From Candidatus Doudnabacteria bacterium (GTDB taxonomy: Bacteria; Patescibacteriota; Doudnabacteria; UBA920), in the NCBI GenBank assembly GCA_016788665.1, contig JAEUSF010000010.1:1-36061 (forward strand): a stretch of DNA of 36,061 bases. Direction: 5' to 3'. Shown here piece after piece: positions 1 to 36,061 of this stretch; positions within the stretch are counted from its first letter, which is position 1, and every line of letters starts with the position of its first letter. The notes beneath the pieces were generated by a model. That model saw only the letters and a program-made list of their open reading frames with translations, was not told where the DNA came from and did no database searches. The position numbers and the translations under genes were made by a program.

Positions 1-240
1 GGTGTTGCCATCAATCCTTCCAATGCCAATATTATATACGTTCTTACAGGAGATGGTAATGGTGGCACCAACTGGGGTTATTATGTAAAAGAAAGAGGAT
101 GCGGCGTGTATAAATCAACAGACGGGGGCTTAAGTTTTCAAACGCAGGCATTGCCGTTTTCTGGAGCGTTCGTAAATTTTTTGCTAATGAACCCTAATCT
201 GTCGCAGATAGTATATGCAGGCGGGTATAATATAGAGTAG
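1..240 (+). CDS. BNR/Asp-box repeat protein, 3' end only
   Basis: Frame 1 is open from the first base to a TAG at 238-240, giving 79 residues of a protein whose start lies outside the window. It contains NIIYVLTGDG and GVYKSTDGGLSF; the latter is a classic Asp-box (S-x-D-x-G-x-x-F/W) of sialidase or VPS10-like beta-propellers, which are usually extracytoplasmic. The chain stops at IVYAGGYNIE, just where the next blade would normally continue with a residue run leading to another Asp-box. The protein may therefore be truncated. The precise family cannot be named from this fragment. Confidence 0.7.
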   Translation, partial: GVAINPSNANIIYVLTGDGNGGTNWGYYVKERGCGVYKSTDGGLSFQTQALPFSGAFVNFLLMNPNLSQIVYAGGYNIE

Positions 241-279
241 GTTGAGTCCAAAGGCCTTATAGGGCAGGTAAGTTAGAAT

Positions 280-322
280 GGAATGAAGAATCAAGAATTT
301 AGAATTTAGAATTAAGACATAA
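280..322. repeat. short tandem AT-rich repeat before frr
   Basis: The gap before frr contains a sevenfold-type degenerate tandem (AGAATTT, AGAATTT, AGAATTA) running into the frr start. It resembles the arms of the longer intergenic inverted repeats elsewhere in this window, but here only one arm is visible. No Shine-Dalgarno sequence precedes the ATG at 327. Confidence 0.5.
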
Positions 323-326
323 AATT

Positions 327-884
327 ATGACAGATGGTATAATAAATACTCATAAAGCTAGCTTTGAGAAAGTTATGGAGCATTATGTTCATGATCTTTC
401 CTCGGTTCGAACCGGCCGGGCAAACCCTGCTATTCTAAATACAGTTATGGTAGAAAGCTATGGCAGTAAAATGTCTATTGAGCATGTGGCTTCCGTAACA
501 GTGAGTGACGCTAGGACTTTGACGATTTCTCCTTGGGACAAGGGTCAGCTTCAGGCAATAGATAAGGCAATTCAAATGGCTAATTTGGGATTTAATCCTT
601 CAAACGATGGACAGGTTCTGCGCATAACTTTGCCAGCTTTAAATGAGGAAAGAAGAAAAGAAATGGTTAAGTCAGTTGGGCAAATAGCAGAAAAAGCCCG
701 TATAGGTATAAGAAACGTACGGGAAGATATTATAAAAGAAATGAAAAGAGCTGAGGGCGATGGAAAAATAAGTAAGGACGATTTAACCGGCGGACAGAAA
801 AAACTGCAAGAAATAGTAGACAAGTACAACGAAGAGATAAAGAAACATGCGGATAGTAAAGAGAAAGAAGTAATGACCGTGTAG
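327..884 (+). CDS. frr: ribosome recycling factor
   Basis: Ribosome recycling factor acts with EF-G after termination to split the ribosome from mRNA and deacylated tRNA. The 185-residue length equals the family norm. Conserved stretches include VRTGRANPA (about residues 27-35) in the first long helix, TISPWDK in the second domain, LPALNEERRKE, and the C-terminal helix GGQKKLQEIVDKYNEEIKK. The ATG at 327 has no Shine-Dalgarno motif upstream, only AT-rich repeat sequence. In most bacteria frr is followed by uppS, cdsA and dxr; here it is followed by a decayed nuclease gene and then rseP. Confidence 0.97.
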   Translation: MTDGIINTHKASFEKVMEHYVHDLSSVRTGRANPAILNTVMVESYGSKMSIEHVASVTVSDARTLTISPWDKGQLQAIDKAIQMANLGFNPSNDGQVLRITLPALNEERRKEMVKSVGQIAEKARIGIRNVREDIIKEMKRAEGDGKISKDDLTGGQKKLQEIVDKYNEEIKKHADSKEKEVMTV

Positions 885-897
885 TACACAGATAAAA

Positions 898-925
898 GAT
901 ATCACGAATCCACAGATTGTATGCC
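898..925 (+). repeat. left inverted arm flanking GxxExxY pseudogene
   Basis: This stretch begins GATATCACGAATCCACAGAT. It is matched by the reverse complement of 1292-1319 (GATTGCACTAATTCACAGAT at its start), with about four of five positions identical by eye. The two arms point toward each other across the broken GxxExxY gene. Confidence 0.55.
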
Positions 926-929
926 ATAA

Positions 930-1291
930 GATTTTATAAATTCTTTGACGCATAAAATTATTGGTTCTTTATATGAGGCCTATAATGAGATTGGTTTTGG
1001 ATATCAGGAAAAGCGCTATTACAGGGGGTTGGAATAAAGTTTAAAAAGAATAACTTGAATTATGCTGCGCAGCTCTATTAAAATTTAACTGTTGATGGGC
1101 AAGTAATTGGAAAATATTTTATTGATTTTTTGGTTGAAAATAAAATTGTTGTGGAAATAAAAGTAGCAAATGCAGTTTACCCTCAACATATAAAACAAGT
1201 TTTACATTATCTGAGAGACCATAAACTCAAAGTTGGAATTATAGGTGTGTTTTCAAAATCTGGTGTTATTATTAAACGGGTTGCAAATTAG
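930..1291 (+). pseudogene. GxxExxY-family protein, broken by a frameshift and a nonsense codon
   Basis: Three reading segments together reconstruct a GxxExxY family protein (a small PD-(D/E)XK-like nuclease family). The first, from about 930, reads LTHKIIGSLYEAYNEIGFGY then QEKRYYRG and ends at TAA. After a frame change near 1020-1031 it continues GIKFKKNNLNYAAQLY, meets TAA at 1079-1081, and resumes in the same frame as NLTVDGQVIGKYFIDFLVE, VVEIK and HIKQVLHYLRDHKLKVGII up to the TAG at 1289-1291. The GxxxxE-like helix, the D of IDFLVE and the E-x-K of VVEIK match the family layout. One frameshift plus one nonsense codon make a functional product unlikely. No start codon is assigned. Confidence 0.85.
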
Positions 1292-1319
1292 CGCTACAAA
1301 TCTGTGAATTAGTGCAATC
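1292..1319 (-). repeat. right inverted arm flanking GxxExxY pseudogene
   Basis: This is the inverted partner of 898-925. On the plus strand it carries CTACAAATCTGTGAATTAGT, starting right after the pseudogene stop codon. A related sequence, CACAAATCTGCGAAATCTAG, recurs in the mreB-mreC gap at about 5530. Confidence 0.55.
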
Positions 1320-1336
1320 TATGATCGGTGTATAAA

Positions 1337-2467
1337 ATGATTATTACAATACTAATTTTTATAGCAATTTTAGGACTCTTAGTTTTTGTTCATGAGCTGG
1401 GGCACTTTTTGGTTGCCAAGAAGTCAGGTATGGCAGTACATGAATTTGGTTTTGGCTTTCCGCCTCGCGTTGTAGGCATTCAAAAGATTGACGGTAAATG
1501 GAAATTGTTTTTTGGTAAAAGTAAGGAAGAGGGCATTAATAAGGACACGGAGAATACTATTTATTCCATAAATCTTATACCTTTGGGAGGGTTTGTAAGA
1601 ATTATGGGTGAAAATAACGAGCACGCAGAGGATGGAAGAAGTTTTATTAACAAACCTTTTTGGTCAAGATTTTTTACATTGGTTGCCGGTGTAGTAATGA
1701 ATTGGTTTTTGGCTGGGTTATTGTTTTCAATAATTTTAATGGTTGGTTTTAAAGTTTCGGGTACGGCACCTTTGTCTGTGCCAGCTGGTGCTGCTATTTC
1801 TGAGCCTAGGGTAACCATAGCTAGAGTTTTACAAGGTAGTCCGGCAGAAAAAGCTGGTTTAAAGCGAAACGATGTATTGTTGTCTTTAGACGGCCGAACA
1901 TTTGAAAATGCATCAGAAGCAAGGAAATATCTGTTGGAAAATAAAGGCAGAACATTTGACTTTGAAATTGAGAGAGGAAGCGAAGATAGACATTTTCAAG
2001 TAGAATCTTTACAGGATCCAGGGGAAAACCAGGGGCCAACAGGTATTTCTATAGACGATTTAAAAGATGTAAGGGTGAGCCCTGTTTATGCTTTGGTTGG
2101 TGGTTATACACAAACCTTTGTATTTACCAAAGAAATTTTCTCCGGCCTCGGCAAGTTGTTTGTATCTAAACAAGCTTTAAATGACGTGGGTGGTCCGGTT
2201 AAAATTGGACAATTGGTAGGAGAAGTTAGGCATTATGGAATTTTGCCTCTTACTGAGTTTACAGCTTTTTTGTCTTTGAATCTCGCTGTTTTAAACATTT
2301 TGCCTTTCCCGGCTTTGGATGGAGGCAGAATTTTATTTTTAATAATAGAAAAGGTGCGGGGAAAGAAAAATAATCAAAAGGTTGAGCAGTTTTTCAATGC
2401 TGCTGGATTTGCTCTCCTATTGGTGCTTATGGTGGTTGTAACCATTAAAGATTTGGTAACGGGCTAA
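1337..2467 (+). CDS. rseP: RIP-type site-2 zinc metalloprotease (RseP-like)
   Basis: This is an M50-family intramembrane protease that cleaves transmembrane segments, classically anti-sigma factors. From the ATG at 1337 the first membrane helix carries the zinc site HELGH (residues 19-23). A PDZ domain follows in the middle (VTIARVLQGSPAEKAGLKRND). The second zinc motif is NILPFPALDGG near residue 320, followed by a final membrane helix. Length (376 residues) is normal. A GTG at 1328 would add three residues; ATG is preferred because the hydrophobic helix follows it directly. The gene is two bases from the next one, so an operon with the unknown gene and proS is likely. Its substrate is not identifiable here. 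Confidence 0.93.
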   Translation: MIITILIFIAILGLLVFVHELGHFLVAKKSGMAVHEFGFGFPPRVVGIQKIDGKWKLFFGKSKEEGINKDTENTIYSINLIPLGGFVRIMGENNEHAEDGRSFINKPFWSRFFTLVAGVVMNWFLAGLLFSIILMVGFKVSGTAPLSVPAGAAISEPRVTIARVLQGSPAEKAGLKRNDVLLSLDGRTFENASEARKYLLENKGRTFDFEIERGSEDRHFQVESLQDPGENQGPTGISIDDLKDVRVSPVYALVGGYTQTFVFTKEIFSGLGKLFVSKQALNDVGGPVKIGQLVGEVRHYGILPLTEFTAFLSLNLAVLNILPFPALDGGRILFLIIEKVRGKKNNQKVEQFFNAAGFALLLVLMVVVTIKDLVTG

Positions 2468-2468
2468 T

Positions 2469-3080
2469 ATGTGGGAAAGAAAGCCTGAATTTCAAAATGC
2501 AGCAGATGCGAGTTTTGCGAAAAAAGTTAACCCCGAATCAAGTACGTCGGGCAGTTTAAATGCTTCCGAAAGTTCTTTGGCTAGGGTGCCCGAAAAACTC
2601 CAAGTTGTAGACCTAACAGCAGAAGAAAAAGAGGTTATTTCGGAATTAGGCGGTTCAAAAAAATTCCTGAAAGAATTTTTAAGTAGGGAAAGTTTCTATG
2701 TTTTTGAACATATGCTTTTAAAGTTAGTAAACCCTGAAAGTTTAAAAGCAATAGAAGAAGAATACGCCAAGGAGTTTAATAGCATTTCGAATTTCAAGGC
2801 GGAAGGTATAGTAGAGGCGTATAGGGAAGCCTTAAACCGAGTAAGGTTTTATATGTATGTGAGAAATAATTCCAGCAAGGTGCAGGACGATTTGAAGTTG
2901 GGCACTCAGCAAAAAGAAATCTTTAGAATTTGTTTTTTAAATAAAGAGCCGCGTGTACGTTTAAAAGAACGGGCTCTGTTTGCAAACGACAGCGATCACG
3001 CTCTTATGCAAAAGCATTTTAGGGTGTTAAGTTTGTTGAATGAATATTATAAAAATTTTAATCGGCAAGGAGATATATGA
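2469..3080 (+). CDS. uncharacterised protein between rseP and proS
   Basis: I do not recognise this 203-residue protein. The first 45 residues are polar and low in complexity (many S, N, E, K). The rest is predicted by eye to be largely helical with alternating charged and hydrophobic residues, and no membrane segment or catalytic motif is visible. It begins one base after the rseP stop and overlaps proS by four bases (ATGA at 3077), so it is probably translationally coupled to both. Its last codons include the AAGGAG that serves as the proS ribosome binding site. Confidence 0.8.
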   Translation: MWERKPEFQNAADASFAKKVNPESSTSGSLNASESSLARVPEKLQVVDLTAEEKEVISELGGSKKFLKEFLSRESFYVFEHMLLKLVNPESLKAIEEEYAKEFNSISNFKAEGIVEAYREALNRVRFYMYVRNNSSKVQDDLKLGTQQKEIFRICFLNKEPRVRLKERALFANDSDHALMQKHFRVLSLLNEYYKNFNRQGDI

Positions 3081-4303
3081 AGCAATCACAATATTTTTTA
3101 AAGACTAGTAAGACCAAGCCTGCGGAAGATGTTTCAATAAATGCTGTTTTTTTGGAACAGGGCGGTTATGTGCAAAAAGTTATGGCAGGAGTTTATGCCT
3201 ATTTGCCTTTGGGTCAACGAGTTTTACAAAAGGTGGAAAAAATTGTCCGGGAAGAAATGAATACGATTGGAGCCGGTGAAATATTTTTGCCTTCTTTGCA
3301 CCCTAAGGCTAACTGGGAAACTACCGGTAGGTGGGGTACTTTAGATATACTTTTTAAAGTTAAGTCACAGCATTCTTATGAGTATGCCTTGGGTCCCACT
3401 CACGAAGAGCTTGTTACACCTATGGCGCAGGCAGTGATACAAAGTTATAAGGACTTGCCATCGGCGGTTTATCAGATTCAGACGAAGTTTAGAGATGAGG
3501 CTAGGGCAAAAAGTGGTCTTTTAAGAGGTAGGGAATTTAGAATGAAAGATTTGTACAGTTTCCATGCCTCAAGTCAGGATTTGGCAAAATATTACGAGAC
3601 TGTTGTTGTGCCTGCCTATCTAAAAATATTTGAGCGATTGGGACTAAAAGCTATTTACACAGAGGCATCGGGTGGAAGTTTTAGTAAATTCTCGCATGAA
3701 TTTCAGGTGGAAATCGAAAGTGGCGAGGACACCATATACATTTGTGACAAATGCAAAATGGCAAAAAATAAAGAAGTCTTTTCTGAAGATGTAGAATGCA
3801 CTAACTGTGGCAAAACTTCGTGGCGACAAACTATGGCGTCGGAGGTTGGAAATATTTTCAAATTAGAAACGAAATTTTCCGAAAGCTTCAATTTGCAATT
3901 TACTGACCAGGATGGAAGCAAAAAACCTGTTATAATGGGTTGTTATGGGATAGGCACTTCTAGAGCAATGGGTGTAATAGTGGAAAAATTTCATGACGAA
4001 AAAGGCATAATATGGCCAGAAAGCGTGGCGCCTTTTAGAATTCATCTTTTGTCTCTTAGGGGTGCGGAAAAAGAAGCCGAAGACTTGTATGAGTCTTTAT
4101 TAAATAGTGGAATTGAGGTATTATACGATGACAGGGATATAAGTGCCGGAGCTAAATTTGCCGATTCCGACCTAATTGGCATACCTTACAGGGTAATTGT
4201 GTCCCCGAAGACAATCGAACAGGAAAGTGTGGAGATAAAAAAGAGAAGCGAACAAGGTTCCAAGTTGGTAAAAATAGATGAGATTTTAAATTCCTTACAA
4301 TAA
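3077..4303 (+). CDS. proS: prolyl-tRNA synthetase, short form without editing insert
   Basis: This class II synthetase charges tRNA-Pro. Visible motifs are GPTHE (residues 106-110), motif 2 as FRDEARAKSGLLRGREFRMK (138-157), motif 3 as GCYGIGTSRAMG (288-299), and a C-terminal anticodon-binding domain (EVLYDDRDISAGAKFADSDL). Bacterial ProRS is usually near 565 residues because an INS editing domain sits between motifs 2 and 3. Here, at 408 residues, that domain is missing. Its place is taken by about 30 residues holding two CxxC pairs (C223/C226 and C241/C244) that look like a small zinc ribbon. AAGGAG lies about six bases before the ATG, a clear ribosome binding site. Ala-tRNA-Pro editing would have to be absent or done in trans. 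Confidence 0.95.
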   Translation: MKQSQYFLKTSKTKPAEDVSINAVFLEQGGYVQKVMAGVYAYLPLGQRVLQKVEKIVREEMNTIGAGEIFLPSLHPKANWETTGRWGTLDILFKVKSQHSYEYALGPTHEELVTPMAQAVIQSYKDLPSAVYQIQTKFRDEARAKSGLLRGREFRMKDLYSFHASSQDLAKYYETVVVPAYLKIFERLGLKAIYTEASGGSFSKFSHEFQVEIESGEDTIYICDKCKMAKNKEVFSEDVECTNCGKTSWRQTMASEVGNIFKLETKFSESFNLQFTDQDGSKKPVIMGCYGIGTSRAMGVIVEKFHDEKGIIWPESVAPFRIHLLSLRGAEKEAEDLYESLLNSGIEVLYDDRDISAGAKFADSDLIGIPYRVIVSPKTIEQESVEIKKRSEQGSKLVKIDEILNSLQ

Positions 4304-4410
4304 AATAAAAATTCAAAAATAAAAAATCAAAATGACAATGCAAATTTTAAAAATTGCACTAACATTTTGAGTTTTTATTTGAAATTTTTTATTTCGATTT
4401 TTAAATTTTA
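4304..4410. repeat. long imperfect inverted repeat between proS and mreB
   Basis: The gap consists almost wholly of two arms that are imperfect reverse complements. The left arm runs roughly 4304-4350 and the right arm roughly 4351-4398. The core GTGCAATTTT of the folded right arm faces ATGCAAATTTT of the left, and CTCAAAATG faces ATCAAAATG. Each arm is built from degenerate short units of the AAATTCAAAAATAAAAAATC type. It would fold into a long AU-rich hairpin just before the mreB start. No gene or Shine-Dalgarno site is visible. Confidence 0.65.
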
Positions 4411-4417
4411 AATTTTT

Positions 4418-5470
4418 GTGTTTGATTCATTTTACAAAAAATTTTCTACTGACATAGGTATAGATTTGGGTACGGCCAATACGCTTGTGTATGTTAAAGG
4501 TAAGGGTATAGTCATAAATGAGCCTAGTGTGGTGGCTATTAACCAGCGTACTAAGCAGATTTTGGCTATTGGAGACGAAGCAAGGCGTATGGTGGGTCGG
4601 ACGCCTCCTCATATTGTTGCAACCAGGCCTTTGGTTGACGGAGTGATTTCGGACTTTGAAGTCACGGAGGCAATGCTTAGGTATTTTATTGACAAGGTTC
4701 ATAACCAAACCTTTTCTTTTTTAAGGCGACCCAGGGTCGTTATAGGCATACCTTCGGGTGTGACTGAAGTAGAAAAAAGAGCGGTTATAGACGCAGCTGT
4801 GAACGCAGGTGCGGCTAGGGCTTTTTTAATTGAAGAACCTATGGCAGCCGCTATTGGTAGCCGCCTGCCAGTGCAGGATCCTACAGGTTGTATGATTGTG
4901 GACATAGGCGGAGGAACGGCAGAGATTGCGGTTATTTCATTGGGCGGTATAGTTATTTCTAAAAGCATTCGAATAGCAGGCGATGAAATGAATGAAAATA
5001 TTATACAATATGCCCGAGATAAATTTAATTTATTAATTGGGGTAAGAACAGCGGAAGAGATAAAAATTCGCATTGGTTCAGCTTATCCGCTTAATGAGGT
5101 TATGACGCTTGAAGTACGGGGAAGGGATCTTTTAACAGGTTTACCAAAAGCGGTGATAATGAACGACACTCAAGCCCGGGATGCGCTTTCTCATAGCTTA
5201 AAAACAATAGTAAATAATATAAAGGCGGTTATAGAGGGCATTCCGCCCGAGCTTATAGCCGATATTATGCACAGAGGCATGGTTTTGGCTGGTGGCGGAG
5301 CATTGCTTAGGGGTTTTGACAGACTTATACATGAAGCTACTGACATGCCTGTCTCTGTGGCCGAGGACCCTTTAACCTGTGTGGCACGCGGTGCTGGTGT
5401 GGTGGTTGAGAGCTTGGAAACTTTAAAGGATGTGCTTTTGCCGACCGAGTTTGGAAATGTCCCTCGTTAG
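4418..5470 (+). CDS. mreB: rod-shape actin homologue MreB
   Basis: MreB polymerises under the inner membrane with ATP and guides lateral wall synthesis. The 350-residue length is normal. The actin-fold signatures are present: phosphate loop DIGIDLGTANT near the N-terminus, VIGIPSGVTEVEKRAV, phosphate 2 loop VDIGGGTAEIAVISLGG, and the adenosine motif VLAGGGALLRGFDR. The start is GTG at 4418; no ATG lies in frame upstream and the next residues (FDSFYKKFSTDIGIDLG) match usual MreB N-termini. It heads a mreB-mreC-mreD-mrdA group, although the gap to mreC holds a repeat element. Confidence 0.97.
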   Translation: MFDSFYKKFSTDIGIDLGTANTLVYVKGKGIVINEPSVVAINQRTKQILAIGDEARRMVGRTPPHIVATRPLVDGVISDFEVTEAMLRYFIDKVHNQTFSFLRRPRVVIGIPSGVTEVEKRAVIDAAVNAGAARAFLIEEPMAAAIGSRLPVQDPTGCMIVDIGGGTAEIAVISLGGIVISKSIRIAGDEMNENIIQYARDKFNLLIGVRTAEEIKIRIGSAYPLNEVMTLEVRGRDLLTGLPKAVIMNDTQARDALSHSLKTIVNNIKAVIEGIPPELIADIMHRGMVLAGGGALLRGFDRLIHEATDMPVSVAEDPLTCVARGAGVVVESLETLKDVLLPTEFGNVPR

Positions 5471-5566
5471 TTTGTAGATGCGCTGATCGAGCGTGATATT
5501 TGGGATAAAAAATAAAAAACTTATTCGGCACAAATCTGCGAAATCTAGCGCCATCCGCGTATCTTT
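5471..5566. repeat. degenerate inverted repeat element between mreB and mreC
   Basis: The gap contains CACAAATCTGCGAAATCTAG followed by CGCCATCCGCGTATC, similar to the right arm flanking the GxxExxY pseudogene. The left part (TAGATGCGCTGATCGAGCGT and onward) is a plausible, weaker inverted partner. No gene lies between the arms, so this looks like an element without cargo. A related single arm (ATATGCGGATGGTGAGATCG) lies in the dcd-dut gap near 18131. Confidence 0.45.
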
Positions 5567-5573
5567 GAGCTAT

Positions 5574-6371
5574 ATGAAGTTTATTTATACAAAAGCCTTT
5601 GCGATATTTTTTATTTGCCTTGCCATTTTGGCTTTTTTGATGTTTTTAAATAGTAGAGGTGCATTGGGGCAGATACAAAAGTTTTTTCTAAAAATGCCTG
5701 AGCCGGCCGTTAAAGCCGGGGCGTATGCCACTGGTTCAATTAAGAGTTTTTTTTCCGTACTATATAATTTAAAACAGCTTTCTACAGAAAATACAGAACT
5801 TAAGAACCGGGTTGTGGAATTAAAAACTTCTTTAACGCAAGCTGAGGGTGATATTCGGGATAATGAAATTTTACGTAAAGAATTAGGTTTTAAAAAAACT
5901 TCCAAGTTAAGTTTGGTGCCGTGTGAGGTTATGTCATCAAATATATTAAATTTGACTGACACTTTGGTTTTAAACTGCGGGAGCGACGAGGGGGTAAAAG
6001 AGGGGCAGGTGGTAATGGCGCAGGGGCATGTGGTAGGAAAAATTATTTATACAAATAAAAATACTTCTACGGCCCGCTTGGCTACCTCTTCCAAGTTTTT
6101 GATCGACGCGAGGGTAAGTAAAACAGGACAAAGTGCCGTAGTGGAAGGATCCTTTAGTTCAGGCATGCTCTTAAATCAAATTCCTCAGTCAGCTCCGTTA
6201 GAAAAAGGATGGCTTATAGTTACGGCGGGTATAAATTCTCAAGTGCCCAAAGATTTGCTTATTGGTGAAGTTGGGGAAGTTGTTTCTACTTCTAATGACC
6301 TTTTTAAAAAAGCTAGTCTGCTTACCCCGGTAGACTTTAGTAACTTGCAGTTTGTATATGTGGCTCAGTAG
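5574..6371 (+). CDS. mreC: rod-shape determining protein MreC
   Basis: MreC is a bitopic periplasmic-side scaffold of the elongasome that binds PBP2. From the ATG at 5574 it is 265 residues long. A membrane helix occupies about residues 6-24 (FAIFFICLAILAFLMFLNS), then a coiled coil (LKQLSTENTELKNRVVELK), then the beta-rich MreC core (EVMSSNILNLTDTLVLNCGS, EGVKEGQVVMAQG, VGKII). The frame stays open upstream to 5493, but those codons lie in repeat-like sequence and would put a charged stretch before the helix, so the later ATG is preferred. Confidence 0.92.
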   Translation: MKFIYTKAFAIFFICLAILAFLMFLNSRGALGQIQKFFLKMPEPAVKAGAYATGSIKSFFSVLYNLKQLSTENTELKNRVVELKTSLTQAEGDIRDNEILRKELGFKKTSKLSLVPCEVMSSNILNLTDTLVLNCGSDEGVKEGQVVMAQGHVVGKIIYTNKNTSTARLATSSKFLIDARVSKTGQSAVVEGSFSSGMLLNQIPQSAPLEKGWLIVTAGINSQVPKDLLIGEVGEVVSTSNDLFKKASLLTPVDFSNLQFVYVAQ

Positions 6372-6403
6372 AAATTTTTATATTTATTAAGAGCGAGTTT
6401 CAA

Positions 6404-6937
6404 ATGGGCATGTATAAAAATATAGGTTATTTATTTTTAGCATTTTTACTTTACGCTTTGAACGCTGGGTTTTTTAGAAATTTTGAATTTTTCGGAGTAC
6501 TACCTAATCTTTTGTTGTTACTGTTAGTGTATACGGCTTTGGAAGACGAGGATTATTTTTTCTTGGGGTTTGGTTTTTTTACGGGGTTGGTTTTGGATTT
6601 TGCCACTCAAGTTTTTGTGGGTAGTTTTGCTCTCGGATTTTTGTTTGCGGCCTTGCTTTTAAGGCAGATAAGTCAAAACATAATTAGTTTGGAGAGGAAT
6701 TGGAAATTTTTACCATTAATGCTTGGTGTCGCACAGTTGGTAGTTTACGCCTGGATTTTTTTCTTAAACGGATTAGCCCACAGGTTTGGGCATGCCCAAG
6801 TTTTTTTCGAAGCCAAATATTTGCTAAATCGGTTTGGTTGGGAATTTTTGTATAATTTGGCACTTATGTATCCGGTTTGGAAATTGGCAGAAATACCTAA
6901 GGTTTTACAAGTAAAATTTTCGGGACGGATAAAATAA
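6404..6937 (+). CDS. mreD: rod-shape determining membrane protein MreD
   Basis: This 177-residue, very hydrophobic protein has about five or six membrane segments (for example LFLAFLLYALNAGFF and VLPNLLLLLLVYTALE) and the family pattern of a short loop followed by FFLGFGFFTGLVLDF. MreD is an integral partner of MreC and PBP2 in lateral wall synthesis. Its stop overlaps the ATG of mrdA (ATAATGA around 6935), so the two are likely coupled. Sequence identity is low in this family; position between mreC and mrdA supports the call. Confidence 0.9.
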   Translation: MGMYKNIGYLFLAFLLYALNAGFFRNFEFFGVLPNLLLLLLVYTALEDEDYFFLGFGFFTGLVLDFATQVFVGSFALGFLFAALLLRQISQNIISLERNWKFLPLMLGVAQLVVYAWIFFLNGLAHRFGHAQVFFEAKYLLNRFGWEFLYNLALMYPVWKLAEIPKVLQVKFSGRIK

Positions 6938-8886
6938 TGAAAGACCCTTTTGCCGTAACTACAAATTTAAGTTCTAGGTCAAAAAAAGAATTGGATTGGG
7001 ATGAATCTGCCATGGATTCCCAGGTCGAAATCGAAGACGTGCACGACTCCGAAAGGGTTTCGGGTAACTTTTTTTTCGCCCGGTTTTTTTTAATTTTGAT
7101 GCTTTTTTTGTTGGGAGGCAGGCTTTTTTATTTGCAGGTTGTTCGAGGAGGGTATTTTCAAGAAATGGCTGAAAATAACCGAATAAGAAGCCAGGTAATA
7201 CGCGCTCCCAGAGGTCTTATTTTAGACAGGTTTTCGAAACCTTTGCTAGAAAATATTGCCGGGTTTAATTTGGTTACCGTACCTTTTGATTTGCCAAAAA
7301 TAGGGACTGAAGATCAGATGAGAAAGTTGTCGAGGTTGCTTAATTTGGATTATGCCGATATATCCAAAAAAATCGAGGCAATGGATAAAAAGTCTATAAC
7401 GCCTCAAGTTATAGCTCAAGACCTTTCTTTGGAGTCTTCTATTTTATTTCAGACGCATGCTTCAGAGTTTGCTGGCTTTTCGGTAGAAAAAACGCCTATT
7501 AGACATTATTTTCAGCCGGAAAAATTTTCTGCATTAGTGGGTTATACTGGTTTGGCAGACGAAAAAGATTTATACAAGTTTAATCTTAGTGATGTAGAAG
7601 CTGGTTCCCAGGTTGGTAAGCAGGGCCTGGAGGTATTTTATGAGAATTTTTTGCGTGGAGTTTCTGGTGAGAACCAGGTTGAAGTGGATTCTTCGGGAAA
7701 AATTTTAAATGTTCTTGGTGAAAAAGCGAGTCAGCCTGGAAATTCACTGAGCCTAAACATAGACGCTGATTTACAGACGGAGATTTATAACAATTTTACT
7801 CAAAATGGAACAGTGCCAGTGAGGGGTGCGGTTATAGCCTTAAACCCTAAAACAGGGGAGGTTTTAGCCTTGCTTTCTTTGCCGGGTTTTGATAATAATT
7901 TATTTTCTCACGGCATAAGTCAGCAAGATTACCAGAAATTAGCCAATGATCCAAAAAAGCCATTTTTAAACCGCGCTATCTCCGGCCAGTATCCCCCTGG
8001 TTCAACGGTAAAGCCCGTGGTGGCTGCCGCTGCTTTGAATGAGGGCTTGGTTAATGAAGACACTGTTATTGTAGATAAGGGTTTATTGGTTATACCAAAC
8101 CAATATGACTCTAATGTTTCCTATAATTTTGTGGGTTGGAAACTTACAGGACTTGGGCCCATGAATGTTAAAAGTGCAATTGCCCAGAGCTCAGATATTT
8201 ATTTTTATATAGTGTCGGGTGGTCATCCAAGTTCAAAAATTGAAGGACTGGGTATTTTAAAGTTGGCAGATTATTATAGGAAATTTAACGTAGGTAAAGT
8301 TACAGGCATTGATTTGCCCGGTGAGAAAGCTGGTGTTGTGGCGGACCCTGCTTGGAAAGCAAAGGCGTTTGCAAATGATGCGATTATGAAAAAATGGTAC
8401 TTGGGTGATACGTATCATGTGGGTATTGGGCAGGGAGATATGTTGACCACGCCTTTGCAGGTTGCATTTTGGACTTCTATTTTTGCCAATAATGGGGTAG
8501 GCATGAAGCCTAAAATTTTGAATAGTGTTAAGAGTTCGGACGGCAGTGAAATTTTACAAAACAAGCCTGAGATATTAGTGGAAAAATTTTTGCCTGATAG
8601 TATTTTAAAAACTGTACAGGAGGGTATGAGAGAAACAATAATTTCTGGTTCAGGTAGACAACTTTTATCTTTACCCATAACTTCAGCGGGTAAAACCGGA
8701 ACTTCTCAGTTTGATGGTTCGGATCCTAAAAAAACTCACGCATGGTTTACGGCCTACGCCCCTTATGAAGACCCTCAAATTGTTATAACTGTGTTAGTTG
8801 AAGCAGGTGGGGAAGGTCACGCGGCAGCTGTGCCGGTAGCAAAGCATGCGTTGGAATGGTGGGCAAAAAACCGTTTAAATAAATGA
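6937..8886 (+). CDS. mrdA: penicillin-binding protein 2, peptidoglycan transpeptidase
   Basis: PBP2 is the class B transpeptidase of the elongasome. It has one N-terminal membrane helix (about residues 45-67), after a cytoplasmic tail of more than 40 residues, then the dimerisation domain (IRAPRGLILDRFSKPLLEN). The transpeptidase motifs are S356-T-V-K in YPPGSTVKPV, S418-S-D in AQSSDIYFY, and K586-T-G-T in AGKTGTSQF. All catalytic residues are present. The 649-residue length is typical. The stop is TGA, which together with prfB in this window indicates UGA is a stop codon here. A rodA gene, often adjacent, is not in this window. Confidence 0.96.
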   Translation: MKDPFAVTTNLSSRSKKELDWDESAMDSQVEIEDVHDSERVSGNFFFARFFLILMLFLLGGRLFYLQVVRGGYFQEMAENNRIRSQVIRAPRGLILDRFSKPLLENIAGFNLVTVPFDLPKIGTEDQMRKLSRLLNLDYADISKKIEAMDKKSITPQVIAQDLSLESSILFQTHASEFAGFSVEKTPIRHYFQPEKFSALVGYTGLADEKDLYKFNLSDVEAGSQVGKQGLEVFYENFLRGVSGENQVEVDSSGKILNVLGEKASQPGNSLSLNIDADLQTEIYNNFTQNGTVPVRGAVIALNPKTGEVLALLSLPGFDNNLFSHGISQQDYQKLANDPKKPFLNRAISGQYPPGSTVKPVVAAAALNEGLVNEDTVIVDKGLLVIPNQYDSNVSYNFVGWKLTGLGPMNVKSAIAQSSDIYFYIVSGGHPSSKIEGLGILKLADYYRKFNVGKVTGIDLPGEKAGVVADPAWKAKAFANDAIMKKWYLGDTYHVGIGQGDMLTTPLQVAFWTSIFANNGVGMKPKILNSVKSSDGSEILQNKPEILVEKFLPDSILKTVQEGMRETIISGSGRQLLSLPITSAGKTGTSQFDGSDPKKTHAWFTAYAPYEDPQIVITVLVEAGGEGHAAAVPVAKHALEWWAKNRLNK

Positions 8887-8932
8887 CAAGTTTTTCAAAA
8901 GATGCCATACTGCAGGAAAGTAATTTAAATAA

Positions 8933-9775
8933 ATGCAAAGCAAGCTTATTGACGGGAAGAAAATAGGGGCAAAAATTTTTAATGAAGTTAAAAGTGAGGT
9001 TTTAAAATTAGATTTTAAACCAATTTTTTGCGACGTGTTGGTTGGCAGCGACCCAGCTTCTCGGCAGTATGTAAATATGAAGGCAAAGAGGGCACTGGCG
9101 GCTGGTATGAATTTTCACAGGGCTAATTTTAATGAAGGTATTAAAACCGAAGAGTTAATCAGAGAAATAAAAAAAATAAACAAGATACCATATATGTGCG
9201 GGCTCATAGTTCAGTTGCCGCTACCTGCGCATATAAATACAAAAAAAGTATTAGATGCTATTTCACCCAAGCTTGATGTAGATGTTACGGGACGCGTAAA
9301 TTCAGAAAAATTTTACCAAAATAAGCCTAGTGCCTTGAGATATCCGACTGTGGCTGCCGTTTTGAAACTTTTAGAAAGTTTAGAAATGGATTTTACCAGA
9401 AAAAGTTTTTTAGTTTTAGGCCAGGGGCAGTTGGTGGGAAAGCCTCTTACACACGAGCTTTTAAAAATGGGGTATAAAGTTAATGTTGCCCGCAGCACTA
9501 CTCAAAATATTCCTGAGCTTTTAAAACAGGCGGATGTTGTTGTTTCCGCGGTTGGTAAGCCAAAATTCTTAAAAGGTGATATGTTAAAAAAAGGTTCCGT
9601 GTTAATTGATGCGGGTACTTCTGAAAGTTTTGGAGGTATAGTTGGGGATGCTGATTTTGAGTCAGTAAGGAAAGTTGCCGGCTATATTTCGCCTGTGCCA
9701 GGGGGAGTGGGACCTGTAACAGTTTCCATGCTTTTAAAAAATGTATTACTTGTGGCAAAGAGCCAGATAAAATAA
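8933..9775 (+). CDS. folD: methylenetetrahydrofolate dehydrogenase/cyclohydrolase FolD
   Basis: FolD interconverts 5,10-methylene-, methenyl- and 10-formyl-tetrahydrofolate using NADP. Motifs visible are VGSDPASRQYVNMKAK with the catalytic Y46 and K50, GLIVQLPLPAHI, LDVDVTG, and PVPGGVGPVTVSMLL. The dinucleotide loop reads GQGQLVGKP (from G163) instead of the commoner GRSxxVGxP. The 280-residue length is normal. It lies 46 bases after mrdA and its stop overlaps the next start by one base. Its product feeds thymidylate synthase, encoded about 11 kb away. Confidence 0.96.
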   Translation: MQSKLIDGKKIGAKIFNEVKSEVLKLDFKPIFCDVLVGSDPASRQYVNMKAKRALAAGMNFHRANFNEGIKTEELIREIKKINKIPYMCGLIVQLPLPAHINTKKVLDAISPKLDVDVTGRVNSEKFYQNKPSALRYPTVAAVLKLLESLEMDFTRKSFLVLGQGQLVGKPLTHELLKMGYKVNVARSTTQNIPELLKQADVVVSAVGKPKFLKGDMLKKGSVLIDAGTSESFGGIVGDADFESVRKVAGYISPVPGGVGPVTVSMLLKNVLLVAKSQIK

Positions 9776-10674
9776 TGTCTGAAATAAAAATAAAAACTAA
9801 ATTTGGCCAAAAACTATATTTTTTTTCGTTGCGAATTTTAAACCAATTTTTGCATTTTATTTCGTTGAGGCGCCCGAGGAAATTTTGGGGCGTGGTATAC
9901 GACAGTGTGAGTAAGCAGCCTCTTGATCCTGTTATTGTTAAGCTGTCTTATGCAAGTGGTGAACCTGCTCAGACTTGCGTTACGGACTTGGAAGGCCGTT
10001 ATGGTTTTTTAGCTCGGCCTGGAAAGTTTAAAGTTATTGCTAAGAAGAGTAACTATTTGTTTCCTTCTCAGCTGATAAAAAAGAATCATGACGGAATTTT
10101 TACAGACGTGTATAGGGGCGAATTTTTTCAGCTCTCGGACGAGTCGGAGGTTGTTGCTCCCAATATACCTATGGATCCACAGGCTTTTGATTGGAACCAG
10201 CAGGCTAAAATGTCTATAGTTAAAACTTATCCATTTTATAAATTATTTGTAAGGAAGCTTTCGGCAGTTTTATTTTGGTTCGGCCTTGTTTACACCAGCC
10301 TTATTTTTTTTATCGACCTATATTTTAAGCCTGTTAATAATTTGCTTTTCAGGCCAAGCTTTATTTTGTTACTAGTGTATATTTTTGTTTTGTTTCTTAA
10401 TATGTATTTACCGGATCTGCGTTTGTGGGGACGTATAATGGTGGGTAGGAATAGTGTAATGTCGAATGCTAGCTTGGAGCTTATTAACCCTCTGTTGACC
10501 GGTATTACTTTGGCTAAAACAGTTACCGACCAAGATGGGAGATTTTTGCTTCGGGCTAACCCTGGTAACTATGTTTTGCGGGTGCGGGTAGATGGTAAGG
10601 CGGGGGAGTTGCCTATTCGTATTTGGGGGGAAGGGGTCTGTAATTTAGACTTCCAGATAGTTGTGGATAAGTAG
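9775..10674 (+). CDS. membrane protein with carboxypeptidase-regulatory-like domains
   Basis: The 299-residue protein has two beta-sandwich repeats of the carboxypeptidase regulatory-like type flanking two membrane helices. The first repeat reads WGVVYDSVSKQPLDPVIVKL then TDLEGRYGFLARPGKFKV (about residues 38-90). The second, after the helices (about residues 165-212), reads VTDQDGRFLLRANPGNYVLR. Such domains are usually structural or adhesive. It overlaps folD by one base (TAATG). No enzymatic motif is visible. Similar architectures are familiar among CPR membrane proteins; the function is unknown. Confidence 0.85.
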   Translation: MSEIKIKTKFGQKLYFFSLRILNQFLHFISLRRPRKFWGVVYDSVSKQPLDPVIVKLSYASGEPAQTCVTDLEGRYGFLARPGKFKVIAKKSNYLFPSQLIKKNHDGIFTDVYRGEFFQLSDESEVVAPNIPMDPQAFDWNQQAKMSIVKTYPFYKLFVRKLSAVLFWFGLVYTSLIFFIDLYFKPVNNLLFRPSFILLLVYIFVLFLNMYLPDLRLWGRIMVGRNSVMSNASLELINPLLTGITLAKTVTDQDGRFLLRANPGNYVLRVRVDGKAGELPIRIWGEGVCNLDFQIVVDK

Positions 10675-10789
10675 TCTGGTCAAAATGACATATAATTTAA
10701 GTAAGTTCGGAAGAAACTTTGTTCGAATGAAATAAGAAGCCGAAGATGAATATCTAATAGAAACTTTAAAAAGTTTTGGAAAGAAATAT

Positions 10790-11191
10790 ATGGAAAATTC
10801 TAGTAAAAAAGTTTTAGTTGTAGAAGACGATACTTCACTCTTAAACATGCTTACAGATAAGCTTTCTTTGCTAGGTTTTCGTGCTCTTAAGGCAGAGGAT
10901 GGAAAGAAAGCTATAGATATAGTTTTGCGCGAGGGTCCGGACCTTATTTTTCTTGACCTTTTGATCCCAGAGGTTGATGGGTACCAAGTTTTACAAACAG
11001 TGCGCAGTCATGGTGATCCTAAAGTTTCTTCTACACCGGTTATAGTCTTAAGTAATCTTTGGAGTGATAAAGACATTTTAAGAGCTAAATCTCTAAGGGT
11101 TAGTGAGTACTATGTGAAGGCTCAAACTGACTTAGAAGAGGTATTTAAAAAGGCTCAGGAAATCTTAGGGAAAAACGGTGAAGCCGTATAA
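10790..11191 (+). CDS. stand-alone response regulator receiver protein
   Basis: This is a single receiver (CheY-like) domain of 133 residues with no output domain. The acidic pocket is D13-D14 (VVEDD), the phospho-acceptor is D56 in LIFLDLLIPEVDG, the switch serine lies in VIVLSN, and the conserved lysine in YYVKAQ. It would be phosphorylated by a histidine kinase not present in this window. GGAAAG precedes the ATG by about seven bases. A possible -10 TATAAT lies at 10691-10696 without a good -35. Upstream codons in the same frame remain protein-like back to a TAA at 10733. Confidence 0.93.
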   Translation: MENSSKKVLVVEDDTSLLNMLTDKLSLLGFRALKAEDGKKAIDIVLREGPDLIFLDLLIPEVDGYQVLQTVRSHGDPKVSSTPVIVLSNLWSDKDILRAKSLRVSEYYVKAQTDLEEVFKKAQEILGKNGEAV

Positions 11192-11201
11192 ATGACACTG
11201 C

Positions 11202-11230
11202 TTGACATATGGCTTTTTATATATTAGAAT
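11202..11230 (+). promoter_or_regulatory. sigma-70 type promoter for secE
   Basis: A perfect -35 TTGACA (11202-11207) is separated by 17 bases from a -10 TAGAAT (11225-11230). It is the best promoter match seen in the window. Transcription would start near 11237, just before the leader hairpin and secE. Confidence 0.75.
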
Positions 11231-11240
11231 AAGTATAAAT

Positions 11241-11260
11241 AAAGGCCTTCGAGGGCCTTT
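11241..11260 (+). promoter_or_regulatory. leader hairpin upstream of secE
   Basis: AAAGGCC (11241-11247), loop TTCGAG, and GGCCTTT (11254-11260) form a perfect 7-bp stem a few bases after the predicted transcription start. The following sequence has only a short T run and then A residues, so it is a weak terminator at best. It could stabilise the mRNA 5' end or act in attenuation. Confidence 0.5.
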
Positions 11261-11277
11261 TAAAAAAGGTAAAAAAT

Positions 11278-11448
11278 ATGACAAAATTTTTAATTGAAGT
11301 AAAAAATGAGATGATGAAGGTGGTCTGGCCGACCAAGCTTCAGACCTTGCAGTATACCTTTGTAGTAATAGGTTTTAGTTTGGTCGTTTCGCTTATATTG
11401 GCTGCATTCGACTTTGGTCTCTTTAAGCTTTTTGAAAAGATAGTTTAG
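11278..11448 (+). CDS. secE: preprotein translocase subunit SecE
   Basis: This 56-residue protein reads MTKFLIEVKNEMMKVVWPTK and then a single membrane helix (TFVVIGFSLVVSLILAAFD). The amphipathic helix ending in VVWPT directly before the membrane span is the SecE signature. SecE clamps the two halves of the SecY channel. The single-helix short form is normal for most bacteria. An AAAGG-like sequence lies about ten bases before the ATG. The family partner nusG follows, but with one extra gene in between. Confidence 0.95.
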   Translation: MTKFLIEVKNEMMKVVWPTKLQTLQYTFVVIGFSLVVSLILAAFDFGLFKLFEKIV

Positions 11449-11502
11449 GTTTTTGCTAGGTTTTGGATTAAGATCTTTGATGTTTAAATTTTGATCTTTA
11501 CT

Positions 11503-12051
11503 ATGCTGCCTCCAGGACATATAGCTGCCGGTTTTTTAACCTCTGTGGCTTTGGTAAAACTCACTAATTCATCTGCTGAAGTTTCAAACATAAACCAGTT
11601 TTATTTGTGGGGAATGTTTTGGGGTTTTGCCCCCGACTTTGATAACTTTTTGGCTTTTTACAGAATGAAGTCTTGGTGGTATAAACAGGGCTCTGATGGC
11701 GGTATGCATAGGAAATTTTATAGTCATATACCGGTTTTGTGGTTGTTGGTGGGAGTGCTGGCTTACGTCTTGGCCCCGAGTGCTTACTGGAAAACTATGG
11801 CACTGCTTATGTTGTTTGGTTCCTTTAGTCATTTTCTTTTGGACAGTATAGAATTTGGTGTGAAATGGTTATGGCCTTTTTCAGAGAGATTGTATGCCTT
11901 AAAAAATGCTGGTGTTAACAAAGAAATAAGGGCGGAAGGGTTTTTGAATTTCTGGTTTTCTTTTCTGCTTTTATATAAAACCCGGCCAACTTTTTTTCTT
12001 GAATTGCTAGTTATAGCTTCTGCTTTAATTGTATTTTCAATTTTTATTTAA
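11503..12051 (+). CDS. membrane-bound metal-dependent hydrolase-like protein (YbcI/DUF457 type)
   Basis: From the ATG at 11503 this is a 182-residue multi-span membrane protein. The conserved polar residues of the YdjM/YbcI-like family appear in order: PPGHIAAG near the N-terminus, FAPDFDN, HRKFYSH, and SHFLLDSIEFG. Histidine and aspartate in these motifs suggest a metal site. The family's substrate is not established. A TTG 12 bases upstream (11491) is also possible. The gene is inserted between secE and nusG, which are normally adjacent. Its stop lies 24 bases before nusG, so co-transcription is likely. Confidence 0.8.
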   Translation: MLPPGHIAAGFLTSVALVKLTNSSAEVSNINQFYLWGMFWGFAPDFDNFLAFYRMKSWWYKQGSDGGMHRKFYSHIPVLWLLVGVLAYVLAPSAYWKTMALLMLFGSFSHFLLDSIEFGVKWLWPFSERLYALKNAGVNKEIRAEGFLNFWFSFLLLYKTRPTFFLELLVIASALIVFSIFI

Positions 12052-12075
12052 ATCTTAAATTTTTAAATTTACTCT

Positions 12076-12621
12076 ATGTCTAGGCAACAAGTTACCGGCG
12101 AAAAACATTGGTATGTGCTTCATACGTATTCAGGCTATGAAGATAGCGTGGCTTTTAACCTGAAACAGCGTATAGAGTCTTTAAACATGCAAGACTCAAT
12201 TTTTGACGTTATGGTGCCTAAGGAGAAGAAGATAAAAATTCATGGCGGAAAACGGGTTACGGTGGAAGAGAAAATTTTTCCTGGTTATGTTTTAGTAAGT
12301 ATGATAGTAACAGATGATTCCTGGTATGTAGTAAGAAATACACCTAACGTTACTGGTTTCGTAGGCAGTGGAACTATACCGACCCCAATAGCTCAAGAAG
12401 AATGGGATTATTTGCAAAAGCGTATGGGCACTGACACCCCTAAGTTTAAGGTTGATTTTCAAGTGGGCGAGTTGGTTAGAATTACCGATGGACCGTTTAA
12501 AGACTATGAAGGTAAGGTTGGCAACGTAGACGAAGCTCACGGCAAAATTAAAGTCATGGTTACCATATTCGGACGCGAAACCCCGGTGGAGCTAGATTTT
12601 TTACAAGTACGAAAGAGTTAA
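12076..12621 (+). CDS. nusG: transcription termination/antitermination factor NusG
   Basis: NusG binds RNA polymerase and couples it to Rho or the ribosome. The N-terminal NGN domain covers about residues 10-110 (WYVLHTYSGYEDSVAFNL, EKIFPGYVLVSM, NVTGFVG). The C-terminal KOW domain begins near residue 130 (VGELVRITDGPFKDYEGKVG, ETPVELDFLQV). At 181 residues it is a standard length. It is followed by a strong hairpin and then rplK. No Shine-Dalgarno site precedes the ATG. Confidence 0.97.
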   Translation: MSRQQVTGEKHWYVLHTYSGYEDSVAFNLKQRIESLNMQDSIFDVMVPKEKKIKIHGGKRVTVEEKIFPGYVLVSMIVTDDSWYVVRNTPNVTGFVGSGTIPTPIAQEEWDYLQKRMGTDTPKFKVDFQVGELVRITDGPFKDYEGKVGNVDEAHGKIKVMVTIFGRETPVELDFLQVRKS

Positions 12622-12632
12622 ATAAAAAATAA

Positions 12633-12693
12633 ATAATTTTATCCTTGCCTCATAATTCACGCTTCTTGAGTTATGGGTTTCGGATAAAATTAT
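12633..12693. repeat. long nested hairpin between nusG and rplK
   Basis: ATAATTTTATCC (12633-12644) pairs perfectly with GGATAAAATTAT (12682-12693). Inside it, CCTCATAATTCA (12648-12659) pairs with TGAGTTATGGG (12667-12677) with one bulged T and one G-U pair; the loop is CGCTTCT. No U-tract follows directly, so it is not a standard terminator. It may be a palindromic repeat element or a structured rplK leader. It resembles other intergenic inverted repeats in this window but has better pairing. Confidence 0.75.
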
Positions 12694-12731
12694 CCTGATT
12701 CTTAATATATAATTCTTAATTCATATCTGAT

Positions 12732-13157
12732 ATGGCTAAAAAAGTAAAAGCAGAGCTTAAGCTCACGCTTCAGGCCGGAAAAGCAACTCCGGCACCGCCA
12801 GTTGGTACCGCCCTTGGGCCCCACGGTGTAAATATTGCGCAGTTCGTAAAAGAGTTTAACGACCGCACGGCTCCTATGGGCGACTTAATGATCCCGGCCG
12901 TTTTGACTATTTTCGAAGACAGGAGTTTTACTTTTATATTAAAGACTCCTCCGGCTTCAAACCTAATTATGAAAGCTCTTGGTCTTGCTAAAGGCAGCGC
13001 TAATCCGCTTTCTAACAAGGTAGGTAAAATTACTAAAAAGCAAGTTAGAGAAATTGCTGAAAAGAAAATGCCTGACTTAAACGCCGCTTCTTTGGAAGCA
13101 GCTGAAAAAATAATAGCCGGCACCGCTCGCAGTATGGGCGTGGAAGTAATTGAGTAA
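12732..13157 (+). CDS. rplK: 50S ribosomal protein L11 (uL11)
   Basis: L11 binds the GTPase-associated centre of 23S rRNA. The 141-residue length equals the family norm. Typical runs are [20 protein letters not shown] (proline-rich N-domain linker), [12 protein letters not shown], and the RNA-binding C-domain with [20 protein letters not shown] and [17 protein letters not shown]. It lies downstream of nusG as in most bacteria. rplA follows, but only after an inserted membrane-protein gene. Confidence 0.98.
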
Positions 13158-13232
13158 ATTTAAAATGAAAAATTTGGAATGCAGAATTTATTTTGCATTT
13201 TAAAACTCTTAATTTAGCATTTAAATAAAAAT
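13158..13232. repeat. degenerate AT-rich repeat with short hairpin
   Basis: The gap between rplK and the next gene holds AATGCA and TTGCATT facing each other across GAATTTATT, within AT-rich units resembling the longer inverted repeats. No promoter stands out. Confidence 0.35.
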
Positions 13233-13568
13233 ATGTCTCTCAAAAAAGCCTATCTCTATTTAGTGTCTGTAATTTCATTGGTGATTTGGGTAATTGGAGC
13301 GATTATGCTCCTTAATATGGCTTTAAAAACCTGGGTGTTTACTAAAGCCGACAAGGATTTCTACTATGTAGGGCCTTGTATTGCCAAATATAATTCCGAC
13401 GGCACAACTATGCCTTGCAGTAAGGAAGAAGAAGAAAAACAAAGAGCCTCGGCGGAAGAAAACCGCGCTGCTCAAAAGCAGCGGGATGCTTCTCAGGCCT
13501 TGGCTATGATACTTATAGCCGGACCCGTTTGGTATGGTCATTGGAGAATGGCAAAGAGAGAAGTTTAA
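13233..13568 (+). CDS. small two-helix membrane protein between rplK and rplA
   Basis: This 111-residue protein has a membrane helix at about residues 8-30 (LVSVISLVIWVIGAIMLLN). A charged middle follows with a glutamate/lysine run (EEEEKQR), then a second hydrophobic segment (ALAMILIAGPVWYGHW) near the C-terminus. The helical charged region could form a coiled coil. It resembles the N-terminal parts of DUF5671-like membrane proteins only loosely, and I assign no function. It separates two ribosomal protein genes that are nearly always adjacent. Confidence 0.75.
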   Translation: MSLKKAYLYLVSVISLVIWVIGAIMLLNMALKTWVFTKADKDFYYVGPCIAKYNSDGTTMPCSKEEEEKQRASAEENRAAQKQRDASQALAMILIAGPVWYGHWRMAKREV

Positions 13569-13609
13569 GAATTTAATGATTAAGATAAATTAATTTGTGG
13601 GACCTGGAT

Positions 13610-13664
13610 AATATAAGATTTAAGATTTAAAATATCTTACATCTTATATTTTAAATCTTATATT
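13610..13664. repeat. AT-rich inverted repeat upstream of rplA
   Basis: AATATAAGATTTA (13610-13622) plus AAATAT (13630-13635) pair with TATATTTTAAATCTTATATT (13645-13664). An extra AGATTTA unit in the left arm would bulge out. The arm is therefore a tandem of a short unit, as in the other gap repeats. It ends about 20 bases before the rplA ribosome binding site. Confidence 0.6.
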
Positions 13665-13698
13665 TAACAGGGTTTGTACCACGAAAGGAAATAATTTT

Positions 13699-14382
13699 AT
13701 GGCAAAGATTGCCAAGAGAACAAAAGCCAACCTCGAGTTGGTAGACAAGAACAAGGTATATACTCCGGAAGAAGCAATTGAGCTTGCTAAGAAAACCGCA
13801 AATACTAAATTTGTGGGTAGCATTGAAGTGCATATACGCACTAAAATTGACCCGAAGAAAACAGACCAAGCTATTCGTGGCACGGTAAGTTTGCCTCATG
13901 GAACCGGCAAGACTAAGAAAGTGGCTGCTTTTGTAACAGAAGGAAAAGAAAAGGAAGCCAAGGAAGCCGGGGCATTTATGGTTGGTGGAGAAGACCTTAT
14001 AAAGAAGATTAAAGAAACTTCTAAAATCGAATTCGATGTAGCAATTGCTGAGCCGGCTATGATGCCGAAGCTTGCTATGGTGGCTAAAATTTTGGGTCCA
14101 AAAGGTGTTATGCCTAACCCTAAGACCGGCACCGTTGGTGAAAATATCGCTCAAATGGTAAAAGAAATTGCTGGTGGTAAGGTTAACTTTAAAAATGACG
14201 ACAGCGGCAACATACACCAAATTATTGGTAAGAGCAATTTTGAAAGCGCTCAGTTACTAGAAAACTTAAAAGCTTTTTATAATACTGTACTAACTTCTAA
14301 GCCGGCTGCGGTTAAGGGTCAGTATATTTCTGGTATGACCATAAACCCAACAATGGGTCCTGGTATAAGAGTTAAAATGTAG
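13699..14382 (+). CDS. rplA: 50S ribosomal protein L1 (uL1)
   Basis: L1 forms the mobile L1 stalk and releases E-site tRNA; in many bacteria it also represses its own operon by binding mRNA. The 227-residue length is normal. Typical runs are KFVGSIEVHIRTKIDPKKTD, RGTVSLPHGTGKTKKVAAF, MMPKLAMVAKILGPKGVMPN and the C-terminal TMGPGIRV. AAAGGA lies nine to ten bases before the ATG, one of the clearer ribosome binding sites among housekeeping genes here. rplJ and rplL, usual followers, are absent from this location. A strong terminator follows. Confidence 0.98.
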   Translation: MAKIAKRTKANLELVDKNKVYTPEEAIELAKKTANTKFVGSIEVHIRTKIDPKKTDQAIRGTVSLPHGTGKTKKVAAFVTEGKEKEAKEAGAFMVGGEDLIKKIKETSKIEFDVAIAEPAMMPKLAMVAKILGPKGVMPNPKTGTVGENIAQMVKEIAGGKVNFKNDDSGNIHQIIGKSNFESAQLLENLKAFYNTVLTSKPAAVKGQYISGMTINPTMGPGIRVKM

Positions 14383-14433
14383 AAAAAGCTGGTAGCGTGT
14401 AGTCTGTAGTAAGTAGCCAGAAAAAAGTATTTT

Positions 14434-14479
14434 AACAAACGTCACTTATGCAATTGCACAGGTGACGTTTGTTGTTTTT
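14434..14479 (+). terminator. intrinsic terminator after rplA
   Basis: AACAAACGTCAC (14434-14445) pairs perfectly with GTGACGTTTGTT (14462-14473), followed by GTTTTTG. The loop itself contains the palindrome TGCAATTGCA. It ends the nusG-rplK-rplA transcription region. Confidence 0.85.
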
Positions 14480-14483
14480 GTAA

Positions 14484-14514
14484 ATAAAAAAACCATCTGT
14501 TTAAAAAGATGGTT
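14484..14514 (-). terminator. intrinsic terminator of the minus-strand receiver-like gene
   Basis: On the minus strand AACCATCT (from 14514) pairs with AGATGGTT (ending 14491) and is followed by seven T residues (A run at 14484-14490). The stop codon of the gene overlaps the stem. Confidence 0.85.
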
Positions 14515-14899
14515 AGGCTTGGGGTTGCGGCTGGCAGAGTTTCAGAAACTCTTGAGCGTGCTCTGGGTGTTCCAGAATCCGGTTTTTGTGAGTGAATGCT
14601 CGCCCACAGTACTTTTTTTGAGCTAAAACGTGTTCGACGCAAGTCGAAGTTCCGACAATCTGCTCCTTTCCCACTCTTAACAGTCCAGCGATATTGGCGC
14701 CGTTTAGGGGCCAATATCCGAGACTGTGATCTAGGAAAACCACGTCTGGACCAAACGCGTTTGCCTCGTCAGCGATCATCTTAAAGTTCCTGGACGGGAG
14801 TACTATTATGCAAAGGGTTTCGTGGCCTGCTTGCATGGCCACGAACTCCATGGCATCGGCCCAGGGCCGAGTGTCGTCTATTATGGCGATTTTTGCCAT
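14513..14899 (-). CDS. stand-alone receiver-like protein
   Basis: The 128-residue protein has the receiver layout: D8-D9 in IAIIDDTRPW, phospho-acceptor D57 in DVVFLDHSLG, switch T/S in IVGTST, and lysine in AFTHKN. It lacks an output domain. The start is set by a strong AAAGGAGG about five bases upstream. Its initiation codon lies in a short stem (TTATGGC with GCCATAA, 14881-14901). Base composition is visibly richer in G and C than neighbouring housekeeping genes. It is transcribed alone, opposite to rplA, with its own terminator. No kinase partner is nearby. Binding partners are unknown. Confidence 0.8.
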   Translation of the reverse strand: MAKIAIIDDTRPWADAMEFVAMQAGHETLCIIVLPSRNFKMIADEANAFGPDVVFLDHSLGYWPLNGANIAGLLRVGKEQIVGTSTCVEHVLAQKKYCGRAFTHKNRILEHPEHAQEFLKLCQPQPQA

Positions 14900-14937
14900 A
14901 AGCCTCCTTTCTTTTGCGCATATAATTATTGCATTTA

Positions 14938-15018
14938 TATGGTAAATTTGTAAAGCTTTGGGTTTATATACACTATAAAAACTTTTTGCTATAGTTCTTA
15001 TATAAAATATTTACCATA
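14938..15018. promoter_or_regulatory. inverted repeat in a divergent intergenic region
   Basis: TATGGTAAAT (14938-14947) and ATTTACCATA (15009-15018) are perfect 10-bp inverted copies. They sit in the gap between the minus-strand receiver-like gene and the plus-strand gene at 15025. Their placement near both starts suggests paired operator sites or a shared element. AT-rich -10-like sequences lie between them. Confidence 0.45.
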
Positions 15019-15024
15019 AAATGT

Positions 15025-15234
15025 ATGTCTGCACTTACGCCAGAACAAATGCAAGCTTTTCAAGATTATAAGAATTCTCATCAGGGAGAGGGTTTTAAAG
15101 ATGAAACTTTAAGAGGGGTTGTTGAAGACGACATTGGGGAACATGACAAAAGTTTGGAAAGGCGCGCAGGTTGGAATAGAAATTATAACCATGAGCCTGC
15201 TAAAATAGAAAAACGTTTTACAAAAGAAGAATAA
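15025..15234 (+). CDS. small hydrophilic protein of unknown function
   Basis: The 69-residue product is very polar and charged (LTPEQMQAFQDYKNSHQGEG, then DDIGEHDKSLERR), with no membrane or secretion signal. I do not recognise it. Support for a real gene comes from its stop codon merging into an 18-bp terminator-like stem, and from the matching upstream inverted repeat. No Shine-Dalgarno site is present; an ATG four bases earlier is in another frame. Confidence 0.6.
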   Translation: MSALTPEQMQAFQDYKNSHQGEGFKDETLRGVVEDDIGEHDKSLERRAGWNRNYNHEPAKIEKRFTKEE

Positions 15235-15275
15235 ATACTAAAAACACTTCCTAAAAGGGAAGTGTTTTTAGTATT
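15234..15275. terminator. 18-bp terminator-like hairpin
   Basis: AATACTAAAAACACTTCC (15234-15251) pairs perfectly with GGAAGTGTTTTTAGTATT (15258-15275) around the loop TAAAAG. It directly follows the stop of the 15025 gene. The -35 of the next promoter overlaps its right end, so termination and initiation are packed together. Confidence 0.75.
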
Positions 15276-15302
15276 GACCGGAGGTATTTTTTATAGTACA
15301 AT
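15274..15302 (+). promoter_or_regulatory. promoter for the 15339 gene
   Basis: TTGACC (15274-15279) and TACAAT (15297-15302) are 17 bases apart. The predicted start lies near 15309, about 30 bases before the ATG, leaving room for the GGGAGG ribosome binding site. Confidence 0.6.
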
Positions 15303-15338
15303 TTTCTGTTCGAGTGGTAAAAAAATAAGGGAGGTTCT

Positions 15339-15719
15339 ATGGACCCAACAAAAGAAGAGTTGGACCTTTGTGTCCAGGCTCTTCAAGAGGTCTTTGGACA
15401 TAAAAGCAACGAGGAGCCGTGTTTTCAAGTGGTGCAGTTTGAGCGGGTAGGTGAAGAAAAATTCCTTTGCCATTTTTCGCTTACCGACTTCGCCGGGGAC
15501 CCTTTGGGTCCTTTGCACTACATTCTAAATTGGAATGCAAGACACCGGACGGAACGGCATAAATGCTGGTCCTACGTCCATGAGGACGGGGACATGTCTG
15601 TGTACCATCTCCGTCCATGGAAGCCCAACTGTCAGGTCAAGTTGGATGACGTGGTCGAATTTTTGTTCTTTCTGGCGAGCTGCTATAAGGACGTTGCGGC
15701 TAAATCCGCAGAAGTCTAA
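15339..15719 (+). CDS. uncharacterised small cytoplasmic protein of the islet
   Basis: The 126-residue protein is unrecognised. It begins with a helix-like MDPTKEELDLCVQALQEV, continues with strand-like segments (CFQVVQFERVGEEKFLCHFS, LHYILNWNAR), and ends in a helix (VVEFLFFLASCYKDVAAK). It has several cysteines and no membrane span. GGGAGG lies five to six bases before the ATG. It has its own promoter and terminator and a G+C-richer composition than the surrounding chromosome. An alpha-beta fold is guessed only from the pattern. Confidence 0.75.
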   Translation: MDPTKEELDLCVQALQEVFGHKSNEEPCFQVVQFERVGEEKFLCHFSLTDFAGDPLGPLHYILNWNARHRTERHKCWSYVHEDGDMSVYHLRPWKPNCQVKLDDVVEFLFFLASCYKDVAAKSAEV

Positions 15720-15750
15720 GACTTAAAAGCTTTTAAGTCTTTTTTATTTT
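15718..15750 (+). terminator. intrinsic terminator after the 15339 gene
   Basis: AAGACTTAAAAG (15718-15729) and CTTTTAAGTCTT (15730-15741) form a perfect palindrome followed by TTTTATTTT. It overlaps the stop codon. Confidence 0.85.
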
Positions 15751-15753
15751 GGC

Positions 15754-15792
15754 AAATAAAAAGCCTTAAAAAGAATTGTCATTTTTAAGGCT
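15754..15792 (-). terminator. intrinsic terminator of the minus-strand 15785 gene
   Basis: On the minus strand AGCCTTAAAAA (from 15792) pairs with TTTTTAAGGCT (ending 15762), with a nine-base loop, followed by TTTTATTT. Together with 15718-15750 it separates two convergent genes. Confidence 0.85.
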
Positions 15793-16201
15793 GTGTACTA
15801 TCTAGTATGGCTTGCATGCACTGAGCGGTGCAGCCTGAAGCAAACGCCATGCCTCGCCTAAGCATCTCCGAGGCATATGACATCTGCCCATAAACCCTTG
15901 CAGGATTATTCCGTTCATGGGTGGCGGGGGACAAGCTAAAGACTTTTGGGTCTTCATTCTCTTCTACGCACCACGTTGCCCACTTAAAGGTGCTTGCGTC
16001 TTTGTTGAGTATCCATACCGCATAACGCAGCATGAGTGCCTGCTCTTTTTCCAGCTGGTACAAAAGTCTTGGGTACGGCAGTAATTGTTCCTCTGTTAAG
16101 GTAAAGCCGGGTAGTTCCAACGCCCGCTTTATCATACTGAGAAATGGCCGCATCATGGCTTCGGGGATCTCTTCTTGCTTTTTCGTAGTTTTCCTCTTCA
16201 T
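15785..16201 (-). CDS. uncharacterised helical protein of the islet
   Basis: The 138-residue protein is unrecognised. It is basic at the N-terminus (MKRKTTKKQEE) and then mostly helical, with ALELPGFTLTEEQLLPYPRL and YQLEKEQALMLRYAVWIL. It has four cysteines, including CTAQC near the C-terminus. An in-frame TAA just upstream limits the start to the ATG at 16201 or a later one (ATGATG near 16155). No Shine-Dalgarno site is visible before either. It has its own terminator and islet-like composition. Confidence 0.65.
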   Translation of the reverse strand: MKRKTTKKQEEIPEAMMRPFLSMIKRALELPGFTLTEEQLLPYPRLLYQLEKEQALMLRYAVWILNKDASTFKWATWCVEENEDPKVFSLSPATHERNNPARVYGQMSYASEMLRRGMAFASGCTAQCMQAILDSTQP

Positions 16202-16250
16202 GTTTTAACACAGAATTGTCCCACGTTTCCTGGGTTATGTAAAGGGGAAT

Positions 16251-16287
16251 AAAAAAGCCGAAAACTATAGATTGTTCTGTTATCGGC
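16251..16287 (-). terminator. intrinsic terminator of the frameshifted minus-strand gene
   Basis: On the minus strand GCCGATAAC (from 16287) pairs with GTTTTCGGC (ending 16257) with one mismatch, followed by TTTTTTATT. The TAA at 16282-16280 is inside the stem, which fixes the reading frame of the upstream gene. Confidence 0.7.
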
Positions 16288-16616
16288 GTAATGTGTGGGG
16301 GTGGTCGAGCCGGCACGCGGTCGTAAAGAACCCAATGAAGACCGGCAGGTCTGCCCACGGGTTTCTTCGGAATTCCAGCCGGATCTTGAATTGTTGAGTT
16401 GTGGGGCGCACAATCCAGATAAATTTAGAATTGACGACCCACAGGTTCCATTCCTTAAGGACTTGTTCAAGGGCTTCTCGCCGCTCGTGGCCCATCGTAT
16501 TGATAATAAAGTATGGGGGCCTCGAATTGCAAAGAAGCGAACGTTATTTCGCAGCCTGCGGCTACCATGGCTCTTTTTAGCCATTCGGCATAAGCATCTC
16601 TTAGCTCGTTTTGCAT
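16280..16616 (-). pseudogene. small gene with a one-base frameshift in a C5 run
   Basis: From the ATG at 16616, preceded by GGGAGG, the frame reads MQNELRDAYAEWLKRAMVAA, then GCEITFASLQFEAP, and drifts into a premature TGA. The other frame continues YFIINTMGHERREALEQVLK through RPTTQQFKIRLEFRR to the TAA at 16280-16282, inside the terminator stem. Removing one base from the C5 run (plus-strand G5, 16515-16519) joins both parts into about 112 residues. The protein is unrecognised; it has a helix, strands and a helix. This may be a real disabling mutation, a length-variable tract, or a sequencing/assembly error. Confidence 0.65.
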
Positions 16617-16639
16617 TTTCCTCCCAAAAATTCAGACTC

Positions 16640-16736
16640 AAAATTGTCTCATATTTTTGCGTTTGTGTAAAGCCTTATAACCGAGGTAATTAGTCAAAAT
16701 GAATTTAAAGTACTAAAATGAATATAAGACAATTTT
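16640..16736. promoter_or_regulatory. inverted and direct repeats in a divergent intergenic region
   Basis: AAAATTGTCTCATATT (16640-16655) is the reverse complement of AATATAAGACAATTTT (16721-16736) at 15 of 16 positions. A direct repeat, AAAATGAATTTAA (16696) and AAAATGAATATAA (16715), lies 19 bases apart next to the right copy. The gap separates the minus-strand frameshifted gene from the plus-strand NERD gene, so these could be operator sites for both. On the minus strand, TTTACA and GACAAT spaced 17 bases apart make a possible promoter. Confidence 0.45.
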
Positions 16737-16742
16737 AATTTC

Positions 16743-17414
16743 ATGCCTCAGTTTTTTTACAACAACAATCGCTACCTTTTAGAACAGGAAAAAAAATATA
16801 AGCGATTTTTTATTTCGAACCTGCTTAAAGCCTTGGCCGTATTTTTGTTTGCTGGAATTTTAGGTTATGTGGTTATAAATACAGGCCTGAGTACCAGTTT
16901 TAAACTTGGAGCGTTTATGTTTATTGCCACAGTGGCTTTAGTGGTAGGCAGTATATTTCTATATTTGTATAGCAAGCACGAGCTTAGGTGGGTTAAATAT
17001 AAGTCAGGCATAAGCGGCGAGTCGAGGGTTTATAAAGAGTTGGCTAAGCTGCCCGCCGATTATAAAGTTTATTGCGGAGGCAAGCTTACATATGGCGACT
17101 TGGATTTCGGTGTTTTAAAAGGCGACACGTTTTTTAATTTGGAAGTAAAAAACCACAAAGGCAGAATTAGTTTTAATGGGATAGCGCTTTTAAAAAACGG
17201 CAGGCCTTTTTGGGAAACGGATCCTGTAAAAGAAGTATTAAGGAATGAGAAAGATTTAAAGCATAAATTTTACAATAACCTAGAAATAAAAAAAATTGTT
17301 TCTGTGGTTGTTTTTGCCAATAAAAAAGCCTGGGTGCAGGACTATAAACTTGGCCAAAATCTGTATGTTACACATGTCAGCGGACTCATAAAATTTTTGG
17401 AAAGTTACTTTTAA
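16743..17414 (+). CDS. membrane-anchored NERD-domain protein
   Basis: The 223-residue protein has two membrane helices (about residues 26-46 and 54-76) followed by a cytoplasmic NERD (nuclease-related) domain. Domain features are SGISGESRVYKEL with G92-E93, YGDLDFGVLKG (D119/D121) and FFNLEVKNHKG with E134-x-K136. That is the E, D, E-x-K arrangement of the PD-(D/E)XK-like fold. Nuclease activity of NERD proteins is inferred rather than generally shown. It is a monocistronic unit, with a terminator behind it. No partner helicase or kinase domain is fused. Confidence 0.85.
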   Translation: MPQFFYNNNRYLLEQEKKYKRFFISNLLKALAVFLFAGILGYVVINTGLSTSFKLGAFMFIATVALVVGSIFLYLYSKHELRWVKYKSGISGESRVYKELAKLPADYKVYCGGKLTYGDLDFGVLKGDTFFNLEVKNHKGRISFNGIALLKNGRPFWETDPVKEVLRNEKDLKHKFYNNLEIKKIVSVVVFANKKAWVQDYKLGQNLYVTHVSGLIKFLESYF

Positions 17415-17421
17415 ATTTTTT

Positions 17422-17450
17422 ACTGTTTTGCCAAGGCAAGACAGTTTTTT
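17422..17450 (+). terminator. intrinsic terminator after the NERD gene
   Basis: ACTGTTTTGCC (17422-17432) and GGCAAGACAGT (17435-17445) pair with one G-U and are followed by TTTTT then GTTATC. Confidence 0.8.
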
Positions 17451-17473
17451 GTTATCTTGTAAATGCCTAAATT

Positions 17474-17502
17474 TTGTAAAAATTGGTAATATATAGTAAT
17501 AT
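17474..17502 (+). promoter_or_regulatory. promoter for the dcd-dfrA cluster
   Basis: TTGTAA (17474-17479) and TAATAT (17497-17502) are 17 bases apart, about 30 bases before the dcd ATG. The surrounding region is very AT-rich, so a chance match is possible. Confidence 0.45.
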
Positions 17503-17532
17503 TAAGCATAAATTAGAAATAAATATATATTT

Positions 17533-18123
17533 ATGATACTTTCTGACACAGACATAAAAAAGGCCTTAAAAAGCCGCAAAATTACAATAGACCCTATGTT
17601 TCCAAACTCCTTGCAGCCTGCTAGCGTAGACTTGCATTTAGGGGCGGATTTTTTGGTCTTTTCTACCGACTCTCATACTTGCATAGACCCAAAAATGCCT
17701 TTAGATGACATGATGAAAGAAGTAAAAATAGACGAAAAAAAGCAGTTTATTTTGCACCCTGGGCAGTTTGCTTTGGGGATGACTTATGAAGTAGTGGGTG
17801 TGGCGGACGATATGGTGGGGCGACTAGAAGGCAAGTCGTCTTTGGGCCGTATTGGAATAATTATTCATGCAACTGCTGGTTATTTGGACCCGGGCAATAG
17901 GCTTAAAATGACCTTGGAGCTTTCCAATATTTCTAACTTGCCGGTTAAACTTTATTACAAGATGCCAATAGCTCAAATGTCTTTTACTCCGCTTTCTTCA
18001 TCTGCCGAAAATGCTTACGGAAAAACAAAGCTTAATTCTAAGTATTACGGAGCCATGAAGCCGCAGGCAAGTCAGTACTACAAAAATTTTCAAAAAAATA
18101 ATCAGTGGATGAAATTCAAATAG
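17533..18123 (+). CDS. dcd: dCTP deaminase
   Basis: Dcd converts dCTP to dUTP, the first step of the thymidylate route encoded here. The trimeric dUTPase-like fold is shown by QPASVDLHLG (about residues 28-37), the substrate loop EGKSSLGRIGI (99-109), HATAGYLDPG (112-121) and the catalytic glutamate E129 in TLELSN. The 196-residue length is slightly above the usual range. Some family members also hydrolyse dUTP, but a separate dut gene follows, so monofunctional deamination is more likely. Confidence 0.94.
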   Translation: MILSDTDIKKALKSRKITIDPMFPNSLQPASVDLHLGADFLVFSTDSHTCIDPKMPLDDMMKEVKIDEKKQFILHPGQFALGMTYEVVGVADDMVGRLEGKSSLGRIGIIIHATAGYLDPGNRLKMTLELSNISNLPVKLYYKMPIAQMSFTPLSSSAENAYGKTKLNSKYYGAMKPQASQYYKNFQKNNQWMKFK

Positions 18124-18187
18124 TTCGCGCATATGCGGATGGTGAGATCGTAGGATTTAAAAACAGTATACTTAACCTGGCAAATAT

Positions 18188-18625
18188 ATGAATGTTAAAA
18201 TAACTCGTACAGACAAAACAGTGGAGTTGCCTAAGTATCATACGAGTGAGTCGGCGGCTTTTGATTTTGCTGCGAGTCAGGATACGGTTATACCCCCACG
18301 CACTTTGGCTAAAGTACCTACCGGCCTTATAATAGAAGCCCCCGAAGGACACTTTTTGTTGATTACGGCACGTAGCAGCCTGGCAACTAAAAAAGGCTTA
18401 ATTTTAAGCAACGGTGTTGGTACCATAGACAGGGATTATAGCGGGCCTGAAGACGAAATTAAAATTTCTGTATACAACTTTACGGACCATGAAGTTAGAG
18501 TAGAAAAAGGGGAAAGATTGGCGCAAGGTTTGTTCTTAAGAGTTGAGCAGGCAGATTGGAACGAAGTAGAAAAAATACGTGACCAAAGCCGAGGGGGCTA
18601 CGGAACAACTGGTGGATACAAATAG
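18188..18625 (+). CDS. dut: dUTP diphosphatase
   Basis: Dut hydrolyses dUTP to dUMP and pyrophosphate. The five family motifs appear in order in 145 residues: SAAFDFAA (motif 1), ARSSLA (2), GVGTIDRDYSG (3), GERLAQGLF (4) and SRGGYGTTG (5). Motif 3 has IDRDYSGP where many members have the glutamate directly after the glycine; here it is PEDE. The gene lies 64 bases after dcd with a degenerate repeat arm in the gap. dUMP goes to ThyA, encoded four genes downstream. Confidence 0.95.
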   Translation: MNVKITRTDKTVELPKYHTSESAAFDFAASQDTVIPPRTLAKVPTGLIIEAPEGHFLLITARSSLATKKGLILSNGVGTIDRDYSGPEDEIKISVYNFTDHEVRVEKGERLAQGLFLRVEQADWNEVEKIRDQSRGGYGTTGGYK

Positions 18626-18640
18626 AATTTTAAATTACAA

Positions 18641-19195
18641 ATGTCAAATTCCAAAAAGATATTAGGGTTAGTGGGAGAAAAGTTTGCGGGAAAAGATGCG
18701 GCGGCAAATTATTTAGTAAAAACTTATTCTGCCGAACACGTTAGGTTTAGCCATGTATTTGATGAAATTTTAAATATTTTGAATATTCCCATTTCTAGAG
18801 CAAATGAAATAGCTGTCGGAAATGGCATACGCAGTGTATTTGGGGAAGGGGTATTTGTGCCGGCAATTGTAAAGCGGGTTCAGTCTTCTGGTTCTGACTT
18901 AGTGGTAGTTAATGGTATACGTCTTAAGGAAGAATACGAAGCTTTAAAAGCGTTAGGTACAAAATTTATATATATAACGGCTTCGGCTGATATACGCTTC
19001 AGTAGATACGGAATTCGCAAAGAAAAGTCCGATGACGGTTTGCTAGATTTTAAAAATTTTATGGAACTGGAGAAAACTCATACTGAAGAATTTATTTCAA
19101 CTTTGGGTTCAAGAGCGGATTTTAAAATAGAAAACAATGGAAGTTTGGAAGATTTGTATAAGTCAATTGAAGTCTTGCTGAAGGTTATTTGGTAG
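18641..19195 (+). CDS. P-loop nucleotide kinase-like protein
   Basis: The 184-residue protein has a Walker A motif GEKFAGKD (residues 12-19), a Walker B-like strand SDLVVVNGIRLKEEYEAL, and an arginine-rich lid segment (DIRFSRYGIRKEK). This is the layout of small nucleoside monophosphate kinases and dephospho-CoA kinase relatives. The position between dut and tmk suggests a deoxynucleoside monophosphate substrate, but that is inference. A perfect 10-bp inverted repeat (AATTACAAAT at 18633-18642, ATTTGTAATT at 19203-19212) brackets the gene. Confidence 0.75.
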   Translation: MSNSKKILGLVGEKFAGKDAAANYLVKTYSAEHVRFSHVFDEILNILNIPISRANEIAVGNGIRSVFGEGVFVPAIVKRVQSSGSDLVVVNGIRLKEEYEALKALGTKFIYITASADIRFSRYGIRKEKSDDGLLDFKNFMELEKTHTEEFISTLGSRADFKIENNGSLEDLYKSIEVLLKVIW

Positions 19196-19226
19196 CATCT
19201 TAATTTGTAATTCCTACTTTAAATTT

Positions 19227-19958
19227 ATGCTAGGTTTTGGAAAAAAGAAAAAACAAGAAAGTGTGCAACGGGGCAGATTCGTGGTTATAGATGGAACAGA
19301 CGGCAGCGGTAAAGGCACGCAAACCAAAATGCTTATAGACACTTTAAAGCAGGAAGGTTTTGACGTGGAGGTCCTAGACTTTCCTCAGTATGGGCAAAAA
19401 AGTGCTGGCATGGTGGAAGAATATTTAAACGGTAAGTATGGACAGGTATCGCCTAAGGCTTCGAGTATTTTTTATGCCATAGACAGGTTTGATGCCAGTT
19501 TTAAACTAAGAGAATGGCTTAAGGCGGGCAAGGTTGTGGTTTCAAACAGATATGTTACTGCAAGTGCTGGGCATCAGGGAGGTAAAATTTCCGACCGCGT
19601 GGAAAGGCTTAAGTTCTTCCGCTGGTTAAGTAATTTGGAATATGAAATTTATAATATTCCTAAACCAGACTTAAATTTAATTTTGCATGTACCAGCCGAA
19701 ACAGCTCAGGAATTGGTAGACAGAAAGTCCGCAGAGGAGCGTGCGTATGCTGGCGGTAAAAAGCGGGATTTGCACGAAGCTGATTTGCAGCATTTGAAAA
19801 ATGCAGAGAAAGTTTTTTTGGAAATAACCGAACTTTTTCCGAACACAAAACTTATAGAATGTGTAGAAGAAGGTTTACTGCTTTCTCCCCAGTCCGTACA
19901 TAACAAGGTCTGGCAGCTTGTTAGAAGAATTGCTCTTAAAGACTATAAAGTTAGCTAA
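19227..19958 (+). CDS. tmk: thymidylate kinase
   Basis: Tmk phosphorylates dTMP to dTDP. The P-loop is DGTDGSGKGTQ (residues 22-32), followed by DFPQYG, the YAIDRF motif and SNRYVTASAGHQGGK. The lid/tail segment (SAEERAYAGGKKRDLHEADL) is long and the protein is 243 residues, compared with about 210 in typical bacteria. The extra length includes a basic N-terminus (GFGKKKKQESVQRG). DRYxxS is altered to NRYVTAS. The cluster context of dcd, dut and thyA supports thymidylate as substrate. Confidence 0.92.
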   Translation: MLGFGKKKKQESVQRGRFVVIDGTDGSGKGTQTKMLIDTLKQEGFDVEVLDFPQYGQKSAGMVEEYLNGKYGQVSPKASSIFYAIDRFDASFKLREWLKAGKVVVSNRYVTASAGHQGGKISDRVERLKFFRWLSNLEYEIYNIPKPDLNLILHVPAETAQELVDRKSAEERAYAGGKKRDLHEADLQHLKNAEKVFLEITELFPNTKLIECVEEGLLLSPQSVHNKVWQLVRRIALKDYKVS

Positions 19959-19978
19959 AAAAAATAACTTTTTATAAA

Positions 19979-20557
19979 ATGTCAGAAATAAATAGAGGCA
20001 AAGTTCTAGAGTTTAAAGTTCCTGGTAAAAGGGGGGAGGAAAATATACCGAGGCAGGAAAATAAAGGTTTAGGCTATTATATAGACTATGCTCAAAAAGC
20101 TTATGCGGCCGGGGATTATAAAACAGCTATTTCCGCGCTTTATGCTTGTTTAGAGTTAACTGACGAAGACTTTGACATAAAGTTAATGCTTGGGGATTGT
20201 TATTTTGAACTAAACGATTTTGATGAAGGAAGTAAAATATATGAAGAGCTTCTAAAAGAACAGCCAAGAAATTTTGAAGTTGTGTATAGACTAGGTAGAG
20301 AGTACTTGCTCGAAGGCTTGGACGAGGCGGCGGTAGAAAAGTTTAGGGTAGCTTTAGATATTGACCCCCATAGCCAAGAAGCAATGTTTTATTTAGGCGA
20401 AACTTTAGCTGGTTTAGGCAATCATGCCGAAGCAATAGGGTATTTAAATAAAATAACCAGCGCGTCTTTGAAAACAAAAGCTCAAGGAATTTTGAAGGAC
20501 TTAATAGAGAGTTCGGACTTAAAAATTATAAGAAAAGCCAATGAAGAATTATCATGA
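19979..20557 (+). CDS. tetratricopeptide repeat protein
   Basis: The 192-residue protein carries about four TPR units between residues 33 and 165. Examples are [60 protein letters not shown] and [18 protein letters not shown]. It has no signal peptide or membrane span, so it is probably a cytoplasmic scaffold. Its last 17 bases overlap the thyA start, implying translational coupling. Why a TPR protein lies inside a nucleotide cluster is unknown. Confidence 0.88.
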
Positions 20558-21353
20558 ACTTTTAAAAAAAATACTAGATGAAGGGGTGGATAAAATGGAC
20601 CGGACAGGTACGGGTACCCGAAGTATTTTTGGTTACCAAATGCGTTTTGACTTAAGCAAGGGTTTTCCTTTAGTCACTACCAAAAAGGTGCATTTAAAGT
20701 CGGTTATATACGAACTTTTGTGGTTTTTAAAAGGCGACACTAACGTAAAATGGCTGAATGAGCATGGTGTAACTATATGGGACGAATGGGCAGACGAAAA
20801 CGGGGATTTGGGGCCTGTGTACGGAAAACAGTGGCGTGCCTGGCGTGGATATAATGGCGAGACTTATGACCAAATTTCGTATGTGATAGACCAGCTAAAA
20901 AACAATCCAGACAACAGGCGTATGATAGTTTCCGGCTGGAATGTTGCAGACTTACAAAGTCTCATTGCGGGCAAAAAGACCGCCCCTCCGCCTTGCCATA
21001 GTCTTTTTCAATTTTATGTGGCGAACAACAAGCTTTCTTGTCAGTTATACCAAAGAAGCGCGGACACTTTTTTGGGCGTGCCTTTTAATATAGCCTCCTA
21101 CGCTTTACTTACTATGATGCTGGCGCATGTTACCGGAAAAGAATTGGGTGAGTTCGTTCATACTTTGGGGGACGCTCATATTTATAAAAACCATTTTGAC
21201 CAGGTAAATGAACTGCTTGGTCGGGAGCCTAAAGCTTTGCCAACTTTAAAAATAAATCCGGAAGTAAAAGATATTTTCGACTTTAAATACGAAGATTTTA
21301 CTTTAGAAGGTTATGACCCGTATCCGGCCATAAAAGCGCCGATAGCTATCTAG
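20541..21353 (+). CDS. thyA: thymidylate synthase
   Basis: ThyA methylates dUMP to dTMP with methylenetetrahydrofolate, producing dihydrofolate. The 270-residue length matches the short family form. Visible motifs are [59 protein letters not shown], the nucleophile C152 in [12 protein letters not shown], and the [20 protein letters not shown] dUMP-binding segment. The ATG at 20541 lies within the TPR gene. A dihydrofolate reductase gene follows, the classical pairing. The flavin-dependent ThyX is not needed. Confidence 0.98.
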
Positions 21354-21426
21354 CTAGCGTATAGCTTGTAGCGGGTAGGTAGCAGCCAGTACGTCTACAC
21401 ACTACTTTCTACATGCTACTTGCTAA
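21354..21426. repeat. GTAG/CTAC-type inverted repeat between thyA and dfrA
   Basis: The left half consists of degenerate GTAG-containing units (TAGCTTGTAGCGGGTAGGTA), and the right half of their complements (CTACACACTACTTTCTACAT). Together they would form an imperfect hairpin. A single-arm relative (GTAGCGTGTAGTCTGTAGTA) lies after rplA at about 14393. The sequence family differs from the AT-rich repeats, but the architecture is the same. Confidence 0.6.
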
Positions 21427-21437
21427 ATATCAAACTT

Positions 21438-21920
21438 ATGATTTCAATAATTGCCGCTGTGGCGGAAAAAAATGTAGTGGGAATAAATAACCAGCTGCCT
21501 TGGAATATTCCTGAGGACTTAAAGCATTTTAAGCAGGTGACAGACGGCAAGGTTGTTTTAATGGGCAGTAATACCTTTGATTCAATATTTGCCATGTTAA
21601 AAAAGCCCTTGCCTAATCGTAAGAATGTCGTGGTGACTTTAAATAAGGAGTTTAAAGTACCGGAAGGTGTGGAGTTATACTTTGACTTTTATGAAGCGTT
21701 GGAAAAATATAAAAACGAAGACTTGTTTGTTATAGGCGGGCCAACTATTTGGAAGTTAGCCTTACCATATGCTGACAGGCTTTTTATTACCCATGTGCAT
21801 AAAATGTATGAGGGTGACGCATTTTTCCCAGAAGTAAACTGGGCGGAATGGGAAAAAGTAAATAGTGAGACACGCGAATATTTTGAGTTTGCTGAATATA
21901 AAAAAATACCGCCCGCGTAA
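21438..21920 (+). CDS. dfrA: dihydrofolate reductase
   Basis: Dihydrofolate reductase regenerates tetrahydrofolate after ThyA. From the ATG at 21438 it has 161 residues starting ISIIAAVAEKNVVGINNQLP. It has the substrate segment LPWNIPEDLKHFK with the acidic residue (E/D), VVLMGSNTFDSI for NADPH binding, and DLFVIGGPTIW followed by ADRLFITHVH. The frame stays open to a TTG at 21420, but the upstream codons lie in the repeat. The gene symbol follows family usage (folA/dfrA). A terminator overlaps the stop. Confidence 0.95.
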   Translation: MISIIAAVAEKNVVGINNQLPWNIPEDLKHFKQVTDGKVVLMGSNTFDSIFAMLKKPLPNRKNVVVTLNKEFKVPEGVELYFDFYEALEKYKNEDLFVIGGPTIWKLALPYADRLFITHVHKMYEGDAFFPEVNWAEWEKVNSETREYFEFAEYKKIPPA

Positions 21921-21940
21921 AGCTGTTTACGGGCGGTTTA
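21908..21940 (+). terminator. intrinsic terminator after dfrA
   Basis: ACCGCCC (21908-21914) and GTAAA (21917-21921) pair with TTTAC and GGGCGGT (21926-21937), with two bulged bases, followed by a short TTT. The stop codon is inside the stem. It ends the thymidylate cluster. Confidence 0.7.
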
Positions 21941-21961
21941 GATGTTTGTTGCTGGTGGCGT

Positions 21962-22201
21962 TTAATTAATTCTACGCCTAACCAACCCTGCGCTCACCAG
22001 CGCAACTGCGCCTACCAAAAACACGTCTGACCCGAGAGAAATTCCCTCGTTGAGGGATTTTGTTTGGGGATCGGTTTCTGGGGTGTAGTATGCGCCAGGG
22101 TTATGCCAGAGAATTTTGTGGGTCCTATCGTAGCTGATTACCTGAGGTACACCAGCCCAAAAAATCACCAAGAACACAAACCCTGCAAATATTGTCTTCA
22201 T
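21962..22201 (-). CDS. small membrane protein of unknown function
   Basis: The 79-residue protein has a hydrophobic N-terminus (TIFAGFVFLVIFWAGVPQVI), a polar external loop of about 30 residues, and a second hydrophobic segment (FLVGAVALVSAGLV) ending in RRRIN. An N-in, C-in hairpin topology is likely. AAGGAG lies about eleven bases upstream of the ATG. The mRNA leader contains a small stem (AAATAAGC with GCTTATTT, 22230-22254). It is transcribed alone, opposite to its neighbours. I do not recognise the family. Confidence 0.65.
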   Translation of the reverse strand: MKTIFAGFVFLVIFWAGVPQVISYDRTHKILWHNPGAYYTPETDPQTKSLNEGISLGSDVFLVGAVALVSAGLVRRRIN

Positions 22202-22312
22202 CGGTATCGCCTCTCCTTATAGTTGTTTGAAATAAGCTCTTTTTTGGCTTATTTACAAGGTAATTTTCTTATAAAAATGCGTTTGGGTCAAGACTTATAC
22301 TCTTGACACAAA

Positions 22313-22350
22313 ATTATTTTTGTGCTTAATTACTGCAGATTAGAAATCTG
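22313..22350 (+). promoter_or_regulatory. possible promoter and operator dyad for the P-type ATPase
   Basis: A perfect -35 TTGACA lies at 22313-22318. Seventeen bases on, where the -10 should be, is the perfect dyad CAGATT-AGA-AATCTG (22336-22350) rather than a good TATAAT. A repressor or activator site covering a weak -10 would explain this. No regulator gene is adjacent. Confidence 0.35.
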
Positions 22351-22417
22351 AGTTCAATTAAAATTATATATGTTAAAATTAAATTGCCTAAAAAGTAAGG
22401 CTGTTTTTATTTGAATT

Positions 22418-25093
22418 ATGGAAAAAAATTATTGGCATGGAATATTGCACGCCGAGGTTGTTGGGCTTTTAAATACTGAAACCAAAACCGGACTTTCTGA
22501 AGAGGAAGCTGTGTTTAGGCTAGGTAAGTACGGAAAGAATCAAATTGAGTCAAAGAAGAAAATTTCTCCTTGGCAAATTTTCTTTGCGCAGTTTAAAAAT
22601 TTATTGGTACTTATTTTAATTGCTGCTGCACTATTGTCAGGTTTTTTGGGACATATATGGGAGGCGGTGGCTGTAGGGATAATTGTTGTTTTTTCTGCGG
22701 TCATGGGTTTTTTGCAGGAATACCGGGCACAGCTTTCTTTAAAAGCTTTAGAAAAACTTGCGGTGCCGAAAAGCTTGGTTATACGTGGTGGCAAGGTGGT
22801 AGAAATTTCTTCGGTAGAGCTAGTGCCAGGCGATATTGCTGTTCTGTCTGCGGGTAGCAGGGTTAACGCAGATATAAGACTTATAGAAAGCTACAATTTG
22901 CAAATAGAAGAGTCTGCTTTAACAGGCGAGTCTTTTCCCTCAGAAAAAAATCCAAATGCGACATTGTCTGCCGACGCCGCTTTGGGCGATAGAGTAAATA
23001 TGGCCTATGCGGGCACGACCATAACTTATGGTAGAGGAATTGGGGTTGTGGTAGAAACTGGAATGCAGACTGAAATTGGTAAAATAGCTAAGCTGTTGAG
23101 TGAGGTTGTAGATGAGCCAACTCCCTTGCAAGTTAATTTGGATGCTTTGGCAAAGCGGCTCGGCGTAATAGCTTTGGCCGTGGTAGTTATGATTGTTGTT
23201 TTGGGAATATTCAGATCGCAATCTATTGTTCAAATGCTGTTGTTTGGTGTGTCGTTGGCGGTAGCGGTTGTGCCCGAAGCTTTGCCTGCAGTTGTAACGG
23301 TGTCATTGGCGTTGGGCGCTAGTCGAATGGCCAGGCGCAATGCTTTGGTAAAAAGCATGCCCGTAGTGGAGTCGTTGGGTTGTACTTCGGTAATTTGTAC
23401 GGACAAAACTGGAACTTTAACAAAAGACGAAATGACAGTTGAGTTTGTTGAAACTCCTGTCGCGGTTTACAACTTGTCTGGCAGCGGGTATGAGCCTTTG
23501 GGTAAAATTTTTCATAATGAAAAAGAAATAAAGGAACCTGGAGGAGATTTAAAAGAGGTTCTTTTGGCAGGTGTCTTGTGTAACGATGCTGAGTTATACA
23601 ATGAAAACGAAATTTGGGTTGTTAGAGGCGATGCTACTGAAGGAGCTTTGCTGGTCGCGGGTTTGAAGGGTGGAGTGGCTAAAGAGGTTGTGGGCTCAGA
23701 TTATGCAAGAGCAGAGGAGATACCTTTTTCATCGGAAAAAAAATACATGGCAACTATGCATGAATATTCCCATAAAACAGTGGTTTTTGTAAAAGGTGCG
23801 CTGGAAGTGGTTCTGGGTATGACGGGGCAGATTTTGGCTGAAAACGGGGTGGGTAAAATGTCGGAGGCTGAAAAGCAAAAAATTCTAAAGTCAGCTGAAA
23901 AATATTCTCAAAACGGTAAAAGAGTTATTGCTTTGGCAAAAAATCATAGCTTGAAGGATTTAAAACAGGATCCATCTGAATTGGTATATTTGGGTTTTGT
24001 GGCAATGGCGGACGCGCTAAGGCCTGAGGCAAAATTGGCTGTGGAAACGTGTAAAAAAGCTGGTATTAAAACAGTAATGATAACGGGAGACCACCCTGCT
24101 ACCGCTGCAGCAATAGCCAGGCAATTAGGTATTTTGTCTGGAGCTGAAGATAAAGTGGTTTTGGGTAAAGATATTGACTTGATGTCTAAACAGGAGTTTT
24201 TCGATCAAATTTTGAAAACCTCAGTTTATGCACGCGTTTCGCCTGAGCATAAGCTAATGATAGTAAAAGCATTGCAGGAAAAAGGTCGGGTTGTGGCTAT
24301 GACAGGTGACGGGGTAAATGATGCCCCGGCTTTAAGGAAGGCTGATATTGGTGTGGCAATGGGTATAAAAGGCACGGATGTTTCAAAAGAGGCGGCAAAT
24401 ATGACTTTGCTCGACGATAATTTTGCTTCCATAGTTTCGGCTGTGGAAGAAGGCAGAATAATTTTTGAGAATATAAAAAAGTATTTAGTTTATTTGCTTT
24501 CGGCCCATGTGGGCGAGGTTGTGCTAATAGCCGGCAGTGTGGCGTTTGGGCTGCCCTTGCCTTTGACTTCAGTCCAGATACTTTATGTTAATCTTGCGTG
24601 TGATGGACCTCCGGCTTTGGCTTTGGCTGGCGAAAAGGGTAGTAGCGATCAAATGCAAAGAAAGCCGCGTGACCCTAAAGTCGGAGTGTTTACAAGGCGC
24701 ACAGTTGTGCTTATGTTGGTGGCTGCATTTTGGACTACTTTGTTAAATATTTTTACCTTTATTTATTTTTACAGATCTTCTGATAGCCTGGTGGTAGCCG
24801 GGACGGCAATTTTTGCTTCCCTTATTCTTATTCAAATGTTTAAAGCTTATTCTGTTAAGAATGACAGGATGCATTTGTTTAAGGGTATTTTTTCCAACAA
24901 ATGGTTGAATTTGTCTGTGCTTGCACAGATACCGCTTTTATGGTTTTTGACCGAGTCGGCCGTAATGCAAAAGATTTTTTCTACAGTGTCTCTAGATGCT
25001 TCTGATTGGCTTATTTTGGTTCTAATATCTCTTTGTATTTTGCCGGTTATGGAGCTGGCTAAGGTGGTTTTAAACAAAAAGCAGATAGAATAA
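22418..25093 (+). CDS. cation-transporting P-type ATPase (calcium-type, P2)
   Basis: This 891-residue pump has the full P-type layout. The N-terminal cation ATPase domain is followed by membrane helices 1-2, the actuator TGES (E171), the helix 4 motif P286-E-A-L-P, the phosphorylation site D329 in DKTGTLT, the KGA nucleotide segment, and the hinge GDGVNDAP (D631, D635). Six C-terminal helices include NLACDGPPALAL. The E in helix 4 and the N/D in helix 6 resemble calcium pumps, although PEGLP is PEALP and the usual T before D is C. Calcium is the best guess, but Na+ or other cations are possible. It is a single-gene unit with its own terminator. Confidence 0.93.
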   Translation: MEKNYWHGILHAEVVGLLNTETKTGLSEEEAVFRLGKYGKNQIESKKKISPWQIFFAQFKNLLVLILIAAALLSGFLGHIWEAVAVGIIVVFSAVMGFLQEYRAQLSLKALEKLAVPKSLVIRGGKVVEISSVELVPGDIAVLSAGSRVNADIRLIESYNLQIEESALTGESFPSEKNPNATLSADAALGDRVNMAYAGTTITYGRGIGVVVETGMQTEIGKIAKLLSEVVDEPTPLQVNLDALAKRLGVIALAVVVMIVVLGIFRSQSIVQMLLFGVSLAVAVVPEALPAVVTVSLALGASRMARRNALVKSMPVVESLGCTSVICTDKTGTLTKDEMTVEFVETPVAVYNLSGSGYEPLGKIFHNEKEIKEPGGDLKEVLLAGVLCNDAELYNENEIWVVRGDATEGALLVAGLKGGVAKEVVGSDYARAEEIPFSSEKKYMATMHEYSHKTVVFVKGALEVVLGMTGQILAENGVGKMSEAEKQKILKSAEKYSQNGKRVIALAKNHSLKDLKQDPSELVYLGFVAMADALRPEAKLAVETCKKAGIKTVMITGDHPATAAAIARQLGILSGAEDKVVLGKDIDLMSKQEFFDQILKTSVYARVSPEHKLMIVKALQEKGRVVAMTGDGVNDAPALRKADIGVAMGIKGTDVSKEAANMTLLDDNFASIVSAVEEGRIIFENIKKYLVYLLSAHVGEVVLIAGSVAFGLPLPLTSVQILYVNLACDGPPALALAGEKGSSDQMQRKPRDPKVGVFTRRTVVLMLVAAFWTTLLNIFTFIYFYRSSDSLVVAGTAIFASLILIQMFKAYSVKNDRMHLFKGIFSNKWLNLSVLAQIPLLWFLTESAVMQKIFSTVSLDASDWLILVLISLCILPVMELAKVVLNKKQIE

Positions 25094-25104
25094 AAATTTA
25101 ATTT

Positions 25105-25139
25105 AACCCTTTGCTAAGGAATGCTTAGCAAAGGGTTTT
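25105..25139. terminator. intrinsic terminator after the P-type ATPase
   Basis: AACCCTTTGCTAAG (25105-25118) pairs perfectly with CTTAGCAAAGGGTT (25124-25137) across the loop GAATG. The following T run is short. With 14 bp it may also stop transcription from the other side. Confidence 0.8.
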
Positions 25140-25168
25140 GAATTTGGAATGTAAATTTATACGAAATT

Positions 25169-25177
25169 TGATATAAT
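25169..25177 (+). promoter_or_regulatory. extended -10 promoter for the 25207 gene
   Basis: TG-A-TATAAT (25169-25177) is a perfect extended -10. No convincing -35 lies upstream, as expected for this promoter type. It starts transcription about 22 bases before the ATG. Confidence 0.5.
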
Positions 25178-25206
25178 TTTTATGCTCTAGTGTCCGCTCG
25201 AAGTTT

Positions 25207-25647
25207 ATGGGGCGCGACCAAAAAATAAAACCGAGGAAGCTGGTTCATATAACATTGAGTCAGCGCCTCATGAGTGAGTTAACCAGATTAGGCGGGTACG
25301 AAGGTAAAACTGCGGCTCGGATGGCAGCTTATTTACTGGAGTGCATTTTGCCTATTGCCCAGACAGAAAAGACTTACAGGCTTGTCCCGTTGGAGTTTGA
25401 CTTGGGCTCGCCGTGTTGTAGCTTACAGCCGGCAATGACCCCAGAAGAAAAAGACTTCTTATACCTTTATGCAAAGGAAGGTGGTCTTTCCAACTCGGAA
25501 CAAGCGTGCCAGCTTTTGTGGCTGGCGGTTCGGTTCTACGACCAGTATCAAAGGCCAGGGTTGCTTTTGAGAAAGGAGGAATTTGTCAGCCGGGTAAGGC
25601 GAGATATTGTGGTACAGCGCGAAGAGCTTTTACAGCCCAAGAGTTAA
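25207..25647 (+). CDS. orphan protein with a possible ribbon-helix-helix N-terminus
   Basis: The 146-residue protein is unrecognised. Its N-terminal part (RKLVHITLSQRLMSELTRLG, then KTAARMAAYLLECIL) has the pattern of a strand followed by two helices, as in ribbon-helix-helix DNA-binding proteins. The later part has a second LSNSEQACQLLWLAVRFYDQ helix pair. The composition is G+C-richer than its neighbours, like the genes of the 14.5-16.7 kb islet, and it is also a single-gene unit with its own promoter and terminator. A transcription factor role is inference only. Confidence 0.7.
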   Translation: MGRDQKIKPRKLVHITLSQRLMSELTRLGGYEGKTAARMAAYLLECILPIAQTEKTYRLVPLEFDLGSPCCSLQPAMTPEEKDFLYLYAKEGGLSNSEQACQLLWLAVRFYDQYQRPGLLLRKEEFVSRVRRDIVVQREELLQPKS

Positions 25648-25666
25648 GCTTTTGGGTTTTTTATTT
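25636..25666 (+). terminator. intrinsic terminator after the 25207 gene
   Basis: CCCAAGAG (25636-25643) pairs with CTTTTGGG (25649-25656) with one G-U, followed by TTTTTTATTT. The stop codon lies in the loop. Confidence 0.85.
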
Positions 25667-25680
25667 GGCTAAAGTTTAGG

Positions 25681-25686
25681 TATAAT
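25681..25686 (+). promoter_or_regulatory. possible -10 element for prfB
   Basis: A consensus TATAAT lies about 45-60 bases before the prfB start. The -35 region falls on the T run of the preceding terminator and is not recognisable. Confidence 0.35.
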
Positions 25687-25739
25687 AAAGAAGATTGCGG
25701 AACATAGAACATATAGTGGAATAATTGAACAACAAATTA

Positions 25740-26843
25740 ATGCAAGAGCTAATAAAAAGAGCGGAGTTTTTAATAAACGAAATAATTGATTTAAAAAAAC
25801 ATTTAAATTTGCCACAAAAAGAGCAAAGAATTTTGGAATTGGAAGATAAAATGCAAGCGGTGGGTTTTTGGGCAGATAATCAAGCAGCTCAAAAAATTGT
25901 ACAAGAACACAGTCAACTAAAAAAGTTTTATAATTTTTGGCAACAACTTCAGTCAGATGCGGAGTTTAACTTGGAAATGCTAAAAAGCGAAAACCAGCAG
26001 GATAAGTTTGCTGAAGCCGATAAAACCCTTTTTTTACAAGAAATTGAAAAGTTGGAAAAAGCCTATAAGCAGAACCGTTTAGTTGCCTTGCTTTCTAAAA
26101 AATACGACGACCATTGTGCTATTTTCTCGGTGCATTCGGGTGCGGGAGGGGTAGATGCTCAGGACTGGGCCGAAATGTTGTTAAGAATGTTTTTACGTTT
26201 TGCAGACAAGAAGGGTTTTGTTACGGAAATTTTAGAACTTAACAAGGGTTCGGAAGGTGGGGTAAAGTCGGCGGTTGTAACTGTCAGGGGTCCTTTTGCT
26301 TATGGTTTTTTTAAAAGCGAAGCGGGCGTGCATAGGTTAGTTAGACTTAGTCCTTTTAATCCTGCTCACACGAGAGAGACATCGTTTGCTCTTATGGAGC
26401 TTTTGCCTGAACTAGAGGAGCAAGAAGAGTTAAAAATTGACCCTAAGGAACTTAAAATTGAAGCGAATACTGCTTCGGGTCATGGGGGCCAGAGTGTAAA
26501 TACCACCTATTCAGCCATACGTATAACCCACTTGCCAACCGGACTTAAGGTTTCGATTCAAAACGAAAGATCGCAGCATCAGAATCGTGAGCTAGCTATG
26601 AAAATTTTAATGTCAAAGCTAAGGGCATTGGAAGAAGAAAAATTACAAAAAGAAAAATTGGAGTTGCGTGGCGAGTTTAAAAGTGCTGAGTGGGGTAACC
26701 AAATACGATCATATGTAATACATCCTTATAAGCTTGTTAAGGATCACAGGACAGGTTTTGAATCTACAAACCCAGATGAGATTTTAGACGGTAATTTAGA
26801 CGAATTCGTGGAAAAATACTTGGAATCCATCGCTTCCAGCTAA
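25740..26843 (+). CDS. prfB: peptide chain release factor 2
   Basis: RF2 terminates translation at UAA and UGA. The UGA-reading tripeptide S204-P-F206 lies in VRLSPFNPAH, and the catalytic G249-G-Q251 in GHGGQSVN. Together they identify RF2 rather than RF1. From the ATG at 25740 it has 367 residues; a TTG at 25725 would add five. The N-terminal helical domain is continuous, so the programmed +1 frameshift (CTTTGAC) that regulates prfB in many bacteria is absent. ftsE and ftsX follow, an order often seen in bacteria. Confidence 0.96.
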   Translation: MQELIKRAEFLINEIIDLKKHLNLPQKEQRILELEDKMQAVGFWADNQAAQKIVQEHSQLKKFYNFWQQLQSDAEFNLEMLKSENQQDKFAEADKTLFLQEIEKLEKAYKQNRLVALLSKKYDDHCAIFSVHSGAGGVDAQDWAEMLLRMFLRFADKKGFVTEILELNKGSEGGVKSAVVTVRGPFAYGFFKSEAGVHRLVRLSPFNPAHTRETSFALMELLPELEEQEELKIDPKELKIEANTASGHGGQSVNTTYSAIRITHLPTGLKVSIQNERSQHQNRELAMKILMSKLRALEEEKLQKEKLELRGEFKSAEWGNQIRSYVIHPYKLVKDHRTGFESTNPDEILDGNLDEFVEKYLESIASS

Positions 26844-26852
26844 AAAGTCTGG

Positions 26853-26902
26853 TATAATATATTAGGTATAGATTCCTCGAAAAAAGTTATTTTTTTAGAA
26901 TC
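26853..26902 (+). promoter_or_regulatory. possible promoter and leader hairpin before ftsE
   Basis: A TATAAT at 26853-26858 lacks a clear -35. It is followed by an imperfect hairpin, GATTC plus A6 facing T7 plus GAATC (about 26871-26902). It could be a weak terminator of prfB or an ftsE leader element. Confidence 0.35.
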
Positions 26903-26945
26903 CTACTGTATTTTAAGTGAGTAAGGTATGCAATAGGCGCAAAAT

Positions 26946-27626
26946 ATGATCAAGTTTCAAAAAGTTACAAAACACTACAACCAAGGTTCAAAGGCACTCG
27001 ATAATTTGGATTTAGAAATTCATCACGGAGAATTTATTTCTCTTGTTGGCAGGAGTGGCGCGGGTAAATCAACCTTGTTAAAACTGATTATCGGGGAAGA
27101 GGAGATAGACTCGGGTCGGATTTTAATTGACGACATAGACATTTCTCAGGTTAGAAAGTCTGATTTGCCGTATTTAAGGAGAAAGATTGGTGTTGTTTTT
27201 CAGGACATGAAGCTTTTGCCAAAGCGAACTGCATTTGAAAATATTGCTTTTGCAATGGAAGTGTGCGGCCATCGGGCTCAAGGTATAAAGCGCGAAGTTC
27301 CAAAAATTTTGGAACTGGTGGGGTTGGCTCATAAAAGGAATAGTTTTCCAGGTGAAATGTCAGGCGGGGAAAAACAAAGGGTGGCAATTGCAAGGGCGCT
27401 GTCTCATAGGCCGGTTTTGTTATTGGCAGATGAGCCTACGGGTAATTTGGACGAAGTAAATGCCAACGAAGTTTTGGAGCTGCTTATTAAGATCAATAAT
27501 TTAGGTACTACTGTTTTGCTGGCTACTCATGCGGCCGATTTGGTAAACAAGCTAAAAAAACGCGTTATTACCATTGAAAACGGTAAAATAACCTTGGAGC
27601 AGGAAAAAGGGCATTATAAACTTTAA
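26946..27626 (+). CDS. ftsE: cell division ATP-binding protein FtsE
   Basis: FtsE is the ABC ATPase that drives FtsX to activate wall hydrolases during division. Motifs are Walker A GRSGAGKST (K41), the Q-loop in VVFQDMKLLP, the ABC signature MSGGEKQ (from 138), Walker B LLLADEPTGNLDE, and the H-loop LATHA. The 226-residue length is normal. ftsX begins 42 bases later and is probably co-transcribed. Confidence 0.97.
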   Translation: MIKFQKVTKHYNQGSKALDNLDLEIHHGEFISLVGRSGAGKSTLLKLIIGEEEIDSGRILIDDIDISQVRKSDLPYLRRKIGVVFQDMKLLPKRTAFENIAFAMEVCGHRAQGIKREVPKILELVGLAHKRNSFPGEMSGGEKQRVAIARALSHRPVLLLADEPTGNLDEVNANEVLELLIKINNLGTTVLLATHAADLVNKLKKRVITIENGKITLEQEKGHYKL

Positions 27627-27668
27627 CCAAGTAAAGCGCTTTTTCATATAAACTGTTAAGAAATATAA

Positions 27669-28592
27669 ATGTTTGACTCAATTTCATTTTTTAGAATAGT
27701 TAAAACAGGGTTCGTTAATTTTTGGCGTAACCTTTCTTTGTCTGCGGCAGCTACCATGGTCATGACTATAACTTTGGTAATATTTGCTGTGCTTTTTTTG
27801 CTTTTTGGTTTAACTTCCAACGCTTTAGACGCGGTGCAGAGCAGAATAGACATTAGCGTGTATTTTAAGAGCGGTCTGGGTGAAGATAAAATAAAAAGCA
27901 TACAGTTAGACTTGGAAGCAAACGAGAAAGTGGATACTGTAGTCTATACTTCTGCCACAAAGGCGTTAGAGGAGTTTAGGAAAAAGCATGAAAACGATTT
28001 CTTAATCCAGCAATCCTTAAATGAACTAACGGAGAATCCTTTGCCCGCTACCTTAAATGTAAGGGCTAAAAATTTGGAGGACTACCCTCAAATTGACAGT
28101 TTTTTAAGTGACCGAAAATATGCAGATTTTATTGAAAGCAAAAGCTATGGTGATGACCAGACCAAGTTAGCTATTGAGCGACTTAATAAAATTTTGGGTT
28201 TTATTATTACTTTTGGAGTAGGGCTTATTTCTATTTTTGCCCTAATTGCGGTGTTGGTTATATTTAATACAATTACTTTAACGATATTTAACCGCAGGGA
28301 AGAGGTTGAAATAATGCGCTTGGTGGGGGCGACAAATTGGTATATTCGTGGACCTTTTTTGGTTGAAAGCATTTTGTACGGTTTTTTTGCCACTGTCATA
28401 ACCGCGCTCTTAATGCTGCCAATATTTAGCAATTTTTTACCTAGGATTGCTTTGTTTGTAAATCCGCAGGTTTCGGTTTTTAACCAGAATGTATTTAATT
28501 ACTGGTACTTAATTTTTATGCTCTTTTTGGTAGGCGCTATTTTATCTGTCGTATCTACTTTTTTGGCAATACGAAAGTATTTGAAAATTTAG
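27669..28592 (+). CDS. ftsX: cell division membrane protein FtsX
   Basis: FtsX is the four-span membrane partner of FtsE. The 307-residue protein starts with a cytoplasmic segment (FFRIVKTGFVNFWRNLSLS), a first helix, and an extracytoplasmic domain containing VDTVVYTSATKALEEFRKKH and LPATLNVRAKN. Three more helices follow, with NTITLTIFNRREEVEIMRLV, the FtsX/MacB coupling signature, between helices 2 and 3. The hydrolase partner it activates is not in the window. Confidence 0.96.
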   Translation: MFDSISFFRIVKTGFVNFWRNLSLSAAATMVMTITLVIFAVLFLLFGLTSNALDAVQSRIDISVYFKSGLGEDKIKSIQLDLEANEKVDTVVYTSATKALEEFRKKHENDFLIQQSLNELTENPLPATLNVRAKNLEDYPQIDSFLSDRKYADFIESKSYGDDQTKLAIERLNKILGFIITFGVGLISIFALIAVLVIFNTITLTIFNRREEVEIMRLVGATNWYIRGPFLVESILYGFFATVITALLMLPIFSNFLPRIALFVNPQVSVFNQNVFNYWYLIFMLFLVGAILSVVSTFLAIRKYLKI

Positions 28593-28610
28593 TTTAAATT
28601 TTTTATCCAC

Positions 28611-28638
28611 TTGCATTTTTTTTAAGCGTAAGTATAAT
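28611..28638 (+). promoter_or_regulatory. promoter of the putative small RNA before rplI
   Basis: TTGCAT (28611-28616) and a perfect TATAAT (28633-28638) are 16 bases apart. Initiation near 28645 would place the transcript start at the first stem of the structured segment. Confidence 0.65.
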
Positions 28639-28644
28639 AAAAAA

Positions 28645-28740
28645 GAGCCCAAAAATACCAGCTGGCTCCGCAGAGCGCGGGGTTGGTAATTGGTTGAATT
28701 AAAAGGGCTGGGACTCTCGCTAGAAAAGCGGGATTTTTTT
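28645..28740 (+). ncRNA. putative structured RNA or attenuated rplI leader
   Basis: The segment has a promoter, a folded body and a terminator, with no credible open reading frame. AGCCC (28646-28650) pairs with GGGCT (28705-28709). Inside it TACCA (28656-28660) pairs with TGGTA (28684-28688), continuing to CCGC (28668-28671) with GCGG (28677-28680) and the loop AGAGC. A terminator follows: TCTCGCT (28715-28721) with AGCGGGA (28727-28733), then seven Ts. It lacks the SRP RNA core and tRNA or tmRNA landmarks. The AGGGCTGGGAC stretch before the terminator faintly recalls a T-box, but the body is too short. It may be an independent RNA of about 95 nt or a riboswitch-like leader of rplI. Confidence 0.6.
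28715..28740 (+). terminator. intrinsic terminator of the putative small RNA
   Basis: A 7-bp stem (TCTCGCT with AGCGGGA, one G-U) around the loop AGAAA is followed by TTTTTTT. It lies 85 bases before the rplI ATG, so read-through or a second promoter is needed for rplI. Confidence 0.8.
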
Positions 28741-28802
28741 ATTAAAAGGCAACCAGCTAGTTGAGTTTGGGTGCAGTGGTTTTTAATAAAAGTTTCAGTA
28801 TT

Positions 28803-28808
28803 TATAAT
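28803..28808 (+). promoter_or_regulatory. possible -10 element for rplI
   Basis: A TATAAT at 28803-28808 has a T-rich -35 region. It would give a very short or leaderless rplI mRNA starting near 28815, independent of the upstream terminated transcript. Confidence 0.35.
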
Positions 28809-28824
28809 ATACTCCAGCAATTTT

Positions 28825-29271
28825 ATGAAAATAGTTTTTACTAAAGATAGTCTGGGCCATGGGAAAAAGGGAGAGGTAAAAGAAGTAAGCGAGGGATTTG
28901 CTAAAAACTTTCTTATTTCCAAAGGCGTAGCTCAAATTGCAACTCCGCAAATAATTTCTAAGATTGAAAAAGAAAAACGCGAGGCAAAAAATAAATCTGA
29001 CAAAGAGTTTGCGCGCTTAACCGCGTTAAAGGCGGACATGGAAAAAAGGACTTTCGTAATCCCGGTTAAAGTCGGAGAACGGGGGCAGGTTTATGGTGGT
29101 GTGCATGAAAAAGAAATAGCCAAAATTATTTCAGGTAAGCTAAACGTGGAAATCGATAGAAATAAAATTCAAATTGTATCTGCTATTAAGTCTTTGGGTG
29201 AGCATGGTGTGAAAGTGGATTTAGGCAGTGGTGTTCAAGCAACTATAAAGGTGGTAGTGCAGGCATTGTAA
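28825..29271 (+). CDS. rplI: 50S ribosomal protein L9 (bL9)
   Basis: bL9 is an elongated ribosomal protein that limits collisions and frameshifting. From the ATG at 28825 it has 148 residues starting MKIVFTKDSLGHGKKGEVKE. The N-domain pattern (GFAKNFLISKGVAQIAT) leads into the long connecting helix and the C-domain (GQVYGGVHEKEIAKII, GEHGVKVDL). The frame stays open to a GTG at 28771, but those codons lack the family pattern. bL9 is missing in some CPR lineages, so its presence is informative. Confidence 0.96.
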   Translation: MKIVFTKDSLGHGKKGEVKEVSEGFAKNFLISKGVAQIATPQIISKIEKEKREAKNKSDKEFARLTALKADMEKRTFVIPVKVGERGQVYGGVHEKEIAKIISGKLNVEIDRNKIQIVSAIKSLGEHGVKVDLGSGVQATIKVVVQAL

Positions 29272-29292
29272 TTTGAAATTTAATACTTGATC

Positions 29293-29985
29293 ATGGATTC
29301 ATTTGTTCCTTATAACCAAATAGAATATCCGAAGTCCAGCTTAAATAGCTTACTGCTTATTTTAATTGCTACGCTTTTTGCAAGCGGGGCGGCCTTAATA
29401 GTTTTGAGGCAAATAGATACCTATCATAGAGATCAGCTATATTTAGCCCAGGAAGCTTCTTTGCCAACTCATAAAGCGCCTTCGCTTTTTAGTAAAAGGC
29501 TCTCTTCCGATGCCTTCGCGAGTGAAAATCAGAGTGTTACAGAGCGTTGGGTAAGCTATAAGGCTGTAAATTTTAATTTTGAGTTCAAGTGTCCGCCCGC
29601 CTGGGAGTATTCGGCCTTAAAGAACGCCTCTTCTGGTGCTGAGGTTGCCTTTTATTGTACAAAAGCGCAGACTCGCGTAGGCGTGCTTCCTTTGGGTGGT
29701 TTCGGCTATGGGCTACCTTCGGAAAAACCCAAAGTTGGGAGTGCTATTTTAGATGGTAACGAGGTTGTTAAGGTCTCCTGGTACGATTGGAATGAATTTA
29801 ACCCGCACCGAACCATTGAAATTTACAAATTTATTTCATCCCCGAATCTATGGACGGCGTGTAGTAATCAGGTGAATATTTTTTCAGGCAGTAACGATTG
29901 TAATCGAATTGAAATTTTGGCGGAAACAGAGCTGGATTACTTGGAGGCAAAAGACATACTTTCAACTTTTAAGTTTATTAAATAA
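29293..29985 (+). CDS. membrane-anchored extracytoplasmic protein of unknown function
   Basis: The 230-residue protein has a short polar N-terminus, one membrane helix (LLLILIATLFASGAALIVL, about residues 20-38) and an extracytoplasmic domain of about 190 residues. The domain ends in DILSTFKFIK, a tail often seen in small CPR surface proteins of PsbP-like or lipoprotein-like type. Four cysteines are present in the outer domain. The ATG at 29293 is preferred to a TTG two codons upstream. The function is unknown. Confidence 0.75.
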   Translation: MDSFVPYNQIEYPKSSLNSLLLILIATLFASGAALIVLRQIDTYHRDQLYLAQEASLPTHKAPSLFSKRLSSDAFASENQSVTERWVSYKAVNFNFEFKCPPAWEYSALKNASSGAEVAFYCTKAQTRVGVLPLGGFGYGLPSEKPKVGSAILDGNEVVKVSWYDWNEFNPHRTIEIYKFISSPNLWTACSNQVNIFSGSNDCNRIEILAETELDYLEAKDILSTFKFIK

Positions 29986-30060
29986 TTTTACTCACGATAA
30001 TTAAAGCTGCGACGAGGGATTTAACAGCCTATTTGTCTTATCGGGACATTAATTAAGTTT

Positions 30061-31749
30061 ATGGTAAAAATTAGCAATACAAAGTTAGATAAAAAATCTG
30101 CAAAGAGTTTAAAAACAAAATTTATTTTTATATCAGGCGGAGTTATTTCAGGTATTGGAAAAGGTATAACCTCAGCGTCAATTGGGGCTATCTTAAAATC
30201 AAAAGGTTATAAGGTAAGTGCGGTTAAGGTGGATATGTATTTAAATCAGGACGCGGGGACAATTCGCCCACAAGAGCATGGCGAAGTTTTTGTAACTGTC
30301 GATGGTATAGAGACCGACCAGGACTTGGGTCATTATGAGCGTTTCATAGGGGAGCCTATTTACAAGCATAATTATGTTACTACCGGTCAAATTTATGCCG
30401 AGGTATTGCGTAAAGAAAGAGCGTTTGAGTATGAGGGTGAGGATGTGGAAGCTATACCTCATGTCACAGATGAGATAATACGCCGCTGGGAAGTAGCTGG
30501 TAAAAACTATGATTTCTGCTTAGTTGAACTGGGAGGTACGGTGGGGGAATATCAGAACGGTATATTTTTTGAGGCAACCAGAATTATGAAATTGCGTGAT
30601 CCTTACTCAGTGTTGCATATACATGTAGCTTACTTGCCAATACCTTCTTATTTAGGCGAAATGAAGTCTAAGCCAGTCCAGCAGTCTGTTAGGGTTTTAA
30701 ACAGTATGGGTATTGAACCCGATATAATAGTAGGACGTTCTAGTGTGCCGATTGACGAAAGAAGAAAAGAGCGCGTGGCGCTGTTTTGTAATGTGGATAA
30801 GACCTGTGTTCTTTCCAATCCCGACGTTTCCAGTATTTATGAGGTGCCTGTAATTTTAGAACAGCAAAAAGCTGGCGAAATAATATTAGAAAAATTTGGC
30901 ATTAAGCCAAAAAAACAAGATTTGAAAGAATGGAAGAAGCTTGTCCAGACAATCAAAACTATAAAGAAAGAAGTTAAAATTGCGGTTGTTGGCAAGTACT
31001 TCGGGGTCGGCAAATTTCAGCTTAGTGACTCTTATGTTTCTGTTATCGAGTCTATTAAACATGCAGCGTGGGCAAACAAGGTTAGGCCGGTTTTAACTTT
31101 CATAGATTCTGTTGAAGTGGAAAAAAAGGGTGCAAAAGATGTTTTGCAGGGTTTTCACGGAATTGTAGTTCCGGGCGGTTTTGGAAAGAGGGGTACGGAG
31201 GGTATGATTAAAACAATAGAGTATGCACGTGTTAATAAAGTGCCATATTTAGGGTTGTGTTATGGTATGCAGATGGCGACTATTGAGTTTGCCAGGAATG
31301 TGGCCGGGCTTAAGGGTTCCAATACGACTGAGGTGGATGAAGATAGTGCTCATCCTGTTATTCACATTATGCCTGATCAGGAAAAGAAACTTTTAAATCG
31401 GGAGTACGGAGCTACGATGCGTTTAGGGGCATGGGATTGCGTTCTGGCGCGTAAAACTAAGGCAGAGCAATGCTATGTCGCCGGTGGTGTTATAAAGGCA
31501 AGCGGGAAAGCGTTGATTTCAGAAAGACACCGTCATCGTTATGAATTTAATAACGCTTACCTAGAACAGCTCACCAGCGCGGGCTTGATAGTGTCAGGAA
31601 CGTCACCCGATGGGAATTTGGTGGAAATTATTGAGGTTAAAGACCATCCATTTTTTGTGGGGTCCCAGTTTCACCCAGAATTTCAGTCTCGTCCGCTTTT
31701 GCCCCATCCTTTGTTTAGTGGGTTTATGAAAGCGGTCGTAAAAAAATAA
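30061..31749 (+). CDS. pyrG: CTP synthase
   Basis: PyrG aminates UTP to CTP using glutamine. The synthetase domain has the P-loop region SGGVISGIGKGI and EHGEVFVTVDGIETDQDLGH. The glutaminase domain carries the nucleophile C400 in GLCYGMQ and the pair H538/E540 in FHPEF. Divergent features are KVDMYLNQDAGTIRPQ instead of the usual KLDPYxNVDxGTM pattern and GGTVGEYQN instead of GGTVGDIES. The 562-residue length is normal. It is probably its own unit with a shared terminator behind it. Confidence 0.95.
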   Translation: MVKISNTKLDKKSAKSLKTKFIFISGGVISGIGKGITSASIGAILKSKGYKVSAVKVDMYLNQDAGTIRPQEHGEVFVTVDGIETDQDLGHYERFIGEPIYKHNYVTTGQIYAEVLRKERAFEYEGEDVEAIPHVTDEIIRRWEVAGKNYDFCLVELGGTVGEYQNGIFFEATRIMKLRDPYSVLHIHVAYLPIPSYLGEMKSKPVQQSVRVLNSMGIEPDIIVGRSSVPIDERRKERVALFCNVDKTCVLSNPDVSSIYEVPVILEQQKAGEIILEKFGIKPKKQDLKEWKKLVQTIKTIKKEVKIAVVGKYFGVGKFQLSDSYVSVIESIKHAAWANKVRPVLTFIDSVEVEKKGAKDVLQGFHGIVVPGGFGKRGTEGMIKTIEYARVNKVPYLGLCYGMQMATIEFARNVAGLKGSNTTEVDEDSAHPVIHIMPDQEKKLLNREYGATMRLGAWDCVLARKTKAEQCYVAGGVIKASGKALISERHRHRYEFNNAYLEQLTSAGLIVSGTSPDGNLVEIIEVKDHPFFVGSQFHPEFQSRPLLPHPLFSGFMKAVVKK

Positions 31750-31777
31750 CTATCAACAACAAATTTATTTTTAGAAA

Positions 31778-31809
31778 TTTAAAACCCCTCCAAAAGGAGG
31801 GGTTTTAAA
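31778..31809. terminator. bidirectional terminator between pyrG and rpmA
   Basis: TTTAAAACCCCTCC (31778-31791), loop AAAA, and GGAGGGGTTTTAAA (31796-31809) form a perfect 14-bp stem with T or A runs on both sides. It serves the two convergent genes. Confidence 0.9.
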
Positions 31810-31816
31810 AAAAATA

Positions 31817-32095
31817 TTATGCCATCTCCACGCTGACAACTTTGGTCTTTTTTAAGTTGCCGTGGAATTTCTTGACCATCTTGTTTTGGAATTTAACTTT
31901 GCCCGTAGCTAAGGCATACAAAGTGGAGTCGCCGCCCATGCGGACGTTCTTGCCTGCTTTGTACTTGCTACCGTGTTGGCGAATAATAACCTGACCGGTC
32001 TTTACGGCTTGATTGCCGAAGATTTTAACACCTAAGCGTTTAGATACTGAGTCGCGGCCTAGGGCTGTACTGCCGCCTGCTTTTTTATGAGCCAT
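31817..32095 (-). CDS. rpmA: 50S ribosomal protein L27 (bL27)
   Basis: bL27 reaches toward the peptidyl transferase centre with its N-terminus. The 92-residue protein starts [20 protein letters not shown] and continues with [20 protein letters not shown] and [16 protein letters not shown]. No N-terminal cleavage sequence of the Firmicutes type precedes AHKK. The usual partner rplU (L21) is not adjacent; the gene instead follows a methyltransferase gene on the same strand across a repeat-filled gap. Confidence 0.97.
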
Positions 32096-32099
32096 ATGA

Positions 32100-32205
32100 G
32101 AAAATTAATAAGTTAATTTTAAATTCCAAATAACAAATTCCAAATTGAAGGTTTTACCTTTTGAATTTTTTAGATTTTGGTGCTTGTGATTTGGTGCTTA
32201 TTTTT
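32100..32205. repeat. degenerate tandem and inverted repeat between rpmA and the methyltransferase gene
   Basis: The gap holds tandem units AAATTCCAAATAAC and AAATTCCAAATTG. On the other side of AAGGTTTTACCTT, the complementary units AAGCACCAAATCAC and AAGCACCAAAATCT run in inverted order. The arms can fold on each other around the AAGGT/ACCTT core. This is the clearest example of arms made of a repeated 13-15 base unit. Confidence 0.6.
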
Positions 32206-32211
32206 GAGAAG

Positions 32212-33561
32212 CTACTGCTTTTCAAAAATGACTATTTCCCTAGCCACAATTTGGTCTTTGCGGTCATAGATTGCGCTGCCGCGATCCGTGAGTCTTAAAA
32301 ACTTATATTTTTTGGCTAATGAATGGGGGATTAGACTTACCAAATTATAACCCAAACTATTGGCAAAGTCAAGAGAGGGGAACATTTCATAAATACCTCT
32401 GCCTTTGCGATAGGCTGGTATACACATGACAATTCTGGCTTTTTGGGGTAGGAATTTGGAAAATTCGATAAACGATTTTTCGTAGAGTTTTGTTAAGTCT
32501 TTGAAGTTTTTTTCAATATCCAGTTTAGAAGGGTAGTCGGAATATATTGGTCCCAGAGTGCATTCGGTAACCACGGAACTTATGGTATGTCCTGACTTAA
32601 GAATAGGTTCAGAGACTTTGGTCGCGTCGGATACCTCGAGTCCGTATTTGCCAGGAGCAATTTTGTAGCGGTTTCTAAACCATTCCAGGTTTTGTTCACT
32701 TCCTCGAACCGCAAACTTATTTAAGTCGCTGCCTATCATTCTGTAGCCTAAAAGCAGGCCTTCCTGAACCATGGTCCCGATCCCGCAAAAAGGGTCTAAA
32801 ATTGTTGAGCCAGGTTTTGCTCCTGACATATTTATCATAATTTGAGCAACTTTCGGTGGTATCATGCCTTGTTTTTCGTCGCGTATTGGTCTTTGGTAGT
32901 CGCGGCGCCCGTAGTCTTCAAAGTCCTGCACTGTTAAAGTTTTGGCTGTATAAATTTTATCTTTTCCAACTAGTAGGCAGACTTCGGCTCCTTTTTGTAA
33001 AAGTAGATTTCCGGTTACCGCTACGGAGGCGAGGGAGAGTGAATTCATTTCCGGCAGTACTAGACGGACACTAGCCCCTGTTTCCGTTAAGGTCTTTTTT
33101 ATCATCATGCCAATTTTTTTGGGTTCAATAAAAATATTGTAGGACCTGTCGTTTTTTTGTCCCTGGGGCTGAAAGCTCTCTCTAGGTTTCTGCGCAAGTT
33201 CTTCGTTTAATAAATACAAGCTAATACCGAATTGAATCTTGCCTTTGTAGTCTTTTAAAAAAGACTTTTTTAAAGTACTAGGTTTAAAATAATGCTGCAG
33301 CGCAAAGTTTACCGAATCGAATTCTCGTTTTTTTATAAGGTCGCAAATTTGCAAAATTTTAATAGTGCCTCCCAATTTTTTTTGTAAACGTTCTGTTTGC
33401 AGAGGTTTTTGTGTCTCTACTATTAAAACTTCATAGGACGCATCTATAATGCTTGCCGGATTGTCAGTAAGTCCCAGTGCGGGGTCAGCCTGATCTAAAA
33501 CAGACATAATTTCCGCAAAAGAGAGTGTGTGGACTCTTCCTAAAACAAACGCGTATTGCAT
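32212..33561 (-). CDS. Trm11-like RNA (guanine-N2) methyltransferase
   Basis: The 449-residue protein has a poorly conserved N-terminal half, which may hold a THUMP-like domain, and a C-terminal Rossmann methyltransferase. It carries DYGRRDYQRPIRDEKQGMIP (the Trm11/TrmG10 approach segment) and the SAM loop LDPFCGIGTMVQEGLLLG, then IGSDLN. In place of the usual D/N-PP-Y/F motif IV stands VVTECTLGP. tRNA guanine-10 N2-methylation is the likeliest role, but a changed target base is possible. No Shine-Dalgarno site is seen. It is probably co-transcribed with rpmA. Confidence 0.8.
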   Translation of the reverse strand: MQYAFVLGRVHTLSFAEIMSVLDQADPALGLTDNPASIIDASYEVLIVETQKPLQTERLQKKLGGTIKILQICDLIKKREFDSVNFALQHYFKPSTLKKSFLKDYKGKIQFGISLYLLNEELAQKPRESFQPQGQKNDRSYNIFIEPKKIGMMIKKTLTETGASVRLVLPEMNSLSLASVAVTGNLLLQKGAEVCLLVGKDKIYTAKTLTVQDFEDYGRRDYQRPIRDEKQGMIPPKVAQIMINMSGAKPGSTILDPFCGIGTMVQEGLLLGYRMIGSDLNKFAVRGSEQNLEWFRNRYKIAPGKYGLEVSDATKVSEPILKSGHTISSVVTECTLGPIYSDYPSKLDIEKNFKDLTKLYEKSFIEFSKFLPQKARIVMCIPAYRKGRGIYEMFPSLDFANSLGYNLVSLIPHSLAKKYKFLRLTDRGSAIYDRKDQIVAREIVIFEKQ

Positions 33562-33607
33562 TTGGGTATGATTTTAGAATTAAAAAATAAAATGTTATTA
33601 TAAGAAT

Positions 33608-34024
33608 ATGACTTACGAACAGGCTAAAAAAATTTGGGAGGCCAACCGTCAAACAGTCTTTCTGTGTGGTTGTTTTGTGCTGGTTTTTTTGGCTGGTTTT
33701 GGTGCTGGACGGTACGAGAAAAAACTAAATGTACGAAAATATCAACAAAGCAATTATACCAAAAATCAGGTTCAAACACAAAGTCCAAATGTGCAGGTGG
33801 TTACTCCAGAAACAGTGGGGGAGGGCGTTAAGGGTGTTTCAACTACCACTTCGGCTTCGCCCGTAAAAACTACTGACTGTTATATTAAGGGAAATATATC
33901 TACGGGCGGTAAAAAAATTTATCATATACCTGGAGGGGCTTCTTATAAAACCGTAAAACCTGAAATGTGTTTTTATACTGAATCTGAAGCTGTGGCTGCC
34001 GGGTTTGTTAAGTCTGGCAGATAG
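33608..34024 (+). CDS. membrane-anchored sunset-domain protein
   Basis: The 138-residue protein has one membrane helix (TVFLCGCFVLVFLAGFGAG, about residues 16-34) and a low-complexity linker rich in Q, N, T and S. Its C-terminal domain reads CYIKGNISTGGKKIYHIPGG, then MCFYTESEAVAAGFVKS. This is the sunset-domain pattern also found at the ends of secreted nucleases and surface proteins. The ligand is unknown; the domain faces the outside. It is divergent from the methyltransferase gene, with 46 bases between the starts. Confidence 0.82.
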   Translation: MTYEQAKKIWEANRQTVFLCGCFVLVFLAGFGAGRYEKKLNVRKYQQSNYTKNQVQTQSPNVQVVTPETVGEGVKGVSTTTSASPVKTTDCYIKGNISTGGKKIYHIPGGASYKTVKPEMCFYTESEAVAAGFVKSGR

Positions 34025-34047
34025 CTGCTCAAGCTTACATTTGAGGC

Positions 34048-34076
34048 TTTTCATTTAGCTTTGCATTGTGTATAAT
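34048..34076 (+). promoter_or_regulatory. promoter for the cysteine desulfurase gene
   Basis: TTTTCA (34048-34053) and a perfect TATAAT (34071-34076) are 17 bases apart, and the ATG follows 21 bases after the -10. Confidence 0.5.
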
Positions 34077-34097
34077 GTAGGGTAATTTTATTCGTAT

Positions 34098-35375
34098 ATG
34101 AAAAAACACAAACTTATTTATTTGGATTACGCAGCGGCTACGCCGGTTTGTGCGGAAAGCCTGAAAGCGCTAGAGCCTTTTCTTAGTGAAAATTTTGGTA
34201 ACGCTTCCAGCCTGCATAAACAGGGTATGAAAGCTAGAATGGTACTAGAGGAGTCCCGGAGGAGTATTTCTAATATTCTGGGCTGTAGGCCCGAGGAAAT
34301 AATTTTTACCGGAGGGGGGACCGAAAGTTGTAATTTGGCAATTTTGGGCATGGGTAGAATGGCATTAAAAAACGCCGGCCGCTCAAAGCCTCATTTTATC
34401 ACTACTCGCGTAGAGCACCATGCTGTGCTTGAGTGTTTTAGGGAATTGGAAGGACTGGGGGCTAGGGTAACATATCTTAATGTAGATAAGGAAGGTTATA
34501 TAAGTCCGGATGTCCTAAAAAAAGCTGTTGGGCCAGAAACGGTTTTGGTTTCAGTAATGTATGCCAATAATGAAATAGGCACTGTGCAAAATATTCCCGT
34601 ACTTTCAAAAATAGTCCATTCGTATAATATTAACAGCAGGACAAAGGGTAAGGCTCCGGTTCTTTTTCACACTGACGCTTGTCAGGCACCGGGTTTTTTG
34701 GACTTAAAGGTAAATTTTTTGGGAGTAGATTTATTGTCGCTTTCGGCAAGTAAATTTTATGGCCCTAAAGGTTGCGGAGTTTTGTTTGTGAGAAAGGAAT
34801 TTAACAATAGGTTACAGCCAATACTTTTTGGAGGCGGACAGGAAGGCGGCATAAGGTCGGGCACAGAAAATGTTTCGGGCATTGTGGGCATGTCGAGGGC
34901 GCTTGAAGTAGCTCTTAAACACTCGGCAAACGAGACATTGCGTATTTTAAAACTTCAGAATTATTTTGTCGGTGAAGTTTTAAAAATAAAAGACGTTAAG
35001 ATTAATGGTCCGCTAAACTCCAGCGGACCGACAAAAAGTTTGGATTTCAAACCTAAGGTACAGGGTAAGATGCTGTCTAGGCTACCTGGTAATATTAACT
35101 TTTCTGTAAAAGGTGTGGAGGGTGAGGATGTTATGTTGTATTTGGATGCAAAGGGTATCTGCGTGTCTACTGGAAGCGCGTGTTCAACAGGTAGTACTGA
35201 GCGTTCGCATGTAATTAAAAGTATTGGGGTAAAGGCGGAGGAGTGGTTAAAAGGTGTTATAAGAATTAGTTTAGGTAAATTTACGACGAAAGAAGATTTA
35301 GACTATACACTTAAAGAGCTTAAAGAAATTATCTATAAGCTAAGACAGGTAAGTGAGAAACAGTCTTTAGTATAA
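34098..35375 (+). CDS. cysteine desulfurase (IscS/NifS family)
   Basis: This PLP enzyme moves sulfur from cysteine to acceptors for Fe-S clusters or tRNA thiolation. It has YLDYAAATPV at the start, FTGGGTESCNLAI, VEHHAVLE, VSVMYANNEIGTVQ, HTDACQAPG, the PLP lysine K219 in SASKFYGPKG, GGGQEGGIRSGTEN, and the persulfide cysteine C362 in TGSACSTGS. The residue before the PLP lysine is Ser where most members have His. An extra segment of about 25 residues after residue 300 (GPLNSSGPTKSLDFKPKVQG) lengthens it to 425. No iscU or thiI/mnmA gene is adjacent, so the acceptor is unknown. Confidence 0.93.
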   Translation: MKKHKLIYLDYAAATPVCAESLKALEPFLSENFGNASSLHKQGMKARMVLEESRRSISNILGCRPEEIIFTGGGTESCNLAILGMGRMALKNAGRSKPHFITTRVEHHAVLECFRELEGLGARVTYLNVDKEGYISPDVLKKAVGPETVLVSVMYANNEIGTVQNIPVLSKIVHSYNINSRTKGKAPVLFHTDACQAPGFLDLKVNFLGVDLLSLSASKFYGPKGCGVLFVRKEFNNRLQPILFGGGQEGGIRSGTENVSGIVGMSRALEVALKHSANETLRILKLQNYFVGEVLKIKDVKINGPLNSSGPTKSLDFKPKVQGKMLSRLPGNINFSVKGVEGEDVMLYLDAKGICVSTGSACSTGSTERSHVIKSIGVKAEEWLKGVIRISLGKFTTKEDLDYTLKELKEIIYKLRQVSEKQSLV

Positions 35376-35383
35376 GTTTAAAC

Positions 35384-35423
35384 GTATAACAAAACCGCCA
35401 GAGAGATGGCGGTTTTGTTATAC
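35384..35423. terminator. bidirectional terminator between convergent genes
   Basis: GTATAACAAAACCGCCA (35384-35400) pairs perfectly with TGGCGGTTTTGTTATAC (35407-35423) around GAGAGA. At 17 bp it serves the desulfurase gene and the minus-strand gene ending at 35482. Confidence 0.85.
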
Positions 35424-35428
35424 TCTAC

Positions 35429-35456
35429 ATGTCGCACAATGTATCTTATGCGACAT
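35429..35456. repeat. short perfect dyad ATGTCGCA / TGCGACAT
   Basis: ATGTCGCA (35429-35436) and TGCGACAT (35449-35456) are perfect inverted copies with 12 bases between them, just past a terminator. It could be a second weak hairpin or a protein site; nothing further supports either. Confidence 0.4.
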
Positions 35457-35481
35457 ACTGTATATTATTTTCCTTTAATAT

Positions 35482-35892
35482 CTATTGTTTGGCTGAATTT
35501 GTGCATTCTATTATAACCGTATTTTCTCTGTCTTTATATAGTTCCGTATTGGCACCTACCCCGGTGTCTATGTAGACCTGGTTATTGCTTGGACTCGTGG
35601 CAGATTTAATTTCGAAATCCTGTCTGCATAAAACCCACATTATGTCGTTGGTTTGGTTGAAAGTAACTACGGCGTAATTTTCCAGCTCAGTGCGGTCTTT
35701 AAGTTCGTTTAATTTTCCATTTATAAGAATTGAGGATTTTAGTGCTTGGTTCTTTTCTCTTACTTCGATCTTATAGTTTTGCAAGTTTTCTATTGCACTG
35801 CTCCCCTCTTCATTTTTAGGAAAAAAGAGGAGCACGCCAAGACTTAAGCATACAACTAAGATTACAATAAAGATAATGGATTTTTTGTTCAT
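35482..35892 (-). CDS. single-span extracytoplasmic protein of unknown function
   Basis: The 136-residue protein has a membrane helix (IIFIVILVVCLSLGVLLFF, residues about 6-24) and an outer domain of about 110 residues with two cysteines (WVLCRQ and IIECTNSAKQ) that may form a disulfide. The residues around the hydrophobic stretch do not give a clear lipobox. The family is not recognised. Confidence 0.72.
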   Translation of the reverse strand: MNKKSIIFIVILVVCLSLGVLLFFPKNEEGSSAIENLQNYKIEVREKNQALKSSILINGKLNELKDRTELENYAVVTFNQTNDIMWVLCRQDFEIKSATSPSNNQVYIDTGVGANTELYKDRENTVIIECTNSAKQ

Positions 35893-35901
35893 AAATTTGA
35901 A

Positions 35902-36060
35902 TTAAGACTTGTGCTTTGAAAGCCATTCCGCAACTGCCTCAACTCCTGTTTGCCAGGACGGACAAAAATTTCGAGTTGCGCCTGAGTCGGTGTTCCCGAC
36001 ATTCCCTGGGTTACATGTGTGCATGCCTTTACCTGCAGTACCTAAGGAGCTGTCGGTTTG
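35902..36060 (-). CDS. partial protein, C-terminal segment resembling wall-lytic enzymes
   Basis: The minus strand is open from the window edge to a TAA at 35904-35902, giving 52 residues. They include CNPGNVGNTDSGATRNFCPS and WQTGVEAVAEWLSKHKS. The NPGNxGNTDxG...SWxxGVxAxAxWL pattern occurs at the end of lysozyme-like, glucosaminidase-like and lytic transglycosylase domains. The call is tentative because the catalytic part is outside the window. The start is not seen. Confidence 0.55.
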   Translation of the reverse strand, partial: QTDSSLGTAGKGMHTCNPGNVGNTDSGATRNFCPSWQTGVEAVAEWLSKHKS

Positions 36061-36061
36061 C

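Follow-up and report, generated by a model that had tools for sequence, protein, structure and literature searches.

A probable CTP-sensing attenuator with an AG-repeat start upstream of rplI and pyrG in Candidatus Doudnabacteria

Positions 28611-28740 of the window (the whole 36,061-nt stretch of Candidatus Doudnabacteria DNA that was analysed) hold a promoter, a short leader and a terminator just ahead of rplI, the gene for ribosomal protein bL9, and the question is what such an arrangement controls. A sequence-only reading had described a separate transcription unit and offered two options, a free small RNA or an attenuator for bL9. The element is probably a CTP-sensing attenuator of an rplI-ORF-pyrG operon that operates by AG slippage. 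This assignment is based on its anatomy, its conservation, its occurrence as a single copy, its linkage to pyrG in two distant groups, the exchange of its start site with the GGGC type in Bacilli, and calculated pairing specificity. The features used below are as follows, in window coordinates.

28611-28616, + strand: -35 hexamer TTGCAT, read from the sequence, with a 16-nt spacer to the -10
28633-28638, + strand: -10 hexamer TATAAT (TATA[AC]T conserved in relatives)
28644-28649, + strand: AGAGCC, proposed slippery start (AGAGC in 24/24 compiled Doudnabacteria leaders)
28644/28645, + strand: predicted transcription start, within AGAG
28648, + strand: first C of the predicted transcript, directly after AGAG
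28650-28709, + strand: species-specific spacer with local hairpins, not conserved, absent or different in relatives
28710-28718, + strand: GGG-A-CTCTC, proposed antiterminator partner (pairing model; CTCTC conserved in Doudnabacteria)
28710-28712, + strand: GGG, proposed to pair with CCC 28648-28650, A28713 bulged (pairing model)
28714-28718, + strand: CTCTC, proposed partner of (AG)n at the 5' end (pairing model)
28715-28733, + strand: intrinsic terminator TCTCGCT-AGAAA-AGCGGGA, with T-run (T7) at 28734-28740, from a search for terminator-like sites
28825-29271, + strand: rplI (bL9), first gene after the leader (Pfam Ribosomal_L9_N, 6.6e-15; Ribosomal_L9_C, 2.8e-20)
29293-29985, + strand: open reading frame between rplI and pyrG, without a Pfam match
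30061-31749, + strand: pyrG (CTP synthase), proposed control target (Pfam CTP_synth_N, 2.3e-98; GATase, 5.5e-33)

The promoter hexamers were confirmed by direct reading, and the terminator scan ranked 28715-28740 as the strongest terminator-like site nearby on the + strand. The leader occupies about 75 nt between the -10 and the terminator, and RNA folding gave z = -2.8 against shuffled sequences for 28642-28745 and z = -2.9 for the leader body alone, so the earlier description of an own transcription unit with a predicted transcript of about 95 nt holds. Three features had been overlooked: AGAGCC at 28644-28649, CTCTC at 28714-28718, and pyrG (30061-31749), which belongs to the same run of genes. 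A TATAAT lacking a good -35 lies at 28803-28808, between the terminator and rplI, and is a possible weak second promoter.

As had been claimed, no tRNA or tmRNA match was present in the window. The covariance-model check that had been proposed was performed with Rfam, and no family reached its gathering threshold in the window (ribosomal leaders, riboswitches and small RNAs included); the sub-threshold matches obtained at a relaxed threshold look like chance. The pyrG leaders of ten Bacilli loci gave no Rfam match either, and the negative covariance searches are explained by this lack of a match even at the tested pyrG leaders.

The proposed comparison of rplI upstream gaps was also carried out. 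The genome that contains the window comprises 1.06 Mb in 36 contigs. When the whole 181-nt stretch was searched against the DNA of relatives, no long similarity was found, and it was the weak matches of this search that led to the conserved pieces. A leader was present in 24/25 rplI-bearing Doudnabacteria (Patescibacteria) genomes of families f1 and f3, and these 24 leaders were compiled (19/20 f1 genomes with rplI and 5/5 f3 genomes). They share a frame in which TATA[AC]T and AGAGC are separated by five A-rich bases; a spacer of about 3-65 nt leads on to CTCTC, part of the terminator 5' arm, and the remainder of the hairpin, a U-run and rplI follow. In many relatives TTGACA or TTGCA occupies the -35 place. 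Across both families the rest of the leader drifts while the -10, AGAGC, CTCTC and the terminator stay. The multi-stem body of about 65 nt that had been called closed folds better than shuffled sequences but is not kept in relatives, and conserved body stems were rejected, while the start-site motif and the terminator are conserved. An alternative fold, in which GGCAACC 3' of the terminator (at 28748-28754, one base off its earlier placement) would pair with an internal GGTTG, was likewise dropped because sequence 3' of the terminator is not conserved. The f3 leaders are only about 35 nt long (AGAGCCAAAACCTCTCCTTCCGAGAGGCC). In genus g7, AGAGC is kept, the following CCC is replaced by TTC and the GGG before the arm by GAAG, so that these leaders carry AGAGCTTC with GAAG-TA-CTCT.

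A pattern of the -10 plus AAGAGCC was used to scan 49 genomes and occurred as a single copy, upstream of rplI, in each matching genome; the reversed-pattern control gave 1 match in the 49. A looser pattern placed the f3 matches likewise just upstream of rplI. Families f2, f4, f5 and genus g5 are without the leader, with rplI close behind ftsX or simply no such leader. Among 380 Patescibacteria genomes, matches outside the order had no CTCTC terminator leader, and a GGGC-type pattern produced three matches in 2 genomes, no better than its reversed-pattern control. The window and all Doudnabacteria leaders start with AGAGC and have no GGG run at +1 to +3, and membership in the B. subtilis GGGC/poly-G subtype was rejected on this ground.

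Wherever rplI and pyrG were found on a single contig in a genome of the order, pyrG lay behind rplI in the same orientation, and the terminator scan of the window found no terminator-like site between the two. The leader is that of a probable rplI-ORF-pyrG operon, whose co-transcription is predicted from gene order. In several relatives the short distance from the terminator to the rplI start codon leaves little space for a second promoter, and the genes there would depend on read-through. The distance between rplI and pyrG is about 0.7-1.7 kb in many f1 relatives, and the intervening open reading frame of the window, which is unannotated, has one N-terminal hydrophobic stretch.

The same element was sought without regard to genes in one genome per species from about 85,000 species, using the -10, AGAGCC, CTCTC and the T-run. 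The scan returned 39 matches, of which 14 precede rplI(-pyrG) in Doudnabacteria, 17 lie directly before pyrG and 8 are unrelated or background; 31/39 thus precede rplI(-pyrG) or pyrG directly. The 17 pyrG matches come from records labelled Bacilli, Mycoplasmatota, Acholeplasmataceae, Clostridium or similar, with no rplI in between. When 12 Bacilli-type genomes were searched whole, each contained exactly one match, and the loci listed place it before pyrG. In many Bacilli the element stands directly before pyrG without rplI, which makes pyrG and not bL9 the common factor and CTP the state most likely to be sensed. A bL9-specific leader is accordingly not supported: the earlier attenuator option was right in kind and probably wrong in naming bL9.

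For comparison of start sites, 70 Bacilli pyrG upstream regions were collected and classified by script, yielding 33 GGGC leaders (27 kept after poor terminator calls were dropped) and 21 AGAGC leaders. GGGC and AGAGC occupy the same place, between the -10 and the terminator. In 24/24 Doudnabacteria leaders the first C follows the -10 at a distance of 9 nt, and this is also the modal value for both Bacilli classes (15/21 AGAGC and 17/27 GGGC). In the shared register the base before GAGC is A in 21/22 cases, so the AG repeat is kept. One Bacilli leader (L187) reads AGAGAGC, and an AGAGC leader also occurs in a cultured organism, the Mycoplasmatota strain zrk6 (L124).

The B. subtilis pyrG start is reportedly GGGC, and its G-run is said by Meng, Turnbough and Switzer (2004) to pair with the terminator arm. 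The element described here resembles this type of attenuator in its sigma-70-type promoter, its repetitive purine start with the first C a few bases in, its intrinsic terminator with a pyrimidine 5' arm and its proposed control of pyrG. It differs in having an AGAG dinucleotide repeat instead of GGG and a CTCTC arm that suits (AG)n, and in Doudnabacteria it belongs to a patescibacterial host and precedes rplI as the first gene of a probable pyrG operon. In the proposed mechanism, AGAG|C would be the site of transcription initiation. When CTP is plentiful, the polymerase would pass the first C, the terminator with its 5' arm UCUCGCU would form, and transcription would stop near 28740. With scarce CTP, the polymerase would stall ahead of the first C, and the nascent AGAG could slip back by one repeat on the TCTC template and be lengthened by a further AG, so that an (AG)n extension builds up at the 5' end. 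By pairing with CUCUC (28714-28718) ahead of synthesis of the 3' arm, this extension would block the terminator, and the ensuing transcription of rplI and pyrG would restore CTP.

Two sources describe CTP-sensitive reiterative transcription at B. subtilis pyrG, where pyrimidine starvation leads to extra G at the start and attenuation is prevented (PMC4448216, PMC4403831). G reiteration is established at B. subtilis pyrG and reported at streptococcal pyrG, and di- and trinucleotide reiteration occurs in vivo (PMC4448216; PMC6431027; PMC4403831), including dinucleotide (AU) reiteration recorded in S. agalactiae (PMC4448216). No report of regulated AG reiteration was found in the literature searched, which is not proof of absence. 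Reiterative transcription is also listed for pyrBI, carAB, codBA and upp of E. coli (PMC4448216). The proposed switch would resemble these in reading a nucleotide pool through slippage at the transcript start. The E. coli genes slip on mononucleotide runs, and their slipped products are mostly discarded instead of serving as antiterminators.

If a slippage-made (AG)n is the antiterminator, a good fit to (AG)n is expected of the arms behind AGAGC starts, and to poly-G of those behind GGGC starts. A [CT]TCTC arm was found in 19/21 AGAGC compared with 10/27 GGGC Bacilli leaders (Fisher p 2.5e-4, with leaders that share descent), and CUUUCC-like and GUCUCC arms occurred only with GGGC starts. The preference in duplex energy for (AG)5 versus G10 differed from that of the GGGC class in Doudnabacteria (p 7e-5) and in AGAGC leaders of Bacilli (p 1e-3), although relatedness by descent makes these p-values optimistic and useful as guides only. 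Partial transcripts cut before the terminator 3' arm were then folded. In the window, capture of the arm was 0.15 without an extension, 0.99 after addition of a single AG and 0.23 with AC. In AGAGC leaders (AG)5 performed better than shuffled A5G5 extensions, and in GGGC leaders it performed worse. In full-length equilibrium folds the terminator was still favoured in many leaders despite added AG; the effect was in the right direction and AG-specific but modest in Doudnabacteria, and small in both Bacilli classes. The switch would therefore have to act co-transcriptionally, through kinetics; the known GGGC class is equally weak in this calculation.

The alternatives differ in what they make of the conserved pieces. 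An attenuator that answers to CTP without dinucleotide slippage is unlikely but the most serious of them. Here the CTP level would act at AGAGC, on pausing or on the choice of start site, and the antiterminator would be formed by the templated AGAG(CCC) itself, paired with (GGG)ACUCU. The linkage to pyrG suits it, pairing of AGAG-CCC with GGG-A-CUCU is feasible in f1, and the g7 replacements amount to a matching change. In some AGAGC leaders, AGAG already pairs with the arm before any AG is added, and mean arm capture at n=0 is 0.41 in Doudnabacteria and 0.81 in Bacilli AGAGC leaders. The extra pairs are absent, however, from the minimal f3 leaders and from genome G007, unextended full-length folds mostly form the terminator, and the replacement of GGG plus C by the AG repeat plus C at the same position is left unexplained. 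The preferred reading of AG slippage has difficulties of its own, the pairing of some leaders without added AG among them: after a slip of two bases, a 4-nt hybrid would retain only 2 bp, the leader is missing from f2, f4, f5 and g5 even though most of these have rplI-pyrG, and the weak TATAAT at 28803-28808 could allow terminator-independent expression in this genome.

Autogenous control, with bL9 or another ribosomal protein binding the leader, would account for the position immediately upstream of rplI in all Doudnabacteria leaders, and an intrinsic terminator before a ribosomal protein gene is shared with the L10, L19, L20 and L21 leaders of Rfam. Unlike those leaders, this one has no Rfam match, a conserved part that is not a protein-binding structure, and linkage to pyrG. 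Since Bacilli carry this element ahead of pyrG with no rplI between (17/39 scan matches), a simple motif search found no AGAGCC/GGACTCT mimic in the genome's own 23S rRNA, and no structure is conserved for protein binding, this explanation is very improbable. A free small RNA, the other option of the earlier note, would here be an independently functioning transcript of about 95 nt with a constitutive terminator, and is to be regarded with equally strong doubt. It would make use of the own promoter and terminator and of the favourable fold, but its body is not conserved and has shrunk to a few nucleotides in relatives, and in several of these a second promoter could scarcely be accommodated ahead of rplI.

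The wider proposal, held on balance and with less assurance than the assignment of the locus itself, is that the RNA polymerases of distantly related bacteria, Doudnabacteria and Bacilli/Mollicutes relatives, use regulated (AG)n slippage at the transcript start as a CTP sensor that writes its own antiterminator. This would be a second alphabet of the pyrG switch, one that has alternated with poly-G over evolution and, in Doudnabacteria, is linked to a ribosomal protein gene. The switch type is known; the AG repeat, the rplI-pyrG gene run and the patescibacterial host would set this form apart. If correct, nucleotide sensing by transcriptional stuttering would not be limited to one-base runs and would reach the Patescibacteria, in which gene regulation is almost unknown; CTP supply would be tied to bL9 expression in one gene run; and a simple sequence rule (repeat, first C and matching pyrimidine arm) would be available to find switches.

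Several minor observations were made in the collected regions. Eight Bacilli pyrG leaders (L090, L096, L097, L102, L112 and L121-L123) are only about 47 nt long and have a Shine-Dalgarno-like GGAGG that directly follows CTCTC and is itself followed at once by the T-run and ATG. In these, pairing of (AG)n with CTCTC might also expose the ribosome-binding site. Of two other Bacilli pyrG upstream regions, L245 has AGAGC with a long CTCTCTC arm, and L219 has a CTCTCTC arm with a GAGGGT start region that is possibly a further start-site type. In genus g5 of f1 (G004, G011 and G015), only G011 has rplI, without the leader; no bL9 gene was found in G004 and G015, and an in-frame TGA interrupts the pyrG match of G004. 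In f2 (L076, L077 and L078, from G022, G047 and G030, respectively), a long inverted repeat, ATCCCGTTAGAAATT...AATTTCTAA(A)CGGG-ATG, lies upstream of rplI with its closing arm abutting the start codon. The repeat occurs twice in G030, looks like a repeated hairpin element and could hide the rplI start codon.
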